In this document: positions 1-64,000 of the stretch, piece by piece
Layout: every line of letters begins with the position of its first letter
Position numbering within the stretch: the stretch's first letter is position 1
Assembly: GCF_005217605.1 (NCBI RefSeq)
Contig: NZ_SZPX01000004.1
Coordinates: forward strand, 124,001-188,000
DNA length: 64,000 bases
Reading direction: 5' to 3'
Source of the DNA: Sulfurimonas crateris
GTDB taxonomy: Bacteria; Campylobacterota; Campylobacteria; Campylobacterales; Sulfurimonadaceae
Made by a program: the position numbers and the translations under genes
The notes under the pieces: model-generated
The model's input: the letters and a program-made list of their open reading frames with translations, nothing else
Database searches by the model: none
Told to the model about the DNA's origin: nothing

Positions 1-1
1 C

Positions 2-229
2 GTAAAATGTTCTGCTTGTCACAATGACTATGCAAACGGTGTTATAGGTCCCTCTCTTCTTGGAAAAGACTCTGGGTATATTTTTAATAAAATTGCAGAG
101 TTTAAAAAGGACTCATCTAAAAATGTATTAATGAACGGTCTTATCAGCCAAATGGATGATGAAGAGATAAGAAAACTTGCCAATGAAATATACGAATTTA
201 ACAAAATGATAAATGAGATGAGGAAGTAA
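2..229 (+). CDS. nosC1: Monoheme cytochrome c, 3' end (NosC1-like, partial)
   Basis: The reading frame is open from the window edge to a TAA stop. It begins just before a CSACH heme-binding motif (bases 8-22) and runs through a typical class I cytochrome c tail ending in a Lys/Glu-rich helix. The next gene starts 3 bases downstream and encodes a second small cytochrome with the same spacing between heme motif and C-terminus, including a shared pattern around N-V-x-M-x-G-L. In Wolinella-type nos clusters two such cytochromes, NosC1 and NosC2, precede nosH and are thought to carry electrons between the menaquinol-oxidising Nos membrane proteins and NosZ. The gene name rests on position and the heme motif. 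The N-terminus lies outside the window. Confidence 0.75.
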   Translation, partial: VKCSACHNDYANGVIGPSLLGKDSGYIFNKIAEFKKDSSKNVLMNGLISQMDDEEIRKLANEIYEFNKMINEMRK

Positions 230-231
230 GT

Positions 232-726
232 ATGAAAAATACGATAGCAGCAATAGCAACAATCTTAGTATTTGGTCTAATGGCATGGACATTCTCAAAA
301 GGAGGAGCTTACCATGGCGGTGAACACGCCAAAGGGATAGGAAGCTTTACAGATGCAACTGTTACAACACAAGTGACACCGGCAGAAAAAAGTGATGAGG
401 AAAAAGATGCAGAGCAAATAAAAGCACTAAAAGAAAAAGCAGGAAATATCGGAAACTTCAAAGTAAGTGATGAGTACAAAAGTAAATGTGCAGCATGTCA
501 TGGAGCAAACGGTTCTGGTGAACAAGACGGTAGAAAACTTATGGGACCAAAACTTTATGGTCAAAGTGCCGATAAGATATACAAAGACTTAACCGATTTT
601 AAAGCAAATAGAAAAGAGAATGTAATCATGAGAGGATTACTAATTAACACCAGTGAAGAAGAGCTAAGAAAATTTGCAGATGAAATTGGAGAATTTCCCT
701 CACGCGCAGCTCAGAGTAATCAATAA
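232..726 (+). CDS. nosC2: Membrane-anchored monoheme cytochrome c (NosC2-like)
   Basis: This is a 164-residue protein with an N-terminal hydrophobic segment (residues 3-21) that acts as a signal or anchor, a charged Glu/Lys-rich linker (about 50-70), and one heme motif, CAACH, at residues 86-90. The C-terminal half matches the preceding partial cytochrome, so the two are likely tandem duplicates. It should sit in the periplasm and pass electrons toward nitrous oxide reductase. It starts 3 bases after the previous stop and lies 35 bases before nosH, so it belongs to the same operon. The call follows the known Wolinella/Sulfurimonas order nosC1-nosC2-nosH-nosF. The heme motif is seen; the electron partner is inferred. 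Confidence 0.85.
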   Translation: MKNTIAAIATILVFGLMAWTFSKGGAYHGGEHAKGIGSFTDATVTTQVTPAEKSDEEKDAEQIKALKEKAGNIGNFKVSDEYKSKCAACHGANGSGEQDGRKLMGPKLYGQSADKIYKDLTDFKANRKENVIMRGLLINTSEEELRKFADEIGEFPSRAAQSNQ

Positions 727-761
727 TGTTTAACGACCAGCTGTAAAAAATGGAGTTTTAA

Positions 762-1667
762 ATGGATAAGTACAATAACAGAGAAACGATTAAACACTCT
801 TCGTTTTGGTCAACATTTTTTGATAGAACAAAAGATGGTAAAAAAAAGTTTAGTTACAGGATGAAGAGATGGATTTTAATCATTTCCATTCACCTGCTCT
901 TTTTTCTATCTTTTCATGTAGATATTCAGATGCTGGAGGGAACGCTGAGCGGTTCGAGGTTTTTAGGTTTTCATCTTATAGATATTTTTACTACAATAGA
1001 GCTTTTTCTAGCTACGTTCGAGCTGCCTGTAAATATGATAATAGGCACCGCGACAATTGCTGTTTTTTATCTTCTTGTCGGCGGAAGAAGCTACTGTGCA
1101 TGGGTTTGTCCATATGGTATACTAAGCGAAATCGGCGAAAAATGGCATGACACTCTTGTAAATAAAAAAATTATCAAAGAGAGAAAGTTTGATCACAGAG
1201 TCAGACATATTTTTTGGGCTATATTTTTGAGCCTCTCTTTTATTAGCGGCTATTTGGTGTTTGAGACATTTAACGTTGTGGGAATTTTAAGCCGTATGAT
1301 CGCGTATGGATGGAGTTTGGCACTTCTATGGGTTGTTGTTGTTTTGGCTTTTGAGGTTTTTTACTCCCGAAGAGCTTGGTGTACCTACATATGCCCGATT
1401 GGAACCACATACGGTTACCTAGGTAAAATCTCGGCACTCAGAGTAGAGTGGAATGACAACTGCGACCACTGTATGGTTTGCCATGACGTATGTTTTGAAA
1501 ATCAGGTTTTAGAGATTACAAAAGCAAAATATGACAAACAAAGAGAAGAAAAGGGTATAACAAGAGAGTATATTACAGGTGCAGACTGTACTCTTTGCGG
1601 AAGATGTATTGATGTTTGCCATACAGATGCGCTAAACTTTGATTTTAGACTTAAGAGCCTGGTGTAA
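762..1667 (+). CDS. nosH: NosH, polytopic 4Fe-4S ferredoxin-type quinol dehydrogenase subunit
   Basis: This 301-residue protein belongs to the NapH/NosR-C family. Several membrane segments (about residues 37-55, 70-105, 150-170 and 180-200) are interleaved with two cytoplasmic CxxxCP motifs, CAWVCP and CTYICP. The C-terminal domain has two ferredoxin clusters, CDHCMVCHDVC and CTLCGRCIDVC. NosG and NosH are thought to form a menaquinol dehydrogenase that feeds NosZ in organisms lacking NosR; nosG would lie upstream, outside the window. The gene sits directly after nosC2 and 3 bases before nosF. NapH is a close relative, but the nosF, nosY and nosL neighbours favour NosH. Confidence 0.9.
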   Translation: MDKYNNRETIKHSSFWSTFFDRTKDGKKKFSYRMKRWILIISIHLLFFLSFHVDIQMLEGTLSGSRFLGFHLIDIFTTIELFLATFELPVNMIIGTATIAVFYLLVGGRSYCAWVCPYGILSEIGEKWHDTLVNKKIIKERKFDHRVRHIFWAIFLSLSFISGYLVFETFNVVGILSRMIAYGWSLALLWVVVVLAFEVFYSRRAWCTYICPIGTTYGYLGKISALRVEWNDNCDHCMVCHDVCFENQVLEITKAKYDKQREEKGITREYITGADCTLCGRCIDVCHTDALNFDFRLKSLV

Positions 1668-1670
1668 AAA

Positions 1671-2309
1671 ATGATAACTATTTCAAACCTTACAAAAAAA
1701 TTCGGCGAGCATATATCCCTTGAGAGTGTGAGTTGCGAGTTTAACAAAAATGACTCCATAGCACTAATGGGCGCTAACGGTGCGGGAAAAACAACCCTTA
1801 TCCGCGCAATCCTCGGATACTACCATCCAGATTCGGGAAAAGTTCTTGTAGATGGTTTTTGTCCGATTAAAGAGAGGGTAAAGGTGTTGCAAAATGTCAG
1901 TTTTGTACCGCAACTTCCCCCTCCCATAAAATTAAATATCCAAGAACTGATGCAGTATATCTGTATGAGCACAGACATAGACAAAGAACTCATCGAACAC
2001 TACTCAAACGAAATGAAGCTTGATATCAAAGCAAATCTTTACAAGTCATTCTTTAAACTAAGCGGCGGTATGAAACAAAAACTGCTTATAGCAATTAGTT
2101 TAGCAAAAAAAAGCAACATCATTATATATGACGAGCCGACTGCAAATCTTGATCCAAAGGCAAGAGATGACTTCTATAGACTTTTAAAACAAAATGAAGA
2201 TGAAAAAGTTCTTCTTTTTGTTACTCATAGAGTAGAGGAAGTTCAAGAATTAGTCAATAGACAAATATATATGGACATGGGAAAAGTGGTTGCAGATGAA
2301 AGACTCTAA
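1671..2309 (+). CDS. nosF: NosF, ABC transporter ATPase of the nos cluster
   Basis: This is a 212-residue ABC ATPase with a Walker A motif GANGAGKTT (about residues 34-42), signature LSGGMKQ, Walker B ending IIIYDEP, and a switch histidine in FVTHR. NosF works with the permease NosY and periplasmic NosD to mature the CuZ centre of nitrous oxide reductase, probably by supplying a sulfur species. The permease gene nosY lies one gene downstream, with nosL between them. Its 3' end overlaps the nosL start by 14 bases, indicating translational coupling. Confidence 0.92.
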   Translation: MITISNLTKKFGEHISLESVSCEFNKNDSIALMGANGAGKTTLIRAILGYYHPDSGKVLVDGFCPIKERVKVLQNVSFVPQLPPPIKLNIQELMQYICMSTDIDKELIEHYSNEMKLDIKANLYKSFFKLSGGMKQKLLIAISLAKKSNIIIYDEPTANLDPKARDDFYRLLKQNEDEKVLLFVTHRVEEVQELVNRQIYMDMGKVVADERL

Positions 2310-2763
2310 AGTTTCGTTTTTTATCTTAAATTTTTTGCTTCTGTTTTTTATATCAGGTTGTAATTCATCAGGCTCTCTCTCTTCTAAAGATAATAAGGAG
2401 AAACAAAAAGAGGTATGTCCAAAATGCAATATGGAGCTTCCTTCATCAAATATTTACACGGCAAAGCTTCAATCACAAAACAAAAGCTACGGGTTTGATG
2501 ATATTGGATGTCTGGTTCTTTGGAGCCAAGAAAAAAACATAAGCATGTATAAAGCAGAGGTTTTTACGAACGATACGCAAAAATACATAGATGCATCAAA
2601 AGCATACTTTAGCTTTAATGAGAAGACGCCCATGAGTTATGGATTTGGCGCGTATGAGATTGAAAAAGAGAACACTGTAAAAATAGACGAGGTCAAACTA
2701 AGAATACTCAGAGGCGAACATATGGGAAATCCAAAAATTAGAAAACAGATACTAGGGTACTAA
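2296..2763 (+). CDS. nosL: NosL, copper-chaperone lipoprotein
   Basis: The product is a 155-residue predicted lipoprotein. The hydrophobic signal ends in a lipobox ISGC with the lipidated Cys at residue 22. The NosL copper-binding motif CPKCNM follows (C41, C44, M46). The downstream region has the family pattern Y-G-F-D-D-I-G-C and P-M-S-Y-G-F-G-A-Y. NosL binds Cu(I) and supplies it to apo-NosZ in the periplasm. An in-frame TTG lies at 2290, but the ATG at 2296 gives a conventional Lys-containing signal start and was chosen. The gene overlaps nosF and is followed closely by nosY. Confidence 0.88.
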   Translation: MKDSKVSFFILNFLLLFFISGCNSSGSLSSKDNKEKQKEVCPKCNMELPSSNIYTAKLQSQNKSYGFDDIGCLVLWSQEKNISMYKAEVFTNDTQKYIDASKAYFSFNEKTPMSYGFGAYEIEKENTVKIDEVKLRILRGEHMGNPKIRKQILGY

Positions 2764-2772
2764 AGGATTGAT

Positions 2773-3600
2773 TTGAAAAATTTATATTTAATTGCATATC
2801 TAGATCTAAAAGAGTCTATAAGAGCCAAATGGTTTTTGGTCTACTCTCTTGTATTTGGAGGCTTAATTGCCCTCTTTTTTATAGCAGGAGTAACTGAATC
2901 TCAGGTAATGGGATTTAGCGGGCTCAGCAGACTTCTGCTTATGTATATCCAAATTACGATAGTTATACTTCCTATATTTATACTCATAACCACCGTTCGC
3001 TCCATCTCTGGCGACAGAGACAACCATATACTTGAGTATATGCTCTCGTTTCCTATTTCGCTAAGGCAGTATTACTGGGGTAAAATCATCGGAAGGTTTA
3101 TTACTGTATATCTTCCTGTTCTTTTTGCTATGATTATTGCTATAATTTTTGGTTTTATAAAAGGTGCGGCAATTCCGTGGAGTATCTTCTTTTTATATAC
3201 GGGGCTGCTCTTCTCGCTATCAAGCGCTTTTTTAGGTATAGCGTTTTTCATCTCTTCGTTTGTAAAATCATCTGAAGTTGCTCTTGGAATCTCATTCTTT
3301 GTCTGGATATTTCTACTCGCTTTTATAGATATAGCACTTATCTCGCTTATGATGCAGCAAAGGATGAATGAAGAACTTATCATATTTATCGCTATGATTA
3401 ACCCAATGGAACTCTTCAGGGTAGCCGCAATATCTCTTTTTGATCCCGAACTTACCGTTATGGGACCTGTTGCCTTTTATATACTTGACCTTATGAGTCA
3501 AAGCGTATTTGTTCTTGTCTCCATCGGCTATCCTCTTCTCTTGGGGCTGGCTTTTGCTTACGGCGGTTTTAAAATATTTGAAAAAAAAGATTTGGTTTAA
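2773..3600 (+). CDS. nosY: NosY, ABC-2 type permease of the nos cluster
   Basis: This 275-residue hydrophobic protein has about six membrane segments in the arrangement of ABC-2 permeases: an N-terminal cytoplasmic helix, a paired helix near residues 20-75, the stretch R-D-N-H-I-L-E-Y that contacts the ATPase, and a last helix near 245-265. It partners with NosF. Translation appears to start at TTG (2773), preceded by an AAGGA sequence, with no better ATG nearby. It lies between two nosL-like genes, with 9 bases to the first and 11 to the second. Confidence 0.88.
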   Translation: MKNLYLIAYLDLKESIRAKWFLVYSLVFGGLIALFFIAGVTESQVMGFSGLSRLLLMYIQITIVILPIFILITTVRSISGDRDNHILEYMLSFPISLRQYYWGKIIGRFITVYLPVLFAMIIAIIFGFIKGAAIPWSIFFLYTGLLFSLSSAFLGIAFFISSFVKSSEVALGISFFVWIFLLAFIDIALISLMMQQRMNEELIIFIAMINPMELFRVAAISLFDPELTVMGPVAFYILDLMSQSVFVLVSIGYPLLLGLAFAYGGFKIFEKKDLV

Positions 3601-3611
3601 AAGGAGTTTGT

Positions 3612-4109
3612 ATGTACAAAAAAATATTCGCATCACTGGTAATTGCTCTATCTCTCTTGCCTATTTCAAGCTTGAGCGCAAACGACTCTTACAAGATGGA
3701 TTTTGATAAAGAGAGTACATGTGTAGTAAGAAAGATGAAGGTGTATGAAGCACCCATGTGGGCTTGTAAAATAGAGCTAGCAAACAGCAAAAAACTTTTC
3801 TTTTCATCTCCCAAATCAATGATGGAGTTTTATCTACAACCAGGCAGATGGTTTGATATCGGTGTCAAAAGCGAGGAAGACTTCAAAGAAATTTTAGTTA
3901 CCGATTTTGACACTCTCAAACCCATAAACGCCAAAGGTGCTTTTTTTGTCTACGGAAGTAATGTTATTTCACCTGCAGGCGATGATTTGGTACCGTTTGC
4001 AACATATGAAGCAGCTAATAATTTTGCTTCTAAACACAACGGTAAAAGAGTATTTGCTTTCAACCAAATATCAGACGCTCTTATCAGACTGCTCAACGGA
4101 AGGCTCTAA
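3612..4109 (+). CDS. NosL-like periplasmic protein with incomplete CxxC motif
   Basis: The product is a 165-residue secreted protein with a clear signal peptide (cut near residue 23). The mature part aligns by eye with the second NosL domain of the protein at 13922-15010: both have a Trp-Ala segment followed by F/Y-F-S-x-x-x-K-x-M-M-x-[FY]-Y, and both end in a V-x-G-S-[DN]-V-x-[SG]-P-x-G-D-[DE]-L-[IV]-P-F-A segment. The metal motif is altered: C37-V-V-R-K-M42 instead of C-x-x-C-G-M, so the second Cys is Arg. A new Cys is present at 52. It follows nosY by 11 bases and is the last gene of the nos operon. It may still handle copper with different ligands, or be structural. Confidence 0.75.
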   Translation: MYKKIFASLVIALSLLPISSLSANDSYKMDFDKESTCVVRKMKVYEAPMWACKIELANSKKLFFSSPKSMMEFYLQPGRWFDIGVKSEEDFKEILVTDFDTLKPINAKGAFFVYGSNVISPAGDDLVPFATYEAANNFASKHNGKRVFAFNQISDALIRLLNGRL

Positions 4110-4120
4110 TAGAGTCTGCA

Positions 4121-4174
4121 TTAACACTCTGTTAACAAAAAATTAACATCTAATTCATACTAAGCACATATACT
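4121..4174 (+). promoter_or_regulatory. Promoter with three 11-bp-spaced TTAAC repeats (probable TCS1 response-regulator site)
   Basis: TTAAC occurs at 4121, 4132 and 4143, exactly one helical turn apart, and a TATACT -10 box lies at 4169-4174. The same three repeats, the same 21-base gap to TATACT and several identical intervening bases occur on the minus strand upstream of the porin (6517-6571). Direct repeats with an 11-bp period are typical of OmpR/PhoB-type regulators, and such a regulator is encoded at 7807-8505. The site lies about 75-130 bases upstream of the DUF302 gene. Confidence 0.65.
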
Positions 4175-4249
4175 TATAACAATAAATTTCTTTAACAAGA
4201 GATTTAGTATTAAAGCCTGCTATAGGGTAAAATTCAAAGGATGTGTAAA

Positions 4250-4717
4250 ATGAGAAAGATTCTACTGGCGTGTTTATTGACTGTGTCTGTATGGGCTGCA
4301 GAGAGTAATGTTTATAAGGTGAGCTACAATGCTCCTGTTGATAAAGTTCTAGATAATATGCTTGCAAAATTCAAGCAAGAGATGCTTGTTGTTGTTTGGC
4401 AGCTGGATATTTTAGAGGAGTTTAAACATAAAGGTTTAGATAAAAAGTTTGGTGAGAACTTCAACAAAGCAGGACTTACTGCTGTTAGAACACTTGTTGC
4501 ATGTAACGGTAAATTCGGTAACGATATCATCAACCAAGATTCAGATATGATGGCTTACTGCCCTATCCGTATAACACTTACTGAAAAAGATGGTGTAACA
4601 ACTGTTCTTTATGTTCGTCCTTCATCTGCTCCTAGAGACTCTAAAGCGTACCAATCTCTTGTAAAATTAGAGAAAAAAGTAACAAAAGCTATTGAAGAAT
4701 CAATGGAGATGGAGTAA
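4250..4717 (+). CDS. DUF302-like periplasmic protein
   Basis: This is a 155-residue secreted protein. The ATG at 4250 was preferred over the ATG at 4241 because a GGA Shine-Dalgarno core sits 8 bases before it and it gives a clean signal peptide (MRKILLACLLTVSVWA, then AES). The mature protein has the alternating strand/helix pattern of the DUF302 fold. Two Cys, in VACNG and AYCPIR, could form a disulfide. Its function is unknown. It has its own promoter sharing a direct-repeat operator with the porin, which suggests co-regulation by TCS1, and a strong terminator follows. Confidence 0.7.
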   Translation: MRKILLACLLTVSVWAAESNVYKVSYNAPVDKVLDNMLAKFKQEMLVVVWQLDILEEFKHKGLDKKFGENFNKAGLTAVRTLVACNGKFGNDIINQDSDMMAYCPIRITLTEKDGVTTVLYVRPSSAPRDSKAYQSLVKLEKKVTKAIEESMEME

Positions 4718-4732
4718 TCCAGACCTCTTCCT

Positions 4733-4756
4733 AAACTCTCGCACTTGCGAGAGTTT
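4733..4756 (+). terminator. Rho-independent terminator after the DUF302 gene
   Basis: A perfect 10-bp stem (AAACTCTCGC / GCGAGAGTTT) with loop ACTT lies 16 bases after the stop codon. The 3' arm ends in a short T run. Confidence 0.8.
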
Positions 4757-5075
4757 TATACCTCTTACGAACCCATATAATCCCCCCAGAATATTATCTT
4801 AGTTATAAGCAGTTAAAAACAAACCTATACATCTTAAAGCTACTAACAAATCATACAATATCTCACAAAGCATAACCCACCAACAAAACATATACATTAC
4901 TTATATGTTAAAGAGCTGTAAGAGAGAAGACTAAACTATGAAGATTAAACTATAAATAAAGAAATGCCACTATAAATATAGGCTCCTGAGAGGGGAGCCT
5001 ATAAAAAATTAAAACAGGAGAATTTATTGCCGGGCTGAATCAGCCTAGGCAATCTTGTAGGAGAAAAATTAAGAA
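4757..5075. other. Intergenic region with two hairpins, no gene seen
   Basis: No credible coding frame is visible. Two hairpins lie near the porin 3' end. One is at 4977-5003 with a 10-bp stem TATAGGCTCC / GGAGCCTATA. The other is at 5026-5053, with GGCTGA-A-TCAGCC nested inside ATTGCC / GGCAAT. Read on the minus strand they follow the porin stop codon by about 22 and 70 bases, so they probably terminate or stabilise the porin mRNA. The rest (about 4760-4975) is AT-rich with no recognised structure. Confidence 0.45.
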
Positions 5076-6434
5076 TTAAAACGAGTATGACGCAATTAAA
5101 CGATAATGGTTTTGACGTCTTTCATTATCAGCAAATGCACCTATGCCGTTAAACTCACTTACACGTCTTGCATTAAAGATTCTAAACATCCACTCTTTGC
5201 TTGGTTTATATACCAAGATTGTGTCAACTTCATATGCATCATCTATAGCTGATTTACCGCTTACTTCAGTGGTTGACTTACCATAGTTAGCATAGTTAAC
5301 CATCAGCTTAAGCCCTTTCATTATCACATAGTGAGCACCGACTTTATACGCGTCTACATCTTCGCGATATGCGTTACGAGAGAAGATAGAGCTTGTATAT
5401 GCAGGGTCTGCGCCCCAAGCATTGAAGTATTGACCTTCAGTACCGTTATCTTTGCTTCCTGATGAGTTAACTGCCGCAAACACTCCCCACTTCTTTGTTC
5501 CAAGTGCAACTTTTGCACCCATCATATTGAAGTCTCTCTCGCCAGCAAGACTATCACCGGTATCTTTTTGCATTAAATACTGAGCATTTAAGTTTACTGC
5601 CATACCTTCAGAAACAGGGATCTTGTAGCCTACCTCCGCATATATGTCATTTGCTATATCATCAGAGTGATAAACCCAAAGATCAGCTTTAAGATCTTTT
5701 ACGCCCGTATATGTTGCACCAAGCACAGTACGGCCTGCAGTGCTATCTACGTTTGCAATTGTTCCAATATTGTAAAACTTTGCCTGTTGTATAGGACCAT
5801 TAAATTGCTCAAGCAAAGTATTAGAAAATCCGACACCTGCTGTTCCTGTTCCTTCACCGATAATACCAGCATCAGTTGCCGCACGGGAGCCAAGAGACAT
5901 TTTTGTTATATGTCCTGCTGTTAGACGAAGACCCTCTATTACGTTTGTGCCTAACATATATGCCTCATAGAAGTTTGGCATAAGAGAAGTAGAAATCTTT
6001 GTAAGTGGAGTGTCAAGTGTTTGACGACCGAATTTTGCATCGAAATACTCATGTTTGTATGAGAGATAAAGTTCACCAAGCAGACCTTTTGAGTCGCCAT
6101 CTTTGTCAACTACCATACCATATGCACCTTTATCCCATTCCGGTGCTGTCTTTATATCCCAGTTCGTCAAGCCAGCGTCACCATTTACGTATACACCGAC
6201 ACCGTACTTTAGACCATCTAGCAGAGTGTCCGGAGACTCATATTTTAACTTTACAAGATAACCGCTACCGTTGCTTGGAGCATATCCGTTCTTAATGTCG
6301 TCTATAACAGTCATACCCTTAAACATAATATCAAGAGTACCGCCTCTATAACCATCAATGTCAACACTTGCCGCCTGAAGCATTGCTCCGCCTGCTAAAG
6401 CTGCCACTAAGGACAATTTTATCGCTCTTTTCAT
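5076..6434 (-). CDS. OprD-like outer-membrane porin
   Basis: This 452-residue protein has an N-terminal signal peptide cleaved near A-A-S (about residue 22). The body alternates amphipathic beta strands with Gly/Asn/Asp-rich turns and ends in a terminal aromatic strand, L-I-A-S-Y-S-F, the usual signal for outer-membrane assembly. Length and the D-G-Y-R-G-G-T start resemble Campylobacterota OprD-family porins for small solutes. It has a promoter with triple TTAAC repeats and lies next to the OmpR-type pair at 6602-8505. The substrate cannot be read from the sequence. Confidence 0.8.
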   Translation of the reverse strand: MKRAIKLSLVAALAGGAMLQAASVDIDGYRGGTLDIMFKGMTVIDDIKNGYAPSNGSGYLVKLKYESPDTLLDGLKYGVGVYVNGDAGLTNWDIKTAPEWDKGAYGMVVDKDGDSKGLLGELYLSYKHEYFDAKFGRQTLDTPLTKISTSLMPNFYEAYMLGTNVIEGLRLTAGHITKMSLGSRAATDAGIIGEGTGTAGVGFSNTLLEQFNGPIQQAKFYNIGTIANVDSTAGRTVLGATYTGVKDLKADLWVYHSDDIANDIYAEVGYKIPVSEGMAVNLNAQYLMQKDTGDSLAGERDFNMMGAKVALGTKKWGVFAAVNSSGSKDNGTEGQYFNAWGADPAYTSSIFSRNAYREDVDAYKVGAHYVIMKGLKLMVNYANYGKSTTEVSGKSAIDDAYEVDTILVYKPSKEWMFRIFNARRVSEFNGIGAFADNERRQNHYRLIASYSF

Positions 6435-6516
6435 TCTTAACCCTTTTTTAGAATTTTATCTGTAGCTTAAACAACGCAAACAGTAGCTGTTTTTTGCGTT
6501 CAAACTGCATAGATGT

Positions 6517-6571
6517 AGTATAAGAAAGCTATATAAATCGGATGTTAACTTTTTGTTAACGAATTGTTAAC
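6517..6571 (-). promoter_or_regulatory. Porin promoter with three 11-bp-spaced GTTAAC repeats
   Basis: GTTAAC hexamers contain TTAAC at 6545, 6556 and 6567, each exactly 11 bp apart. On the minus strand a TATACT -10 box (6517-6522) follows after 21 bases. Repeat sequence, period and distance to the -10 box equal those of the promoter at 4121-4174. The OmpR-family regulator at 7807-8505 is the likely binder. Confidence 0.65.
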
Positions 6572-6601
6572 AAAGATAAGAATTTTAAATAGATGGTTAG
6601 A

Positions 6602-7810
6602 TTAAAGCGCTATTGTAAAAGAGTTTATACCATTTTTGCAGCTGTATGAAAGAGCGTACTCATGTTTTTCTAAAATATAGTTTACGATGTAAAGACCCAG
6701 CCCGAAACTCTCGCTCAAGTTCGCATCACACTTCGTAAATGGCTGAGTATAGTACTCAAGAGGGTATTGAAGCTTTTCGCCTCTGCTGCAAAAAGAGAGT
6801 TCATTCCCCTGAAGCTCAAGGTAGACTTCCGAGTCCGCAGAGTACTTTATGCCGTTATCTATCAGGTTTTTAAAGACTATACTCATCAGATCAAAATCAA
6901 CTTCAAAAACTCTGTTGTCTAGATTGTTTTTTATGCTGTCTGGTTCAAGAAATAGCAGGTCTGCAGCATTATCTAAAATATCAGTTAGATGGTAACTCTT
7001 TTTATCTACATTGCAGTCACATGCAGTTATGTTCTCGATCTGCACAATCTCTCTGGTCAGCAGGTTTAGGCGCAAGAAAACGTTTGTTAGAATATCTTTT
7101 GTACGAGACTCCTCCAAAAACTCCAAAGAGAGCCTCCCTTTTGTTATGGGAGTTTTTAACTCATGTGTAATATTTCGTATAAAGATAACTCTTGAGTTTA
7201 TCATAGCTTTTATCTTTTTAACCGCTTTGTCAAACTCGTTTGAGACCTCTGCTATCTCATCTTTTCCCTTGGATGCGAGGTCAATATCCATATCACCCTC
7301 TCCAAAACGGCGAATCTGCATCTGTAGATGTTTTAGTGGGTACATGCTTATAGCAATAGAGAGAAAGAGAGCCAAAAATACAAATACAAAAGCGCCGTAA
7401 AGCCACCACATATAGTATACGTTTATCGGCTTGGTATTCATATCTTTTAAAATAAGTCCTCCGGTTACCTCCGGTGTTACAAGATATCTATATCCATCCT
7501 TCTCGTAAAGATCAAAGTAGAGCATTCCGCACGATATGGAGTCGCTTTTTGGCAATTTCACTAATTTTTCTTTATCATCCCCTACTATTTTTATGTGCTT
7601 TTTCTCCAGATTTTTTAAGAACTCATCGTTAGAGTCTATGCCCGTGTGGTGTTGCATAACGTATCTTGCCACTTTGTGATAGTGACCCTTTAACTTCTCT
7701 TTGACCGATAAGAACTCATAGTCATACATAAATTTAAAAAGAATTGTGATTATGACAAATGCAATAGAGAAAAAGATCCCTATCTTAAATAAAATAGAGT
7801 GTCTGTTCAA
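6602..7810 (-). CDS. Membrane sensor histidine kinase (TCS1, ArsS-like)
   Basis: The protein has 402 residues. Two membrane helices (about residues 8-28 and 135-157) enclose a periplasmic sensor of roughly 105 residues. A HAMP linker follows (about 158-205), then a HisKA domain with phospho-acceptor H216 in NITHELKTPITKG, an N box NLIDNGIKYS and a G box SFGLGLYIV. The H-box resembles H. pylori ArsS, a pH-responsive kinase. The gene overlaps the upstream response regulator by 4 bases, so they form a coupled pair. The signal is unknown; the porin next door is the probable output. Confidence 0.88.
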   Translation of the reverse strand: MNRHSILFKIGIFFSIAFVIITILFKFMYDYEFLSVKEKLKGHYHKVARYVMQHHTGIDSNDEFLKNLEKKHIKIVGDDKEKLVKLPKSDSISCGMLYFDLYEKDGYRYLVTPEVTGGLILKDMNTKPINVYYMWWLYGAFVFVFLALFLSIAISMYPLKHLQMQIRRFGEGDMDIDLASKGKDEIAEVSNEFDKAVKKIKAMINSRVIFIRNITHELKTPITKGRLSLEFLEESRTKDILTNVFLRLNLLTREIVQIENITACDCNVDKKSYHLTDILDNAADLLFLEPDSIKNNLDNRVFEVDFDLMSIVFKNLIDNGIKYSADSEVYLELQGNELSFCSRGEKLQYPLEYYTQPFTKCDANLSESFGLGLYIVNYILEKHEYALSYSCKNGINSFTIAL

Positions 7811-8505
7811 CTCTTCATCCTATAGCCTACACCGCGGATCGACTCTATATATGTAGGAGTTCTTGGATTGTCAAATAACTTTGAGCGCAGGCGGCTGATG
7901 ATAACATCTATGCTTCTCTCATCACTCTCCCAGCTTAGACCCTCAACCGCATCTAAAATAGTTCCTCTGCTAAGAACTATGCCTCTTTGATTTATAAAAA
8001 ATGACAACACTCCATACTCTGCCACGGTCAGATCAAGCGCGCTCTCCTTGTGGTATATCACCATCTTTGACTTATCGATCTTAAAATCTCCAAATATCTC
8101 CTCTTTAACAGATGAAGAAGAAGTAGAAGATTTCTTACGTCTTAACATTGCATTTATTCTAGCGACAAGCTCTCTTGGATCGTAAGGTTTAGGCAGGTAA
8201 TCATCCGCACCCTTTTCAAGCCCCAATACCTTGTCACTTACCTCATCTCTTGCCGATGAGATTATTATAGGCACGTCAAAAGCGGCGGAGATCCGTTCAC
8301 AAAGAAAGAGCCCATCCATCTTTGGAAGTGTGAGATCAAGTATGATAAGGTCAAAGGCTGTTTCTTTAAGATATTCCATAACGGTTGTTGGGTCAGACTT
8401 TACTTCAACTGTTATCCCACAATTTTGAAGATAATCAGATATAAGCTCTGCGAGTATCTCATCATCTTCTACCATTAATACGCAAATATCTTCCTGTGCC
8501 ATCAA
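7807..8505 (-). CDS. OmpR-family response regulator (TCS1)
   Basis: The product has 232 residues. The receiver domain carries the acidic pair E14/D15, phospho-acceptor D57 in LILDLTLP context, S83/S84 and K106 in LPKPYD. The C-terminal winged-helix effector (about 135-230) ends with the family pattern R-S-I-D-V-I-I-S-R-L-R-S-K and I-R-G-V-G-Y. It is co-transcribed with the kinase at 6602-7810. The triple TTAAC repeats at 4121 and 6545 are the best candidates for its binding sites because of the 11-bp period and proximity. Confidence 0.9.
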   Translation of the reverse strand: MMAQEDICVLMVEDDEILAELISDYLQNCGITVEVKSDPTTVMEYLKETAFDLIILDLTLPKMDGLFLCERISAAFDVPIIISSARDEVSDKVLGLEKGADDYLPKPYDPRELVARINAMLRRKKSSTSSSSVKEEIFGDFKIDKSKMVIYHKESALDLTVAEYGVLSFFINQRGIVLSRGTILDAVEGLSWESDERSIDVIISRLRSKLFDNPRTPTYIESIRGVGYRMKS

Positions 8506-8567
8506 TACTACCTACAATAGATTTTATTTAAGGTTGTATTATAAGAAATCCTTACTTAAGGGCACCT

Positions 8568-9692
8568 CTAAAAACTAAATGTCTCACTTTTTAAAATTCT
8601 AAATTTCGTGAACTCTTTGTCAAGTTCGAGCCCAAGCTTTTTAGCACCCTCTTTTGAGATCCTTTGAACTCCAAGAGTCAAGGTAAGTTTGTCACCGCTG
8701 CGAAGAGTCTCACTGAATGAAACCTCTCTTTTTGCATAGACAAGTGTATCTTTTATGACTTCATTCGCTTCCCACGGCATAACTTCCACACCTCCGCGAG
8801 CCAGTATTCTCTCAAACACAAATGGCTCAAGCGCTATTGTCTTATTGCCCCTTTTTATCTCAGCTTTCAAGATTCCCTGTCTAAATGCCTGCCCGAAAAG
8901 AGCATGATTTGAGTTGTTTATAATATTAACGCTAAAACCCTCGCTCATTTTTGAGAGCTTAAAATCAATATACTCTCCCATATTGGTACTTTTGTGGTAA
9001 ATTCCCGCTATACCGTGGTATGCATGGGTCTTAGTCTCGTTGATCGTAACTTTTGAGCCTGCTACCTGCGGCATATGGCAGGTAACACAGCTGTTTTTGT
9101 CATCCTCGCTTATGAGAGCGTCAAGCATAGTTATATCAAAACCGTGATCGTTGTTAGTATGGGAGTGGCACCCCATGCAGACATTTCCATTATAGTAGTT
9201 TTCATTATCGTAATCTATCTTGTGAAAAGGAGAGCTTTTTGGCTCTTTTTTCAGTCCAAACCATGATGACTTCATCTCATACTCTACTTTGCCTTTTTTA
9301 CCGTCTTGAGCAGTGTAATATTCGCGCTTTTTATCGACTAAAATATTGCTGTTTGAGCTATCACCCTCTTGGATATCTTTTATACTGTGGCAGTACATAC
9401 AGGAGATTGGCTCTTCTACCTGAGTCTCATTTTTTGTAACGACTCCGTTTTGAAGAGCATCTAAATCACTTGGGGAGTGGCATTTTGCACAAGTATAGCC
9501 CTTCTCATCTTTTGGGTGTTTCTCCCACATAGCGTTATGGATAGGGTTGTTGTAGATAGATGCGTTGCGGTGAGAGGATTCGTAATACTCCTCGTAGATT
9601 ATAGGGTGGCACGCCTGACACACTTTACTCTCGTTCGCCTCTAATTGAGCCGTAAATAAAAATGTACCGAGCAATAAAAAAAGATAACGCAT
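8568..9692 (-). CDS. Periplasmic pentaheme cytochrome c (c554-like)
   Basis: This 374-residue secreted protein has a signal peptide of about 20 residues and five CxxCH motifs: CQACH (25-29), CAKCH, CMYCH, CMGCH and CVTCH. All lie in the first 60 percent. The C-terminal third is a heme-free, beta-rich region with N-H-A-L-F-G-Q-A-F-R-Q-G, as in several c554-type multiheme cytochromes. It is likely a periplasmic redox protein in nitrogen or sulfur oxide respiration, but a substrate cannot be assigned. It lies alone between the TCS1 genes and the nosL operon, which ends just upstream at 9776. Confidence 0.8.
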   Translation of the reverse strand: MRYLFLLLGTFLFTAQLEANESKVCQACHPIIYEEYYESSHRNASIYNNPIHNAMWEKHPKDEKGYTCAKCHSPSDLDALQNGVVTKNETQVEEPISCMYCHSIKDIQEGDSSNSNILVDKKREYYTAQDGKKGKVEYEMKSSWFGLKKEPKSSPFHKIDYDNENYYNGNVCMGCHSHTNNDHGFDITMLDALISEDDKNSCVTCHMPQVAGSKVTINETKTHAYHGIAGIYHKSTNMGEYIDFKLSKMSEGFSVNIINNSNHALFGQAFRQGILKAEIKRGNKTIALEPFVFERILARGGVEVMPWEANEVIKDTLVYAKREVSFSETLRSGDKLTLTLGVQRISKEGAKKLGLELDKEFTKFRILKSETFSF

Positions 9693-9775
9693 GCTTCTCT
9701 CCGTGGTTAAAATGTGGGTATTTTAGCCAAGCGAAGAGATCTCGTTGTTGATATAGGTCAGTTATATCTATATTT

Positions 9776-10405
9776 TTAAAAAAACTCTCTTAGAGCCTCT
9801 TTATCTACAAATTTGGTCTTAATATTGATTATCTCTCTGTCTTTGAAGAATTTCAGTATTCTAGAGAGTGTCTCTGGTGAGACACCGAGAATTTCTGCTA
9901 TCTCTATGTTTTTGGTCTCAAAAAAGTCTTGAGAGTGGCTGTAGATATACTTTGCCACTCTCTCTTTTGAGTCTAGAACCAGATTTGTAGAGATGATGTT
10001 TTCAAGATTTTTGATCTTTTTTACCAAAGATGTTTGAATGTTAAATGCCAGATTAGGGTTGGAAAAAATAATCTCTTTTAGTTTCTCAAAATCTATCTTC
10101 AAAAACTCCACATCGCTGTAAGCTTTTGCCGTTGCGGGATAAGGCATCCCCTCAAAGTTTGCGACCTCGCCTATAAGCTCATTGTCATGAAAATATTTAA
10201 GCACCACCTCTTTATGGTTTGATGATGTCTTATATAGCTTTATAACTCCCTTGACCAAAAGATATAGATATTTAGGCTCATCACCCTCGTAAAAGACGAT
10301 ATTGTCTTTAGCAACCTTATGCTCTGTCGTAAAACTCTCTATCTTGCTGATTGTCTCTTCATCAACATTTTGAAAAAGAACCATATTTTTTAAATGTACT
10401 CTCAT
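9776..10405 (-). CDS. Crp/Fnr-family transcription regulator without cysteines
   Basis: The protein has 209 residues with an N-terminal cyclic-nucleotide-binding-type beta roll (about 5-115), a dimerisation helix (about 120-145) and a C-terminal winged helix (about 150-205). The recognition helix G-V-S-P-E-T-L-S-R-I-L carries the E-x-x-S-R pattern associated with TTGAT-type FNR boxes. It has no Cys at all, so it cannot bind the 4Fe-4S cluster of true FNR. An NO-responsive (Dnr/NssR-like) or other signal is more likely. It is the last gene of a minus-strand operon with two NosL proteins and an ABC transporter, overlapping the nosL stop by 4 bases. The operon has a TTGAT-N4-ATCAA site upstream, suggesting autoregulation. 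Confidence 0.85.
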   Translation of the reverse strand: MRVHLKNMVLFQNVDEETISKIESFTTEHKVAKDNIVFYEGDEPKYLYLLVKGVIKLYKTSSNHKEVVLKYFHDNELIGEVANFEGMPYPATAKAYSDVEFLKIDFEKLKEIIFSNPNLAFNIQTSLVKKIKNLENIISTNLVLDSKERVAKYIYSHSQDFFETKNIEIAEILGVSPETLSRILKFFKDREIINIKTKFVDKEALREFF

Positions 10406-10833
10406 TTTATTCTTTTTAATACCTCATCGTAGGCTATAACTTCTTCGCCTTCTTTTATGAACTCTTTTGATTTATAAGCACTAAATCCAAATGCCATAGG
10501 GGTTATATTGTTGGTTGTATAAAATGCCTCTCTTGCGTTTATCCACTCTGCGGTGTGAGCATCTGTGATCCAAATAGCAACACTATCTTTATAAGCAATA
10601 TTTTCTTCATTAAACCATAAACCCATACACCCAATATCATCAAATTTATATACTCTTTTCGTATTAGGGTCTCTGAGCTGCAGTGTATTTTTTCTGTCAC
10701 TTAAAACCATTACGCATCTATCGCACATATCTCTATCCCAATGTATTTTAACAGGACCATCACCATCCTTTTTTTCACAACCTAAAAACATAACTGCCAA
10801 CAACGAAATTATGATAATTTTAAACTTCAACAT
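10402..10833 (-). CDS. NosL-family copper-chaperone lipoprotein (second cluster)
   Basis: The protein has 143 residues. The lipobox M-F-L-G-C has its lipidated Cys at residue 19. The metal motif C-D-R-C-V-M (C37, C40, M42) and the later F-D-D-I-G-C and P-M-A-F-G-F-S-A-Y segments match the NosL at 2296-2763. It is predicted to be a periplasmic Cu(I)-binding protein. It sits between a Cys-containing membrane protein and the Crp/Fnr gene, in one operon with an FtsX-type ABC transporter rather than nosFY. Confidence 0.85.
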   Translation of the reverse strand: MLKFKIIIISLLAVMFLGCEKKDGDGPVKIHWDRDMCDRCVMVLSDRKNTLQLRDPNTKRVYKFDDIGCMGLWFNEENIAYKDSVAIWITDAHTAEWINAREAFYTTNNITPMAFGFSAYKSKEFIKEGEEVIAYDEVLKRIK

Positions 10834-10841
10834 ATATATCC

Positions 10842-11789
10842 CTATAAAAAAACACCGTTTTTTATGTAGTAAACAACTACATAAAATGTCAATAATATAA
10901 CATAAAGAGAATTAAATAGAAGTGATTTTTTGTAACTTCCTTCTCCTTCTTTTGCAAAACTAACAGATATGCCGTAAAATGTCCCTAAAAAAAGAAGAGT
11001 ATATATCAGATATCCTACATAGTAGTACTCACCCTGCAAAAAGCAAAACGGGCAGTGATGAGACGGAAGCTCGTAGATATAAGTACCGAAAAAAAGTATC
11101 AGCGAGATGAGCGAAATAGGTATAAAAAGAAAATTCACTACAGAGAAAAGATATCTGTTTTTTATAAAATAGAGGAGAACTATCAAGAGATAAGTGCCGT
11201 AAAACAGAGCTACCAAGATAGAAGTGTCCAGTAAAAAAAGAGAAGATATCGCGGATGTAGAACTGCTTGAGTAGATAGTCCCACAGCAGCTTACCATTTT
11301 ATCAATCTCTATGGAGCCAAACATAACAGTTTCTAGGATGATCTCTACCGCAAGAAGAAAAAACAGAGGTATAAAAAGCCCAAACTTCATCTTTGTATAT
11401 GGCTGCAACTTATCGCTCATGTCTTGTGAGTGAAGTTTTAGCCACAAAGCAAAAAGATAGATATTTAATATCTTCAAGACGATCAAAGAGGCTCCAGTCT
11501 GCGTTGCGTCAACAACACCTGCCGCACACATAGCTCCCGTTATGACATTTGATATCTTATCGAGCGTAAATATAAAAAACAAAAAAAGAGCGCTCTTTGT
11601 TATCAAGATATATTTTATGATCGTAGCGCCCAAGAAACTCTGCTTCTCAAGCTCATACTGAGAGGCGGAGGCAGAGTTCATATTCCAGTTAAGATAGATC
11701 TTGATACTAATGAAAAATGCAACAAATGCAAAGAGTGCAAAGAGTGCATTTAAAACAAGAATAGCTATAACTTCGGGAGTTAAAAACAT
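10842..11789 (-). CDS. Polytopic membrane protein with cysteine motifs (nosL operon)
   Basis: This is a 315-residue protein with about seven to eight membrane helices. I do not recognise the family. Cys-containing sites lie near predicted membrane boundaries: M-C-A-A-G (about residue 90), S-C-C-G-T (about 170) and H-H-C-P-F-C (about 255). These are plausible metal-binding or redox sites. It lies between the ABC ATPase and a NosL lipoprotein in an operon encoding three NosL domains, so a role in copper transfer across or within the inner membrane is an attractive inference. A VKOR-like thiol role is an alternative. Confidence 0.65.
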   Translation of the reverse strand: MFLTPEVIAILVLNALFALFAFVAFFISIKIYLNWNMNSASASQYELEKQSFLGATIIKYILITKSALFLFFIFTLDKISNVITGAMCAAGVVDATQTGASLIVLKILNIYLFALWLKLHSQDMSDKLQPYTKMKFGLFIPLFFLLAVEIILETVMFGSIEIDKMVSCCGTIYSSSSTSAISSLFLLDTSILVALFYGTYLLIVLLYFIKNRYLFSVVNFLFIPISLISLILFFGTYIYELPSHHCPFCFLQGEYYYVGYLIYTLLFLGTFYGISVSFAKEGEGSYKKSLLFNSLYVILLTFYVVVYYIKNGVFL

Positions 11790-12458
11790 CTAAATTATGC
11801 TTCCGTGATGCAGCTCTATCTCTCTGTCTGCAAAATTTAGCCCAAAAAAGAGTGGGTCATGAGTTGCTACTACGATAGTTTTCCCCTCAGCTTTAAGCTC
11901 TTGGAGCATCTCTATAAAGTGAAGCGAGAGTTTCTCGTCCAGATTTGCCGTTGGCTCATCCGCCAAAATGATCTTTGGGTTGTTTATATTTGCTCTGGCA
12001 ATCGCCACTCTCTGCTGCTCTCCGCCTGAGAGATTTTTAACAAGCTGCTCACTCTTATGCTCAATATGAAACATCTTTAAAACTCTTTTTAGCTTCTCAT
12101 CTATCTCTTTTTTGCTAAGATTCATAGGAACAAGAGGCAAAAGAATATTCTCTTTTACGCTGAGATTTGGAATAAGATTGTACTTTTGAAAAACAAACCC
12201 TATGTTGTGGCGTCTATACTCGGAGGCAAAGTTATCCGCAAGTTTTGATATCTTGTCTCCGTCTACTTCAACCTCTCCGCTTGTGGGCTTGCTGAGTGCG
12301 GCAATTAGCGAGAGGACAGTACTCTTTCCGCTTCCGCTTGCACCTCTTAGCACTACAAGCTCTCCCTCTTTAATATCGAGATTTATCCCTTTTAGTGCTC
12401 TCAGGGTCTCTGCATCGTTTATCTTGTACTCTTTTATCACATCTTTTAGCTTTATCAC
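11790..12458 (-). CDS. LolD/MacB-type ABC transporter ATPase (nosL operon)
   Basis: The protein has 222 residues with Walker A GASGSGKST, a Q-loop in GFVFQKYNLIP, signature LSGGEQQRV, Walker B IILADEPTAN and switch His in VATHD. The Q-loop and signature are typical of the LolD/FtsE/MacB subfamily that works with FtsX-like permeases; such a permease is encoded directly upstream (12458-13633). The pair shares an operon with NosL proteins, so it may act in envelope traffic connected with copper centre assembly. It is distinct in sequence from NosF. Confidence 0.85.
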   Translation of the reverse strand: MIKLKDVIKEYKINDAETLRALKGINLDIKEGELVVLRGASGSGKSTVLSLIAALSKPTSGEVEVDGDKISKLADNFASEYRRHNIGFVFQKYNLIPNLSVKENILLPLVPMNLSKKEIDEKLKRVLKMFHIEHKSEQLVKNLSGGEQQRVAIARANINNPKIILADEPTANLDEKLSLHFIEMLQELKAEGKTIVVATHDPLFFGLNFADREIELHHGSII

Positions 12459-13633
12459 TATCTTATAACCTCATCAACTTCTAGTGTTGCGCTTCTGTAT
12501 GCAGGAACGATCGTAGCTGCAATATAAACAGGCACACTTAGAAAAAATATGAGCGCCATACTCTGCCAATCAAGAACAAACGGGAGAGTGAAAGATGTCT
12601 TTAACTGTGAGTAGCCTATAAATATATTTTGCATAAGAGGAGCCTTTAGAATATAAACAAAAAAGAGAGCCAAAATTATGCCTGTAATATATGAGAAAAA
12701 TGAGACGATAAACCCCTCATAAAATCTCTCTTTTAAGACATCATCAATCCTCCATCCAAGAGCTTTAAGTATCCCTATCTCTCTCTTCTCCTCACTGCTA
12801 AGTCCGCTTGCTTTATCATAAATGATTATAAAGAAAGTAAAGAGCGAGACAATAAAGAGTGCAAGAAAAACCCCGCTCTTGTAGTCAAAGATATTTTGAT
12901 AGCTGATCTTTAGATCGTCTTTTGTAATAACCCTTGCATCAGGGTAGAGAAGTTTTATCTTTGAAGCGATGGTCGCTATCTCGTTTGGGTTTGCGACCTT
13001 TGCCACTATATCAGTTGCTTTTGTCTCATCGATCCCGAAAATCTCTCTGATATTTTTTTTGCTCATAACTATTACGTCATTTGACTCAAGCTCGGTGTCG
13101 CCCTCAAATGAAGCACCTATATAGACTCTCTTCATGGTTCCCTCAGGCTTTATAAAATTGAAATACTCTTTATAGTAGCTCTTCTTCATAACCCTCTTGA
13201 CACCCTCGCCTAACATCATAACAGAGCTCTCAAAATCAAGCTTTTGTGAAATACTATTTAACGACTCTTTATACTGCTCTTCATACTCATCAATTCCTAC
13301 AAGTGTAAAGTTAACTCCCGCATTTTCAAAGTAGTAGTAGCCCCACACTCTTGCAACCGCGCTCTGAACACCGCTCATCTGCAAAATTTCGTCTACGACT
13401 TCAACTCCTATCTCATCCTGACGTCCCGCTTTGATCTTTTGAATAGTTATCTCGGGCAGAGAATCAACAGTAGAATTGAGCTCATGCTTTATAGAGTTTG
13501 TTATAAAAAAGAGCGAGCTTAGCAAAAAGACAAGAGCGCTTAAGATAAAGAATATAAAAAGTGTTTTATATCTCTGACGAAGCAGAGAGTTTATGGCATA
13601 CTCTGTTATATAGAGGTTGAATCTGCTTCTCAC
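12458..13633 (-). CDS. FtsX/MacB-type ABC permease (nosL operon)
   Basis: The product has 391 residues. One membrane helix near residues 25-45 is followed by a large periplasmic domain (about 50-255, MacB_PCD-like) and three C-terminal helices (about 260-280, 310-335 and 355-380). This is the mechanotransmission FtsX topology, which moves lipoproteins or peptides rather than ions. It pairs with the ATPase at 11790-12458, with start and stop overlapping by 1 base. The cargo is unknown. Two lipobox NosL proteins in the window make lipoprotein handling possible, but this is inference. Confidence 0.83.
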   Translation of the reverse strand: MRSRFNLYITEYAINSLLRQRYKTLFIFFILSALVFLLSSLFFITNSIKHELNSTVDSLPEITIQKIKAGRQDEIGVEVVDEILQMSGVQSAVARVWGYYYFENAGVNFTLVGIDEYEEQYKESLNSISQKLDFESSVMMLGEGVKRVMKKSYYKEYFNFIKPEGTMKRVYIGASFEGDTELESNDVIVMSKKNIREIFGIDETKATDIVAKVANPNEIATIASKIKLLYPDARVITKDDLKISYQNIFDYKSGVFLALFIVSLFTFFIIIYDKASGLSSEEKREIGILKALGWRIDDVLKERFYEGFIVSFFSYITGIILALFFVYILKAPLMQNIFIGYSQLKTSFTLPFVLDWQSMALIFFLSVPVYIAATIVPAYRSATLEVDEVIR

Positions 13634-13929
13634 TGCTTATCTCCTAAATAAGGAGCACTTCTGTAGGTATATGTTGATACAAAATACTCCCTAAGAGTCC
13701 CGTCATCCCTATAAGCCGAGAAAAAATCACTTAAACTTCTGTGTCTAATATATGAAGCCTCTGTTGAGATGCTAAGATCAGGAAGCTGTACGGTTTTTAC
13801 AAACTCTCTTTTGCTTCTTAGCGCTTCTTCATCCATGCTTTTTGCCCAAAAAAGATACCATATTTCCACAGACAAAATAGCACTTAAAACAAAAAATGAG
13901 TAGATAAAGAGTCTGCTTTTTCTATTCAT
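13630..13929 (-). CDS. Small single-helix membrane protein (nosL operon)
   Basis: This is a 99-residue protein with one N-terminal membrane helix (about residues 8-28) and a polar periplasmic tail of about 70 residues containing no Cys. I do not recognise it. It overlaps the permease gene by 4 bases and the double-NosL gene by 8 bases, so it is translated as part of the operon. It may be an accessory subunit of the FtsX-type transporter. Confidence 0.6.
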   Translation of the reverse strand: MNRKSRLFIYSFFVLSAILSVEIWYLFWAKSMDEEALRSKREFVKTVQLPDLSISTEASYIRHRSLSDFFSAYRDDGTLREYFVSTYTYRSAPYLGDKQ

Positions 13930-15010
13930 CTAGCTTCTTTATCTCCATCTCTGTTATTTCGTCAAATCTTAGTATCTTTGTGCCCTTATGATCCATATAG
14001 AAAGTTTTTGCCTCACTCTCTTTGGCAAAAGGTATAAGTTCATCTCCCATCGGACCGTAAACATCACTGCCTACTACATAGTAAGCCTCTTTAGAGTCTA
14101 TAGCTTTTTGAGAGTAGTAATCACTCACTAACATCTTAGAGATGTCATCTTTGTGCAAAAAGTAGTACTTCATCATATCTTTTACGCCGTCAAACGAGAA
14201 GTGTTTTTCACCGTAAAATATCTGAGCTGCCCATTTTGGATACTTATAGACGAACATACCACAGATCGGGCACTTCTCATCTTTACTTACCTCTATAACA
14301 TCGACTCCTTTTGTATCGCCGAATCTCTTTACTTCCCAAAGATAAAGCGATAAAGGCTGCAGTTCGCTATCTTTTAGATCAGAACAAAAACTCTTCTCCT
14401 TAAGTGCGGCTTTTAGCTCGTTTATCTCCAAGTATGCATTGATATCTATCTCTTTTTTACATCTCTTCTCAAATATCTTTTTGCCCATTGAGTAGATCTG
14501 CTTCTCTTTTTTATTTTGAACCATAGCTACATCTGATTGCAGTGAGTCCTGAGCCATCTTAAGAGCTGTTTTAAAATCAACTATCTCCCCGCCGTTCTCA
14601 ATACTGAACTCTTCTGCTACATCTTTATCTGCAAAGGCGAGTTTACTCACTTTTGTCATAGTCCCTCTAATATCAGAACCAACGACATAATAAGCAGTTG
14701 AAGCATCTATGAGTTTTTCATTTGAAGCATCGACGACCTTTATGTCATCGGCATCTATCTCATACTCCTGCATATCTACGGCAAGACATCTTATTGAGCA
14801 GTATTGTCTGTTTTTATGATCATGGATCTTTGAAGTGTGCGAAGTTTTATAGTAAGCCTCTATGCTCATTCCGCATACAGGGCACCACTCTTTTTGAGGG
14901 CCCTCTTGAACCAACATAGGCTTAGTCGATGCAGATTTTGTAAAACCGGCGGCATTTAAAGCTGTCGCACAGAAGATTAAACTAAAAAGAAGAACTATCT
15001 TTATAAACAT
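13922..15010 (-). CDS. Double-NosL-domain periplasmic protein
   Basis: The product has 362 residues with a signal peptide (cut near residue 21) and no lipobox. Two NosL modules are fused. The first has CPVCGM (C43, C46, M48) plus a Q-Y-C-S-I-R-C-L-A site near 70-77, and the second has CPICGM (C247, C250, M252). Each module ends in a Y-Y-V-V-G-S-D-[IV] segment. The linker (about 155-230) contains a predicted helical stretch with C184 and C209. Two Cu(I) sites in one chain would allow internal transfer or buffering. It is the first gene of the minus-strand operon 15010-9776 and lies downstream of the FNR-type box at 15231. Confidence 0.83.
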   Translation of the reverse strand: MFIKIVLLFSLIFCATALNAAGFTKSASTKPMLVQEGPQKEWCPVCGMSIEAYYKTSHTSKIHDHKNRQYCSIRCLAVDMQEYEIDADDIKVVDASNEKLIDASTAYYVVGSDIRGTMTKVSKLAFADKDVAEEFSIENGGEIVDFKTALKMAQDSLQSDVAMVQNKKEKQIYSMGKKIFEKRCKKEIDINAYLEINELKAALKEKSFCSDLKDSELQPLSLYLWEVKRFGDTKGVDVIEVSKDEKCPICGMFVYKYPKWAAQIFYGEKHFSFDGVKDMMKYYFLHKDDISKMLVSDYYSQKAIDSKEAYYVVGSDVYGPMGDELIPFAKESEAKTFYMDHKGTKILRFDEITEMEIKKLDE

Positions 15011-15308
15011 TGGGATTTCCTTGAATAATTTTTATTATTCTATCCTAAAGTAATAAAAAGATGGTTTAGATGAATTTTATGATGAAGAATTTGCCCAAGT
15101 TCAACTTGGGCAAAAAAATTGTTTGTAGTGTCAACCCGCTAACTATAAATCTTTTAAATACGGCTCTCTCCCTTTTCCCCCTAAAAGAGCAGCATGAACA
15201 CAATGATATTAAATTTGTCGCTCAATCATCTTGATTGAGATCAATCATTAAAAGAAAAAGTTATATTCAACAGAAGGGGAAAAGAGAGTCTATTTTTTAA
15301 AAGTGCCT
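15011..15308. other. Regulatory intergenic region upstream of the nosL operon
   Basis: No gene is seen here. It holds the FNR-type box at 15231-15244 and a perfect 11-bp inverted repeat TTGCCCAAGTT / AACTTGGGCAA at 15091-15112, in the 5' leader of the nosL operon. An imperfect inverted repeat (15166-15180 with 15276-15288, CTCTC-CC-TTTTCCCC against GGGGAAAAGAGAG) brackets the FNR-type box. The leader hairpin has its T run on the 5' side when read on the transcribed strand, so it is not a standard terminator. Confidence 0.5.
15231..15244 (-). promoter_or_regulatory. Perfect FNR/CRP-type box TTGATTGAGATCAA
   Basis: The site matches the consensus TTGAT-N4-ATCAA with no mismatch and lies about 220 bases upstream of the double-NosL gene. 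The operon's last gene encodes a Crp/Fnr protein whose recognition helix fits this half-site. Anaerobic or NO-dependent activation with autoregulation is inferred. Confidence 0.7.
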
Positions 15309-15788
15309 CTATTGCACTCTTAGAAGCAACAATCTTCTTATAAAAAGTATCAAAAGAGCAACGGCCAAGATTTTAAAATCCAATTCACTTGCCAAATGGA
15401 TGTTTTTAAAAGTGTCACTTCTAGTAGCTTCTTCGCCCAGTAACTGCATAGCCAGTATTTTTGGAGAGTAAACAGCACTAAACATAAGAGAGGAGAAGAC
15501 AACTGTAACCGCGCTTCCGAATATTATTGCATCTCTTTGACCTCTTTTATACATTAAAAGCTCATATACCGCAACAAAAAAGGCTAAAAAGTATACCCAG
15601 TAGCTAAAACGGCGGAAAACCTCGCCCATAATAATTCCGGCATTGTAGTTATCAAGCAAAACGGAGTATAAAATCTTGTCTGTATGAAAGACTATGGGAG
15701 CGACGATAGTGCCTAAAACTAAAACTGCTCCAAATGTAGCGGCCAAAAGTGTGAAGTATGTAAAATCTATAAAAATATTTCTTTTCAA
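15309..15788 (-). CDS. DUF4149-type four-helix membrane protein
   Basis: This 159-residue protein has four membrane segments (about 8-32, 58-76, 84-105 and 135-152), in the pattern of the DUF4149/TMEM205 family, whose role is unknown. Translation appears to start at TTG (15788-15786), preceded by AAGGA at suitable distance. That Shine-Dalgarno lies inside the outer arm of the 269-bp inverted-repeat element, so pairing of the arm would hide it. It lies downstream of prmC on the same strand. Confidence 0.65.
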   Translation of the reverse strand: MKRNIFIDFTYFTLLAATFGAVLVLGTIVAPIVFHTDKILYSVLLDNYNAGIIMGEVFRRFSYWVYFLAFFVAVYELLMYKRGQRDAIIFGSAVTVVFSSLMFSAVYSPKILAMQLLGEEATRSDTFKNIHLASELDFKILAVALLILFIRRLLLLRVQ

Positions 15789-15792
15789 TTAT

Positions 15793-16061
15793 TAAGTCCT
15801 TAATCATAAGAAACCCCAAATTTCAGCGATAAGTAAATAGCTCTAGTGCTAGACAGATTTTCGCAGGACTAGCTATGCTAATTCAAGAGAATCTAACGAC
15901 GCAATAGGGCTATTTACTTATCACCCGAAGGGAAGCTTAAAAAGAGGGCTACTGCTTCGTTAAAAGCACTTGAAGCTACTAGTAGCTCCTGCGCACTTTC
16001 GCCTCACACTAGCCCTCTTTTTAAGTTTCTGAAATTGGGGTTTCTTATGACTAAGGACTTA
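15793..16061 (-). repeat. Nested inverted-repeat element (multi-branched hairpin) between prmC and the DUF4149 gene
   Basis: The outer arms 15793-15826 and 16029-16061 pair over about 33 bp. Inside are two perfect hairpin stems: 15828-15841 with 15909-15922 (GATAAGTAAATAGC) and 15936-15950 with 16011-16025 (CTTAAAAAGAGGGCT). Junction linkers are very short (1 to 13 bases), giving a compact multi-way junction. The linker between the inner stems reads CCCTTCGGG on the minus strand, a possible UUCG-capped mini-hairpin. The only base mismatch in the outer stem (A opposite C on the plus strand) becomes a G-U wobble in minus-strand RNA. It begins at the prmC stop codon and ends at the Shine-Dalgarno of the next gene. 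It could be a MITE-like mobile element or a structured RNA leader. Confidence 0.8.
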
Positions 16062-16889
16062 TAACCTTAGTGTAAAACCCCTGTCAAAACCGCTGTAGTC
16101 TCTGTAGAACTCCAGTTTTGCAAAGTCTTTATCTTTTAAATATGCCGATATTTTATCTTTTTGGTCATAACCCATCTCACATGTAAAAAAGTTAATGTTT
16201 CTGCTTAAGACTTCATCAAGAAGTTCTTTGATTATTTCATCACCTATCTCTCCGCCAAAAAGAGCGTTCTGAGGTTCATAAGAGAGGTTTGATTCAAGCT
16301 GGGCATCTTGGGCTATGTATGGAGGATTTGAGACCAGATAATCAATATCTTCATCTACAGGTTCTAAAAGTGAACCGAGCCTGAGTTCAACTCTCTCTCC
16401 AACACCAAAAAGCTCTATATTTCTCTTTGCAATTCCAAGTGCCGCTTCTGAGATGTCTACCGCTATAATTCTTGCATTGGGAAGAAATTTTGCCAGCATG
16501 ATCGAGATGATCCCGCTTCCTACACCAACCTCTGCAACGGTAAGAGGAGCATTTTTATCCTCTATATTTTTAAGCACCTCATCTATAAGAAGCTCGGTCT
16601 CTGGGCGGGGGATAAGCGCACCCTCCGCTATAAAAAACTCTTCGCTGTAAAAACTGACCCTATTGGTAATATACTCAAGCGGCTCGTTATTGGCTCTTCT
16701 TTTTGCCAGCTCCAAGAGTCTCTGTGCATCTTCTACTTCTGTTTCCTGATTTGTCAAAAGCCAGAGCTCGTCAACGCCCAGATGGTGCATTAACAGAAGC
16801 TGTGCCTCTCTGGAAGCTCTCTCTATGTGAGGGTTTAAAACGGAGGTAATATGCCTTAAAAGATCTTTGACTAGATATCGGCTTGACAT
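16059..16889 (-). CDS. prmC: PrmC/HemK, release-factor glutamine methyltransferase
   Basis: The protein has 276 residues. An N-terminal helical domain (about 1-75) precedes a Rossmann methyltransferase domain with SAM-binding E-V-G-V-G-S-G-I-I-S (about 118-128) and the diagnostic catalytic NPPY motif (S-N-P-P-Y-I-A). It methylates the glutamine of the GGQ motif in peptide-chain release factors. It overlaps the M48 peptidase gene upstream by 19 bases. Its TAA stop is the first base triplet of the inverted-repeat element. Confidence 0.92.
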   Translation of the reverse strand: MSSRYLVKDLLRHITSVLNPHIERASREAQLLLMHHLGVDELWLLTNQETEVEDAQRLLELAKRRANNEPLEYITNRVSFYSEEFFIAEGALIPRPETELLIDEVLKNIEDKNAPLTVAEVGVGSGIISIMLAKFLPNARIIAVDISEAALGIAKRNIELFGVGERVELRLGSLLEPVDEDIDYLVSNPPYIAQDAQLESNLSYEPQNALFGGEIGDEIIKELLDEVLSRNINFFTCEMGYDQKDKISAYLKDKDFAKLEFYRDYSGFDRGFTLRL

Positions 16890-18127
16890 GCTTCTCCCAA
16901 AGCTCTTTTATCGATCTCCTCTATATCTACGCCAAGCTCTTTTAGTCTCTCTAAGACAGGCGGGTGCGTATAGTGAAAAAAGATGTATATAGGATGAGAG
17001 AGAGGAAAGCTCTTGTTCTCATTTACAAGCTTTTTTAGAGCATTTGCAAGCTCTATCTCTCCGCCCGCACCTCCAAGCTCACTTCCAGTTTTATCCGCCT
17101 CATACTCATTATGTCTACTGACAACACCCATGATAGGCATCATTAAAAAGCCCAAAACCGGCATAAAAAGCATCAGCAGTATCATAACCGCATAAGGCTC
17201 TTGCGATATGTTAAGCTCCGTATAAAGAGAGAGCGGCAGATTGCCGAATATTGCAAACATTCCAAGCAGCATCGCACCCACAAGAGCGATATTTTTATAT
17301 ATATCTCCATGAGCGAAGTGTCCAAGCTCGTGACCCAGAACCGCCAGAAGTTCTCTCGTCGTTAGCTTCTCTATAAGCGTGTCAAAAAGAACTACCCTTT
17401 TTGACTTGCCAATCCCTCCGAAGTATGCGTTTAGTCTTGCATCTCTCTTGCTTGCATCACTTACAAAGACACCTGAGCTTACAAAGCCCGTCTTCTCCAT
17501 CAGCTCTTTTATCTTAGCATCAAGCTCCTCGTTTTGAAGAGGAGTTAGTTTGTCAAAGAAAAGCGCTCTGAAAGTCGGATAGAGCATATTGATAAGAACT
17601 ACTACCGCAAAGATAAAGATAAAGCTCCAGAGCCACCAGAGATCAAAACTTGAGATTATCATATAGACTCCCCAGACCACCAACGAGCCAAAGAGAAGCG
17701 TCATAACAAAGGAGATAAGAGTATCTTTTATCCACTGCCCAAGGGTTGATTTGTTAAAACCGAACTTCTCATCGAGGACAAATTTCTCGTAGTATGAAAA
17801 CGGCAGGGATATAAGCGAATTTATAACAACAAAGCCCATAACGATGGCGATATTTAGGAGTGCTTCATTTTCGTAAGATACATTTTGTTCTAAGAACTTG
17901 ATCCCGATTCCTATCCAGAATATAAACACTATGTAGTCCACAAAAGTGTTCGCTATGCTTATTCTCTCTTTTGCGACGGAGTAGTTTGCCGCTTTTATAA
18001 AATCATTTTCGCTAAGAAGAACTGCTTTGCCCTTTTTTGCGCTATTTACATAACCTATCTGCATAACGCTCGTATATATAGAGATGAGTACAAAAAGAGT
18101 ATAGATTCCTACTATTGTCATTAACAT
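16871..18127 (-). CDS. M48-family (Ste24-like) membrane zinc metalloprotease
   Basis: The product has 418 residues with several N-terminal membrane helices and the zinc motif HELGH (in V-L-G-H-E-L-G-H-F-A-H-G-D, about residue 275). The third ligand Glu lies in E-Y-E-A-D about 75 residues later. The long N-terminal membrane region and size match the Ste24/CAAX protease branch rather than HtpX. In bacteria these enzymes probably act in membrane protein quality control. It is the first gene of a unit with prmC and diverges from the DUF502 gene. Confidence 0.9.
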   Translation of the reverse strand: MLMTIVGIYTLFVLISIYTSVMQIGYVNSAKKGKAVLLSENDFIKAANYSVAKERISIANTFVDYIVFIFWIGIGIKFLEQNVSYENEALLNIAIVMGFVVINSLISLPFSYYEKFVLDEKFGFNKSTLGQWIKDTLISFVMTLLFGSLVVWGVYMIISSFDLWWLWSFIFIFAVVVLINMLYPTFRALFFDKLTPLQNEELDAKIKELMEKTGFVSSGVFVSDASKRDARLNAYFGGIGKSKRVVLFDTLIEKLTTRELLAVLGHELGHFAHGDIYKNIALVGAMLLGMFAIFGNLPLSLYTELNISQEPYAVMILLMLFMPVLGFLMMPIMGVVSRHNEYEADKTGSELGGAGGEIELANALKKLVNENKSFPLSHPIYIFFHYTHPPVLERLKELGVDIEEIDKRALGEACQADI

Positions 18128-18171
18128 TTGTCTGCCTTAAATTTTTCGAAATTCTAACATTATTTTTGATA

Positions 18172-18188
18172 CAATCTTTTAAAGATTG
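18172..18188. promoter_or_regulatory. Palindrome CAATCTTTTAAAGATTG in the divergent promoter region
   Basis: A perfect 8-1-8 inverted repeat lies between the divergent M48 peptidase and DUF502 genes, 19 bases before the DUF502 start. It could be an operator or a small mRNA hairpin near the ribosome site; no regulator is recognised. Confidence 0.35.
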
Positions 18189-18207
18189 AAACACTCAAGG
18201 AACATAT

Positions 18208-18795
18208 GTGAAAACTTTTATAAACGGTCTTAGCCTTATTCTGCCGACAGCTTTGGTCTTGTACCTGCTTGTCTGGATTTTAAAGATGACGGAACACTTC
18301 TTTGGAGACCTGATTCTCCTAGTACTGCCAAAAGAATACTACATCACCGGTCTGGGGTTTGTGGCGGGCATTGCCATAGTATTTTTTGTGGGACTGCTTC
18401 TAAAACTTTGGATCGTTCAAAAATTAAGAGACTTTTTTGAATCTATAATTGATAAAACCCCTCTTGTAAACACTCTCTACGGTGCGATTAAAGATTTTTT
18501 TAACTTTTTCTCAAATCTAAAGAACAAAGAGAACAACATTGTCGTTCTTGTTGATACCCACTGGATAGATTCTAAAATAATGGGGTTTATAACATCTGAA
18601 GATCTAAAAAGATTTGACTTTTTAGATATGGAAGAGCCTGTAGTCGTCTATTTCCAACTCAGCTATCAAATAGGCGGATACTCTCTTTTTATCCCTAAAA
18701 AAAATATAACTCTTATAGATATGAAAACCGAAGAGGCTCTGGGATTTGTTATGACAGCGGGAATTTCAAGCAGTAAAAAAAGTGAGGACAAATGA
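18208..18795 (+). CDS. DUF502 family membrane protein
   Basis: This is a 195-residue protein with two N-terminal membrane helices (about 5-27 and 48-70), the conserved P-L-V-N-T-L-Y-G-A-I-K-D motif of DUF502 and a soluble C-terminal domain containing P-V-V-V-Y-F. Its function is unknown. The GTG at 18208 is taken as the start, after AAGGAACATAT. Its stop overlaps the start of the patatin gene by 4 bases, so the two are coupled. Confidence 0.8.
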   Translation: MKTFINGLSLILPTALVLYLLVWILKMTEHFFGDLILLVLPKEYYITGLGFVAGIAIVFFVGLLLKLWIVQKLRDFFESIIDKTPLVNTLYGAIKDFFNFFSNLKNKENNIVVLVDTHWIDSKIMGFITSEDLKRFDFLDMEEPVVVYFQLSYQIGGYSLFIPKKNITLIDMKTEEALGFVMTAGISSSKKSEDK

Positions 18796-19553
18796 GCAGC
18801 CTCAAAAATAAAAAAATAGGCTTAGCTCTAGGCGGCGGAGCAGTTTTAGGCGCCGTTCATGTTGGCGTACTTAAAGCACTCGAAGAGAAAAATATCAAGA
18901 TAAACGCTATTTGCGGCACAAGTGCAGGTGCTATTGTCGCAGCACTATATGCTTTTGGAAAGAGTCCTACTGAAATAGAGAAGATAGTCGTTGAGTTTGA
19001 GTGGAAAAAGCTCTCCTCGCTTACCCTCTCAAAATATGGAATACTATCAAACGAAAAAATAGGCGAGATAATCAAACTAAGCATAGGTGACAAAAAATTT
19101 AAAGATTCAAATATCCCGCTTGGGATGATGGCTACGGACATTACGACGGGAGAGAAGGTCATCCTAGATAAGGGAAGCGTTGCAGACGCTGTTGTTGCAA
19201 GTACCTGCATCCCAGGCATCTTTATACCGGTTGAGATCGGAGGCAGATTTCTGGTGGATGGCGGTATAGTTGAGAATGTCCCGCTTAGCTGTCTAAAAAA
19301 CAAAGACGTTGACTATCTGATCGGTGTAGACCTTGTTCCCGAGCGCTCATACAAAAAACCGGAGAATGTCATTGAAGTTCTATACAACAGCTTTAACTTT
19401 TTAGTCAAAATAAATAAAAAAGCGCAGACAAAAGAGGCAGACCTTACCATAAAACCAGATCTCTCCGAGTACAATGCCGTAGATATGTCTCAAATAAAAG
19501 AGCTGATCGATCTGGGATATGAAGAGACAAAGAAGATAATAAAAGAGCTTTAA
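18792..19553 (+). CDS. Patatin-like phospholipase (RssA-type)
   Basis: The protein has 253 residues. It carries the oxyanion motif G-G-G-A-V-L-G (about 14-20), the nucleophile elbow G-T-S-A-G (Ser near 45) and the catalytic Asp in D-G-G-I-V (about 155). These form the Ser-Asp dyad of bacterial patatins, which hydrolyse lipid esters at the membrane. It is coupled to the DUF502 membrane protein. The physiological substrate is unknown. Confidence 0.88.
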   Translation: MSSLKNKKIGLALGGGAVLGAVHVGVLKALEEKNIKINAICGTSAGAIVAALYAFGKSPTEIEKIVVEFEWKKLSSLTLSKYGILSNEKIGEIIKLSIGDKKFKDSNIPLGMMATDITTGEKVILDKGSVADAVVASTCIPGIFIPVEIGGRFLVDGGIVENVPLSCLKNKDVDYLIGVDLVPERSYKKPENVIEVLYNSFNFLVKINKKAQTKEADLTIKPDLSEYNAVDMSQIKELIDLGYEETKKIIKEL

Positions 19554-19610
19554 AAAGGTTTACGCTTAATGTGCTACAATGCTTTTAATACCAAACCTAA
19601 GGAGTACGCT

Positions 19611-19925
19611 ATGAAAATGTTTTCTAAACACGTAGGATTGTCTCTTGTTGCATTAAGTCTGTTGTTGGTCGCACCTGTTAGTGTTCTGGCACAAAACGGT
19701 GGGCGCGATATGCCTTCATTTAAGAGTTTTGACCTAAACGGTGACGGAACTCTTACAGAGAGTGAACTTCATGAGGCTAGAGAGAAAAGAGTTCAAGAGA
19801 GAAAAGATGACGGCAGAATGCTAAGAAATGTCAAAGAGCATTATGAGTTCTCAAGAATGGACGCAAATGAAGATGGTCTTGTAAATCAAAAAGAGTTTGA
19901 AGATCATCAGACCAGAAGAAGATAG
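19611..19925 (+). CDS. Secreted EF-hand calcium-binding protein
   Basis: This 104-residue protein has a signal peptide ending at V-L-A (about residue 28). The ATG at 19611 was chosen because AAGGAG lies 6 bases before it and it starts the signal directly; an upstream in-frame ATG at 19569 would add a non-signal extension. Two EF-hand loops are visible: D-L-N-G-D-G-T-L-T-E-S-E and D-A-N-E-D-G-L-V-N-Q-K-E. It is Arg/Glu-rich between the loops. It precedes the SHP cytochrome operon but is separated from it by a hairpin and a new promoter. Confidence 0.8.
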   Translation: MKMFSKHVGLSLVALSLLLVAPVSVLAQNGGRDMPSFKSFDLNGDGTLTESELHEAREKRVQERKDDGRMLRNVKEHYEFSRMDANEDGLVNQKEFEDHQTRRR

Positions 19926-19931
19926 ATAGAC

Positions 19932-19959
19932 TCGGTGTGTTATATCTTTAACATGCCGA
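19932..19959 (+). terminator. Possible terminator hairpin after the EF-hand gene
   Basis: A 10-bp stem, TCGGTGTGTT with AACATGCCGA, including two G-U pairs, encloses an 8-base loop 6 bases after the stop. The T tract after it is weak. Confidence 0.4.
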
Positions 19960-20005
19960 CACTCCTGCTTTAAAATATAATCAATAACATCTCCATCATA
20001 TACTG

Positions 20006-20059
20006 TTAAGAAAATGTCAAGAAACCGCACATAAATATTTGACACTATCCTTTTATACT
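20006..20059 (+). promoter_or_regulatory. Promoter of the SHP operon with 11-bp-spaced T(T/C)AAGAAA repeats
   Basis: TTAAGAAA at 20006-20013 and TCAAGAAA at 20017-20024 begin 11 bp apart, and a TATACT -10 box lies at 20054-20059. The period suits the OmpR-type regulator at 22494-23159, encoded at the end of this operon. A TTGACA at 20039-20044 lies too close to the -10 box to be its -35 element. Confidence 0.5.
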
Positions 20060-20087
20060 TTCATCATAAACTAGAAAAGGAGAAAAA

Positions 20088-20489
20088 ATGAAGATCATAC
20101 TTACGTTGGTCGCACTTTTTGGCATATCCTCTGCGTCCGTCGTAGATGAATACCTAAAGACTCTTGCAAAAGAGGCAAAAGTAAAAGATCCGAGCTTTAA
20201 GAGTTTTAGTATCAAGCGAGGCGAAGAGATATTTACCTCAAAACATATCGGTAAAAGAGGTAAAGAGGTCTCATGCGTATCTTGTCATGGAGAGGACTTA
20301 AGCAAAGCCGGTAAGAACTTTTTTACTGCAAAAGAGATCGAGCCGCTCTCTGTAAAAGCAAATTCGCAGAGATTCAGCGAAGTCAAGACTATAGAGAAAT
20401 GGCTGAAGAGGAACTTCATAGACGTATATAACCGTGAAGGAACAATTGAAGAAAAAGGCGATGTAGTGACATACATCATCAACAAATAA
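20088..20489 (+). CDS. Monoheme cytochrome c of the SHP type (DUF1924)
   Basis: The protein has 133 residues with a signal peptide (about 1-17) and a heme motif CVSCH at 63-67. The arrangement with R-G-E-E-I-F before the heme and a C-terminal S-Q-R-F-S-E-V-K-T-I-E-K-W-L-K-R-N-F matches the sphaeroides heme protein (SHP/DUF1924) family, which can bind oxygen or NO at its heme. SHP genes usually lie with a diheme cytochrome and a cytochrome b, exactly as here. It starts an operon running to the histidine kinase at 24367. Confidence 0.85.
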   Translation: MKIILTLVALFGISSASVVDEYLKTLAKEAKVKDPSFKSFSIKRGEEIFTSKHIGKRGKEVSCVSCHGEDLSKAGKNFFTAKEIEPLSVKANSQRFSEVKTIEKWLKRNFIDVYNREGTIEEKGDVVTYIINK

Positions 20490-20499
20490 GGAGAAAAAG

Positions 20500-21006
20500 A
20501 TGAGATCATTAATTTTATTTACAGCATTAAGCGCCATTCTATTGGCAGGTTCTTACGAGAAAAAAGGTGTTGCCGTGGTTACAGACGAGTTATACAAAAA
20601 AGAGTGCGGCTCATGCCACTTTGCATATCAGCCGGGTCTTTTGCCATCAAATGCATGGGAGAAGATGATGTCAAATCTGCAAAACCACTTTGATACCGAT
20701 GCGACCCTTGCGAAAGAGGATTTTGATGCTATATTGGATTATCTGAGTAAAAACAGTGCCGAAAAAGCTATGGAGTACAAAAGAAGCAACAAGATAGTAA
20801 AAAGCATAAAGCGTACAGAAGTTCCGGAGTCAATATCCAAGACTCCATACATGATAAAAAAGCATAGAGAGATAAGAGAGGATCTTATAACGCAAGATGA
20901 AGTAAAAGGGCTCTTTAACTGCACGGCATGCCACACTACGGCCCAAAAAGGTATATACAGCGAGAGAGATATCTTGATTCCAAACTACGGAAGATGGGAA
21001 GACTAG
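20500..21006 (+). CDS. Periplasmic diheme cytochrome c (DHC)
   Basis: The product has 168 residues with a short signal peptide. Heme motifs CGSCH (36-40) and CTACH (141-145) are about 105 residues apart, the spacing of DHC proteins that donate electrons to SHP. The segment between them aligns by eye with the C-terminal part of the next gene's product, indicating a duplication. It starts 10 bases after the SHP stop. Confidence 0.87.
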   Translation: MRSLILFTALSAILLAGSYEKKGVAVVTDELYKKECGSCHFAYQPGLLPSNAWEKMMSNLQNHFDTDATLAKEDFDAILDYLSKNSAEKAMEYKRSNKIVKSIKRTEVPESISKTPYMIKKHREIREDLITQDEVKGLFNCTACHTTAQKGIYSERDILIPNYGRWED

Positions 21007-21015
21007 AGAGGTGAT

Positions 21016-22131
21016 ATGATGAAATCCTATATCTGGTCGCTTCCGACGAGGGTTTTTCACTGGCTCTTTGCACTGCTGATACTGCTTGCTTTTTTAACCG
21101 AAGATGATGACCTGCTTAACTACCACGCCATCATCGGTTATGCTATCTTAATCCTTTTAGGCTTTAGGTTTTTTTGGGGCTATCTGGGTCCGAAATACTC
21201 AAAGTTTAAAGATTTTCCCATGAGCATTGGAGAGGTCAAAGAGTTTATTGCAAATATTTTTAACAGCGAACAGAGATACATAGGACACAACCCTTTGGCT
21301 TCTTATGTAATGATAGCTATTTTGGCAATCTCTTTTCTTGCCGTCATGACAGGAGTTCTGACTCTCGGAATTCAAGAGGGAAAGGGAGTACTCTCCTCTT
21401 TGAACAGCACTTTTTTTAAAGAGATGGAGCTTTTTGAGGAGATACATGAGTTTCTCTCTGGCGTGTTAATTGCTCTTATAGTTATGCATATTTTGGGTGT
21501 TTTAAGCGATAGGCTTCTTCACTCAAAACACAATACGCTTGAGTCAATATTTAACGGTTACAAAGTGACAAAAGAGCAAGAAGGCATAAAACTCAACATT
21601 TTTCAAAAACTGCTTGCGGCACTCTTTTTAGCTCTGCTTGTTTCTTTTTTGTTCTTTAGCATGACGACTTCTAGCAATCCTCTGATCGCTTCAAAGTATG
21701 TTCCGCTGGACTACAGAGCGCAAAACGAGCTTTTTGTTGATGAGTGTGCATCATGTCACACTCTCTACCCGCCTCATACTCTGGGTGAAAAATCGTGGAG
21801 AACTTTAATGGCAAACCTGCAAGATCACTTTGGAGATGATGCCTCTATTGATGAAGCGGACAATAGAAATATTTTAGACTTTTTAGTGAAAAACAGCGCG
21901 GAAAACTCGACTCAAGAGGTGAGCCTGAAGATTTTGAATTCGATAAAAAATAAAGATATAATAGCAATAACCCAGACAGATTTTTGGAAGGCAAAACATG
22001 AAGAAATTCCAAAAAAAGTCTTTACTCATGAGAACGTAAAAAGCAGAGCAAACTGCAAAGCTTGTCACAGCGATATTGAAAAAGGATTGATCGAAGATGA
22101 AAATATTAAAAATATTAACGCTTATATGTAG
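21016..22131 (+). CDS. Cytochrome b561-type membrane protein fused to a DHC-like diheme domain
   Basis: The protein has 371 residues. Residues about 10-170 form a four-helix cytochrome b561/Ni-hydrogenase-b-type domain with candidate heme b ligands H15, H37, H144 and H158. A fifth helix (about 197-217) leads to a periplasmic domain with heme motifs CASCH (244-248) and CKACH (347-351). That domain matches the separate DHC at 20500-21006 in spacing and in segments such as W-x-x-[LM]-M-[AS]-N-L-Q-[DN]-H-F. The fusion would carry electrons from quinol via heme b to the periplasmic diheme chain and SHP. Confidence 0.87.
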   Translation: MMKSYIWSLPTRVFHWLFALLILLAFLTEDDDLLNYHAIIGYAILILLGFRFFWGYLGPKYSKFKDFPMSIGEVKEFIANIFNSEQRYIGHNPLASYVMIAILAISFLAVMTGVLTLGIQEGKGVLSSLNSTFFKEMELFEEIHEFLSGVLIALIVMHILGVLSDRLLHSKHNTLESIFNGYKVTKEQEGIKLNIFQKLLAALFLALLVSFLFFSMTTSSNPLIASKYVPLDYRAQNELFVDECASCHTLYPPHTLGEKSWRTLMANLQDHFGDDASIDEADNRNILDFLVKNSAENSTQEVSLKILNSIKNKDIIAITQTDFWKAKHEEIPKKVFTHENVKSRANCKACHSDIEKGLIEDENIKNINAYM

Positions 22132-22501
22132 TCTGCTTCTATCTTTTTCCCTTATTGCAGATGATGATTATGAACATGAGCACAAAAAAAGTCATATCTA
22201 CAAAAATCTGGACTACTTAAACCTAAGCAAATCTCAGCACAAAGAGATAAAAGAGATAGTTATAGAGTATAGAAAAGATTATAAAAAATTTTACAAAAAG
22301 AGAGAAAAACTCCAAAAGAGACTTCAAGAGCTGCTAAGAGAAGAGAAGTTTGACAAAAAGAACTACGAACAGATTTCCAAAGAGATACATGAAGATGCCA
22401 TAGAACTCGAAATAGAAACACTGCAAAATATCCACTCTGTTTTGTCCGCTTCGCAAAGAGAGCGGTTTTCATACTATCTGCGGGAGTGGCAAGTTGAGTA
22501 G
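22097..22501 (+). CDS. CpxP/Spy-like periplasmic protein
   Basis: This is a 134-residue secreted protein with a signal peptide (cut near residue 21), then a Lys/Glu-rich helical body with the pattern L-x-L-[ST]-x-x-Q and repeated long helices, as in Spy/CpxP or metal-responsive heavy-metal-sensor proteins. It overlaps the cytochrome b gene by 35 bases and is coupled to the response regulator downstream. Such proteins commonly tune an adjacent two-component system by sensing periplasmic stress or metals; here that role is inferred from position. Confidence 0.7.
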   Translation: MKILKILTLICSLLLSFSLIADDDYEHEHKKSHIYKNLDYLNLSKSQHKEIKEIVIEYRKDYKKFYKKREKLQKRLQELLREEKFDKKNYEQISKEIHEDAIELEIETLQNIHSVLSASQRERFSYYLREWQVE

Positions 22502-23159
22502 AAAAGTTTTGCTTATAGAAGACGACCTGCAGATGCAGGGCTTTATAACGGACTACTTAAAGGAGTATGACTTTACATGCTCCGCCTTTTCGCATCCAAA
22601 AGATGCGCTGGATGAGCTTGAGAAGAACGACTCATACTCAATCGTTATTTTGGATCTGATGCTTCCCGATATTGACGGTTTTGATGTTTTAAAGAGAATA
22701 AAAAGCATCTCGGATATTCCCGTTATCATCTCTTCAGCAAGAGGAGACATAGGAAACAAGATACACGGTTTTGACCTGGGAGCTGATGATTATCTTGCAA
22801 AACCTTACGAGCCGCGTGAACTTGTCCTAAGAATAGAGCATATTTTAAAAAAGTCTCTCAGCGGCAAAACTACTCTTGGAGAGTTTACGATAGACAAAGC
22901 AAACAGAGAGGTTTCTTTGGGCGACTACTCGATCGATCTTACAAAAATAGAGTTTGAGATATTTATGTTTTTAATAGAGAACAGAAATAAAATATCCTCC
23001 AGAGAGCAGATACTAAATGCCACCTCACTAGATGAGAGCACAAAGAACAGAACCATAGATACACACATCTCAAACATCAGAAACAAGATAGGCGACGACC
23101 CTAAAGAGCCCAAGTACATAAAGTCCGTCTGGGGCATCGGCTATAAGTTTGTAGGCTAG
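22494..23159 (+). CDS. OmpR-family response regulator (TCS2)
   Basis: The product has 221 residues. The receiver has E9/D10/D11, phospho-acceptor D54 (V-I-L-D-L-M-L-P), S79/S80 and a Lys in A-K-P-Y-E. The C-terminal winged helix ends R-T-I-D-T-H-I-S-N-I-R-N-K and V-W-G-I-G-Y. The start is TTG (22494), overlapping the stop of the CpxP-like gene by 8 bases. It is cotranscribed with the kinase that follows by 2 bases. The likely target is the operon's own promoter at 20006-20059. Confidence 0.9.
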   Translation: MSRKVLLIEDDLQMQGFITDYLKEYDFTCSAFSHPKDALDELEKNDSYSIVILDLMLPDIDGFDVLKRIKSISDIPVIISSARGDIGNKIHGFDLGADDYLAKPYEPRELVLRIEHILKKSLSGKTTLGEFTIDKANREVSLGDYSIDLTKIEFEIFMFLIENRNKISSREQILNATSLDESTKNRTIDTHISNIRNKIGDDPKEPKYIKSVWGIGYKFVG

Positions 23160-23161
23160 AT

Positions 23162-24367
23162 ATGTCCATTATCAAAAAAATATCAATACTCTTTTTAATA
23201 AGCTTTGTTCTTATGAATATTATTGGGTTTTGGATCGACAGCATTAACTCAAAAAGAGTCGATGATCTTATAAAAGAGAAGTACCTCAAAATCTCGAACG
23301 AGATATTTCAAAATATAGACAACAGAGACAAAGTAGAGGAGATAATCTCAAAATATGCTCTAAAAAGAGTCGATGCTCTGGATAAAAAAGAGAGAGAAGT
23401 TCTCTACTATGAAAAACACACATTCGGTTTTATCTCCATACAAAAAGCGTCATTTGAAGATGAGTTTATCATTAAGATAAACTTTCTTGATGAGACCTAC
23501 ACACTAAAAACTCCCGACGAGGAGAATATTAACGACAAACTAAAGTTAAATATTCTCATATTTTTGGATGTTTTTGTCCTTTTTCTTATATTTTTATACC
23601 TTCTAAAACTGCTCTCGCCTCTTAAAAAGATAACAAAAGAGATCCAAAATTTCTCTAACGGAGATATGCAAAGCAGGATAGAGGTAACCTCAAACGATGA
23701 GATAGGAACACTCTCCCGAGCCTTTAATACAATGGCTGCTTCAATAGAGGAGCTTATAAAGACAAGAGAGGAGCTGCTAAGAGATATAGGGCATGAGCTT
23801 AGAACACCGATAGCAAAAGGAAAGTTTGCGACACTTCAAATTGAAGATATTTCTCAAAAAGAGCTGCTGCAAAAGATATTTTCAGATTTGGAGATACTGA
23901 CAAATGAGCTCATAGAGCTGGAGAAGCTAAACTCAACAAAGCTAAACATCACTACTTTTAGCGCAGAGACGCTTATACTAGAATCTCTTAGCAAACTCTA
24001 CATAGAAGATGAATCAAATATCGCTCTTAAAATAGAGGATGATTTTAAGATAGAGGGCGACCTGCACTATCTATCCGTTGCTCTTAAAAACCTTATCGAC
24101 AATGCACTCAAATATGCCTCAGAACTTCCTATAACGCTGAAGGCTTCAAAGCAGAATATCTACGTCATAAACAGAGGCGAAAAACTATCAAAAGAGCTTG
24201 AGTACTATCTAAAACCATTTACGCAGGAGCTCTCTCAAAGAGACGGCTTCGGGCTTGGGCTTAGTATTGTAAAGAAAATCAGCGACAAGCATAACTTTTC
24301 GCTAAGCTACAGTTATAAAGATGGTCAAAATATCTTTTGTCTAGATTTCGTAGTCAACGACTTTTGA
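23162..24367 (+). CDS. Membrane sensor histidine kinase (TCS2)
   Basis: The protein has 401 residues with membrane helices at about 5-24 and 131-150, a periplasmic domain of about 105 residues, HAMP (about 152-200), and HisKA with H211 in D-I-G-H-E-L-R-T-P-I-A-K-G. An N box N-L-I-D-N-A-L-K-Y and a G box G-F-G-L-G-L-S-I-V follow. The H-box style resembles the TCS1 kinase, so the two are likely related by duplication. Its 3' end overlaps the convergent Dabb gene by 27 bases. Confidence 0.88.
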   Translation: MSIIKKISILFLISFVLMNIIGFWIDSINSKRVDDLIKEKYLKISNEIFQNIDNRDKVEEIISKYALKRVDALDKKEREVLYYEKHTFGFISIQKASFEDEFIIKINFLDETYTLKTPDEENINDKLKLNILIFLDVFVLFLIFLYLLKLLSPLKKITKEIQNFSNGDMQSRIEVTSNDEIGTLSRAFNTMAASIEELIKTREELLRDIGHELRTPIAKGKFATLQIEDISQKELLQKIFSDLEILTNELIELEKLNSTKLNITTFSAETLILESLSKLYIEDESNIALKIEDDFKIEGDLHYLSVALKNLIDNALKYASELPITLKASKQNIYVINRGEKLSKELEYYLKPFTQELSQRDGFGLGLSIVKKISDKHNFSLSYSYKDGQNIFCLDFVVNDF

Positions 24368-24631
24368 CTCCAGAGTAACCGACTTTATAAGCTCCACCAC
24401 TTTCAGATGCTCAGGATGGATCGCATAAGAAGCCAAATCATTTTTTGTCTCAAAGGTAGAGTATAAAGAGAGGTCAAACGCCCGCTCGGAGTCTGTAAAA
24501 TTGATACCGACCTCCATAGACTTCAACTCAGGGATAAGCTCGACTAACGCGTTAAGTCTCTTAACTACCTCTTTTATATTTGACTCTTTACTCTCATGGC
24601 GAAATTTGAACATAACTATATGAACTATCAT
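24341..24631 (-). CDS. Dabb-family (stress-responsive A/B barrel) protein
   Basis: This 96-residue soluble protein starts M-I-V-H-I-V-M-F-K-F-R, the diagnostic first strand of Dabb domains, with a later D-L-x-L-Y-S-T-F-E and H-P-E-H-L-K-V-V segment. It is a ferredoxin-like alpha/beta barrel, usually dimeric. No specific activity can be assigned. It converges on the TCS2 kinase and overlaps it by 27 bases. Confidence 0.8.
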   Translation of the reverse strand: MIVHIVMFKFRHESKESNIKEVVKRLNALVELIPELKSMEVGINFTDSERAFDLSLYSTFETKNDLASYAIHPEHLKVVELIKSVTLESKVVDYEI

Positions 24632-24693
24632 ACAAAACCCCTCTTTTTTTGTGGAATTCTAACAAAAAAGTGCGCAAACAACTTTATAATTCT

Positions 24694-24771
24694 CGAAAAA
24701 CTTTGTTTTTCGTAGCTTTAGGGGGTTGTAGGGACATCTGTCCCTGCCAATAAAACGGACGTGTTCGTTTT
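24694..24771. repeat. Cluster of three small hairpins
   Basis: In this non-coding gap three inverted repeats follow each other: CGAAAAA / TTTTTCG (24694-24712), AGGGACA / TGTCCCT with a 2-base loop (24730-24745), and AAAACGGA / TTCGTTTT with one G-T pair (24752-24771). The arrangement resembles REP-type intergenic repeats. No T run follows, so they are not simple terminators. Confidence 0.5.
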
Positions 24772-24807
24772 GTTGTATAACATCAGTAAAAAGGATAAAA
24801 TAGCCTT

Positions 24808-25005
24808 ATGAAAAGAATTTTAAGAGAGCTCTACGGGTCGGCGATACTGTTTTTCTACTTCTTTAAGTGGCCCTACTTTCTCTTTTTTCCATACCTTTAC
24901 GATAACGGACTTGATGGCAACTACATCTTGAATACTTTGTGGTTCTTTACGGCGGGGCTTATTTTAAAAGATTTTTACACAATGTACAAAAACAGAGGTT
25001 CTTAA
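24808..25005 (+). CDS. Small hydrophobic protein of unknown function
   Basis: This is a 65-residue, aromatic-rich protein with two predicted membrane stretches (about 10-30 and 40-55). AAGGAT lies upstream of its ATG. Its stop overlaps the 3' end of the convergent DASS transporter gene by 4 bases. I do not recognise a family. The ribosome site and the clean boundaries favour a real gene, but homologues are needed to be sure. Confidence 0.5.
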   Translation: MKRILRELYGSAILFFYFFKWPYFLFFPYLYDNGLDGNYILNTLWFFTAGLILKDFYTMYKNRGS

Positions 25006-26357
25006 AGAAATCCCTTCCAGAAAAACTCCGCGATCATCGCTATCAAAAAGATGCCTATAAAGTTAAAAACAACCCCGTATCTTGCCATATCCTTGACACT
25101 TACAGCTCCGCTGCTCATAGCAATGGCATTTGGAGGCGTAGCAATAGGGAGCATAAAGGCGTAACTTGCACAGACGGTAGCTACCATCATAAACAAAACA
25201 GCATCAATTCCGCTCTGCTGAGAGACTGCATATATAACGGGAAGCATGACAGATATTAACGCCGTGTTTGATGTTATCTCCGTCGTAAAAGTGATAAGCA
25301 TAGCCACACAAAGAATGATTAAAATAGGATGAAGCTGAGTTATAACAATAAGATAAGTTGCGACCTCATCAGCAAGCCCCGTTGCACTGAAAGCGGATGC
25401 AATAGAGAACCCTGCACCAAAGAGGAACATGATCCTAAAAGGGATCTTTACTTTATCCTCCATCCAATCAAGAGTGCCAAAGGGAGGAGCAAAAAGAATA
25501 AGCCCAGCACCAAGCAGTATTATATTTTCATTTAGCCCCAAACCGTTCCAATATGGCTTAAACGGAGCATTTAGCAAAAGAAGTAATATCACGCCTCCTA
25601 TGAGCCAAAGAACTCTCTTCTGCTCAAAATTTAACACTCTATTTTGATGCTCTATAGATATCTCTACATCTTTTACACCTATGCTAAGCAGAGAAGCAAC
25701 TATAAAAAACATTGCAAAAACAAGCGGAGAGACCATCAGCATCCACTGCAAAAACGGGATCGGATCCATCTGATTGTTTTGCATAAATCCAAGCATTATG
25801 AGATTAGGCGCAGTGCCTATCGGAGTCAAAATACCGCCTATGCTCGCTCCGTAAGCAATAGCAAGTGCAAACCTCATCTTTAGTCTTATATCGTCGGTTA
25901 TAAAAAGAACAATCGAGATAAGAAGCAGCGTAGTAGTTGTGTTTGAGAGGAGCGAGCTTAACAGCCCCGATGTGATTGTAAGCGAAAAGATTATCCCTTT
26001 TGGCGTCGATGGAAATATGGCAAACATCTTCTCAGTGACCCATTTGTGAAGCTCGGTTTTCTCAACAGCGATTGCGATTAAAAAACCGCCGAAAAAGAGG
26101 AATATGATTGGGTTTGCATAGTTTGCAGTCGTATCGCTTGTTGAGAGAATTGAAAAAGATGGAAAAAGTACGATAGGCAGCAGAGAGACGACTCCAAGAG
26201 GCAAGCCCTCATTTGTCCAAAGAGTTACAAGAAATGCTATAAGCCCAATAAGTGAAGCCTGTGTAGCATTAAAAACACTAAATGAGAGTGCGAAGAAAAA
26301 TAGGCCGATTACAATAGCTACTGCTATTTTTTTAAACTGTTCTTTATCTCTGCTCAC
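25002..26357 (-). CDS. DASS/SLC13-family sodium:anion symporter
   Basis: The product is a 451-residue integral membrane protein with about 11-12 helices. It has two hairpin Ser-Asn-Thr regions, L-L-S-N-T-T-T-T (about residue 135) and T-S-N-T-A-L-I-S (about 365), typical of the divalent anion:Na+ symporter family that moves dicarboxylates or sulfate. The segment G-T-A-P-N is also characteristic. The substrate cannot be decided. It directly follows the pentapeptide-repeat gene on the same strand with no gap. Confidence 0.85.
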   Translation of the reverse strand: MSRDKEQFKKIAVAIVIGLFFFALSFSVFNATQASLIGLIAFLVTLWTNEGLPLGVVSLLPIVLFPSFSILSTSDTTANYANPIIFLFFGGFLIAIAVEKTELHKWVTEKMFAIFPSTPKGIIFSLTITSGLLSSLLSNTTTTLLLISIVLFITDDIRLKMRFALAIAYGASIGGILTPIGTAPNLIMLGFMQNNQMDPIPFLQWMLMVSPLVFAMFFIVASLLSIGVKDVEISIEHQNRVLNFEQKRVLWLIGGVILLLLLNAPFKPYWNGLGLNENIILLGAGLILFAPPFGTLDWMEDKVKIPFRIMFLFGAGFSIASAFSATGLADEVATYLIVITQLHPILIILCVAMLITFTTEITSNTALISVMLPVIYAVSQQSGIDAVLFMMVATVCASYAFMLPIATPPNAIAMSSGAVSVKDMARYGVVFNFIGIFLIAMIAEFFWKGFL

Positions 26358-27773
26358 TTACTTCCTCCTTGTGTTTTGTCTTACTGAGACTATGAATTGG
26401 TAGATTAAGTAGGCTATGGTTATTTTAAACATCAAAAGCCCAAAAGTGATAGATTCTTCGCTTGTCATAATTGAAAACGGGTTTATTTTGTCGGCTAAAC
26501 AGGATAGATTAAAATCTTTAGTTAAAGTAAAATAGTTTACAAACAGTAAAAATAAAAATATATATTTAGTAAACTGTTTATAGTCCCTCATGTTATATAC
26601 ATGCAAACTATAGAACGATACTAAAAATATACTTCCAATTAAAATAGGAGTATTAACATTACTTAAGCATGTATTTGAACTACAAAAACTAACGATAGTA
26701 TAAAGTGCTCCAAATATAATTATCCAAAATAGTGCCAAAAGCCAATCTTGAGAGTGATTTGAACTTATTGCATGTGCTTTAAATATTAACCATTCAGTAA
26801 TATTTTTACCTTTTATCATATCTTTATTTAGCTCTTTTTCGCGTTCTTCCATTTCCTTGGCATAAAACCGATTGGCTTCAATTATATTGTTTTGCTGTTC
26901 AAAAGAGTTCTTAATAATTCTAGCTGTTTCACGGTTTTCTACATCAATAACTTCAATTTTGTCTTCTTTTGATGTTATTTCTAAAAAATTAGCTTCTTCT
27001 TTAATGATAGAATCGTCTAAATTTAACTTCTTCTTAAACAAAGTTTTTCTAAAAAGAGCCAACTTTTTAAAAGTCGTATATTTAAAATTAACATCTTCAT
27101 GAAACTTTGATTCTGTAAATACAACTATATCTTCAAATGTTGTTTTAAAAAATAAATTACCATAAAACTCTGTTTTGTAAAAATCTGCCAATGATTTAAA
27201 TCGTGTATTTTCAAAATCACAACTCTTTATAACACAATCTTTGATTTCAACTTTTTGTTCAAAAACAGTTCTTGAGAAATCTAAACTTTCAATTTCAGGA
27301 CATTCTAAAAATGAAATTCTAATATTCAGTTGTTTTTTAAATTTTATTTCATCTTTTAAAATACATTCAGAAAATACAATATCTTTTTCAAATTGAATAT
27401 ATGTGAAATCCACACAATCTAAAAAAGTACAATGATTAAATTTTACAGTTTGAGTAAACTTTTTTTCTCCTTCTTTTTCAAAAAATGAATCCTCATAACC
27501 TAATACGCTACTAGATAATCCATTTCCTTCAAATTTTGGGAAAATAATATTATTGAATGGAATAGGGAGAAATTTAGCAATTCTTGATTGCGATTCAGAT
27601 ATGATATTTCTAATAGCTTTCCAAAACAATTTTATTTCGTCTGTAGATTTTGACCAGTCTTTTTTATTATCTTTAATTTCATACCAATCATCTTTCTTAC
27701 AATGTAAAATACACTTATTTTGCTCTGCGTCAAAACACTCATTGTTACAATTTTCTACGCTATATGTAGCCAT
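26358..27773 (-). CDS. Pentapeptide-repeat protein with C-terminal membrane helices
   Basis: The protein has 471 residues. An N-terminal Cys-rich segment (C9, C13, C21, C25) could bind metal. Residues about 95-270 carry irregular pentapeptide-type repeats with a Phe or Leu every five residues, expected to form a right-handed beta helix. A charged helix follows (about 285-325), then four or five membrane helices (about 340-465). It may be a gated channel or membrane sensor; this is inference. The gene is visibly more AT-rich than its neighbours and lies next to a toxin-antitoxin pair, which suggests horizontal gain. Confidence 0.75.
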   Translation of the reverse strand: MATYSVENCNNECFDAEQNKCILHCKKDDWYEIKDNKKDWSKSTDEIKLFWKAIRNIISESQSRIAKFLPIPFNNIIFPKFEGNGLSSSVLGYEDSFFEKEGEKKFTQTVKFNHCTFLDCVDFTYIQFEKDIVFSECILKDEIKFKKQLNIRISFLECPEIESLDFSRTVFEQKVEIKDCVIKSCDFENTRFKSLADFYKTEFYGNLFFKTTFEDIVVFTESKFHEDVNFKYTTFKKLALFRKTLFKKKLNLDDSIIKEEANFLEITSKEDKIEVIDVENRETARIIKNSFEQQNNIIEANRFYAKEMEEREKELNKDMIKGKNITEWLIFKAHAISSNHSQDWLLALFWIIIFGALYTIVSFCSSNTCLSNVNTPILIGSIFLVSFYSLHVYNMRDYKQFTKYIFLFLLFVNYFTLTKDFNLSCLADKINPFSIMTSEESITFGLLMFKITIAYLIYQFIVSVRQNTRRK

Positions 27774-28034
27774 CTAATAAACCTCTTTCCTATGCCCAAC
27801 TCGAACTACTATGATTATCAGTTCTTCATCTTTAACCTGAAAAACAACTCTGTATTGGTTTATGCGAAGTCTAAATTTGCCTTTGTATTCGCCTTTGAGG
27901 GCTTTGATATTGTTTTTTAAGATGTCAGGGTTTGTGACTAAGAGGAGGAGTTTTTCTTTGATAATTTTTTGAGCTACTCTGTCAAGCTTTTTGAACTCTT
28001 TTTTTGCACTGCTTAAAAAGTGAAGTTCATACAT
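27774..28034 (-). CDS. RelE/ParE-family toxin
   Basis: This is an 86-residue basic protein with the RelE superfamily pattern: Y-x-L-x-F-x-x-x-A-x-K-E-F-K-K-L at the start, a central L-K-G-x-Y-K-G-x-F-R-L-R-I, and Y-R-V-V-F-x-V-x-D near the end with a C-terminal R-V-G-H-R. RelE toxins cleave mRNA at the ribosome and ParE toxins poison gyrase; residues R and Y near the C-terminus favour RelE. It lies 4 bases downstream of its antitoxin gene. Confidence 0.88.
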   Translation of the reverse strand: MYELHFLSSAKKEFKKLDRVAQKIIKEKLLLLVTNPDILKNNIKALKGEYKGKFRLRINQYRVVFQVKDEELIIIVVRVGHRKEVY

Positions 28035-28038
28035 TTAG

Positions 28039-28269
28039 CTATAAACCTAGCTCTTTAAAAACTTCACTTGCGGGGATAAGCTTCTCTTTTTTATTTTCAA
28101 GATTTTTAAGTCTTTGGTCTGAGAGTTTTTCATCAAGTGCATCAAAGTACATACTAAGAGCTTTTTCAACAATATGACTTTTCTTCTCATTTAGCTCTTG
28201 CGATACACTGTTTAACTCATCAATGATAAAGTCAGAGACTGTAAATGTGCTTCTTATTTTATGCATCAT
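28039..28269 (-). CDS. RHH-type antitoxin of the RelE-like pair
   Basis: This is a 76-residue protein with an N-terminal ribbon-helix-helix pattern (S-T-F-T-V-S-D-F-I-I-D-E-L-N-S, then helix) and a charged C-terminal tail that would neutralise the toxin. Two adjacent ATG codons occur; the second (28266) has better spacing (6 bases) from AGGAG than the first (3 bases). It should repress its own promoter through the palindrome at 28277-28298. Confidence 0.82.
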   Translation of the reverse strand: MMHKIRSTFTVSDFIIDELNSVSQELNEKKSHIVEKALSMYFDALDEKLSDQRLKNLENKKEKLIPASEVFKELGL

Positions 28270-28276
28270 ACACTCC

Positions 28277-28298
28277 TATTCATATAATCGTATGAATA
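28277..28298 (-). promoter_or_regulatory. Palindromic operator of the toxin-antitoxin pair
   Basis: TATTCATA-TAATCG-TATGAATA is a perfect 8-bp inverted repeat with a 6-base spacer. It lies just upstream of the antitoxin ribosome site and immediately downstream of a TATAAT -10 box on the minus strand. This fits autorepression by the antitoxin. Confidence 0.65.
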
Positions 28299-28335
28299 AT
28301 TATACATATATTTTAGCTATTAAGCAACTTTTTTA

Positions 28336-29226
28336 TTAATTTGCAAGGAAATTACTCAAACTGACATGCGGGTCTAAGCCCTCTAACATATTATAGACCT
28401 CTCTTGCTATGGGAAGATATAGATCTTTCTCTTGGGCTATTTTATAGAGCGCGTATGTTGTTCCGATGCCCTCTGCAACCTCTCCGAGCTCCTCTACTAT
28501 CTGCTCTTTAGATTTGCCCTCTGCAATCCCCAAACCGACGCGAAAGTTTCTGCTCATGGTCGATGATGCGGTTAAAAAGAGATCCCCTGCTCCGCTGAGA
28601 CCTACAAAGCTCTCCTCTTTTGCGCCATACTCTTTGCCAAACCTCTGCATCTCTACAAGACCTCTAGATATTAGCGATGCGGCCGCATTTTTGCCAAGAT
28701 TAAGACCTTCGCATATTCCTGCTGCTATTGCTATGACATTCTTGTATGCACCCGCAACCTCAGCGCCTGCAACATCAGTAGAGGTGTATGTCTTTATAAA
28801 CGATGGAAAAAACGAAGCAAACTTTTGACTTAACTCCTCATTTTTGGAGTTTACGACAAGCGCGGTAGGGAGCGACTTCATAACCTCCGTTGCGAATGAT
28901 GGACCCGATAGAAAAGCGATATTGTCATCCGGCACATACTCTTCGTATATTTCGTTTAAAAATCTCCCCGTACTCGCCTCTATGCCTTTTGCCGCTACAA
29001 GTATCTTGTGATCGTTGTATTTGAAGTTCTCTCTTAGCCATGATGAAACCTGCTGAGCGGGAATTGCGATGACAATGTACTCAAGCTTTAAGATCTCATC
29101 CAAAGAGACAAAATTTTTCATATCGCGCGGGGTTCTTGAAGTTATGTAGACTTCACACTTCTCGCTCAACGCAAATGCCAAAGCACTTCCCCATTTTCCG
29201 GCTCCTATTACTCCTACCTTAGTCAT
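28336..29226 (-). CDS. gpsA: GpsA, NAD(P)-dependent glycerol-3-phosphate dehydrogenase
   Basis: The product has 296 residues from the ATG at 29226, chosen over an upstream start at 29280 because it begins M-T-K-V-G-V-I-G-A-G-K-W-G with the nucleotide-binding GxGxWG motif. GGGAG lies before it. Further family motifs are V-A-A-K-G-I-E, L-S-G-P-S-F-A-x-E-V and G-A-Y-K-N-V-I-A-I-A-A-G. The enzyme makes sn-glycerol-3-phosphate for phospholipids. It overlaps the RCK-domain gene upstream by 8 bases. Confidence 0.93.
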   Translation of the reverse strand: MTKVGVIGAGKWGSALAFALSEKCEVYITSRTPRDMKNFVSLDEILKLEYIVIAIPAQQVSSWLRENFKYNDHKILVAAKGIEASTGRFLNEIYEEYVPDDNIAFLSGPSFATEVMKSLPTALVVNSKNEELSQKFASFFPSFIKTYTSTDVAGAEVAGAYKNVIAIAAGICEGLNLGKNAAASLISRGLVEMQRFGKEYGAKEESFVGLSGAGDLFLTASSTMSRNFRVGLGIAEGKSKEQIVEELGEVAEGIGTTYALYKIAQEKDLYLPIAREVYNMLEGLDPHVSLSNFLAN

Positions 29227-29923
29227 ATCTGCTCCCCATGATCTTTTCAAATTCTCCCAAATCACTCTCATACCCGACAACTACAAATACATCACCCTCT
29301 TTTATGTGGTGATGTCTTGCCTTTGCCGAATATATAAACTCGGTCTCCAGATCTTCTCTTAGAACCGATAAGACAAGCACATTATACTCTGCTCCCCAAT
29401 CTATGTCGTATGGGTAGACTCCCTCAAATTTATGAGTATTATCCACTCTTATCTGAGCGATCTTCAAGTCGCTCTTTTCATACAAAATATTGTGAAGGAC
29501 TTGTGTGATTATAGGCTTTTCAAGCATCTCCACTATCATATTTGCCGTTGTCCTGATCGTCGGTATAACCTTTGAGGCTCCTGCAAGAGAGAGTTTGTCA
29601 CCGCTCTCTTTATCATCTGCCAGAGCCACTATAGTGAGCTCATGAAATGCCTCTCTAAGCGAGATAGTCAAAAAGATATTCTCTGCCGTATCCTCAAGCA
29701 GACAAAAAGCTGTACACTCCTCTATATTGACGCTGCCCTTTAGCTCATCCCAATCATCGCTTAGATCAAATCTTAATATTTCGTACTTGCTGTTTTGTAT
29801 ATTTTTATCACTGCCCTCATCAAGTCTGAATATCTTTATATTTTCATAATAAAGAGAGATATTTTTTACGATCTCCAGCGTATAGTCGTTATACCCAAAA
29901 AGCAGTGCGGTACTCTTTCTCAT
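29219..29923 (-). CDS. TrkA-N/RCK-like regulatory protein
   Basis: The protein has 234 residues. An N-terminal Rossmann-like RCK_N fold has an altered nucleotide loop (F-G-Y-N-D-Y). A C-terminal RCK_C-like domain (about 150-230) contains I-K-E-G-D-V-F-V-V-V-G-Y. It has no membrane segment. It is coupled to the K+ channel gene upstream (4-base overlap) and to gpsA downstream, so it is probably a cytoplasmic regulatory partner of that channel. Confidence 0.78.
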   Translation of the reverse strand: MRKSTALLFGYNDYTLEIVKNISLYYENIKIFRLDEGSDKNIQNSKYEILRFDLSDDWDELKGSVNIEECTAFCLLEDTAENIFLTISLREAFHELTIVALADDKESGDKLSLAGASKVIPTIRTTANMIVEMLEKPIITQVLHNILYEKSDLKIAQIRVDNTHKFEGVYPYDIDWGAEYNVLVLSVLREDLETEFIYSAKARHHHIKEGDVFVVVGYESDLGEFEKIMGSRYD

Positions 29924-31476
29924 CTGCCATCCTTTTTGTATAAAAAGCTGTTAAACTCTTTTATAAACTGCACGTTTCCTATAAGCAGCAGATAGTCTCC
30001 TGCTTGAACAGGCATATCATCTTTTGGATTGAACAAGAACTCTTTTGAGCTGCTTTTATAAAGTCCCAGAAGAAGTATCCTGAACTTTTTATTTTGAAGC
30101 TCGCCTATAGTTTTGTAGTTGCCTGCTATTCTCTCATTTACAACTATCTCTTGCATATCAACACCGTTATAGCTTGAACGAAGAGCGTGAATCGCCTCAA
30201 ATGCTATCTTTTGTCCTGCAAGACCCTTTGCGATCATTCCCACAAGCTCTTTTTCGTAAAAGACCTCATTTACGCCTGCAAACATCAGCTTATTTTTATT
30301 CATCTTGTTTTTTAAAATAGAGAGTATATAAACATCTTTGTTGAAAGAGCGCACCGTCAAAGCGGTATAAACATTCTCAACATCGCTATGCCCGAGGCAG
30401 AGTATCGCCTTTACCTGCTCTTGTATATTTATGCGAAGTTTTCTGTAGCTCTCTATGCTTCCGGGGTCGTAATTAAGAGTAAAAAAACCATCTTTTTTTG
30501 CCTGTCTGGCTTTTTTGTCATTCTCCTCTAAAACAATAATATCACTATTATGAGATAATTTTTTTGCGATCTCTTTTGAAATTCCCTCATAGCCGCATAT
30601 TAGGTAGAAGCTTTTCATCTTAGCTATGTCATTGATTAGCTTGTCATCTTTTATCTCATCAAGTTTCTCCGTAAATGCGGTCACTATCAAAGAGGTTGTA
30701 AAAGAGAATACTGCGATTCCGGCTACGATTACAAACATAGCCACAATCCTCCCCTCCTCGGTCACAGGGGTAATATCTCCATAACCGACCGTGGAGATCG
30801 TCACGACTGCCCAGTATATCGCTTCAAAAAGGGTATTTACAGGTGAAGCTGGATTGTTCGCCTCCATAACGTATATAAGTACGGATGATACAAAAATAAT
30901 TATAGATGCAAATATAAAAAGTGTTAAAAACTCAAACTTCTTAGTTGCAACCACGGAGCCGAATGTCTGGATGCTCTTTGCATATCTAAAGAGCTTAAAT
31001 ACCCTAAATAGAACAAAAAGCCTCATAAGTCTTAGCTCATGGAAGAACGGCAGTATAGCAAGCAGGTCTATGATAGCTTTAATAGAGAAAATGTAGCGCA
31101 TCTTTGTAACGATGATCTCTTTAAAAGCTTTTAGAAGACTAAACTCTCTCTTTAGCATAACGTCATATTCGCTATGCTTAATGATTATCTCGCTTACACT
31201 GCTAGTCACCCAAAACCGAAGAAGATACTCTATAAGAAAAATGATTGAGATCACGTAGTTGTTGAAAAAAAGGAGTGTATCGTCTACGTGAGACTTTACC
31301 TCTCTAATGAGGATGGCAACGCTTGAGAAGATAAGCGCTATCATAAAGAGGTCAAATATCTTTTTGTATTTGTTGGAATCGTTTTCTAAAAAATTGTAAA
31401 AAAAGTGCTTTATCTTAGCATAACGTTTTGAGGTATTTACCGCGTAGGCGCCGTCTACTATCAAACGCTTTAACAA
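29920..31476 (-). CDS. Voltage-gated-type K+ channel with C-terminal RCK domains
   Basis: The product has 518 residues. A six-helix ion-transport domain (about 40-270) includes an S4-like Arg-rich helix (R-L-M-R-L-F-V-L-F-R-V-F-K-L-F-R) and the K+ selectivity filter T-V-G-Y-G-D. The cytoplasmic RCK/TrkA-N domain (about 290-430) and RCK_C (about 435-515) follow. It conducts K+ with ligand gating by the RCK ring. The following gene encodes a separate RCK protein, an unusual pairing. Confidence 0.88.
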   Translation of the reverse strand: MLKRLIVDGAYAVNTSKRYAKIKHFFYNFLENDSNKYKKIFDLFMIALIFSSVAILIREVKSHVDDTLLFFNNYVISIIFLIEYLLRFWVTSSVSEIIIKHSEYDVMLKREFSLLKAFKEIIVTKMRYIFSIKAIIDLLAILPFFHELRLMRLFVLFRVFKLFRYAKSIQTFGSVVATKKFEFLTLFIFASIIIFVSSVLIYVMEANNPASPVNTLFEAIYWAVVTISTVGYGDITPVTEEGRIVAMFVIVAGIAVFSFTTSLIVTAFTEKLDEIKDDKLINDIAKMKSFYLICGYEGISKEIAKKLSHNSDIIVLEENDKKARQAKKDGFFTLNYDPGSIESYRKLRINIQEQVKAILCLGHSDVENVYTALTVRSFNKDVYILSILKNKMNKNKLMFAGVNEVFYEKELVGMIAKGLAGQKIAFEAIHALRSSYNGVDMQEIVVNERIAGNYKTIGELQNKKFRILLLGLYKSSSKEFLFNPKDDMPVQAGDYLLLIGNVQFIKEFNSFLYKKDGR

Positions 31477-31480
31477 AATG

Positions 31481-32905
31481 CTATCCCAACTTTGCTTTTA
31501 GTATCTCGTTAACGGTTGCAGGGTTTGCACTTCCTTTGGACTCCTTCATCACCTGCCCTACAAAGAAGCCAAAAAGCTTCTCTTTACCACCTTGATACTC
31601 TGCTACTTTGTCTTGGTTTGCATTTATAATAGCATCACAAATAGCTTCTATCGCACCCGTATCGCTTACCTGTTTTAGTCCAAGTGCATCTATGGCCGAA
31701 TCTACCTCGCCACCTTTTTCTAAAAGATAGTCAAGCACCTCTTTTGCAGCTTTTCCGCTTATGGTGCCGTCCTCTATTCTTTTTACCAAAAAGCCGAGTT
31801 TCTTAGCATCGACTGGAGAGTTTGAGATATTAACTTCTCCTTTAAATCTGCCTTGAAGCTCAACGGTCAGCCATGTGAGAGCATTTTTAGCGCTTATGCC
31901 CTCATCCATCATTCTCTCGAAGAAATGCGCCATCTCAAGCGAAGATGTAACAACCATAGCGTTATACTCGCTCATGCCGTAATCTTTTACGAAACGCTCC
32001 ATCTTCTCGTCAGGAAGTTCAGGTATCTTGCTAAACTCCTCCATCATCTCATCTGTAACTACTGCTTTTAGCAAGTCAGGTTCAGGGAAGTAGCGGTAAT
32101 CTGCCGCTTCCTCTTTACCGCGCATTGAGCGTGTCTCTTGCTTTACTTGGTCAAAAAGTCTTGTCTCTTGAAGAATCTCTTTATCATAAACACCGTCTTC
32201 CCAAGCTTCACTCTGGCGAGCAACTTCAAGCTCTATGGCTCTTTGAATAAACCTAAAGCTGTTGATATTTTTTATCTCCACACGGGTGTAGAGTTTCTCG
32301 TCACCTTTAGGGCGGATAGAGACGTTTACATCCACGCGAAAAGAGCCCTCTTGCATATTTGCATCGCCTATATCAAGATAGCGGATAATAGAGTGGAGCT
32401 TTTTAAGATAGAGAGTAACCTCTTCGGCACTTCTTAGATCAGGCTCGCTAACTATCTCTAAGAGCGGAGTTCCTGCGCGGTTCAAGTCAACTTTTGAGAG
32501 AGGTCCATCATGTATATTCTTCCCAGCATCTGCTTCGATATGAGCACGGTTTATACGGATGATCTTGTGCGTACCGTCCTCGAAATCTATGCGAAGTTTT
32601 CCATGCTCGACTATCGGAGTGTAGAGCTGGGTGATCTGGTAAGCAGATGGGCTGTCGGGGTAAAAGTAGCTTTTTCTGTCAAAATAAGATGTCTGATTGA
32701 TTGTCGCATCAACTGCAGTACCGAACATTACAGACTTGTGAAGCACCTCTTTGTTCAGAACCGGAAGCGCTCCGGGGAGTGCCAGACATGTAGGACAGGT
32801 ATTTGTATTTTGTTTGTGATTAAAACTCGTAGGACATGAGCAAAAAAGTTTAGTTTTTGTATTTAGCTGAACGTGGACTTCTAGACCGATAACTACTTGA
32901 AACAT
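31481..32905 (-). CDS. gatB: GatB, Asp-tRNA(Asn)/Glu-tRNA(Gln) amidotransferase subunit B
   Basis: The protein has 474 residues and starts [14 protein letters not shown], the GatB hallmark. The CxxC zinc pairs C-S-C-P and C-P-T-C and the H-I-E-x-D-A-G-K segment are present. The C-terminal YqeY-like domain (about 330-474) ends in [10 protein letters not shown]. It binds misacylated tRNA for transamidation in organisms lacking GlnRS or AsnRS. gatA and gatC are not in the window. Confidence 0.95.
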
Positions 32906-32950
32906 AGTTTTCCTTGATAAAAAATTATAATATTGCCTTGGATTTTACCC

Positions 32951-32983
32951 AATTATGCTTTTATGTTTCATAAAGCATAAATT
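32951..32983 (-). terminator. Hairpin between the ATP-synthase-linked small gene and gatB
   Basis: The arms AATTATGCTTTTATG (32951-32965) and CATAAAGCATAAATT (32969-32983) pair with one bulge each. It follows the stop of the gene at 32992 by 9 bases on the minus strand. No long T tract is present, so termination is uncertain. Confidence 0.4.
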
Positions 32984-32991
32984 ATTGTAGA

Positions 32992-33255
32992 TTACTTAGT
33001 GTGTTTGGAGTAGAGTTTTTCTAAAAGCTTAGTCTGTTTTTTTGCCTCTTCAAGCCTATCTCTGTTCACAACAAAAGCATCAAGCGTCAAAATAAGAAAG
33101 AGTGAGATGACTATGAATGCTATAGTGACAAAAAGAGCGAGTGAAAAGCCTAAAAAAGAGAAGAGTTGAAAAGTTATAAGAGCACCGAAGATGATAATTG
33201 CCCACGATGCTCCAAGCAAAAAGCTAATAATTCTGTCGAATTTATCTTTTTGCAT
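32992..33255 (-). CDS. Small two-helix membrane protein downstream of atpB
   Basis: This 87-residue protein has two membrane helices (about 10-32 and 36-62) and a Lys/Glu-rich cytoplasmic tail that probably forms a coiled coil. I do not recognise a named family. It lies 12 bases after atpB on the same strand, so co-transcription is likely. An accessory role for the ATP synthase is possible, but the sequence gives no direct proof. Confidence 0.6.
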   Translation of the reverse strand: MQKDKFDRIISFLLGASWAIIIFGALITFQLFSFLGFSLALFVTIAFIVISLFLILTLDAFVVNRDRLEEAKKQTKLLEKLYSKHTK

Positions 33256-33267
33256 GGTATTTAGACC

Positions 33268-33942
33268 TTAGTGTTCGTCAACAGCTATAGCTCCACCGAG
33301 GTAAACATACGTAAGCATCATAAAGATGAATGCCTGCAGGAATGCCATAAATGTAAGAAGAGCAAATGGGATCAGAGGAAGAACCCATGGAGCAAGCATA
33401 AGGATTACCATCAAGAACATATCGTCACCCTTAACGTTACCAAAAAGACGGAAGCTAAGAGATACCAGACGAGAGATGTGAGAAACTATCTCGATCGGGA
33501 ACATCAACCAGTATAACCACCAAACAGGACCAAGGAAGTGCTTAAAGTACTTTATAACACCTTGACGGCGGATACCCTCATAGTTGTAGTAGATAAATAC
33601 TGAAAGAGCAAGTGTAAATGCAAACTCTAAAAATGCGGTCGGAGCTTCAAAACCAGGTATAACCCCTATTAAGTTTGCGATACCTACAAACAGACCGATA
33701 GTCGCAACAAGAGGAAGATAACGGCGAGCATTCTCTTGACCCATAACATCCGTTCCCATTTTAAGAACGCCTGAGATGTACGCTTCCATTACGTTTTGAG
33801 TTCCAGTCGGAACCATTTTTAAGTTTGACATAGCCATCTTGACAAGCACTAAAGCGATACCTGCCGAAAGCAGCATGTGCGTCATATAGATAAAAGTCTT
33901 ATCGTGAGAAATTAGACCGAAAAATGTGAACAATTCACCCAT
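33268..33942 (-). CDS. atpB: AtpB, ATP synthase F0 subunit a
   Basis: The product is a 224-residue membrane protein with the subunit a signature: the essential Arg in L-S-F-R-L-F-G-N (helix 4), the N-L-I-G-x-I-P-G motif near residue 95, and a final helix with [13 protein letters not shown]. It forms the proton half-channels. atpB apart from the main atp operon is the usual arrangement in Campylobacterota. Confidence 0.95.
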
Positions 33943-34020
33943 AGGTGTACTCCCTGTCTCGTAAAAATTGTGTGATTATAGTAAAGATTTAATTAAACTT
34001 TTATAATATCAAAAAAATCT

Positions 34021-35076
34021 CTACCTTTTTTTGCTCTTTTTGTCTCTTTTTACATCTTTAGCACTGTAGTTTTTCCCCGCAATACTCTCTAAAAACACAG
34101 TTGCGTAAGAGCCTTTTGGCATCGTAAAAGAGATATTGAGCATTGTCTCTTTTTTAACATATTTGCAGTTAATATCGCTCGGATAAACAAGAGCTTCACG
34201 TCTCTGCCCTTTTTCTTGCAAAAACTCATCATCATATTTTTTCTCTATCTCTGCGGCATCATATTTGGCGCGAAAAGCATCTCTTCCGCAAAGAAGTCCG
34301 GTTGGAGCTATCTTCTTTGCTGCAAACTCTTTTGAAGGGATCAACTTTGGAGTGGAGAGTTTGCCATCTTTTGAGACGAACACATCACCGCTAAGAAGCA
34401 CGAACTCCGAAGAGCCGCTCTCTTTGCTTAGCAGTATTCTCTCTCTTAGCCATTCGTTAAAGAAGTCACTCTGGTACACGGAGATCAAAAAGCTCTTAAG
34501 CTTTGAATCCTCTATAAAGAGCTCGCCCTTTACCATCTCTCTTGCCTGCTCTATGCTTCCCGCATCACGCCCGAATCTCTGGTAGCCAAAGTAGTTCGGA
34601 AGTCCGCTTTTTGCTATTTTTCTGGCAACTTTTTCTATCTTGCCCGCGTCAATCGCATCTAGCTCATAAAGATTTATGCTAAATCTGTTTCCTACAAGGT
34701 CTCCCATTCTTATGGAGTGAGAGTGCCTTGTGGTGCTTAGTATCTTTATCTGATTGTGATGAAACTTCTTAAGCAGAGCCTCATATTTTGTCTCAACCGA
34801 GAGATACTGCGTCGTCGTCGCATGCTTGTCCTTAAGTCCTGCGTAACCTATCTTTTGAGCGGGAATAGCCAAATACTCCGCGAAGATTGCTATCATATCC
34901 CAAGTTGTAAGTTCAACTTTTTGCACCTTTAGTATGAGGTAGTTTCCTCTGCCTAAAAACTCTCCCATAGGGATCTCATCGACTACGAAATCCTTCTCGT
35001 TTTGGTAAAATTTAAAGTCGATATCCTGCGTGGAGTGGAGATACTCTCTGTCCAGTTCTTTTATAATTGTAGAAAT
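34021..35076 (-). CDS. truD: TruD, tRNA pseudouridine(13) synthase, with a non-standard start
   Basis: Family motifs are G-Y-A-G-L-K-D-K-H-A-T-T-T-Q (catalytic Asp), G-N-R-F-S-I and P-N-Y-F-G-Y-Q-R-F-G-R. The first ATG (34968) falls inside the conserved N-terminal region: in-frame codons upstream encode F-Y-Q-N-E-K-D-F-V-V-D-E-I-P, typical of TruD. No ATG, GTG or TTG occurs in frame between 34969 and the upstream stop at 35169. An ATT at 35076 lies 5 bases after AAAGGAG and is the best start; a CTG at 35055 is the alternative. The start overlaps the ribF 3' end. From ATT the protein has about 351 residues. Confidence 0.85.
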   Translation of the reverse strand: MSTIIKELDREYLHSTQDIDFKFYQNEKDFVVDEIPMGEFLGRGNYLILKVQKVELTTWDMIAIFAEYLAIPAQKIGYAGLKDKHATTTQYLSVETKYEALLKKFHHNQIKILSTTRHSHSIRMGDLVGNRFSINLYELDAIDAGKIEKVARKIAKSGLPNYFGYQRFGRDAGSIEQAREMVKGELFIEDSKLKSFLISVYQSDFFNEWLRERILLSKESGSSEFVLLSGDVFVSKDGKLSTPKLIPSKEFAAKKIAPTGLLCGRDAFRAKYDAAEIEKKYDDEFLQEKGQRREALVYPSDINCKYVKKETMLNISFTMPKGSYATVFLESIAGKNYSAKDVKRDKKSKKR

Positions 35077-35882
35077 TTTAGCTCCTTTGAAGCGATCGCT
35101 ATATCTTTTTTTATAGCTTTTCTTAACTCGTCTAACGAGTCGAATTTTTTGTTCTCTCTGATAAAGTTAACAAAACTGATGCGTGCGCGCTCTTTGCATG
35201 AGACTTCGCCGTCAAGTATGTGGCTCTCTACGGCAAAACTTCCGTCCGTTGTCACTCTGTGCCCTACAAACGAGACAGATGGATGAAAATGCTCCTCATC
35301 GTCTATGCGTGTGAGTGTTGCGTAAACGCCCTCTTTTGGCATCAAGAACTCTTTTGCCTCTATGTTTATAGTAGCAACGAGCTCTTTTTTGCCTATACCC
35401 TGACCTGAAACCACTCTGCCTTTGATGGTGTAATTATGCCCTAAAAAAGCGTTAGCTCCCTCAATATCTCCAATCTGGAGTTTCGCTCTTATCTTGTGCG
35501 AATGAACGGAGTCTCCGTGCAGAGTCACCTCATCGATAACTACTACCTCTCCGTCGAATAAAGTTTTTAGGTCATTGAAGGAGTATTTTCTGTTTTTTCC
35601 AAAATGAAAATCATACCCGACGACTATCTTTTGAAGTTTTGGGAACTTCTCTTTTAAAAAAGCTATGAACTCCTCCCCGCTCAAGTGACGGATATCGTCA
35701 AGTTCAAGGTAGATGATAGGATGATGCGAAAAGTGCTCGCGCTCCTTTTTTGGAGTAAGGTTTGCATAACCAGTCTCAATAACGACAATAGTGCTATTCT
35801 CATCCAACGCTCCAAAAAGCTGCTGATGTCCGATGTGCATACCGTCAAAACCGCCTATGGCTATGGATGTGCTCTCTTTCAA
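35061..35882 (-). CDS. ribF: RibF, bifunctional riboflavin kinase/FAD synthetase
   Basis: The protein has 273 residues. The FAD-synthetase nucleotidyltransferase domain (about 1-130) has G-G-F-D-G-M-H-I-G-H-Q. The riboflavin kinase domain (about 145-270) has G-x-V-V-x-G-x-x-x-G and P-x-E-G-V-Y. It is slightly shorter than the usual 300 residues, mainly in the first domain. It makes FMN and FAD. Its 3' end overlaps the inferred truD start by about 16 bases. Confidence 0.9.
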   Translation of the reverse strand: MKESTSIAIGGFDGMHIGHQQLFGALDENSTIVVIETGYANLTPKKEREHFSHHPIIYLELDDIRHLSGEEFIAFLKEKFPKLQKIVVGYDFHFGKNRKYSFNDLKTLFDGEVVVIDEVTLHGDSVHSHKIRAKLQIGDIEGANAFLGHNYTIKGRVVSGQGIGKKELVATINIEAKEFLMPKEGVYATLTRIDDEEHFHPSVSFVGHRVTTDGSFAVESHILDGEVSCKERARISFVNFIRENKKFDSLDELRKAIKKDIAIASKELKFLQL

Positions 35883-35943
35883 ATCTGCTTCCTCTTTACT
35901 CTTTAGCTTTTATGCTTATAATTTGGAATTTTATCTAAATGGT

Positions 35944-36216
35944 CTATATATTATCATTAAAAGCATTTTGCTTTTTGCTTCTATACCACTTTCTAAGCCC
36001 GTAGAGGCTTATCAAAATCCAAAAAAACTCTATAATGAAAGAAGCAAGATTCCAGTTATAAAGAAGCGAGTACATAATAAGCAGCGAGCCGAAAGCGTTG
36101 AGAAACGAGTATAAAAAACCTTTTGAGTCTATTTTTTCGCTTTGGAGTAAAAAGTATGTTGCTACGACTATTGCTACACCCACAATGCCAATGACATCTA
36201 CTAAAAAACTGTTCAT
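35944..36216 (-). CDS. Small three-helix membrane protein (CBU_0592-like)
   Basis: This is a 90-residue protein with three membrane helices (about 5-22, 33-52 and 57-75). The pattern G-I-V-G-V-A-I-V-V-A-T-Y-F-L-L-Q and L-Y-S-F-L-N-A-F-G-S-L matches a widespread small membrane family of unknown function. It stands alone between ribF and a repeat-containing gap. Confidence 0.65.
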   Translation of the reverse strand: MNSFLVDVIGIVGVAIVVATYFLLQSEKIDSKGFLYSFLNAFGSLLIMYSLLYNWNLASFIIEFFWILISLYGLRKWYRSKKQNAFNDNI

Positions 36217-36263
36217 TTTTTCTCTCCGTGATTAGCTTCTGTCTTTCCATTAGTTTTTTCTTG

Positions 36264-36351
36264 TTCCAATGCTCCAGCGTTGGAATGCATATTTCAGCCA
36301 TACAAACTAATGTATACATTCCCCTCTTGGACGATGGGAACGAGGAAAGTT
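36264..36351. repeat. Palindromic intergenic repeat unit (TTCCAA...TTGGAA)
   Basis: A hairpin at 36264-36285 (TTCCAATGCTCC / AGCGTTGGAA, near-perfect 10-bp stem) is followed by a related half at about 36319-36343 (TTCCC ... GGGAA, with GGGAACGAGG). The core resembles the widespread bacterial intergenic repeat built on TTCCCACGCTGGAGCGTGGGAA. It is probably a REP-like element. Confidence 0.5.
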
Positions 36352-36359
36352 ATTAACTA

Positions 36360-36758
36360 CTATACTTCTACAGCAGTGCCATTATAAACAGCCTGAGAAA
36401 CTTGCCATTTTGATCCTTGCCGCTCATATGTCCCTGTATTCAGCTTTATATCTATTACAGCATTCGCACCTAGAGACTTCGCTTCCATTAGCATCTTATA
36501 TAGAGCCTCTTTTTCAGCCAACTCGAACTCTTCTTTTCTACTCGCCTGTGTATCGGATACACCGCGAACCATGCCAATGATCTTCTTGACTTCTTTACCA
36601 GGAATAGATGAGCCAGATATGCTTAATACTTCATTTCGTAATTGGTTGAGCATTTCATCCATGTTTGTTGAGCGTTCTTTGGCTTTCTTCTTTGAAGATA
36701 TTTGAGACCAGACAATCAATACAAAAAAACTAAAAATAAGCAATGATGCGAATTCCAT
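36360..36758 (-). CDS. YbjQ/UPF0145-like protein with N-terminal membrane anchor
   Basis: The protein has 132 residues. One membrane helix (about 3-20) is followed by a short charged linker and a YbjQ-like domain (about 50-130) with S-G-S-S-I-P-G, a central helix and A-L-G-A-N-A-V-I-type strand (here S-L-G-A-N-A-V-I-D-I). The domain forms pentamers in known structures; its role is unknown. Anchored versions are less common. Confidence 0.72.
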   Translation of the reverse strand: MEFASLLIFSFFVLIVWSQISSKKKAKERSTNMDEMLNQLRNEVLSISGSSIPGKEVKKIIGMVRGVSDTQASRKEEFELAEKEALYKMLMEAKSLGANAVIDIKLNTGTYERQGSKWQVSQAVYNGTAVEV

Positions 36759-36830
36759 GATTTCTCCTTTTCTATATAAACAGCTAACTATTTATCCACC
36801 AAACATTATATACAAAACTACTTAATGTTT

Positions 36831-37396
36831 CTAGAGTGAAGCACTGACGGTATAACGCCATCCGTGTTTCATGACAGTTACGCTAAAACCGTAGCTCTCA
36901 AGCTCCTCTTTGAGTACGGCAGGCTCGTAGAAGTTGGCGGGCTCTCCGAACACTCTCTCCATAAAGCAGACGCATTTGCCCAAAAACGTGCCTCTGTCAA
37001 AATCATATATAAAGAGCTTTCCACCCTCTTTTAGCACCCGTAATACCTCGTTAAGCGCGGCATCTATATCGTCAAAGTGGTGCAGCGATTCTCCCATAAA
37101 GACGGCATCAAAACTGCTATCTTCAAACGGCAGTGCCTCTGCTGCTCCTATGTGGGTCTCCAGATACGGCGGGGCGTATTTAAGCATCCCCTCTGCTGGG
37201 TCTACGGCTACAAACTTCAATCTGTCGTTACATCTGTAAGCGAACTCGCTCATCACTCCCGTACCTGCACCTATGTCCAAAACGCTCTCTTTATCACTGA
37301 AGTCCTGCAAAAACAGACACAGATCTTCTAAAATTGGTTTGGAATATATAATGGAGCCAAAATGTTTGAAGACAAATCCAAGATTGTTGAAGGGCA

Positions 37397-37400
<4 letters not shown>
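36831..37400 (-). CDS. Class I SAM-dependent methyltransferase (type 11)
   Basis: This is a 189-residue protein with the SAM motif V-L-D-I-G-A-G-T-G (about residue 40), an acidic ribose-binding D-P-A-E, and A-L-P-F-E-D-S-S-F-D (motif II), as in UbiE/type 11 methyltransferases. The substrate is unknown. Its start overlaps the tlyA stop by 4 bases. Confidence 0.82.
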
Positions 37401-40088
<2,688 letters not shown>

Positions 40089-40103
40089 TTAAAATAATTA
40101 ACT

Positions 40104-40118
40104 TGATAATAATTATCA
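40104..40118 (+). promoter_or_regulatory. Perfect 7-1-7 Fur box TGATAATAATTATCA
   Basis: The sequence is a perfect palindrome matching the Fur consensus TGATAAT-N-ATTATCA with no mismatch, 82 bases upstream of the outer-membrane protein gene at 40200. A second, weaker box follows at 40162. Confidence 0.8.
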
Positions 40119-40161
40119 GTATTTATATTAGATTAAGGCAACTTCCACTACACTTTCGTAT

Positions 40162-40176
40162 TGAGAATGAATATCA
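40162..40176 (+). promoter_or_regulatory. Second Fur-like box TGAGAATGAATATCA
   Basis: It matches the 7-1-7 Fur consensus with two mismatches and lies 24 bases before the start of the gene at 40200, where binding would block the promoter or the transcription start. Confidence 0.6.
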
Positions 40177-40199
40177 TTACATAAAAGGAAAACAAAAAT

Positions 40200-41147
40200 A
40201 TGAAAAATCTATTTATAAAATCACTTTTAATAGCCCCTGTACTTATAAGTGCGGATGTAATACCTGCCATTAACTCAAAAGGCGGCGCCTTGGTTCTGCC
40301 TGAGGGAAAGCTAAAGATGACGATGACGCATATAAATTTTGATAGAAACAGTATGTTTGATGGAACAAGTGAGGTTCAAAACAGAGAGAATCTTGACGCG
40401 ACGGCAAACATTACCATGGTCGCTTTAAGCTACGGTCTCTCAAATAAAACGACCATAAGCACTATCATTCCTTACAAAAATATCGAAGCTACGGCAAGGC
40501 TTGGCGTAAATGAAGTCGCCATAGATAACAAAGGCTTGGGTGACATAGTTTTAGCAGCAAGACATGTTTTAGTTCCCATGAGCGATGCAGGGTATCAGCT
40601 CTCTTTTGATGCAGCCGTAAAACTCCCGACAGGTGCTACAAACGGCTCATTTAAAACAGCACCTGCAATTGCAAATGACGTAAACACTCCTATGCCTACA
40701 CAGATGGGAACGGGAGAGTTTGAGTATATGCTCGGGCTTGGAACTACAAAGATGCTAGATGAGAGCTGGGAAATGGATGCGCACGCTATGTACACGCACA
40801 GACCAAAAGCGCACAACGACTACGATTTCGGCGATGAGATCGCTCTGAACCTCTCAACAACAAAAGCTGTTACAAGCAAACTAAATATCGGTGTTGAGTA
40901 TAATGTTAAGTACAATACAAAGACGGACATGGGAGAGGACACAAATGCACCGCTTCGCTCTATGCTTCCGTTTAAAGCTTTTAGCGGAACGGCAGCTTAT
41001 GTGACACCTCAAGTAGAGTTTTTACCCTTTGGCAAACCAAAAGTTCATATAGGAGTAGGTCTCTCATTTTTGGCACATTATGACCTGAAAGAGTATCAGC
41101 CCCTTGAAAAAGAGAGATTTATAGTTAGACTTGGTTATATGTTTTGA
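40200..41147 (+). CDS. Outer-membrane beta-barrel protein (phenol_MetA_deg/transporter-like)
   Basis: The protein has 315 residues with a signal peptide (cut near residue 18), alternating amphipathic strands, and a C-terminal aromatic strand ending R-L-G-Y-M-F. The arrangement N-I-T-M-V-A-L-S-Y-G-L-S-N-K-T-T-I, then a K-L-P-T-G segment, resembles the MetA-pathway/transporter barrel family. Two Fur boxes precede it and a third follows it. It is the first gene of a predicted iron-regulated group with the ABC transporter at 41219-43716. It is not a TonB-dependent receptor: there is no plug domain. Confidence 0.72.
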   Translation: MKNLFIKSLLIAPVLISADVIPAINSKGGALVLPEGKLKMTMTHINFDRNSMFDGTSEVQNRENLDATANITMVALSYGLSNKTTISTIIPYKNIEATARLGVNEVAIDNKGLGDIVLAARHVLVPMSDAGYQLSFDAAVKLPTGATNGSFKTAPAIANDVNTPMPTQMGTGEFEYMLGLGTTKMLDESWEMDAHAMYTHRPKAHNDYDFGDEIALNLSTTKAVTSKLNIGVEYNVKYNTKTDMGEDTNAPLRSMLPFKAFSGTAAYVTPQVEFLPFGKPKVHIGVGLSFLAHYDLKEYQPLEKERFIVRLGYMF

Positions 41148-41162
41148 CTTGATTATGGTCAA

Positions 41163-41177
41163 TGATAATTAATATTA
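41163..41177 (+). promoter_or_regulatory. Fur-like box TGATAATTAATATTA
   Basis: The first half-site is perfect and the second has three mismatches to the 7-1-7 Fur consensus. It lies about 40 bases upstream of the binding-protein gene, in the gap between it and the outer-membrane gene. Confidence 0.5.
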
Positions 41178-41218
41178 TAGTTAGTAATATACACAATAAT
41201 TTTACGAGGATTTTTATT

Positions 41219-42205
41219 ATGAAAAGTTTTATCTCTACAGTTTTTACACTGCTGCTACTTGGCTCGAACTCACTTATTGCGGGCGAGAAACTGGACAAGA
41301 TCGTGGTCTCTGGCCCCTTTGCTTCCGTTTCACACCCGATCTTGCATATAATAGAGACAAACGCGCTAAGCGATGTTGCAGACAAGGTAGAGTTCAAACT
41401 TTGGAAAAATCCAGACGAACTTCGTGCAATGACTATCAAAGGGGATGTGGACTTTGTAGCCATCCCTACAAACACGGCGGCAATACTCAACAACAAAGGC
41501 GTTGATATAAGACTGCTAAATGTTTCCGTTTGGGGGATTTTAGGGATGATAAGCCGCGATAATTCGCTAAAAACCCTTAAAGATTTCAAAGGCAAAAAGA
41601 TAGCCGTTCCTTTTCGCGCCGATATGCCCGACATAGTATTTAAACAGCTTCTAAAAAAAGAGGGATTAGACCCTAAAGAGGATTTTGAGCTTCTCTATGT
41701 AGCTTCTCCAGTTGATGCTATGCAGATGCTTATCATGAGAAGAATAGACCACGCGCTCTTAGCTGAGCCTGCCATCTCAATGGCTCTACGTAAGACAAAA
41801 TCATTTCCCGTCAGTCTGGTCGCGCCTGACTTGTACAGAAGCGTCGATCTGCAAGATGAGTGGGGTAAAGTATTTGACACAAATGGTGATGTTCCTGAAG
41901 CGGGCATTGCCGTTATGGGGCATGTTAAAGATGAGCATGTTATCAAGAGATTTAAAGAAGAGTATGCAAAATCACTTGAGTGGTACAGAGCAAACCCCAA
42001 AGAGGCGGGTAAACTGGTTGCAAAAAATATTGATATGTTAAGTGAAGAGGGAATAAGCGACTCTATCTCGCATATTAGGTTTAAAAACGTAAGTGCCGCA
42101 GAAGCAAAGAGAGAGTTAGAGTTTTTCTTTAATGTCTTAAAAGAAGAAGAGCCTAAAAGTATCGGCGGCAAACTGCCCCAGAACAGTTTTTACTACGGAC
42201 TTTAA
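41219..42205 (+). CDS. NitT/TauT-type ABC transporter substrate-binding protein
   Basis: The product has 328 residues from the ATG at 41219, chosen because AGGA lies before it and a signal peptide starts there (cut near A-G-E); an in-frame upstream ATG at 41162 falls inside the Fur-like box. The fold pattern follows SsuA/TauA/NMT1 proteins: V-D-F-V-A-I-P-T-N-T-A-A after the first hinge, then L-K-D-F-K-G-K-K-I-A-V-P and L-L-A-E-P-A-I-S. The ligand is unknown. Fur control suggests an iron-related or metal-complex substrate. Confidence 0.82.
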   Translation: MKSFISTVFTLLLLGSNSLIAGEKLDKIVVSGPFASVSHPILHIIETNALSDVADKVEFKLWKNPDELRAMTIKGDVDFVAIPTNTAAILNNKGVDIRLLNVSVWGILGMISRDNSLKTLKDFKGKKIAVPFRADMPDIVFKQLLKKEGLDPKEDFELLYVASPVDAMQMLIMRRIDHALLAEPAISMALRKTKSFPVSLVAPDLYRSVDLQDEWGKVFDTNGDVPEAGIAVMGHVKDEHVIKRFKEEYAKSLEWYRANPKEAGKLVAKNIDMLSEEGISDSISHIRFKNVSAAEAKRELEFFFNVLKEEEPKSIGGKLPQNSFYYGL

Positions 42206-42208
42206 TAT

Positions 42209-42991
42209 ATGAAGTTTGCCCTAAAAATCTTAAAAGACTTCCCCGCCTTTCTTTGGAGCGGATGGGGAGCGCTCGCTTCCATACTACTATTTATTGCACT
42301 TTGGGATGTGGGCAATCAGGTTTATGGCGATCTGGTTCTGCCCTCACCGCTTGAGACCTTTAAAACTCTGGGCTTGATGCTTCAAGATGAGGCTGTTATA
42401 ACAGAGATAAAGACAACGCTTTACCGTGCTTCGATCGGCTTTGGCATCTCACTTCTTTTAGGAACCGCTCTTGGGCTGTTAGCTGGTTTTTTTGCAACGG
42501 CTTCGATGATGAGCCGCCCGATAGTAACCATACTTGTGGGTATGCCTCCCATTGCCTGGATAGTTTTGGCGATGATCTGGTTTGGCATGGGGGATGAGAC
42601 CGTAATATTTACGGTTATCGTCGCCTCTTTTCCTATTATCTTTGTCGGAGCGCTTCAGGGAACACGCACGCTTGATGGCGACTTAAAGGAGATGGCTGAG
42701 AGCTTTCATTTTCCGTGGCATATGAGATTTTTTGACGTCTATTTTCCGCATATCTTCTCATACGTTTTTCCGGCATGGGTAAGCGGTCTAGGAATGGCAT
42801 GGAAGATAGTAATCATGGCAGAGCTTTTAGCTACGAGTGATGGCATCGGAGCATCTTTGGCAGTGGCGAGAAGCCAGCTTGATACTCCTACGGCTCTCTC
42901 CATCGTCGTAATTATGATAGCTTCGCTGATGTTTATAGAGTACATAATATTAGAACCGATAAAAAGAGAGGTTGAACTGTGGAGAGATTAG
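42209..42991 (+). CDS. NitT/TauT-type ABC transporter permease
   Basis: This 260-residue protein has about six membrane helices and the permease EAA-like loop (D-L-K-E-M-A-E-S-F, then W-H-M-R-F-F-D-V-Y-F-P) that contacts the ATPase. It resembles SsuC/TauC. It lies 3 bases after the binding-protein gene and overlaps the ATPase gene by 13 bases. Confidence 0.85.
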   Translation: MKFALKILKDFPAFLWSGWGALASILLFIALWDVGNQVYGDLVLPSPLETFKTLGLMLQDEAVITEIKTTLYRASIGFGISLLLGTALGLLAGFFATASMMSRPIVTILVGMPPIAWIVLAMIWFGMGDETVIFTVIVASFPIIFVGALQGTRTLDGDLKEMAESFHFPWHMRFFDVYFPHIFSYVFPAWVSGLGMAWKIVIMAELLATSDGIGASLAVARSQLDTPTALSIVVIMIASLMFIEYIILEPIKREVELWRD

Positions 42992-43716
42992 AGGTAAAAA
43001 AACTAAACCACCATTTTGGTTTTAGTGAGATTTTAAAAGATATAAGCTTCACGCTTAACAAAGGCGAAGTCCTCTCGATAGTCGGTCCTAGCGGCGGCGG
43101 TAAAACAACGCTTCTGCATCTATGCGCCGATCTTCTTGATGTTCAGGAGGGAAGTGTTACAAACACCTTCTCAAGCAGTGCGTTCGCTTTTCAGGAAGCG
43201 AGGCTTCTGCCGTGGAAAAACGTCATAGAGAATATCGCTCTGGCACTAACCGCTAAAGGAGAGAAAAAAGAGAGTGCCATAAAAAAATCGCAAGAGATAG
43301 CGCTTCGCTTCGGTCTTGTTGAGGATGATTTTGAGAAGTTTCCAAAGGATTTAAGCGGCGGAATGAAGCAGAGAGTTAGCTTTGCAAGAGCGCTTGTCGT
43401 CAAACCATCTCTGCTCTTTTTGGACGAACCCTTTTCTGCACTTGATATCGGGCTTAAAAAAGAGCTTCAAAGCGTGCTAATTGAGATGATAAGCAAAAAA
43501 GAGATAAGTATACTTTTTATAACGCATGATCTGATGGAGGCGATTCGCTTAAGCGATGAGATGCTACTTCTTAAAGCCGATCCGGGGCATATAGTAAAAA
43601 AATTCAAGTTTGACCTTATCCAAAACCAGAGAGATGACAAATATGTTTATGGCAAGAGTGCGGAAATACTTCAAGATGAAGAGATTATAAGCACATTTGA
43701 ACTGGAACTAAAATAA
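42979..43716 (+). CDS. NitT/TauT-type ABC transporter ATPase
   Basis: The protein has 245 residues with Walker A G-P-S-G-G-G-K-T-T, Q-loop F-Q-E-A-R-L-L-P-W (the SsuB/TauB form), signature L-S-G-G-M-K-Q-R-V, Walker B L-L-F-L-D-E-P-F and switch His in F-I-T-H-D. GTG is the start (42979). Its stop overlaps the NnrS start (TAATG), so all four genes are coupled. Confidence 0.88.
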   Translation: MERLEVKKLNHHFGFSEILKDISFTLNKGEVLSIVGPSGGGKTTLLHLCADLLDVQEGSVTNTFSSSAFAFQEARLLPWKNVIENIALALTAKGEKKESAIKKSQEIALRFGLVEDDFEKFPKDLSGGMKQRVSFARALVVKPSLLFLDEPFSALDIGLKKELQSVLIEMISKKEISILFITHDLMEAIRLSDEMLLLKADPGHIVKKFKFDLIQNQRDDKYVYGKSAEILQDEEIISTFELELK

Positions 43717-44963
43717 TGAGCCAAGAAGAAAAACCGCAGATACTTCACGCGACAAACCACTATCTCTACTATCCTGACGAAAAAGATGTACCTGCATACT
43801 TGGCGTATGGATTTAGACCCGTATTTCTACTTCTTGCTCCATATATGATAATCTCCATGCTTCTTTGGGGGCTTGTCTGGAGTGGAGCCATAAACATACC
43901 CTTTATGGACAATGTTTTAGTATGGCACGTTTACGAGATGCTCTTTGGAATACTTACCATCGGAGCACTGGCGTTTTTAAGCACAGGACTTCCCGAACTT
44001 TTTCCGGGGCTTATTCCCCTTATCGGCAAGAGATTAAAGTATGTGGTTCTATTATGGGTGGCGGGTCGCATAAGCTTCTGGCTTATCGATGTTACGGGAG
44101 TCTATTTGACTGCTCTCTTAAACCTCTTAATGCTTGGCTGGCTTATCTGGTTTGGAAGAAGAGCGGTTCTGGACAAGCTCCAAAGACACGCCTCTCTTGG
44201 CTATACGCTATTGGCACTTTTAATCATTGAGGCTTGGTTCTTTGCATCTATGGCAGGTCACGCTTCCACTCCGCCGATAGATATACTCAAAATAGCTCTC
44301 GGGGGACATGTTGTGCTGATACTTCTGGCACTTAGACGTGTCAATATGGAGGCAGTAAATGAGCTGATGGAGGATAAGGGAATAGATGACGTATATGTTT
44401 CACGTCCTCCGCTAACAAACCTCGCCGCCTTTAGTGTCATCCTTTTTAGCGTTGTAGAGTTTTTATACCCTGCCAACTCCGCTTTAGGATGGATCGGGCT
44501 CGCCGTGGGAGCTGCTATTTTAGCGGTAACGAACGACTATATTTTAAAAGACAAGTTTATTCTAAATCAGCCTTATGTAATATATTTAAGTTTGATTTTT
44601 ATTATGCTTGGAGTGGGTTATGCGCTTATGGGATGGGCTATTTTAGCCCAAGATACGCATAATATAAGCCACTTTAGACACTTTATAACAAGTGGCGGGA
44701 TTGGTCTCTCTTATGTTATGGTCATGATGATCATCAGCTGGATACATACGGGACGTCACCTAACGTCAAATATATATACGCACTCTATGGTCGCGGCAGT
44801 AGTTGTGGCAACTCTTATGAGAGGCTCTATACCGTTTTTTGAGAACTATTCGGATGAGCTCTATCTTTACTCATCGCTTATATGGACGCTTCCGTTTATA
44901 ATCTATATAAAGCTCTTTTTTAGATTTTTAACAGCTCCTCGGGCTGATGGGGTAAAGGGCTGA
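43716..44963 (+). CDS. NnrS-like polytopic membrane protein
   Basis: The product has 415 residues and about twelve membrane helices, with G-F-R-P-V-F-L-L-L-A and W-H-V-Y-E-M-L-F-G in the N-terminal part and repeated G-G/H-rich sites later (H-x-x-x-S-H-F-R-H-F, W-I-H-T-G-R-H). NnrS is a heme- and copper-containing membrane protein protecting against NO-related iron complexes. The usual H-x-H-E-M site reads H-V-Y-E-M here, so one expected His is replaced. Translational coupling to a Fur-regulated ABC transporter is unusual. It overlaps the convergent GGDEF/EAL gene by 44 bases. Confidence 0.78.
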   Translation: MSQEEKPQILHATNHYLYYPDEKDVPAYLAYGFRPVFLLLAPYMIISMLLWGLVWSGAINIPFMDNVLVWHVYEMLFGILTIGALAFLSTGLPELFPGLIPLIGKRLKYVVLLWVAGRISFWLIDVTGVYLTALLNLLMLGWLIWFGRRAVLDKLQRHASLGYTLLALLIIEAWFFASMAGHASTPPIDILKIALGGHVVLILLALRRVNMEAVNELMEDKGIDDVYVSRPPLTNLAAFSVILFSVVEFLYPANSALGWIGLAVGAAILAVTNDYILKDKFILNQPYVIYLSLIFIMLGVGYALMGWAILAQDTHNISHFRHFITSGGIGLSYVMVMMIISWIHTGRHLTSNIYTHSMVAAVVVATLMRGSIPFFENYSDELYLYSSLIWTLPFIIYIKLFFRFLTAPRADGVKG

Positions 44964-47127
44964 TTATAGAGCATAGATCTACAGGACGCCCAAAGTAGTA
45001 CCCCTGAAACTCGTCTACGCCGTACTCTTTTAGAAGTTCAAATATCTTCTCGTTCTCGACAAACTCCGCAACGGTAGTTATATTTAACTCCTGTGCGAAG
45101 CGGATTATACTCTTTACCAAGATTTGAGAGTCGCTGTCTGTCAATATATTTTGTATCAAAGAGCCGTCGATCTTTAGATAATCTGGCTTTATCTCCAGAA
45201 TATGCGCATAGTTTGCATAACCGCTTCCAAAATCGTCTATGGCAATCTGTACACCCATCTCACGCAGCTTTTCAACAACTTTTCTGAGCATCTTGAAGTT
45301 CTCTACACCCTCTTGTTCAGTTATCTCTACAACTACTCTGCGCGGAGAGTCAAACTCTTTGATCTGCTCCATCAATGTATCCATCATCGAGGTATTGAAA
45401 AAGTCGTTTGGCAGAAAGTTTATTGAGATCTTCTCGCTTCGCTTGGCAAAAAACGAAAGACTCTGCACCAGCATCTCTTTTGCTATCTGTATGTAAAGAC
45501 CGCTGTTCATCGAAATATCCAAAAACTCACACGGTGGCAATATCTTTTTCTCACCGCCGTCAAACTCCACTATTCTAGCCAAAGCTTCATACTTTATAAC
45601 TACTCCGTCTCTGTCTGTTATAGGCTGAAAAAACGGGATAACATTTTTATGCTCCAGTGCATATTTTACACACCGCTTCACTCTCATAACATTTTGTGAA
45701 TACTCTTTTGTATCGACCTTCTGTGAGTACATCAGATAAGGCAATGACTGCTTTTTAGCCTTTTTAATAGCCATCTGAGCATCTTCAAGCGGATGTTTGT
45801 CATTAAACGCCATACCGGAATATATCTCAATGCTAATAGCCTCATCAACTCCTACCACAAATATTTTAAGAGAGCTAAGTTTATTATGAAGCTCTTCAAT
45901 AATTTTACAATACTCATCACCCTCAAAGTTATCCTCTTTTTTTAAAAGTACAAACTCATCCGAAGAGATCCTATATGCATCAAAGTTATATTTTTTGGCA
46001 AACTCATCAAATGCTTCTGCAACTCTGATAAGTATCTCGTTACCTACATCAACGCCGTATATTTCGTTAATAAGGCTGAACTCTTTTATGTTGCTGAGGA
46101 TAAGCACCTTATTTTCTAAAGATAGCAGATTGTCATTGAGCGCATGCCTGTTTAAAAGAGTTGTCAGATGGTCGGTATAGACCTGCTTGGAGAAGTACTC
46201 AAGCATCTTGCTAAAGCCAATATGATGGATGGCTCCCAAAATAAGCATAATAACAACGATCATAAAAAATAGATGTTGCATAAACTCTCTATCTTTTTTT
46301 GCGACTCCAGACATATCAAATCCAATGACCAGATGGCCGAGTGTTTTAGACAGGTGGTTATTTAGAGGAATGCTCATATCTATTTTGTAGAGCTCTGCAT
46401 CCTCGTTATGCTCATGTTCTAGGTGTTTTTTTAGATTTTCACTACCCTTTATAAGTATGTAGTTCTCACCTATCGCTATGCCGTCTTTGTTTATGAGAAC
46501 ATTCATCAAAGAGCTGTTTACTGCAACACCGATATCGGCTTCAAAAATGGAGTTTAGATTTTTTAAGAAATTCTCTGGAGATATTCCAAGCTCTACATTT
46601 CCGACATAAACATCATTGTAGAAGATAGGCTTTGTTATACGGTATGTCATCTCAAGATTGCCTACTTCAAAACCGCTGAATGAGCGCTGCATAGTGTTCG
46701 TATCTGTCATAAGAGTTCTATTCTTATTTAACTTATCACCAAAATACTGAGGTTTGTGCGCTCTAAATAGAGTTATGCCCTCATTTGTGCGAAATGTAAG
46801 TATATTAACGGAGTTTTGAATAAGTTTTAGCTCGTTATAAAGTGGCAAGACTATCGAAGCTATGCTTTCATGATCTTTGCTTGAAACTGCTTTTGCCAGA
46901 CCTTTTGAAGCTATAAGTTTATCAAGTCTTAGTTCAAGCTCTATCTTGTCATGCTCAAGATTGACCTCAAATAGGTTTTTAGCAGACGCCGCAACCCGTT
47001 GAAACTGCTTCTCAATTGAACTGCTTATCTGATAGTTTAAAAAAAGATAAACGACGGCCCATGCCACTCCAAGTACAATTGAAGTTAATATCAGTGTATT
47101 GCGTCTTGTCTGATTAGGGACACTCAT
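44920..47127 (-). CDS. Membrane GGDEF/EAL signalling protein with degenerate GGDEF
   Basis: The protein has 735 residues with two membrane helices (about 10-30 and 290-310) around a periplasmic dCACHE-like sensor (about 35-285). A GGDEF domain follows (about 330-480) whose catalytic loop reads R-I-S-S-D-E-F, lacking the two Gly, so cyclase activity is unlikely. The EAL domain (about 495-725) keeps Y-E-A-L, D-D-F-G-S-G and the Lys and Glu sites (V-E-I-T-E-Q, V-A-E-F-V-E), consistent with an active c-di-GMP phosphodiesterase. It converges on the NnrS-like gene. Confidence 0.85.
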   Translation of the reverse strand: MSVPNQTRRNTLILTSIVLGVAWAVVYLFLNYQISSSIEKQFQRVAASAKNLFEVNLEHDKIELELRLDKLIASKGLAKAVSSKDHESIASIVLPLYNELKLIQNSVNILTFRTNEGITLFRAHKPQYFGDKLNKNRTLMTDTNTMQRSFSGFEVGNLEMTYRITKPIFYNDVYVGNVELGISPENFLKNLNSIFEADIGVAVNSSLMNVLINKDGIAIGENYILIKGSENLKKHLEHEHNEDAELYKIDMSIPLNNHLSKTLGHLVIGFDMSGVAKKDREFMQHLFFMIVVIMLILGAIHHIGFSKMLEYFSKQVYTDHLTTLLNRHALNDNLLSLENKVLILSNIKEFSLINEIYGVDVGNEILIRVAEAFDEFAKKYNFDAYRISSDEFVLLKKEDNFEGDEYCKIIEELHNKLSSLKIFVVGVDEAISIEIYSGMAFNDKHPLEDAQMAIKKAKKQSLPYLMYSQKVDTKEYSQNVMRVKRCVKYALEHKNVIPFFQPITDRDGVVIKYEALARIVEFDGGEKKILPPCEFLDISMNSGLYIQIAKEMLVQSLSFFAKRSEKISINFLPNDFFNTSMMDTLMEQIKEFDSPRRVVVEITEQEGVENFKMLRKVVEKLREMGVQIAIDDFGSGYANYAHILEIKPDYLKIDGSLIQNILTDSDSQILVKSIIRFAQELNITTVAEFVENEKIFELLKEYGVDEFQGYYFGRPVDLCSIISPLPHQPEELLKI

Positions 47128-47256
47128 GCCGTTCTCACTCTATATAATTTAGTCATAATTGTACCCTTTTCATTCTAAAGTTTTAATTTATTTTTACTTA
47201 TATATCACTAACACTTTTATATAATACTTTTAGCACCAAAAACAAAAGGATAAACA

Positions 47257-47517
47257 ATGAAAAAGATACTATTGACAGTCGCACTTTTCACTACACTATC
47301 TATTGCAGAGGAGAGTTTTCAAGCTCATGAGCAGAAGATGCAGCAGATGCAAAAAGAGAGCGGTTCTGGCGAGATGAACCAAGATAGAAACAGAAACAAA
47401 GAGAAGCAGGAGAAGAAAAGTCAGTACAAATATGAAAATCAGTACAAGAACGGCGCACAAGACGGCTCTAATATGAACAGCGGCTCAATGGGTAGCAGAG
47501 GCGGCGGTAGAAGATAA
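47257..47517 (+). CDS. Small secreted protein with Gly/Arg-rich tail
   Basis: This is an 86-residue protein with a signal peptide (cut near A-E, about residue 17), a Gln/Lys/Met-rich polar middle, and a tail of Gly, Ser and Arg ending G-G-G-R-R. AAGGA lies before its ATG. The tail and the Q-D-G-[ST]-x-N-M segment are shared with the protein at 53597-53890. I do not recognise a function; a small periplasmic sensor or envelope-binding peptide is possible. Confidence 0.6.
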   Translation: MKKILLTVALFTTLSIAEESFQAHEQKMQQMQKESGSGEMNQDRNRNKEKQEKKSQYKYENQYKNGAQDGSNMNSGSMGSRGGGRR

Positions 47518-47529
47518 CTCTTCTAGCAC

Positions 47530-47545
47530 CTACACCTTGGTGTAG
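47530..47545. terminator. Small hairpin at the MATE gene 3' end
   Basis: CTACACC-TT-GGTGTAG is a perfect 7-bp stem that includes the MATE stop codon. No T run follows on either strand, so a termination role is uncertain. Confidence 0.3.
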
Positions 47546-48858
47546 AGCCAGCTCCTCTTTTGATAAATATAGACATATATCAACCCTTTTATAAGCGTCT
47601 CAATATTCATTATCACAAAAATAGCAATGATCCCGTAACCCATTTTATAGGCTATATATGAGGGTATCACTCTAAATATCCAAAGCGAAAGCACATTGAC
47701 CTTTAGCGTAGTTTTTGTAGCTCCTGCTCCACGCAGTGCCCCCGAATAGACGAACATTATCGCAAGCGGTATCTGGGCAACTCCTACAAGTATAAGGTAG
47801 TATGAAGCCACTGCTATCGTAGCTGCATCTTTTGTAAAAAAGCTAACCAGAAACTCGGGAAAGAGAATAAGAAAAACACCCACACTTCCCATAAATATAT
47901 AGGCTATTCGTCCGCTTATTACACCCATATTGTAGGCTCTACCTATATTTTTTGCTCCCAGACTCTGCCCCACAAGTGCCATTGCTGCTATAGAAAAACC
48001 AAAACCGGGCATAAACGCAATTCCCTCTATACGAAGAGCGACCTGATACCCTGCTAGCTCTTCTGTTCCGTAAGCGGCGATTATGGCTACAAAAACAAGA
48101 AAGGACATGCTTGAGATTCCGCGGTCAAGCGCCGCGCTCCATCCCACATGCCAAACCCTGATAAGATCTTTTACTCTTATGATAGGGATGATATTGAGCT
48201 TTGAGTGCGGTTTTTTTATAAGGATGTAATATGCAACGACGTTAAAACAGTAAGATATTACGGTCGCATACGCCGCCCCCTCTATCCCCATCGCCTCAAA
48301 GCCGTAATGACCGAAGATAAGGACATAGTTTAAAAATGCGTTTATTGCAGTGGATACAAGCTTAATATATAGAGAGTTTTTAGTATCTCCCGCCGCCGAG
48401 AGCGCGTTATACAGAAGTGTGTCGATAAATATAACGACTATTCCAAGAGAGATTATCTTAAAGTATAGTGCGCCCTGCTCTACAACATCCTCTTGCGCAC
48501 CCATAAGTGCGTAGATATACTCACTCCCTGTATAGCCGGCGATCGTGACAAAAACAGAGAGCACTACCGCAAAAATCCCAAGCGAGTAGAGCAGTGCCGA
48601 AGCCCTTCTTTTTCTCCCCTCTCCTATAAAACGGGATATTAGTGCATTTCCGCCAACGACATAAAGTGTCATAAGAACGTTTATGATCATCATAAACTGC
48701 ATGCTCATACCAACAGCGGCAAGTGCGGAGACGCTTACCATACCGATCATAAGCATATCTACAAGGATCTGAAGAATATCTACAAGATGTTTTAGTGCCG
48801 CAGGAATTGCGATAGAAAATACCTTGTGCGTATCACGCGAAATCAGTTTTGAAAAAAT
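47530..48858 (-). CDS. MATE-family multidrug efflux transporter with a non-standard start
   Basis: The product has about 442 residues and 12 membrane helices, with the family pattern around P-x-x-L-x-x-L-V-D-x-x-x-I-G. The first ATG (48756) lies inside helix 1. In-frame codons upstream encode F-S-I-A-I-P-A-A-L-K-H-L-V-D, typical of MATE N-termini. No ATG, GTG or TTG is in frame between 48757 and the upstream stop near 48889. ATT at 48858 has AGAGG 7 bases before it; a CTG at 48846 overlapping the upstream stop (CTGA) is the alternative. It exports drugs or metabolites using Na+ or H+ gradients. Confidence 0.82.
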   Translation of the reverse strand: MFSKLISRDTHKVFSIAIPAALKHLVDILQILVDMLMIGMVSVSALAAVGMSMQFMMIINVLMTLYVVGGNALISRFIGEGRKRRASALLYSLGIFAVVLSVFVTIAGYTGSEYIYALMGAQEDVVEQGALYFKIISLGIVVIFIDTLLYNALSAAGDTKNSLYIKLVSTAINAFLNYVLIFGHYGFEAMGIEGAAYATVISYCFNVVAYYILIKKPHSKLNIIPIIRVKDLIRVWHVGWSAALDRGISSMSFLVFVAIIAAYGTEELAGYQVALRIEGIAFMPGFGFSIAAMALVGQSLGAKNIGRAYNMGVISGRIAYIFMGSVGVFLILFPEFLVSFFTKDAATIAVASYYLILVGVAQIPLAIMFVYSGALRGAGATKTTLKVNVLSLWIFRVIPSYIAYKMGYGIIAIFVIMNIETLIKGLIYVYIYQKRSWLYTKV

Positions 48859-49124
48859 TGTGACACCTCTTGCATGGCCGACATCAGCTCATCTTTTGTC
48901 TTAAACTCTAAAATTGTTCTATTTTTTTTCTCTTCATGTACAGGAGTGAAATCAAAAACCAAAATGTAAGATTTAAGCTTTACTTTTTCACCGTAAAGCT
49001 CTGCCCACTCCAGACTCATCTCTGCGACCTCACCGTTCAAGTCCACAACTACTGCGGGGTATAGCCGTGTTATTTTACTTAAATCGAGATCTCCGACACT
49101 TGATCTATAAATCATATTTTTCAT
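48843..49124 (-). CDS. Small protein of unknown function upstream of the MATE gene
   Basis: This 93-residue soluble protein has a beta-rich first half and a C-terminal helix. I do not recognise a domain. Its stop overlaps the candidate start of the MATE gene, indicating coupled translation. It may be a small cytoplasmic partner; there is no signal peptide or Cys motif. Confidence 0.6.
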   Translation of the reverse strand: MKNMIYRSSVGDLDLSKITRLYPAVVVDLNGEVAEMSLEWAELYGEKVKLKSYILVFDFTPVHEEKKNRTILEFKTKDELMSAMQEVSQFFQN

Positions 49125-49209
49125 AAACTAAACTTTTTACAATATATTTTTGATATAGTAACCTATGAAGTTTGATAGTTCGCTTTTTAATATAGCTCTA
49201 AATAGATAC

Positions 49210-49241
49210 TTCACACAGATTTCACATATCTGATTTATAAT
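49210..49241 (+). promoter_or_regulatory. Promoter of the TolC/ABC exporter operon with 11-bp-spaced TTCACA repeats
   Basis: TTCACA at 49210 and 49221 begin exactly 11 bp apart. A TATAAT -10 box lies at 49236-49241, so the second repeat sits where a -35 element would be. The same repeat pair with the same spacing precedes the DUF1104-like gene at 53534. The OmpR-type regulator at 54264-54920 is the probable binder. Confidence 0.65.
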
Positions 49242-49277
49242 AGTTATTATAATTTAAAATAAAAAAGAGTCTCTGTT

Positions 49278-50528
49278 ATGAAAAATTTTCTGTTTCTATC
49301 TTTTTACCTTTTTTTCTCTCTTGCTCACGCCAGAGAGCTCACACTTGATGAGTGCATTGATAAGGCTCTGAAAAACCATCCCGATATCAAAAGACTCTCT
49401 TTGAGTGTTTCAAAAAGCAAAAGTTATGTAGATATCGCAAAGGCGGACTATCTGCCGCAGATAAACCTAAGTGCGGAGTATAACCCCATCAACACGTTTG
49501 TAATGCCGCAAAACTCTCAGTTTAATACCATCGAAGATGACAGCTACAAAGTAAGCGCACAGTTAAATCAAAAAATATATGATTTTGATAAAACAACCTC
49601 AACCATAAAAGCGTATAAAAAAGAGCAAAACAGAGCCGATTTTACCTTAGAGGATGCAAAAGCTCTTCTTATTTATAAGGTAAAAAATTACTACAACTTA
49701 GCACTTCTTCAAACAAAAGCGCTTAAAGCAAGGCAAAAAGATCTCCAGACAAAAGAGGAGCTTTATAAACAATCCCTTGCTCTTGTTAAAGAGGGATTAA
49801 AAACGGAGGCGGACGCTTCAAGCATACTAAGCGCGCTCTATATTGCCCAAGATGCCCTCGCCGTAACACAAGCAGACCTAAACAAAGCGCTCTCTTCACT
49901 CTCTCTTTACATAGGAGAGAAGATAGATAAAAATAGCACTTTAAAAGAGAGCACCCCGCCAAAAGAGCAAAATAAAAATCTGCTTATTAAAGATATTTTG
50001 GCAAAGAACTTTTTGCTTAAAGGCTCAAAAGAGGAGATACAAAGAGATGCCCTGCTCTATGAAGCTGCAAAGGCTGCAAACTACGGTTCTATCGATGCCG
50101 TTGCATCTTATACGCATCAAGACACTCTTAACGAATACGACACTTCGCTTGTCGGTGTCACACTCAGCATCCCAATTTACAGCGGCGGCAGAATAAGCGC
50201 AGAGTCACAGCAGGCTAAAATATCAAAAGAGATGGCAAAAGAGTCTTACAATGCGCAAAAACTTCTTCTAGAGGAGGAAGTATCCACTCTACTTATCGAT
50301 CTAGAGAGATACAGACACACCATTAAAGCAAAAGAATCACTTATAGAGTCGGCAATGGCTACTAAAAAGATAGTCGAGGCAAGATACAAAGAGGGGTTGT
50401 CCACCTACATAGAAGTTCTTGATGCCGCTTCTGTACATCTCTACGCCGAGCTTGGACTTCTTGAAGCCAAATTTTCTATAAACAACACAATAAACAGACT
50501 TGAGTATCTAAAAGGAGAAGTTAGATGA
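49278..50528 (+). CDS. TolC-family outer-membrane efflux protein
   Basis: The protein has 416 residues with a signal peptide (cut near H-A-R). It has the two-fold repeat of TolC proteins: L-T-L-D-E-C-I-D-K-A-L-x-N-H-P at the start and a second helical half after residue 220, with I-x-I-P-I-Y-S-G-G-R near the middle of the second half. It forms the outer-membrane channel of a tripartite exporter with the three genes that follow, overlapping the next by 4 bases. Confidence 0.88.
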   Translation: MKNFLFLSFYLFFSLAHARELTLDECIDKALKNHPDIKRLSLSVSKSKSYVDIAKADYLPQINLSAEYNPINTFVMPQNSQFNTIEDDSYKVSAQLNQKIYDFDKTTSTIKAYKKEQNRADFTLEDAKALLIYKVKNYYNLALLQTKALKARQKDLQTKEELYKQSLALVKEGLKTEADASSILSALYIAQDALAVTQADLNKALSSLSLYIGEKIDKNSTLKESTPPKEQNKNLLIKDILAKNFLLKGSKEEIQRDALLYEAAKAANYGSIDAVASYTHQDTLNEYDTSLVGVTLSIPIYSGGRISAESQQAKISKEMAKESYNAQKLLLEEEVSTLLIDLERYRHTIKAKESLIESAMATKKIVEARYKEGLSTYIEVLDAASVHLYAELGLLEAKFSINNTINRLEYLKGEVR

Positions 50529-51670
50529 ACAAATTGATAAAATATGCTCTTATCGTCATTTTAATAACCATTGGAGCGGCTATTTTTTACAATAAAGTGT
50601 ATGTTGTAAAATCAACCTTTGCCACTACAAAACCGACTATCGGTGACCTTCATGTAACCATTCGCGGCATCGGAAATGTAGATGCTAAAAATATATATAC
50701 CATCACGGCACAAAGCGGCGGGAAGATAGAAAATATCTACTTTGACGAGGGGATGTGGGTAAAAAAAGGAGATCTACTTCTAAGCATTGACCCTGTTGAG
50801 CTTCCTATGCTTCTTGATGAAGCAAAACTCTCTGAGCAAAAAGCAAAACATGAAATAGATTCCGCTAAAAGCACATTGAAAAGTCTTGAAGCGCAAAAAG
50901 TGCTTCTACAAACAACATATGAGCGTTACAAAAAACTTATGGAACAGAAATTTGCTACGCAAGCGGAGTACGACAAAGCAAAGAGCGACCTTCAAAATAT
51001 CAATGCGCAAATTGATGCCTCTAAGGCACAGATAGCTTCTGCAACATCCGAGAAGCTGCGCCTAAAAAAGAGCATAGAGGCAATTGAAGAGAAGATAACG
51101 CGGCTTAAGATCTACTCGCCTACGGACGGCTATATTGTAACCAAAGAAGCGGAAGCGGCGCAATATGTTCTGCCATCAACTCCTATATTTAAAATAGTCG
51201 ATCCAAAAACACTCTGGGTAAAAACAAACATAGACGAGAGAGTTGCCGGCAAAATAAAACTGGGGCACAAAGCCTCTATAAAACTTCGCTCAAAGCCAGA
51301 TAGTGAGCTTAGGGGAACCGTAGAGAGGATCGTTGCCGTTAGCAACCTTGTTACACTTGAGAGAGAGATCGCAATAGGTTTTGATGCGCCTGTAAACTCT
51401 TTTTATATCAACGAACAGGCTGAAGTAGAGATTGAAGTGGCAAAATATGAAAACGCTATAAAAATTCCACTTAGTCTTGTTGTTACAAAGAGTGGAAAAA
51501 AAGGGGTTTGGGTAGCAAAAGGCGAGAATGCCTATTTTCAGGAGATTTCTATCTTGGCACAAAATAATGAAGAGGCTGCCGTCTCTTCGGGCATAAACCA
51601 ACAGAGCGAACTGCTCCTCTACAACGGCGGCAATAGACCCCTAAGCGATGGGATGAAGATATATAGATGA
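50525..51670 (+). CDS. HlyD/MacA-type membrane fusion protein
   Basis: The product has 381 residues: one N-terminal membrane helix (about 5-25), a lipoyl-like domain half (G-K-I-E-N-I-Y-F-D-E-G-x-x-V-K-K-G-D-x-L), a long coiled coil (about 95-180), the second lipoyl half and a beta barrel. It links the inner-membrane ABC transporter to the TolC channel. It overlaps both neighbours by 4 bases. Confidence 0.9.
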   Translation: MNKLIKYALIVILITIGAAIFYNKVYVVKSTFATTKPTIGDLHVTIRGIGNVDAKNIYTITAQSGGKIENIYFDEGMWVKKGDLLLSIDPVELPMLLDEAKLSEQKAKHEIDSAKSTLKSLEAQKVLLQTTYERYKKLMEQKFATQAEYDKAKSDLQNINAQIDASKAQIASATSEKLRLKKSIEAIEEKITRLKIYSPTDGYIVTKEAEAAQYVLPSTPIFKIVDPKTLWVKTNIDERVAGKIKLGHKASIKLRSKPDSELRGTVERIVAVSNLVTLEREIAIGFDAPVNSFYINEQAEVEIEVAKYENAIKIPLSLVVTKSGKKGVWVAKGENAYFQEISILAQNNEEAAVSSGINQQSELLLYNGGNRPLSDGMKIYR

Positions 51671-52812
51671 TAAATTTAGCCGCTAGAGATATAAAACACA
51701 CTCTTGGCAAGTTCATAGTGACAGCCATGGGAGTGGGAATGCTGCTTGGGATCGTTCTTATCATGATCGGGGTCTACCGTGGCATGATGGTTGAAGCCGA
51801 GATATTGCTTGATGACATAAGTGCGGATCTGTGGATAGTTCAGGAAAATACCATGGGACCCTTTGCAGAGTCTTCAAGAGTACATGAAGACCTAAAAAAC
51901 ATTATCTATGTCATGCAGGGGGTTGATAAAAGTGAAGCTATGACCTTTCAAAATATCCAGCTTCCTCACATCGAAAAACCCGTTCGAGTCGTAGCCGTCG
52001 GGTATGACATCTATGGAGCGATAAATCCTATAAATCCAAAAAGATTGATAAAAGGGCGTGAGTTAAAGAGCGACCATTATGAGATAGTAGTGACCGACAA
52101 GACTGGCTTTAAACTTAGCGAGAAAATAGAGCTTGGGCGCAACTTTTATACCGTTGTGGGCATTACGCACAACACCGTCTCAAACGGCGGCGATCCTCTT
52201 GTATATATTAGCCTCAAAGATGCGCAGGAGCTGCAGTTTTTATACTCAAACAAAGAGATTCAAAACAATATCGCCAGAGGAGTTCAAAGCTCAGACTCTT
52301 TTTTGGTAAATACGATTGTTGCAACGGTGAAGAGCGGGTATAACATAGATGAAGTAGCCAAGGATATACAAAAATGGCAGCACAAAAGCGTCTATACAGC
52401 TGCGCAGCAAAAAGAGATACTCACTAAAAACCTTATTGAGAAATCCTCAAAACAGATAGGGCTCTTTACCGTGATCCTCGTGGTAGTCTCGACTATAATC
52501 ATAGCACTTATCATCTACACCATGACGCTGGAGAAGATGAAAGAGATAGCCATCATGAAGCTTATGGGGCTTCCCAACTCCCTCATCATCTCCATGATCG
52601 TAAAAGAGACTATTTTGCTTGGAGTATTTGCATTTATCTTTGGAAATATTTTCTCTCATCTTGTTTATGATAAGTTTCCCAAACTTGTAGTGCTTCAGAT
52701 CCCTGATGCCTGGATACTCTTTGGAGTAGTCATTATAGCTTCTATATTAGCCTCTTTTGTGGGTGTCAAAAAAGTTATAAGCGCCGATCCTGCAGCGGCG
52801 ATCGGAGGATGA
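51667..52812 (+). CDS. DevC/FtsX-type ABC permease
   Basis: The protein has 381 residues with one N-terminal helix (about 17-40), a periplasmic domain (about 45-260), and three C-terminal helices (about 265-290, 320-345 and 350-375), the FtsX/DevC topology. It pairs with the ATPase directly downstream. With TolC and HlyD-type proteins it resembles DevBCA exporters of lipids or peptides. The substrate is unknown. Confidence 0.88.
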   Translation: MINLAARDIKHTLGKFIVTAMGVGMLLGIVLIMIGVYRGMMVEAEILLDDISADLWIVQENTMGPFAESSRVHEDLKNIIYVMQGVDKSEAMTFQNIQLPHIEKPVRVVAVGYDIYGAINPINPKRLIKGRELKSDHYEIVVTDKTGFKLSEKIELGRNFYTVVGITHNTVSNGGDPLVYISLKDAQELQFLYSNKEIQNNIARGVQSSDSFLVNTIVATVKSGYNIDEVAKDIQKWQHKSVYTAAQQKEILTKNLIEKSSKQIGLFTVILVVVSTIIIALIIYTMTLEKMKEIAIMKLMGLPNSLIISMIVKETILLGVFAFIFGNIFSHLVYDKFPKLVVLQIPDAWILFGVVIIASILASFVGVKKVISADPAAAIGG

Positions 52813-52813
52813 T

Positions 52814-53527
52814 ATGAGCGAGCAGAGCGCCATAAAAGTTAAAAACTTAGTCAAAAATTTCGGCAAAGATGAAAACCTTGTCAAAGTTATAGAAAACGCA
52901 TCATTTGAGATACAAAAAGGTGAAGTTGTCGCTCTCATTGCTCCAAGCGGTGCGGGAAAAACTACACTTCTAATGATGATTGGATGCGTGTTAGAACCCA
53001 CAAGCGGGGAGATATGGCTTGGCGAAGAGATGGTATATAAAGACAAATGGATGGCAAAAGATACCCGCCGCATCCGAAGAGAGAAGATCGGTTTTATCTT
53101 TCAAGCTCACTATCTCATACCTTTTTTAAATGTTTTAGAAAACATTACGCTTCTTCCGCAAGCCAACAAAGTAAGCGAAGCGGATGCGAAAAAAAAGGCG
53201 ATGGAGCTTTTGGAGTATCTTGAGATCGCCGATAAGGCATACAACATGTCATCTCAGCTCTCAGGCGGACAAAATCAAAGGGTCGCCATAGCACGTGCGT
53301 TAGCCAACAACCCGCAGATTATTCTGGCAGATGAGCCTACAGCGGCACTTGATGGCGAGAGGTCTGTGAGCGTTATAAAGATGCTCAAAAAAATTGCAAG
53401 AGAACAAAATGTGGCAATTATTACAGTTACACATGATGAAAGGATTCTTCCATATTGTGACAGAATCATGAAGATACAAGACAGAGGTATAGTTTTTCAC
53501 GAAATAGAAGAAGATGATATTTTATAA
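52814..53527 (+). CDS. DevA/LolD-type ABC ATPase
   Basis: The product has 237 residues with Walker A A-P-S-G-A-G-K-T-T, Q-loop F-I-F-Q-A-H-Y-L-I-P, signature L-S-G-G-Q-N-Q-R-V, Walker B I-I-L-A-D-E-P-T-A and switch His in V-T-H-D. It completes the four-gene exporter that starts at 49278. A separate promoter with TTCACA repeats lies just downstream. Confidence 0.88.
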   Translation: MSEQSAIKVKNLVKNFGKDENLVKVIENASFEIQKGEVVALIAPSGAGKTTLLMMIGCVLEPTSGEIWLGEEMVYKDKWMAKDTRRIRREKIGFIFQAHYLIPFLNVLENITLLPQANKVSEADAKKKAMELLEYLEIADKAYNMSSQLSGGQNQRVAIARALANNPQIILADEPTAALDGERSVSVIKMLKKIAREQNVAIITVTHDERILPYCDRIMKIQDRGIVFHEIEEDDIL

Positions 53528-53533
53528 ATCCTC

Positions 53534-53568
53534 TTCACACCTTTTTCACAAACTAGTGTTACCATAAA
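53534..53568 (+). promoter_or_regulatory. Promoter of the DUF1104-like gene with 11-bp-spaced TTCACA repeats
   Basis: TTCACA at 53534 and 53545 are 11 bp apart, as at 49210/49221 upstream of the exporter operon. A poor -10-like sequence (around 53561-53568) follows at a similar distance. Binding by the TCS3 regulator encoded at 54264 is inferred. Confidence 0.55.
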
Positions 53569-53596
53569 CAAAACTAAAAAAAAGGATTACAAAAGC

Positions 53597-53890
53597 ATGA
53601 GAAAAATAGCAATGTTATCAATTATGTTAGTTGGTATGTCTTTTGCTACCGATTACTCTCTTATGAGCACGGAAGAGTTGCAAAGTATGCGAGGATCGGT
53701 TCCTGCTGAGGAGCGTGATGCTCTCAAGGCTGAGATGCAAAGCCGTGTTAAAAACATGAGTCAAGAGGAGAGAGACACCTTTAAAGAGAACAACTCAAAA
53801 GGCGGCTCTAAACAGGGTCCACAAGATGGTACAGGCAATATGTACAAGGGTTCAAACGGCGGTGGAGGCGGTGGCGGAAGAAGAAGATAA
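53597..53890 (+). CDS. DUF1104-like small secreted protein with Gly/Arg tail
   Basis: The protein has 97 residues with a signal peptide (cut near A-T-D). The central part S-T-E-E-L-Q-S-M-R-G-S-V-P-A-E-E-R resembles DUF1104 proteins of Campylobacterota. The tail is a Gly run followed by R-R-R, similar to the protein at 47257. Its promoter shares the TTCACA operator with the exporter. It may be a sensed or exported small envelope protein; no function is known. Confidence 0.68.
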   Translation: MRKIAMLSIMLVGMSFATDYSLMSTEELQSMRGSVPAEERDALKAEMQSRVKNMSQEERDTFKENNSKGGSKQGPQDGTGNMYKGSNGGGGGGGRRR

Positions 53891-53940
53891 CTTCTTTGAA
53901 CGCTCCTCTTTTTTAAGCAGAAAATATAAAGGAATTTATT

Positions 53941-54246
53941 ATGGATGTAACTTCAACAAACCAGATGCAGCAGATGCAGATGAGAAAAATGGACGGCTCG
54001 GGCGGTGGTAATGGGCAAGGCGGTATGAAAGACATTATGCAAAGTCTCTCTACTGATGATAAAAACAGCTTAATAGAGCAACTTAGTTCTATGGACAAGG
54101 AGCAGAGAATGCAAACCGTTTCAGAGATGAAAGAGATAGACGCATCTGCTATGAGTACAGAAGATTATACAAAAGCACTCTTTGCTATTTTGGACAAAAA
54201 GAATGCAAATGAAGCGGAAACTGAAGGCTTTTCAATATATGCTTAA
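53941..54246 (+). CDS. Small Met/Gln-rich protein upstream of TCS3
   Basis: This is a 101-residue protein without a signal peptide. A Gln/Met repeat region (Q-M-Q-Q-M-Q-M-R-K-M) and a Gly-rich linker precede a helical part (about 35-90). I do not recognise a domain. It is 17 bases upstream of the TCS3 regulator and is probably cotranscribed with it. Confidence 0.6.
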   Translation: MDVTSTNQMQQMQMRKMDGSGGGNGQGGMKDIMQSLSTDDKNSLIEQLSSMDKEQRMQTVSEMKEIDASAMSTEDYTKALFAILDKKNANEAETEGFSIYA

Positions 54247-54263
54247 TTTAGATATAATTTTTT

Positions 54264-54920
54264 ATGAAAATTTTATATCTTGAAGATGATCTCAATCTAT
54301 CGCAAACCGTTGAAGAGTTTCTCAAAGATGAGGGATTTGACGTGGTTTGCGTCTATGATGGAGATGAAGCGCTAGAGAGTGTCTATGCCCAAAACTTCGA
54401 CCTCTTCTTGCTAGATGTCAATGTTCCGCAAATTGACGGATTTCAACTCTTAAAAGAGCTAAGAGGCGCAGATATTTCAACTCCCGCGATCTTTATAACA
54501 TCACTCAAGGGCATAAACGATCTATCTTTGGGCTATGAGAGCGGTGCGGATGACTACATCAAAAAACCCTTTGCGCTAAAAGAGCTTCTTCTCAGGATAA
54601 ACGCTCTGCTTAAGCGGGAGTACAAAACACATGAACAACTCATCAAAATAAACGATACCATTGATTTCAACCTCTACTCAAACGAGCTTATAAAAGAGGG
54701 AGAAAAGATAGCTCTTAATCACAAAGAGTTTTTGTTGCTAAAACTGCTTTTGAAGCATAAAAATGAGTGCGTTAGCTTTGAGAACATCTACCAAAATGTC
54801 TGGCAGTTTAACGAGAGCCACAGCTATATGAGTCTTAGAACCTATGTTAAAAATCTGCGCAAACATATAGGCAAAGAGCATATTTTGAGCATCAAAAATT
54901 TCGGGTATAAACTTGTATAG
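54264..54920 (+). CDS. OmpR-family response regulator (TCS3)
   Basis: The product has 218 residues. The receiver has E7/D8/D9, phospho-acceptor D51 (F-L-L-D-V-N-V-P), T79-type switch (F-I-T-S) and Lys in K-K-P-F. The winged-helix C-terminus ends M-S-L-R-T-Y-V-K-N-L-R-K and N-F-G-Y-K. It overlaps the kinase gene by 8 bases. The TTCACA repeats at 49210 and 53534 are its likely targets. Confidence 0.9.
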   Translation: MKILYLEDDLNLSQTVEEFLKDEGFDVVCVYDGDEALESVYAQNFDLFLLDVNVPQIDGFQLLKELRGADISTPAIFITSLKGINDLSLGYESGADDYIKKPFALKELLLRINALLKREYKTHEQLIKINDTIDFNLYSNELIKEGEKIALNHKEFLLLKLLLKHKNECVSFENIYQNVWQFNESHSYMSLRTYVKNLRKHIGKEHILSIKNFGYKLV

Positions 54921-56061
54921 CGGAGAGAGAAGAAGCATTATCTATGTTTTGGGTCTTTATCTAAGTTCGACGCTGCTCTTGATCGTTACTCTTTTTACAA
55001 GTTACTATTTTTACGAACAAGACCAGCTAATGCATAACGAAAAAGAGATTTTAAAGGGTTACGCCGCCAACGTAGAAGAGAAGCTCTCTTGGTTGCATGA
55101 AGAAAACGGCGAAAAACTGCAATATCCAAGATTTGAGAGTTTTAAAAGCGCCATTTATGACATAGATAAAAATCTTATCTTTAGCACTCTTGATGAAGAT
55201 ATAAAAAACTTAGGCGATAATTTTTTTACAAAAAATTCAAAATCCTACCTCATCTCGCCTCTCTCCCCTTACTACATGGGTGCCGCATATATTGTCGTGC
55301 AAAAAGGGACGAAAGATATAAATATACTTAGCGATCTGATCTATATTGCGATTGTCGTTGTTTTAATTACAATTATTACCTCCTTTTTTCTAGTAAATCT
55401 TGTTTTAAAACCCATAAGAGAGAATATAAAACTTCTAGATAACTTCATAAAAGATACCACTCATGAGCTAAACACTCCAATCACTGCGATACTGACAAAT
55501 ATAGAGACAATTGACTACTCAAACTGCGACGAAAAAACATCAAGAAAACTTGAACGCATAAAGATCGCTTCTATGAGCATCTCCAACCTATATGAGGATT
55601 TGGTCCATCTGCTTTTAAATCACAAAGCATCGCTTCAAAATGCAGATCTGAATCTCTCCCAAATAGTTCTTCAAAGAGTAGAATACTTTGCAAATATGGC
55701 AAATATGAAAAGGATAGAGTTCATCTTGGATATAAAAGATAATGTCCATTTCACGGCTGATAAACAAAAGATGGAGCGTCTAATAGATAACATCCTCTCA
55801 AATGCGATTAAATATACAAATAAGTCAACCAAAATAAGAATCACTCTGGATGAGACACACTTAAGCATAGAAGATGAGGGTAAAGGGATGAGCAAAGAGG
55901 AGCTGGAGAAAATCTTTACAAGATACCTGAGGTTCGATAAATCCCAAGGGGGATTTGGAATCGGTTACAGCATCATAAAATCCATAACAGAGGAGTACTG
56001 TATGAAGATAGATATTGAATCAAAACCAAAAATAGGGACAAAGGTGACTCTTAGATGGTAA
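54913..56061 (+). CDS. Membrane sensor histidine kinase (TCS3)
   Basis: The protein has 382 residues and starts at TTG (54913). Membrane helices lie at about 9-32 and 140-163, with a periplasmic domain between them. No clear HAMP domain is seen. HisKA has H184 in D-T-T-H-E-L-N-T-P-I-T, then an N box N-A-I-K-Y-T-N and G boxes D-E-G-K-G-M and G-F-G-I-G-Y. It is coupled to the regulator upstream and to a small cytochrome downstream. Confidence 0.87.
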   Translation: MYSGERRSIIYVLGLYLSSTLLLIVTLFTSYYFYEQDQLMHNEKEILKGYAANVEEKLSWLHEENGEKLQYPRFESFKSAIYDIDKNLIFSTLDEDIKNLGDNFFTKNSKSYLISPLSPYYMGAAYIVVQKGTKDINILSDLIYIAIVVVLITIITSFFLVNLVLKPIRENIKLLDNFIKDTTHELNTPITAILTNIETIDYSNCDEKTSRKLERIKIASMSISNLYEDLVHLLLNHKASLQNADLNLSQIVLQRVEYFANMANMKRIEFILDIKDNVHFTADKQKMERLIDNILSNAIKYTNKSTKIRITLDETHLSIEDEGKGMSKEELEKIFTRYLRFDKSQGGFGIGYSIIKSITEEYCMKIDIESKPKIGTKVTLRW

Positions 56062-56381
56062 AAAAGATTACTATATCTATTCTCTTCTGTGCTTTTTTAA
56101 ACGCTTCAGAGTTTGATAAAAACTGTCTAAACTGTCATGGCGGTGATTTTAAATTTCACATTATTATGAAAAAATATACCCTCAAATACAGCAGCGAAAA
56201 GAGAATAAGAGAGGCTATGTTTGAGTATCTAAAAGATCCGGCTACCGAGAGATCTATCCTACCTGCCGAATACATAAATAGATTCGGCATAAAAGAGAAA
56301 AGCGACCTCGATGACAAGACGCTAAGAAAGATGATAGATATATACTATGAGAGATTCAATCTCCAGTCTAAGCTTTACTGA
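56055..56381 (+). CDS. Small periplasmic monoheme cytochrome c
   Basis: The product has 108 residues with a signal peptide (cut near A-S-E) and one heme motif C-L-N-C-H-G-G at about 24-30, close to the mature N-terminus. The rest is helical. It overlaps the TCS3 kinase by 7 bases and converges on the broken DUF808 gene (14-base overlap). It may feed redox information to TCS3 or act as an electron carrier; this is inferred only from position. Confidence 0.72.
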   Translation: MVKKITISILFCAFLNASEFDKNCLNCHGGDFKFHIIMKKYTLKYSSEKRIREAMFEYLKDPATERSILPAEYINRFGIKEKSDLDDKTLRKMIDIYYERFNLQSKLY

Positions 56382-57222
56382 ACACCTTTTTGATGATATT
56401 TACAACAGGCAATACAACTGCCCCTATGACCAGACCTATAAGCAGATCATTAACAAGAGCCGGTAGTGCCTCTATGTAGAAATTGTGAAAGAACTCTATC
56501 TTATGAGAGAGGATTCCGCCTCCTACCAAGATCATCGCAAAAGTTCCTACAAAGGTGAGAGTTTTTATAAGCTTTGGCATAGCGCCAATTAGAAAATTGC
56601 CGCTTTTTATCTGATTTTTACCTATAAGCCAAAAGCCTACATTATCCATTCTCACTATAAGAGCAACCAACCCGTAAACCCCAAAAGTAGCTATTAATGC
56701 AACAAAAATCGTTGAGGCGACCTGAATACCGAACGGCTTATCGGAGACTGCAGTAAGAGCGATTACGACTATCTCTATGGATAGTATAAAGTCTGTGAGT
56801 ATTGCTGACTTTATCTTCTCTTTCTCTATCTCCAAGATGTTCTCTTTTGTCGAATTTAAAAGCTCCTCATTTTTAACTTCCTCTTTTTTATAAAAGAGGT
56901 ACTCCTCTATCTTCTCGACTCCCTCATAAAGAAGAAAAAGCGCACCAAAAACAAGAATTATCGTAATCAATAAAGGGGCAAAGGCAGTTAGAAGAAAGGC
57001 TACCGGCAAGATGATAACCTTGTTCTTTAAAGAGCCTTTTGTAATCGCCCAGATGACTTTTAGCTCTCTTGACTAGTCAAACCCCGTAGCTTTTTGCGCA
57101 TTGACCGCCAGATCATCCCCAAGAATAGCTGCCGTCTTTTGCGTAGCCACCTTGCTTGCAACCGCCACATCATCCGCAAGCATCGCAATGTCGTCTAAAA
57201 GTAAAAAAATCCCTGATGCCAT
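56368..57222 (-). pseudogene. DUF808 membrane protein interrupted by an in-frame TAG
   Basis: ATG at 57222 opens a frame encoding M-A-S-G-I-F-L-L-L-D-D-I-A-M-L-A-D-D-V, the typical DUF808/YedI N-terminus. Codon 50 (57075-57073) is TAG, directly after N-A-Q-K-A-T-G-F-D. The same frame continues S-R-E-L-K-V-I-W-A-I-T-K-G-S and the full membrane part to 56368. There is no frameshift: only the one stop codon separates the halves. Downstream translation could restart at TTG 57009, but that product would lack the conserved N-terminal 71 residues. It is a nonsense mutation, a sequencing error (CAG would restore Gln), or a rare readthrough case. Confidence 0.85.
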
Positions 57223-57226
57223 CTCT

Positions 57227-58432
57227 CTATCCTACCTCTTTAATATTTTGAGTACTAAGAACCCATCTGAAGTAAACTGCGCCTACAATAAATCCAAAGC
57301 CTATAAGAAATGTTATAAACTCCAAAGAGAAGCCTTTTGTTGCCAAAAAACCTATCATAAAAGATGTGATTGTCGCAGATGTCAGAAACAGCATATCGTT
57401 ATATGCGACGATTCGCCCGTAATATTTCTTCTCTATGTTCTTTTGTAGTAAAGTATAGGTATAAGACCACAGAGTCGTAGTAAAGAGCCCCACGATTACG
57501 CTTGCAAAGAGCGACATATAAAAATCCTCCATCAAATATGCCCAGAGCCAGATTGCAAATGCCTGAAAGATAAAAATATTTACCAACCTTTTATTGTTAA
57601 CCCAGTTTCCAAGAATGACAGGCCCAATAACAAGACCTACCGCTCTTGAAGCGTGCAGAAGCCCAAGTGCCAAAGATGTTGCGATAATGGAGGCGTAGTA
57701 TTTATCTACCATAAGTGCCACAAGCGCGTCAAATGCTGTTAATCCAACAAATGAGTGCATCAGCATCAGATGAATGGCGTGCGGGTTTCTCTTAAAGTAT
57801 CTGAAACTATCTCGCATCATCTCTTTTAGACTCTCTTTGCTCTTTATAAACTCCACTTCAATCTCAACCCTGTAAAGCAGCGAAAAAGCAACGACAAACA
57901 TCATGGCATCAAGAATAAAGGCTATCTTTACTCCAAGTAAAAAAACGACAAAACCGCTAATAGCCATGCCAAAAGTGTAAGAGAGCGACCAGATTATGGA
58001 GTGAAGCTCGTTTGCCTTTTGAAGCTTCTCTCCTCCCAAAAGTTTTGGCAAAAGCGACATCTCTGTTGTGAAGTAAAAACTAGCTGCCGCCATCTTAATA
58101 AAGACAAGAGTATAAAGAAGCCACAGATCAGAGAGTTCATTTACAAAAATTAAAAAAAACGTAGCAAAAATCTCAACTGCGATTAATATCAGCATAAGTT
58201 TTTTTGGTTTCATATTATCTATTATAGAGCCTGAAAACGGTGCTTGTATGATCCCTGAGAGAAAATGCAGCATTGCCGTAAATGCTACTACTTCAGGGGA
58301 GACTTTCATATGCAGTAGAAGCGTATAAATTGCCACATTGCTAAACCATGCCCCAAAATATGCGATTAGCTGTATAAAAGAGAGCCTTCTAAGAACAGTT
58401 TCTGATTTTAGTAGTTGGATATATTGATTCAT
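57227..58432 (-). CDS. Major facilitator superfamily transporter
   Basis: The protein has 401 residues and 12 predicted membrane helices in two halves of six, with a G-x-x-x-D-x-x-x-P-K-K loop (I-I-D-N-M-K-P-K-K) between helices 2 and 3. It resembles MFS_3/enterobactin-exporter-like efflux proteins. The substrate is unknown. It lies 4 bases upstream of the DUF808 start. Confidence 0.82.
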   Translation of the reverse strand: MNQYIQLLKSETVLRRLSFIQLIAYFGAWFSNVAIYTLLLHMKVSPEVVAFTAMLHFLSGIIQAPFSGSIIDNMKPKKLMLILIAVEIFATFFLIFVNELSDLWLLYTLVFIKMAAASFYFTTEMSLLPKLLGGEKLQKANELHSIIWSLSYTFGMAISGFVVFLLGVKIAFILDAMMFVVAFSLLYRVEIEVEFIKSKESLKEMMRDSFRYFKRNPHAIHLMLMHSFVGLTAFDALVALMVDKYYASIIATSLALGLLHASRAVGLVIGPVILGNWVNNKRLVNIFIFQAFAIWLWAYLMEDFYMSLFASVIVGLFTTTLWSYTYTLLQKNIEKKYYGRIVAYNDMLFLTSATITSFMIGFLATKGFSLEFITFLIGFGFIVGAVYFRWVLSTQNIKEVG

Positions 58433-58489
58433 AAATGGAAGATTATCATAATTCCAAAATAAAAAATGTTATTTTTTTATCAACTTTGC

Positions 58490-58516
58490 TAAAGTTATTT
58501 TTTTTTGTGTCGATTT
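58490..58516 (+). promoter_or_regulatory. Possible sigma-28 flagellar promoter for flaG
   Basis: TAAAG at 58490-58494 and CGATTT at 58511-58516 resemble the -35 and -10 elements of Campylobacterota sigma-28 promoters (TAAA ... CGATWT) with about 17 bases between. It lies 42 bases upstream of flaG. The downstream flagellar gene supports the call. Confidence 0.45.
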
Positions 58517-58557
58517 GGCTTCTAATAATATTCTTTATATATAAAAAGGAGTAAGTC

Positions 58558-58944
58558 ATGGATGGCATAGCAAATGTTGCAAAACAGCAGCAGTCTCAAA
58601 TGGGTCAGCAAGAAAGTCAGGGCGTTGTAACATCTCAGACAAGGCAAGTTGAACAGCCTAAGCAGGTCGATATTGTTAAAGAGATGCAAAAAGACAATGT
58701 TGATAGTTCTAAAAAAATTGACTCTAAGGAGCAAATGCAGGATTTGGTTGATCAACTAAACAAAGCGCTCGCTCCTATGACTACAAATATAAAATTCGGT
58801 GTTGACCAACAAGATGTTTTTTACGTATCCGTTATTGAGTCTGAAACAAGTAAAATGATAAGAAGATTCCCTGCCGAAGAAGCAGTGGGCTTTCTTCCAA
58901 AAATGAAAGAAGTATCGGGGATTCTTTTTGACTCAAAAGGGTGA
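58558..58944 (+). CDS. flaG: FlaG-family flagellar protein
   Basis: This 128-residue soluble protein has a variable Gln-rich N-terminus (about 1-60) and a conserved C-terminal domain ending in I-R-R-F-P-A-E-E-A-V-G-F-L, as in FlaG. FlaG affects filament length in Campylobacter. AGGAG precedes the ATG. It is monocistronic: a hairpin at the stop terminates transcription. Confidence 0.82.
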   Translation: MDGIANVAKQQQSQMGQQESQGVVTSQTRQVEQPKQVDIVKEMQKDNVDSSKKIDSKEQMQDLVDQLNKALAPMTTNIKFGVDQQDVFYVSVIESETSKMIRRFPAEEAVGFLPKMKEVSGILFDSKG

Positions 58945-58960
58945 CCTTAAACCCTTTTGA
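58933..58960 (+). terminator. Terminator hairpin overlapping the flaG stop
   Basis: TCAAAAGGGT / ACCCTTTTGA forms a perfect 10-bp stem with an 8-base loop containing the second half of the TGA stop region. The 3' arm includes a T run. Confidence 0.6.
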
Positions 58961-59086
58961 CCCCTCTTCATCTTCTCATAACCTTCCAGTAATCAGTAGT
59001 TATCTAAACAGATAATTCCACTAACCATTCTTTAATACTTTTTGTTGTAAAATCGCGGTAATTATTTTGCTTGCAAGGGTTTTTAA

Positions 59087-60322
59087 ATGAAAAAAGAAGT
59101 TAAAAAAGTTGTTCTAGCGTATTCCGGCGGACTTGATACCAGTGTTATTTTAAAGTGGCTGCAAGAAGAGTATAACGCAGAAGTAATTACTTTTACTGCC
59201 GATCTAGGTCAAGGCGAAGAGGTCGAACCTGCACGTCAAAAAGCACTTGACAATGGGATCAAACCTGAAAACATTTTTATACTTGACGTACGAGAAGAGT
59301 TTGTAAAAGATTATGTATTCCCTATGTTTAGAGCCAATACAATATATGAGGGCGAGTATCTTTTAGGAACTTCTATAGCAAGACCGCTAATAGCTAAAAA
59401 GCAGATAGAGATAGCAAATAAGATGGGTGCAGATGCAGTCTCTCACGGAGCAACAGGCAAAGGAAACGATCAAGTTAGATTTGAGCTTGGATACCTAAGT
59501 TTAAAACCTGATATTACTGTGATCGCACCTTGGAGAGAGTGGGATCTTAATTCCAGAGAAAAACTGCTCTCTTATGCCAGAAAACATGGAATAAAAATCG
59601 ATGCCAAGCATCTAGATAAAGAGGGCAAACCTACTGTAAGCCCATACTCAATGGACGCAAACCTGCTTCATATATCGTATGAAGGGCTTCATCTTGAAAA
59701 TCCTATGAATGAACCGGAAGAGTCTATGTGGTTATGGAGCAAGTCACCGGAAAATGCTCCTGATGAAAAAGAGTATATTACTATCGGCTACAAAAACGGT
59801 GATCCTATCTCTGTTAACGGAGAAGAGATGTCGCCTGCAACGCTTCTTAAAACGCTTAATGAGTATGGAAACAAGCACGGCATAGGAAGAGTTGATATAG
59901 TTGAAAACAGATTTGTCGGAATGAAGGCTCGTGGATGCTATGAAACTCCGGGCGGAACTATCATGCTAAAAGCTCACCGTGCTATCGAGTCTATCACGCT
60001 TGACCGTGAAGAAGCTCACCTAAAAGACGAGTTGATGCCTCGCTACGCAAAACTTATCTATAACGGTTTCTGGTTTACACCTGAGCGCGAAATGCTTCAA
60101 GCTGCAATTGACGCAACACAGAAGTATGTTCAGGGAACTGTGAAATTAAAACTTTACAAAGGCAACGTAGAAGTGGTAGGCAGAGAATCTGATATGTCTT
60201 TATATTCGGAAGCGCACTCAACATTTGAAGAAGATGAAGTCTATAATCAAAAAGATGCAGAGGGCTTCATTCGCCTAAATGCGCTTAGAAGAATTATTGC
60301 CGGTAAAGCAAGAAATAAATAA
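59087..60322 (+). CDS. argG: ArgG, argininosuccinate synthase
   Basis: The product has 411 residues with the N-type ATP pyrophosphatase motif A-Y-S-G-G-L-D-T-S (about 11-19), the [13 protein letters not shown] segment and the full C-terminal dimer region. It joins citrulline and aspartate in arginine synthesis. The length is typical. No other arg gene is nearby. Confidence 0.95.
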
Positions 60323-60340
60323 CAATACCAAAGGAACATT

Positions 60341-61078
60341 ATGAGTATTATCAAAATAGACATGAACTCTCCTGAGTTTCAAGCTGAAATGGAAAAAACC
60401 ATCAAGTTCACCGATAAGGTAAATCAGCAGTTCGGTTGGGTCTACAATCCTCAGGCAGAAGTAAACGAAGGCGTACAGATGGGTCTTGCAAGAAACAAGA
60501 TGATGTACGGCAAACGTTTCTGCCCATGCTTTATGGTCGAAGTCGTAGATGATAAGCCAAGAAGCGTAGAGGATAGAATCTGCCCTTGTAAACCTGCGAT
60601 CGAAAAAGAGATCCCAGAAGATGGTCTCTGTCACTGCGGTATCTACTGTACACCGGAATATGCTGCAAAAAAAGCGGCAGAGATGGGCATGGAAGAGGCA
60701 GTTCATACACACTCTCGCGGTCTGACAAAAGCAGAAGCGCAAACTCTCTTAGAGCAGAGAGAGCTTGACGGGGATGAAGTAACTTCTCTTATAGAAGCAA
60801 GAGAGCTTGGAATGGTAGATTTTAAACTCGTGGATGTGCGTGAACACATGGAGTGGCAGATGGGTCACATTAAAGGTGCAGACAAACTTGTTCCTACAAG
60901 CAGTTTTTTTGCAGCTCTTGAAGATGCAAAACTTAACAAAGATGAAAACATTATTTTATACTGCCACGTCGGAAGCAGAAGTGCACACTGTGCAAGGATC
61001 TTAAACGATATGGGATATAAAAAAATAGGAAATCTGACTTATGGGATCGTCTCTTACGGCGGCGAAATAGAGAGATAG
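60341..61078 (+). CDS. Ferredoxin:thioredoxin reductase catalytic domain fused to rhodanese
   Basis: The protein has 245 residues. Residues about 10-115 carry the FTR beta-subunit cysteines C61-P-C63, C81-P-C83, C97-H-C99 and C103, matching CPC-x-CPC-x-CHC, which bind a 4Fe-4S cluster next to a redox disulfide. Spacing is a few residues longer than in cyanobacterial FTR. Residues about 145-242 form a rhodanese domain with active-site C208 in Y-C-H-V-G-S-R-S. The pair suggests reductant from ferredoxin being used in sulfur-transfer chemistry. It lies between argG and rplI. Confidence 0.87.
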   Translation: MSIIKIDMNSPEFQAEMEKTIKFTDKVNQQFGWVYNPQAEVNEGVQMGLARNKMMYGKRFCPCFMVEVVDDKPRSVEDRICPCKPAIEKEIPEDGLCHCGIYCTPEYAAKKAAEMGMEEAVHTHSRGLTKAEAQTLLEQRELDGDEVTSLIEARELGMVDFKLVDVREHMEWQMGHIKGADKLVPTSSFFAALEDAKLNKDENIILYCHVGSRSAHCARILNDMGYKKIGNLTYGIVSYGGEIER

Positions 61079-61086
61079 GAAGAGAT

Positions 61087-61533
61087 ATGAAAGTTCTACT
61101 AATAAAAGAGGTAAAAAGCTTAGGCAAAGCAGGCGAAGTAAAAGAGGTAAAAGATGGCTACGGTCAAAACTTTTTAATCAAAAAAGGGTTCGCAAAACAT
61201 GCCACACCGGAGATATTGGCTCAACATGCAGAAGATGAGAGAATAGCTGCTGAGAATCTTGCAAAAGAGATCGCAGAGCTAAAAGATCTTGCAAAGAAAC
61301 TTGACAAGCTGGAGATTATCATAACCAAGAAGCTTGGACAAAACGGTCATCTGTTCGGCTCTATTACAAAAGATGAAGTAGCGCATGCCCTTCAAGAACA
61401 GCACAATATTGAGATAGATAAAAAACATATTACCGATAAAGTTGCGATCAAAACAGTCGGTGAGCACGACCTAGACCTTAAGCTGGGTCACGCCATCCAT
61501 GCAACGCTGCATGTGGATGTTCAAGGCGAATAA
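61087..61533 (+). CDS. rplI: RplI, 50S ribosomal protein L9
   Basis: This 148-residue protein starts [18 protein letters not shown], the L9 N-terminal domain, followed by the long central helix and the C-terminal domain with G-x-L-F-G-S-I-T. It is a typical length. It is directly coupled to hslV (stop overlaps the next ATG by 1 base). Confidence 0.95.
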
Positions 61534-62078
61534 TGTTTGATGCCACAACCATACTTGCGTACAAGGGCAAGAACAAAGCGGTAATCGGAGGTGACGGTCA
61601 AGTCACTTTCGGCAACAGCGTCCTAAAAGGAAATGCGACAAAGATCCGCACGCTTCACAACGGAAAGATCTTAGCAGGTTTTGCGGGTAGTACGGCTGAT
61701 GCTTTTAACCTCTTTGATATGTTTGAAGATTTCTTAGAGGCAAAAAAAGGCGATATTTTAAAATCGGTCATAGAGTTTTCAAAAGCGTGGAGAAAAGATA
61801 AAGTTCTTCGTCGTCTTGAAGCGATGATGATAGTTCTAAACAATGAGCATATTTTCATACTTACAGGCAATGGAGATGTTGTTGAGCCTGAAGATGGCGA
61901 GATAGCTTCTATCGGTAGCGGCGGAAACTTCGCTATTTCAGCGGCAAGAGCTTTAAAAAAACATGCAGATATGGATGAAGAGGCACTTGTGCGTGAGAGT
62001 CTGAGCATAGCTGCCGATCTGTGTATATACACCAACCACAACATAAAAACTCTTATATTAGAGGGAGAAGCTAAGTGA
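61533..62078 (+). CDS. hslV: HslV, ATP-dependent protease proteolytic subunit
   Basis: The protein has 181 residues. The N-terminus M-F-D-A-T-T-I-L would be processed to expose Thr as the nucleophile, as in other HslV proteins. The proteasome-like fold is shown by [10 protein letters not shown] and the G-S-G-G-x-F-A segment. It forms a dodecamer with HslU encoded 4 bases overlapping downstream. Confidence 0.95.
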
Positions 62079-63403
62079 ACCTAACGCCAAAAGAGATAGT
62101 CGAATATCTGGACAAGTATGTCATCTCTCAACACAATGCAAAAAAAACCATTGCACTGGCACTTAGAACCAGATATAGAAGAATGCAGTTAACTCCTGAG
62201 CTTCAAAAAGACATTATGCCAAAAAATATCCTTATGATAGGCTCTACCGGAGTAGGTAAAACAGAGATCTCAAGACGCTTGGCAAGTATGATGAAAGTCC
62301 CTTTTATAAAGGTTGAAGCCAGCAAATATACAGAAGTCGGCTTTGTGGGGCGTGACGTTGAGTCTATGATAAGAGACCTTGTCGTAGCATCTATCTCAAT
62401 CGTAAAAGCCGAGAAAGAGGAAGAGAATAGAGAGAAGATAGAGAACTATATTGTAAATAAAATAGTTGAAAAACTGGTTCCCCCTCTTCCATCAGGTGCT
62501 AGTGATAGCAAAAAAGATGACTATCACAGGCTGCTTGAAGCTACAGAAAAAAGAGTCCTCTCAGGGGAGATGGACGATAAAACCATAGAGATCGAGCTTG
62601 AGAAGATCCATATAGAGTTTAACGACACAAACCTGCCGCCTGAGATGGCTAAAGTTCAAGAGTCCTTCTCAAAAGTATTCTCACAGATGAACAGAGAAGA
62701 CAATAAAAAAGAGGTGAGCGTAAAAGAGGCTAAATCAATACTTAGAAGCGAAGCAAGCGCAAAGCTTATCGATTCTGCAAGTATCAACGCAGAAGCGCTT
62801 AGACGTGCCCAAGACGGCGGGATCATATTTCTTGATGAGATTGACAAAATTGCTATCAGCGAAAAGTCTCAAGGAAGGAATGACCCGAGCAAAGAGGGAG
62901 TTCAAAGAGACCTTCTTCCGATAGTAGAGGGAAGCAGCGTAAGTACAAAGTACGGCGTTATAAATACGGACCATATCCTCTTTATTGCAGCTGGTGCATT
63001 TCATCTCTGTAAGCCAAGCGATCTTATACCGGAGCTTCAGGGAAGATTTCCTCTGAGAGTGGAACTTGAATCTCTAACTGAAGAGACGCTTTACCAGATA
63101 CTGACACAGACAAAGAGTTCGCTTCTAAGACAGTATGAAGCACTTCTTGGCACAGAGGGAGTAAAACTTATTTTTGAGGATGAAGCCATAAGAGCGATAG
63201 CAAAACTGGCTCACCGTGCAAACGAAATGACCGAAGATATCGGCGCTAGAAGACTCCACACGGTTCTGGAAAAAGTTCTTGAAGATATAAGTTTTAATGC
63301 CGACGAGCACAGAGACAAAGAGTTTATGGTTACAGAAAAGTTAGTGCATGAAAAATTAGATGTCATAGTTGAAAATGATGACCTCTCCAGATATATCTTA
63401 TAG
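62075..63403 (+). CDS. hslU: HslU, AAA+ ATPase subunit of HslUV protease
   Basis: The product has 442 residues and starts at GTG (62075). The Clp/HslU N-terminal segment T-P[14 protein letters not shown] is followed by Walker [10 protein letters not shown], pore motif G-Y-V-G-like (G-F-V-G-R-D), an I domain and Walker B I-I-F-L-D-E-I-D. It unfolds substrates for HslV. Confidence 0.95.
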
Positions 63404-63411
63404 GAAAAAAT

Positions 63412-64000
63412 ATGACTAAAGCAGGCTTCGTTTCATTAATCGGTCGTCCAAACGCAGGAAAAAGCACACTTATGAATTCCCTACTGGGCGAAAATATTGC
63501 AATGGTTAGTCAAAAAGCAAATGCGACCAGAAAAAGATCAAACGCTATTGTCATGCACGAAGATACACAGATCATCTTTGTCGATACTCCTGGGCTTCAT
63601 GAGAGAGAGAAGATACTAAACCAGTTTATGCTTGATGAAGCTCTAAAAGCGATGGGAGACTGCGACCTTATCGTCTACCTAGCTCCGGTTACCGACAACA
63701 TTGAAAACTATGAGAAATTTTTAAAACTAAACAACTCCAAAGTAAAACATATTATAGCTCTTAGCAAGATCGATCAAGTATCTCAAGAAAAACTGTTTAA
63801 AAAAATAAGCCAGTACAGCCAGTTTGCAGACTATTTTGAAGCACTTATCCCTGTAGCGATCCCAAAAAAAACAGGCCATAAAGATCTGCTAGAGACCATA
63901 TCAAAACTTCTTCCTGAGTCTCCTTATTTGTATGATCCTGAAGATCTGACAAGCGAACTTGTACGCGACATCTATGCAGGATTTATAAGAGAGGGCGTAT
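63412..64000 (+). CDS. era: Era, GTPase for 16S rRNA maturation (5' part)
   Basis: The frame runs to the window end (about 196 codons). It starts M-T-K-A-G-F-V-S-L-I-G-R-P-N-A-G-K-S-T (G1), with T switch residues, the G3 motif D-T-P-G-L-H and the G4 motif S-K-I-D. Era binds 16S rRNA and couples ribosome assembly with growth. It lies 8 bases after hslU. The KH domain lies outside the window. Confidence 0.92.
   Translation, partial: MTKAGFVSLIGRPNAGKSTLMNSLLGENIAMVSQKANATRKRSNAIVMHEDTQIIFVDTPGLHEREKILNQFMLDEALKAMGDCDLIVYLAPVTDNIENYEKFLKLNNSKVKHIIALSKIDQVSQEKLFKKISQYSQFADYFEALIPVAIPKKTGHKDLLETISKLLPESPYLYDPEDLTSELVRDIYAGFIREGV

Follow-up and report, generated by a model that had tools for sequence, protein, structure and literature searches.

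A folded, probably transposable element at the prmC/DUF4149 junction of Sulfurimonas crateris and its dispersed relatives with diverse ends

Results

The locus and its element

The window, i.e. the whole 64,000-nucleotide stretch of a Sulfurimonas crateris contig analysed here, carries on its minus strand prmC and, downstream of it, a gene for a DUF4149 protein. Between the two lies a nested palindrome of 269 bp (window 15793-16061), in which an outer stem encloses two hairpin arms of ~97 bp and a CCC-GAA-GGG centre (Table 1). The position, size and nested, multi-branched layout given for this element in a preliminary description of the sequence were all reproduced by palindrome search, and the linker CCCTTCGGG is present on the minus strand as described there. 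Downstream of the DUF4149 gene (11790-15010, minus strand) are encoded an ABC ATPase, a permease, a small protein and a protein with two CPxCGM motifs, which we take to be NosL-like.

Table 1. Coordinates of the element, its parts and the flanking genes in the window
Feature	Position	Strand	Basis
Entire element with its terminal TA dinucleotides (putative TA target-site duplication)	15793-16061		Palindrome; empty site in relatives
Left half of outer stem (left terminal inverted repeat), TAAGTCCTTAATCATAAGAAACCCCAAATTTCAGC	15793-15827		Palindrome search; alignment of copies
Right half of outer stem (right terminal inverted repeat)	16029-16061		Palindrome search; alignment of copies
Arm A (left arm), inverted homologue of arm B	15827-15923	-	Covariance model R1, E = 5.7e-10
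Arm A core, conserved unpaired bases AGACAGATT...AATCTAACGACG	15850-15903 (limits approximate)		Invariant columns of alignment A1
Central CCC-GAA-GGG mini-hairpin	15924-15932		Sequence; recurs with other loops in most representatives printed
Arm B (right arm)	15933-16028	+	Covariance model R1, E = 5.7e-18
Arm B core CTGCTTCGTTAAAA...CTTGAAGCTACTAGTAGCTCCTGCG...TTTCGCCT, conserved part of the superfamily	15952-16004		Alignment A2 of 66 arms; identity figures
Arm B basal stem AAAAAGAGGGCT...AGCCCTCTTTTT, terminator-like on both strands (resemblance only)	15939-16022		Sequence; T-run counts
Downstream gene, DUF4149 protein (PF13664)	15309-15788	-	ORF call; profile match
Upstream gene, prmC; its TAA stop is the last 3 bp of the element	16059-16889	-	ORF call; TIGR03534, 219 bits
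AAGGA Shine-Dalgarno-like sequence from the element end, apparently serving the DUF4149 gene	15797-15801	-	8 nt ahead of the TTG start

The outer repeats, 93% complementary over 30 nt (15793-15822/16032-16061), are terminal inverted repeats such as a non-autonomous transposable element (MITE) has, and, again as in a MITE, there is no transposase gene, no open reading frame of 60 aa or more lying within 15793-16061. The outer stem pairs over ~34 bp; the A.C mismatch on the plus strand is the U.G pair previously described for the minus strand, to which a bulged A, overlooked in that description, is to be added. Likewise, the two inner stems described as perfect over 14-15 bp both exist, but are longer, i.e. 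22-23 nt at 91% complementarity (15828-15849/15901-15922 and 15932-15954/16007-16029). The z-scores of the fold are -12.6 (minus strand) and -13.3 (plus strand), with 0 of 200 shuffles equally good on either strand; the fold is thus far beyond chance, yet without strand specificity. The element as a whole is a quasi-palindrome, a feature absent from the preliminary description, with 69% identity to its own reverse complement. A covariance model (R1) made solely from right arms matches the left arm on the opposite strand (Table 1), so the two arms are inverted homologues.

Evidence for insertion

In the window 270 bp separate the prmC stop from the DUF4149 start, compared with -4 to 25 bp in 28 relatives. 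This comparison covers the 30 best-matching prmC loci, including the window, one relative of which (L053) gave no DUF4149 alignment; the site is thus empty in 28 of 29 relatives, and the empty sites, which come from other species, are compatible with a TA target. The element rebuilds the gene boundary, in that the TAA stop for prmC and the AAGGA Shine-Dalgarno for the DUF4149 gene, both visible in the sequence, now lie in its ends. That the Shine-Dalgarno lies in an arm of the element had been recognised from the outset, and this is general for that end type.

The element is single-copy in its own genome. Further copies, which the preliminary description proposed to look for, form a dispersed superfamily. 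Within the genus, DNA matches (E <= 0.01) occur in 73 of 135 genomes, five matches at E 0.002-0.007 being possibly due to chance, and covariance-model matches to the arms (E <= 1e-4) in at least 73 of 135; 66 genomes are shared by the two lists, which together comprise 80. One same-genus genome has at least 29 arm matches. In a sample of the phylum, at least 16 of 298 genomes match; they represent 8 of 58 genera and belong to five families, each of them in the order of the window. The covariance-model tallies are lower bounds, at most 31 (genus) or 14 (phylum) candidates having been scored per genome; one genome (G034) has an arm-bearing copy (L362), yet is in neither the DNA nor the covariance list. 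A pattern scan of a genome collection gave at least 120 stretches, and the 80 titles among the matches listed are from Campylobacterota, mostly Sulfurimonas.

From these searches 151 distinct full-length copies were collected, 137 of which measure 262-276 bp. Candidates cut by contig ends (28 in one collection and 35 in another) were excluded, as were 19 of 170 unique candidates without an outer stem or outside 255-300 bp. An outer stem plus two arms can be parsed in 142 of the 151 copies, the other nine being left out of the arm counts. The same layout is present in most copies inspected from other genera; a few single copies, e.g. L238, L183 and L327, are predicted by minimum energy to fold otherwise. 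A match in a viral collection (L239) has the core motif, but was rejected as a copy since the outer palindrome is absent.

A transposase partner

In 132 of 151 copies a TA occupies the same offset at either end, although, because the ends are palindromic and start with TA, this count is partly automatic. One genome (G018) has three copies of an IS of ~1.13 kb, the end of which is identical over 31 bp to that of a co-resident element (86% over 37 bp in another comparison); nothing in the interior of the element matches the IS at an E below 0.33. The transposase of this IS, in two frames, matches the IS630 family (NF033545, 154 bits; cut-off 100) and also DDE_3. Thus, for the AGTACCTATCCAA subfamily in this genome, an autonomous IS630 with the same ends is present. 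In a second genome (G017) one end of an IS630, TAAGTCCCCATCC...AACCCCAATTT, is close to that of the window element, and in a third (G029) the IS630 ends, as judged from a weak inverted repeat, resemble another element type. The IS boundaries used were those of L260, L266, L282 and L289, that of L266 being itself weak (score 28); guessed boundaries at other loci look like chance repeats and were set aside. In one IS630 copy (L240) the right end is tandemly duplicated as a 56-bp unit, with starts at 3071 and 3127.

DDE_3 (IS630) gives no match in the genome of the window, nor was an IS found with precisely the ends of the window element. Across the genus DDE_3 matches occur in only 20 of 135 genomes and are not associated with the elements, which are present in 11 of these 20 compared with 62 of the 115 others (p = 1). 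No autonomous partner was seen for AGGGCACC ends in 20 loci or for TAGACTTCTTGC ends in 10.

It was earlier suggested, as one of two alternatives, that the element is MITE-like. This is supported by the dispersed copies, by TA at the ends, by the empty sites of relatives and, in one genome, by an IS630-family IS that shares an end. The window element is very probably a MITE inserted at a TA of the tight prmC/DUF4149 junction. Its terminal inverted repeats would pair as the outer stem, and a transposase acting in trans would have moved it; for the window copy this mover is presumed, whereas for the sister subfamily an IS630-family IS is co-resident.

Exchange of ends around a conserved core

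Clustering of the 151 copies by their ends gave 33 groups, a crude division since 20 are singletons, some of which plainly resemble larger clusters. Within clusters the median identity is 80% for ends, 77% for the arm stem and 85% for the arm core. Between clusters it is 46% for ends (42% when shuffled) and 34% for the arm stem, but still 83% for the arm core. Ends and stems have thus been replaced while cores persist. What lies between the ends may be viewed as a conserved cargo of ~200 bp, in which two homologous hairpin arms, inverted relative to each other, flank a CCC/GGG centre. Since the cores are conserved while stems and ends are replaced yet remain paired, the folded hairpins themselves seem to be conserved. 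A hairpin of this type, as single-stranded DNA or as RNA, could be recognised by some factor, or folding may be needed for the spread of the element itself.

Covariation in stems and arms

Alignments were made of 41 copies out of the 52 closest to that of the window (A1) and of 66 of 74 selected arms (A2). In the 41 relatives of the window copy 97.4% of the consensus-structure cells are paired, and 60 of 96 pairs have double changes, compared with 23.1 in shuffles and 9-16 when partners are slid. The covariation in the stems, proposed as a check in the preliminary description, is thus massive. For the outer stem, however, such covariation can follow simply from both ends needing the same terminal repeat. 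Among copies less than 6% apart, double changes in the outer stem outnumber one-sided changes (43 compared with 18), as would follow either from a need for both ends to fit a single transposase or from correction of one end against the other. The arms differ in this regard. For copies less than 6% apart, changes in arm A are one-sided in 52 cases and double in 4, and in arm B one-sided in 15 and double in 9, whereas in the arms of diverged copies they are mainly double, a pattern that resembles selection for pairing.

These data bear on the proposal that we are dealing with an ordinary MITE whose interior is inert and whose stems covary owing to templated correction of palindromes at the DNA level, i.e. 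by template switching at replication. The outer-stem pattern in close copies is what such correction would give, wobbles lack a consistent strand signature (see below), and deletion derivatives retaining little beyond the outer stem exist. By contrast, the one-sided differences in the arms of close copies, giving way to double differences on divergence, are as selection predicts, and correction would erase the unpaired, non-complementary bases of the core, yet the same bases are kept across end clusters. On balance, inert palindromes maintained by correction seem rather unlikely.

DNA or RNA

A second proposal is that the element is a structured RNA leader, riboswitch-like or an attenuator, which controls the DUF4149 gene and is repeated only incidentally. 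If RNA were selected, G.T mismatches should exceed A.C mismatches in the transcribed direction; outer stems with more than 7 mismatches (more than 6 in the set of the first 115 copies) were omitted from these counts. In the outer stem of copies oriented by co-directional genes G.T exceeds A.C (27 to 13, p = 0.038 uncorrected), which leans to RNA. The other tests are flat or reversed: the G.T to A.C ratio is 35:29 for the outer stem of start-adjacent copies (p = 0.53), and 41:59 (p = 0.09) and 31:35 (p = 0.71) for the arm stems; in the first 115 copies, oriented by starts, it is 92:89 for the whole fold and 21:21 for the outer stem. When copies, which are non-independent, are oriented by the core, the trends are opposite, with 56 G.T and 89 A.C in outer stems (p = 0.008) and 144 and 85 in arm stems.

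The wobble results are inconsistent, so an RNA leader is not claimed, although RNA is compatible with them all the same. The location of the Shine-Dalgarno within the terminal stem and the strong orientation bias toward gene starts (see below) are as a leader would have them. On the other hand, the genes downstream of copies are mutually unrelated and the insertion is missing before the DUF4149 gene in 28 relatives, whereas a cis-regulatory riboswitch would have the same structure before orthologous or linked genes. Rfam models have no match at gathering thresholds anywhere in the window, and at four relatives' loci, with E up to 1, a tRNA is the sole match, with none in the elements. The earlier argument that the G-U pair and a UUCG-like linker favour a leader is not supported, given the lack of a consistent wobble strand signature, the equal folding of both strands and the unrelated downstream genes. 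We consider a leader dedicated to the DUF4149 gene very improbable.

Placement at gene starts

The AGTCC and AGTACC/AGTGCT end types read outward as, e.g., AAGGACTTA or GAGAGGTACTTA, and copies with such Shine-Dalgarno-bearing ends adjoin the start codons of varied housekeeping genes. Among the 50 copies of these groups (the AGTACC/AGTGCT group as counted also includes the AGTACCTATCCAA type), 24 have the ATG of a frame of at least 80 codons no more than 15 nt from the left end, and 4 no more than 15 nt from the right end; for all 151 copies a start lies within 10 nt of the left end in 31 and of the right end in 7. In the first 115 copies an ATG is within 10 nt of an end in 23, compared with 104 of 1601 non-coding TA sites in the same loci. 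As judged from their N-termini, the genes downstream of copies presumably include ileS-, aspS-, queA-, nadD-, murB- and selD-like genes; by a crude N-terminal test all 48 start-adjacent genes scored as distinct, though nadD-like genes occur three times.

The ends are nearly symmetric and the orientation bias is hence taken to come from the interior. At the 48 start-adjacent ends a T-run of at least 5 is present in the distal arm only in 33, the proximal arm only in 4, both arms in 2 and neither in 9; in 33 of the 37 informative cases the terminator-like arm thus points away from the gene. In copies with a single T-run arm, the T-free side faces gene starts in a ratio of 44:11 and the T-run side in one of 35:34 (Fisher p = 0.0008). 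T-run arm, end type and orientation are, however, confounded, because most T-run arms (60 of 84) are arm B of two end types. In the window element a terminator scanner reported a single terminator-like site, on the minus strand at the tip of arm B (15989-15972), with 0.4 expected; it admits loops of 3-8 only, so the basal stem of arm B could not be reported.

The orientation bias prompted a search for an internal promoter. No promoter signature is present in the direction of the gene, -10-like hexamers numbering 40 sense and 40 antisense, and a promoter scanner gave one promoter-like site where 0.8 are expected. The terminator-like arm would explain the tolerated orientation only if transcription started downstream of the arm.

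Discussion

Our best guess is that the core functions as a gene-boundary cassette. Copies may survive where they are tolerable as a boundary, supplying a stop codon, a terminator-like arm, a spacer arm and a new ribosome-binding site. This idea cannot hold for the whole superfamily, since neither arm has a T-run of 5 in 58 of the 142 copies that could be parsed. A wider proposal, put forward tentatively as a possibility, is that a single folded module of ~200 bp, with two inverted arms and a conserved core, moves about the order within the terminal repeats of transposons of many unrelated types and persists owing to recognition of the folded arm by some factor; the whole unit would then be a transplantable gene boundary (stop codon, terminator-like arm and ribosome-binding site), enabling it to land beside the start codons of essential genes.

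The hairpins of other enzymes also come to mind. A REPIN, the mobile unit associated with a RAYT transposase, comprises two hairpins in inverted orientation, and integron attC sites, the box motifs of which are GTTRRRY/RYYYAAC, conserve their structure while the stem sequence varies. On this reading the arms described here would be related to such hairpins, picked up by transposon ends, and two inverted hairpins per element are REPIN-like, as the keeping of structure while stems vary is attC-like. By contrast, the present arms of ~97 bp lie inside IS-type terminal repeats and the Y1 (RAYT) transposase PF01797 is not associated with them (41 of 73 carriers compared with 31 of 62 non-carriers, p = 0.49), with none in the genome of the window; complementary R boxes are absent from the A2 consensus, the core of which reads GTTRAAA with TTTYGCC, instead of RYYYAAC, on the opposite strand. 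The arms are, moreover, much longer than REPs, for which the part of the source available gives 20-40 bp (PMC3733652), and kinship with either system is most improbable.

MITEs with effects on expression, i.e. Correia, ERIC, RUP and BOX, are already known, and the present family belongs to that broad kind. Its distinctive features are a nearly constant length, inverted homologous arms and a core conserved across unrelated ends. RUP is a TA-inserting repeat linked to IS630; Correia and ERIC elements are shorter, with a simple TIR-core-TIR layout, and we know of no conserved pair of inverted homologous arms in either. RUP and BOX of Streptococcus pneumoniae are short intergenic repeats with predicted folds, as here; effects on expression are discussed for them and some genes have a stop codon that comes from BOX, cf. 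that of prmC in the window (PMC3049150). The number of boxB modules varies, whereas the length of the present family hardly does, and in the portion of that paper available one core with many unrelated terminal repeats, or Shine-Dalgarno ends, was not found described (PMC3049150).

Correia (NEMIS) elements of Neisseria and ERIC of Yersinia are likewise MITEs the insertion of which alters expression, Correia transcripts being processed by RNase III and ERIC acting via an RNase E site, according to the available part of the relevant paper (PMC10969869). The same source describes QMITE2 of Coxiella burnetii, which is similar in being a MITE with TIRs of 23-29 bp and a full-length transcript with a strong predicted fold, but has 7-9 bp direct repeats and a core of 113-145 bp (PMC10969869). 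A survey of REPs, as far as its text was available, includes Sulfurimonas gotlandica in a table of counted genomes (PMC12306157). We found no description of MITEs or repeats of this type in the literature on Sulfurimonas, Epsilonproteobacteria or Campylobacterota; subscription literature was outside the scope of the search, so one may be in print.

The insertion at prmC/DUF4149 is itself ordinary biology; it is the folded core with interchangeable ends and the placement bias at start codons that merit follow-up. MITEs are usually viewed as deletion remnants of IS elements in which the ends alone matter. In the present superfamily this view is reversed, since ends and stems are freely exchanged while the folded core and total length are kept across genera, raising the question of what recognises the core. 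The copies also provide a natural experiment, with dozens of insertions, at different genes and with biased orientation, in which compact bacterial operons tolerate an insertion at the ribosome-binding site.

Variant copies

Several copies have unusual arrangements. In L343 (G350) a second palindrome of ~50 bp interrupts arm A, a palindrome within a palindrome, such that the copy measures 319 bp. At L095 two copies in opposite orientation (G127:C6:855-1124 and 1404-1674) lie ~280 bp apart. One genome (G045) has 56 matches of TAGACTTCTTGCANAA, another end type, several pairs being ~265-270 bp apart and many near contig ends; this abundance suggests a recent burst. Palindromes of ~48-62 bp, with little beyond two terminal repeats back to back, occur at L250 (TIR at 4001, mate 37 bp away), L355 (1501-1548), L368 (1962-2020), L374 and L375 (501-559 in both) and G072:C76:3522-3576; these are deletion derivatives or cargo-free forms.
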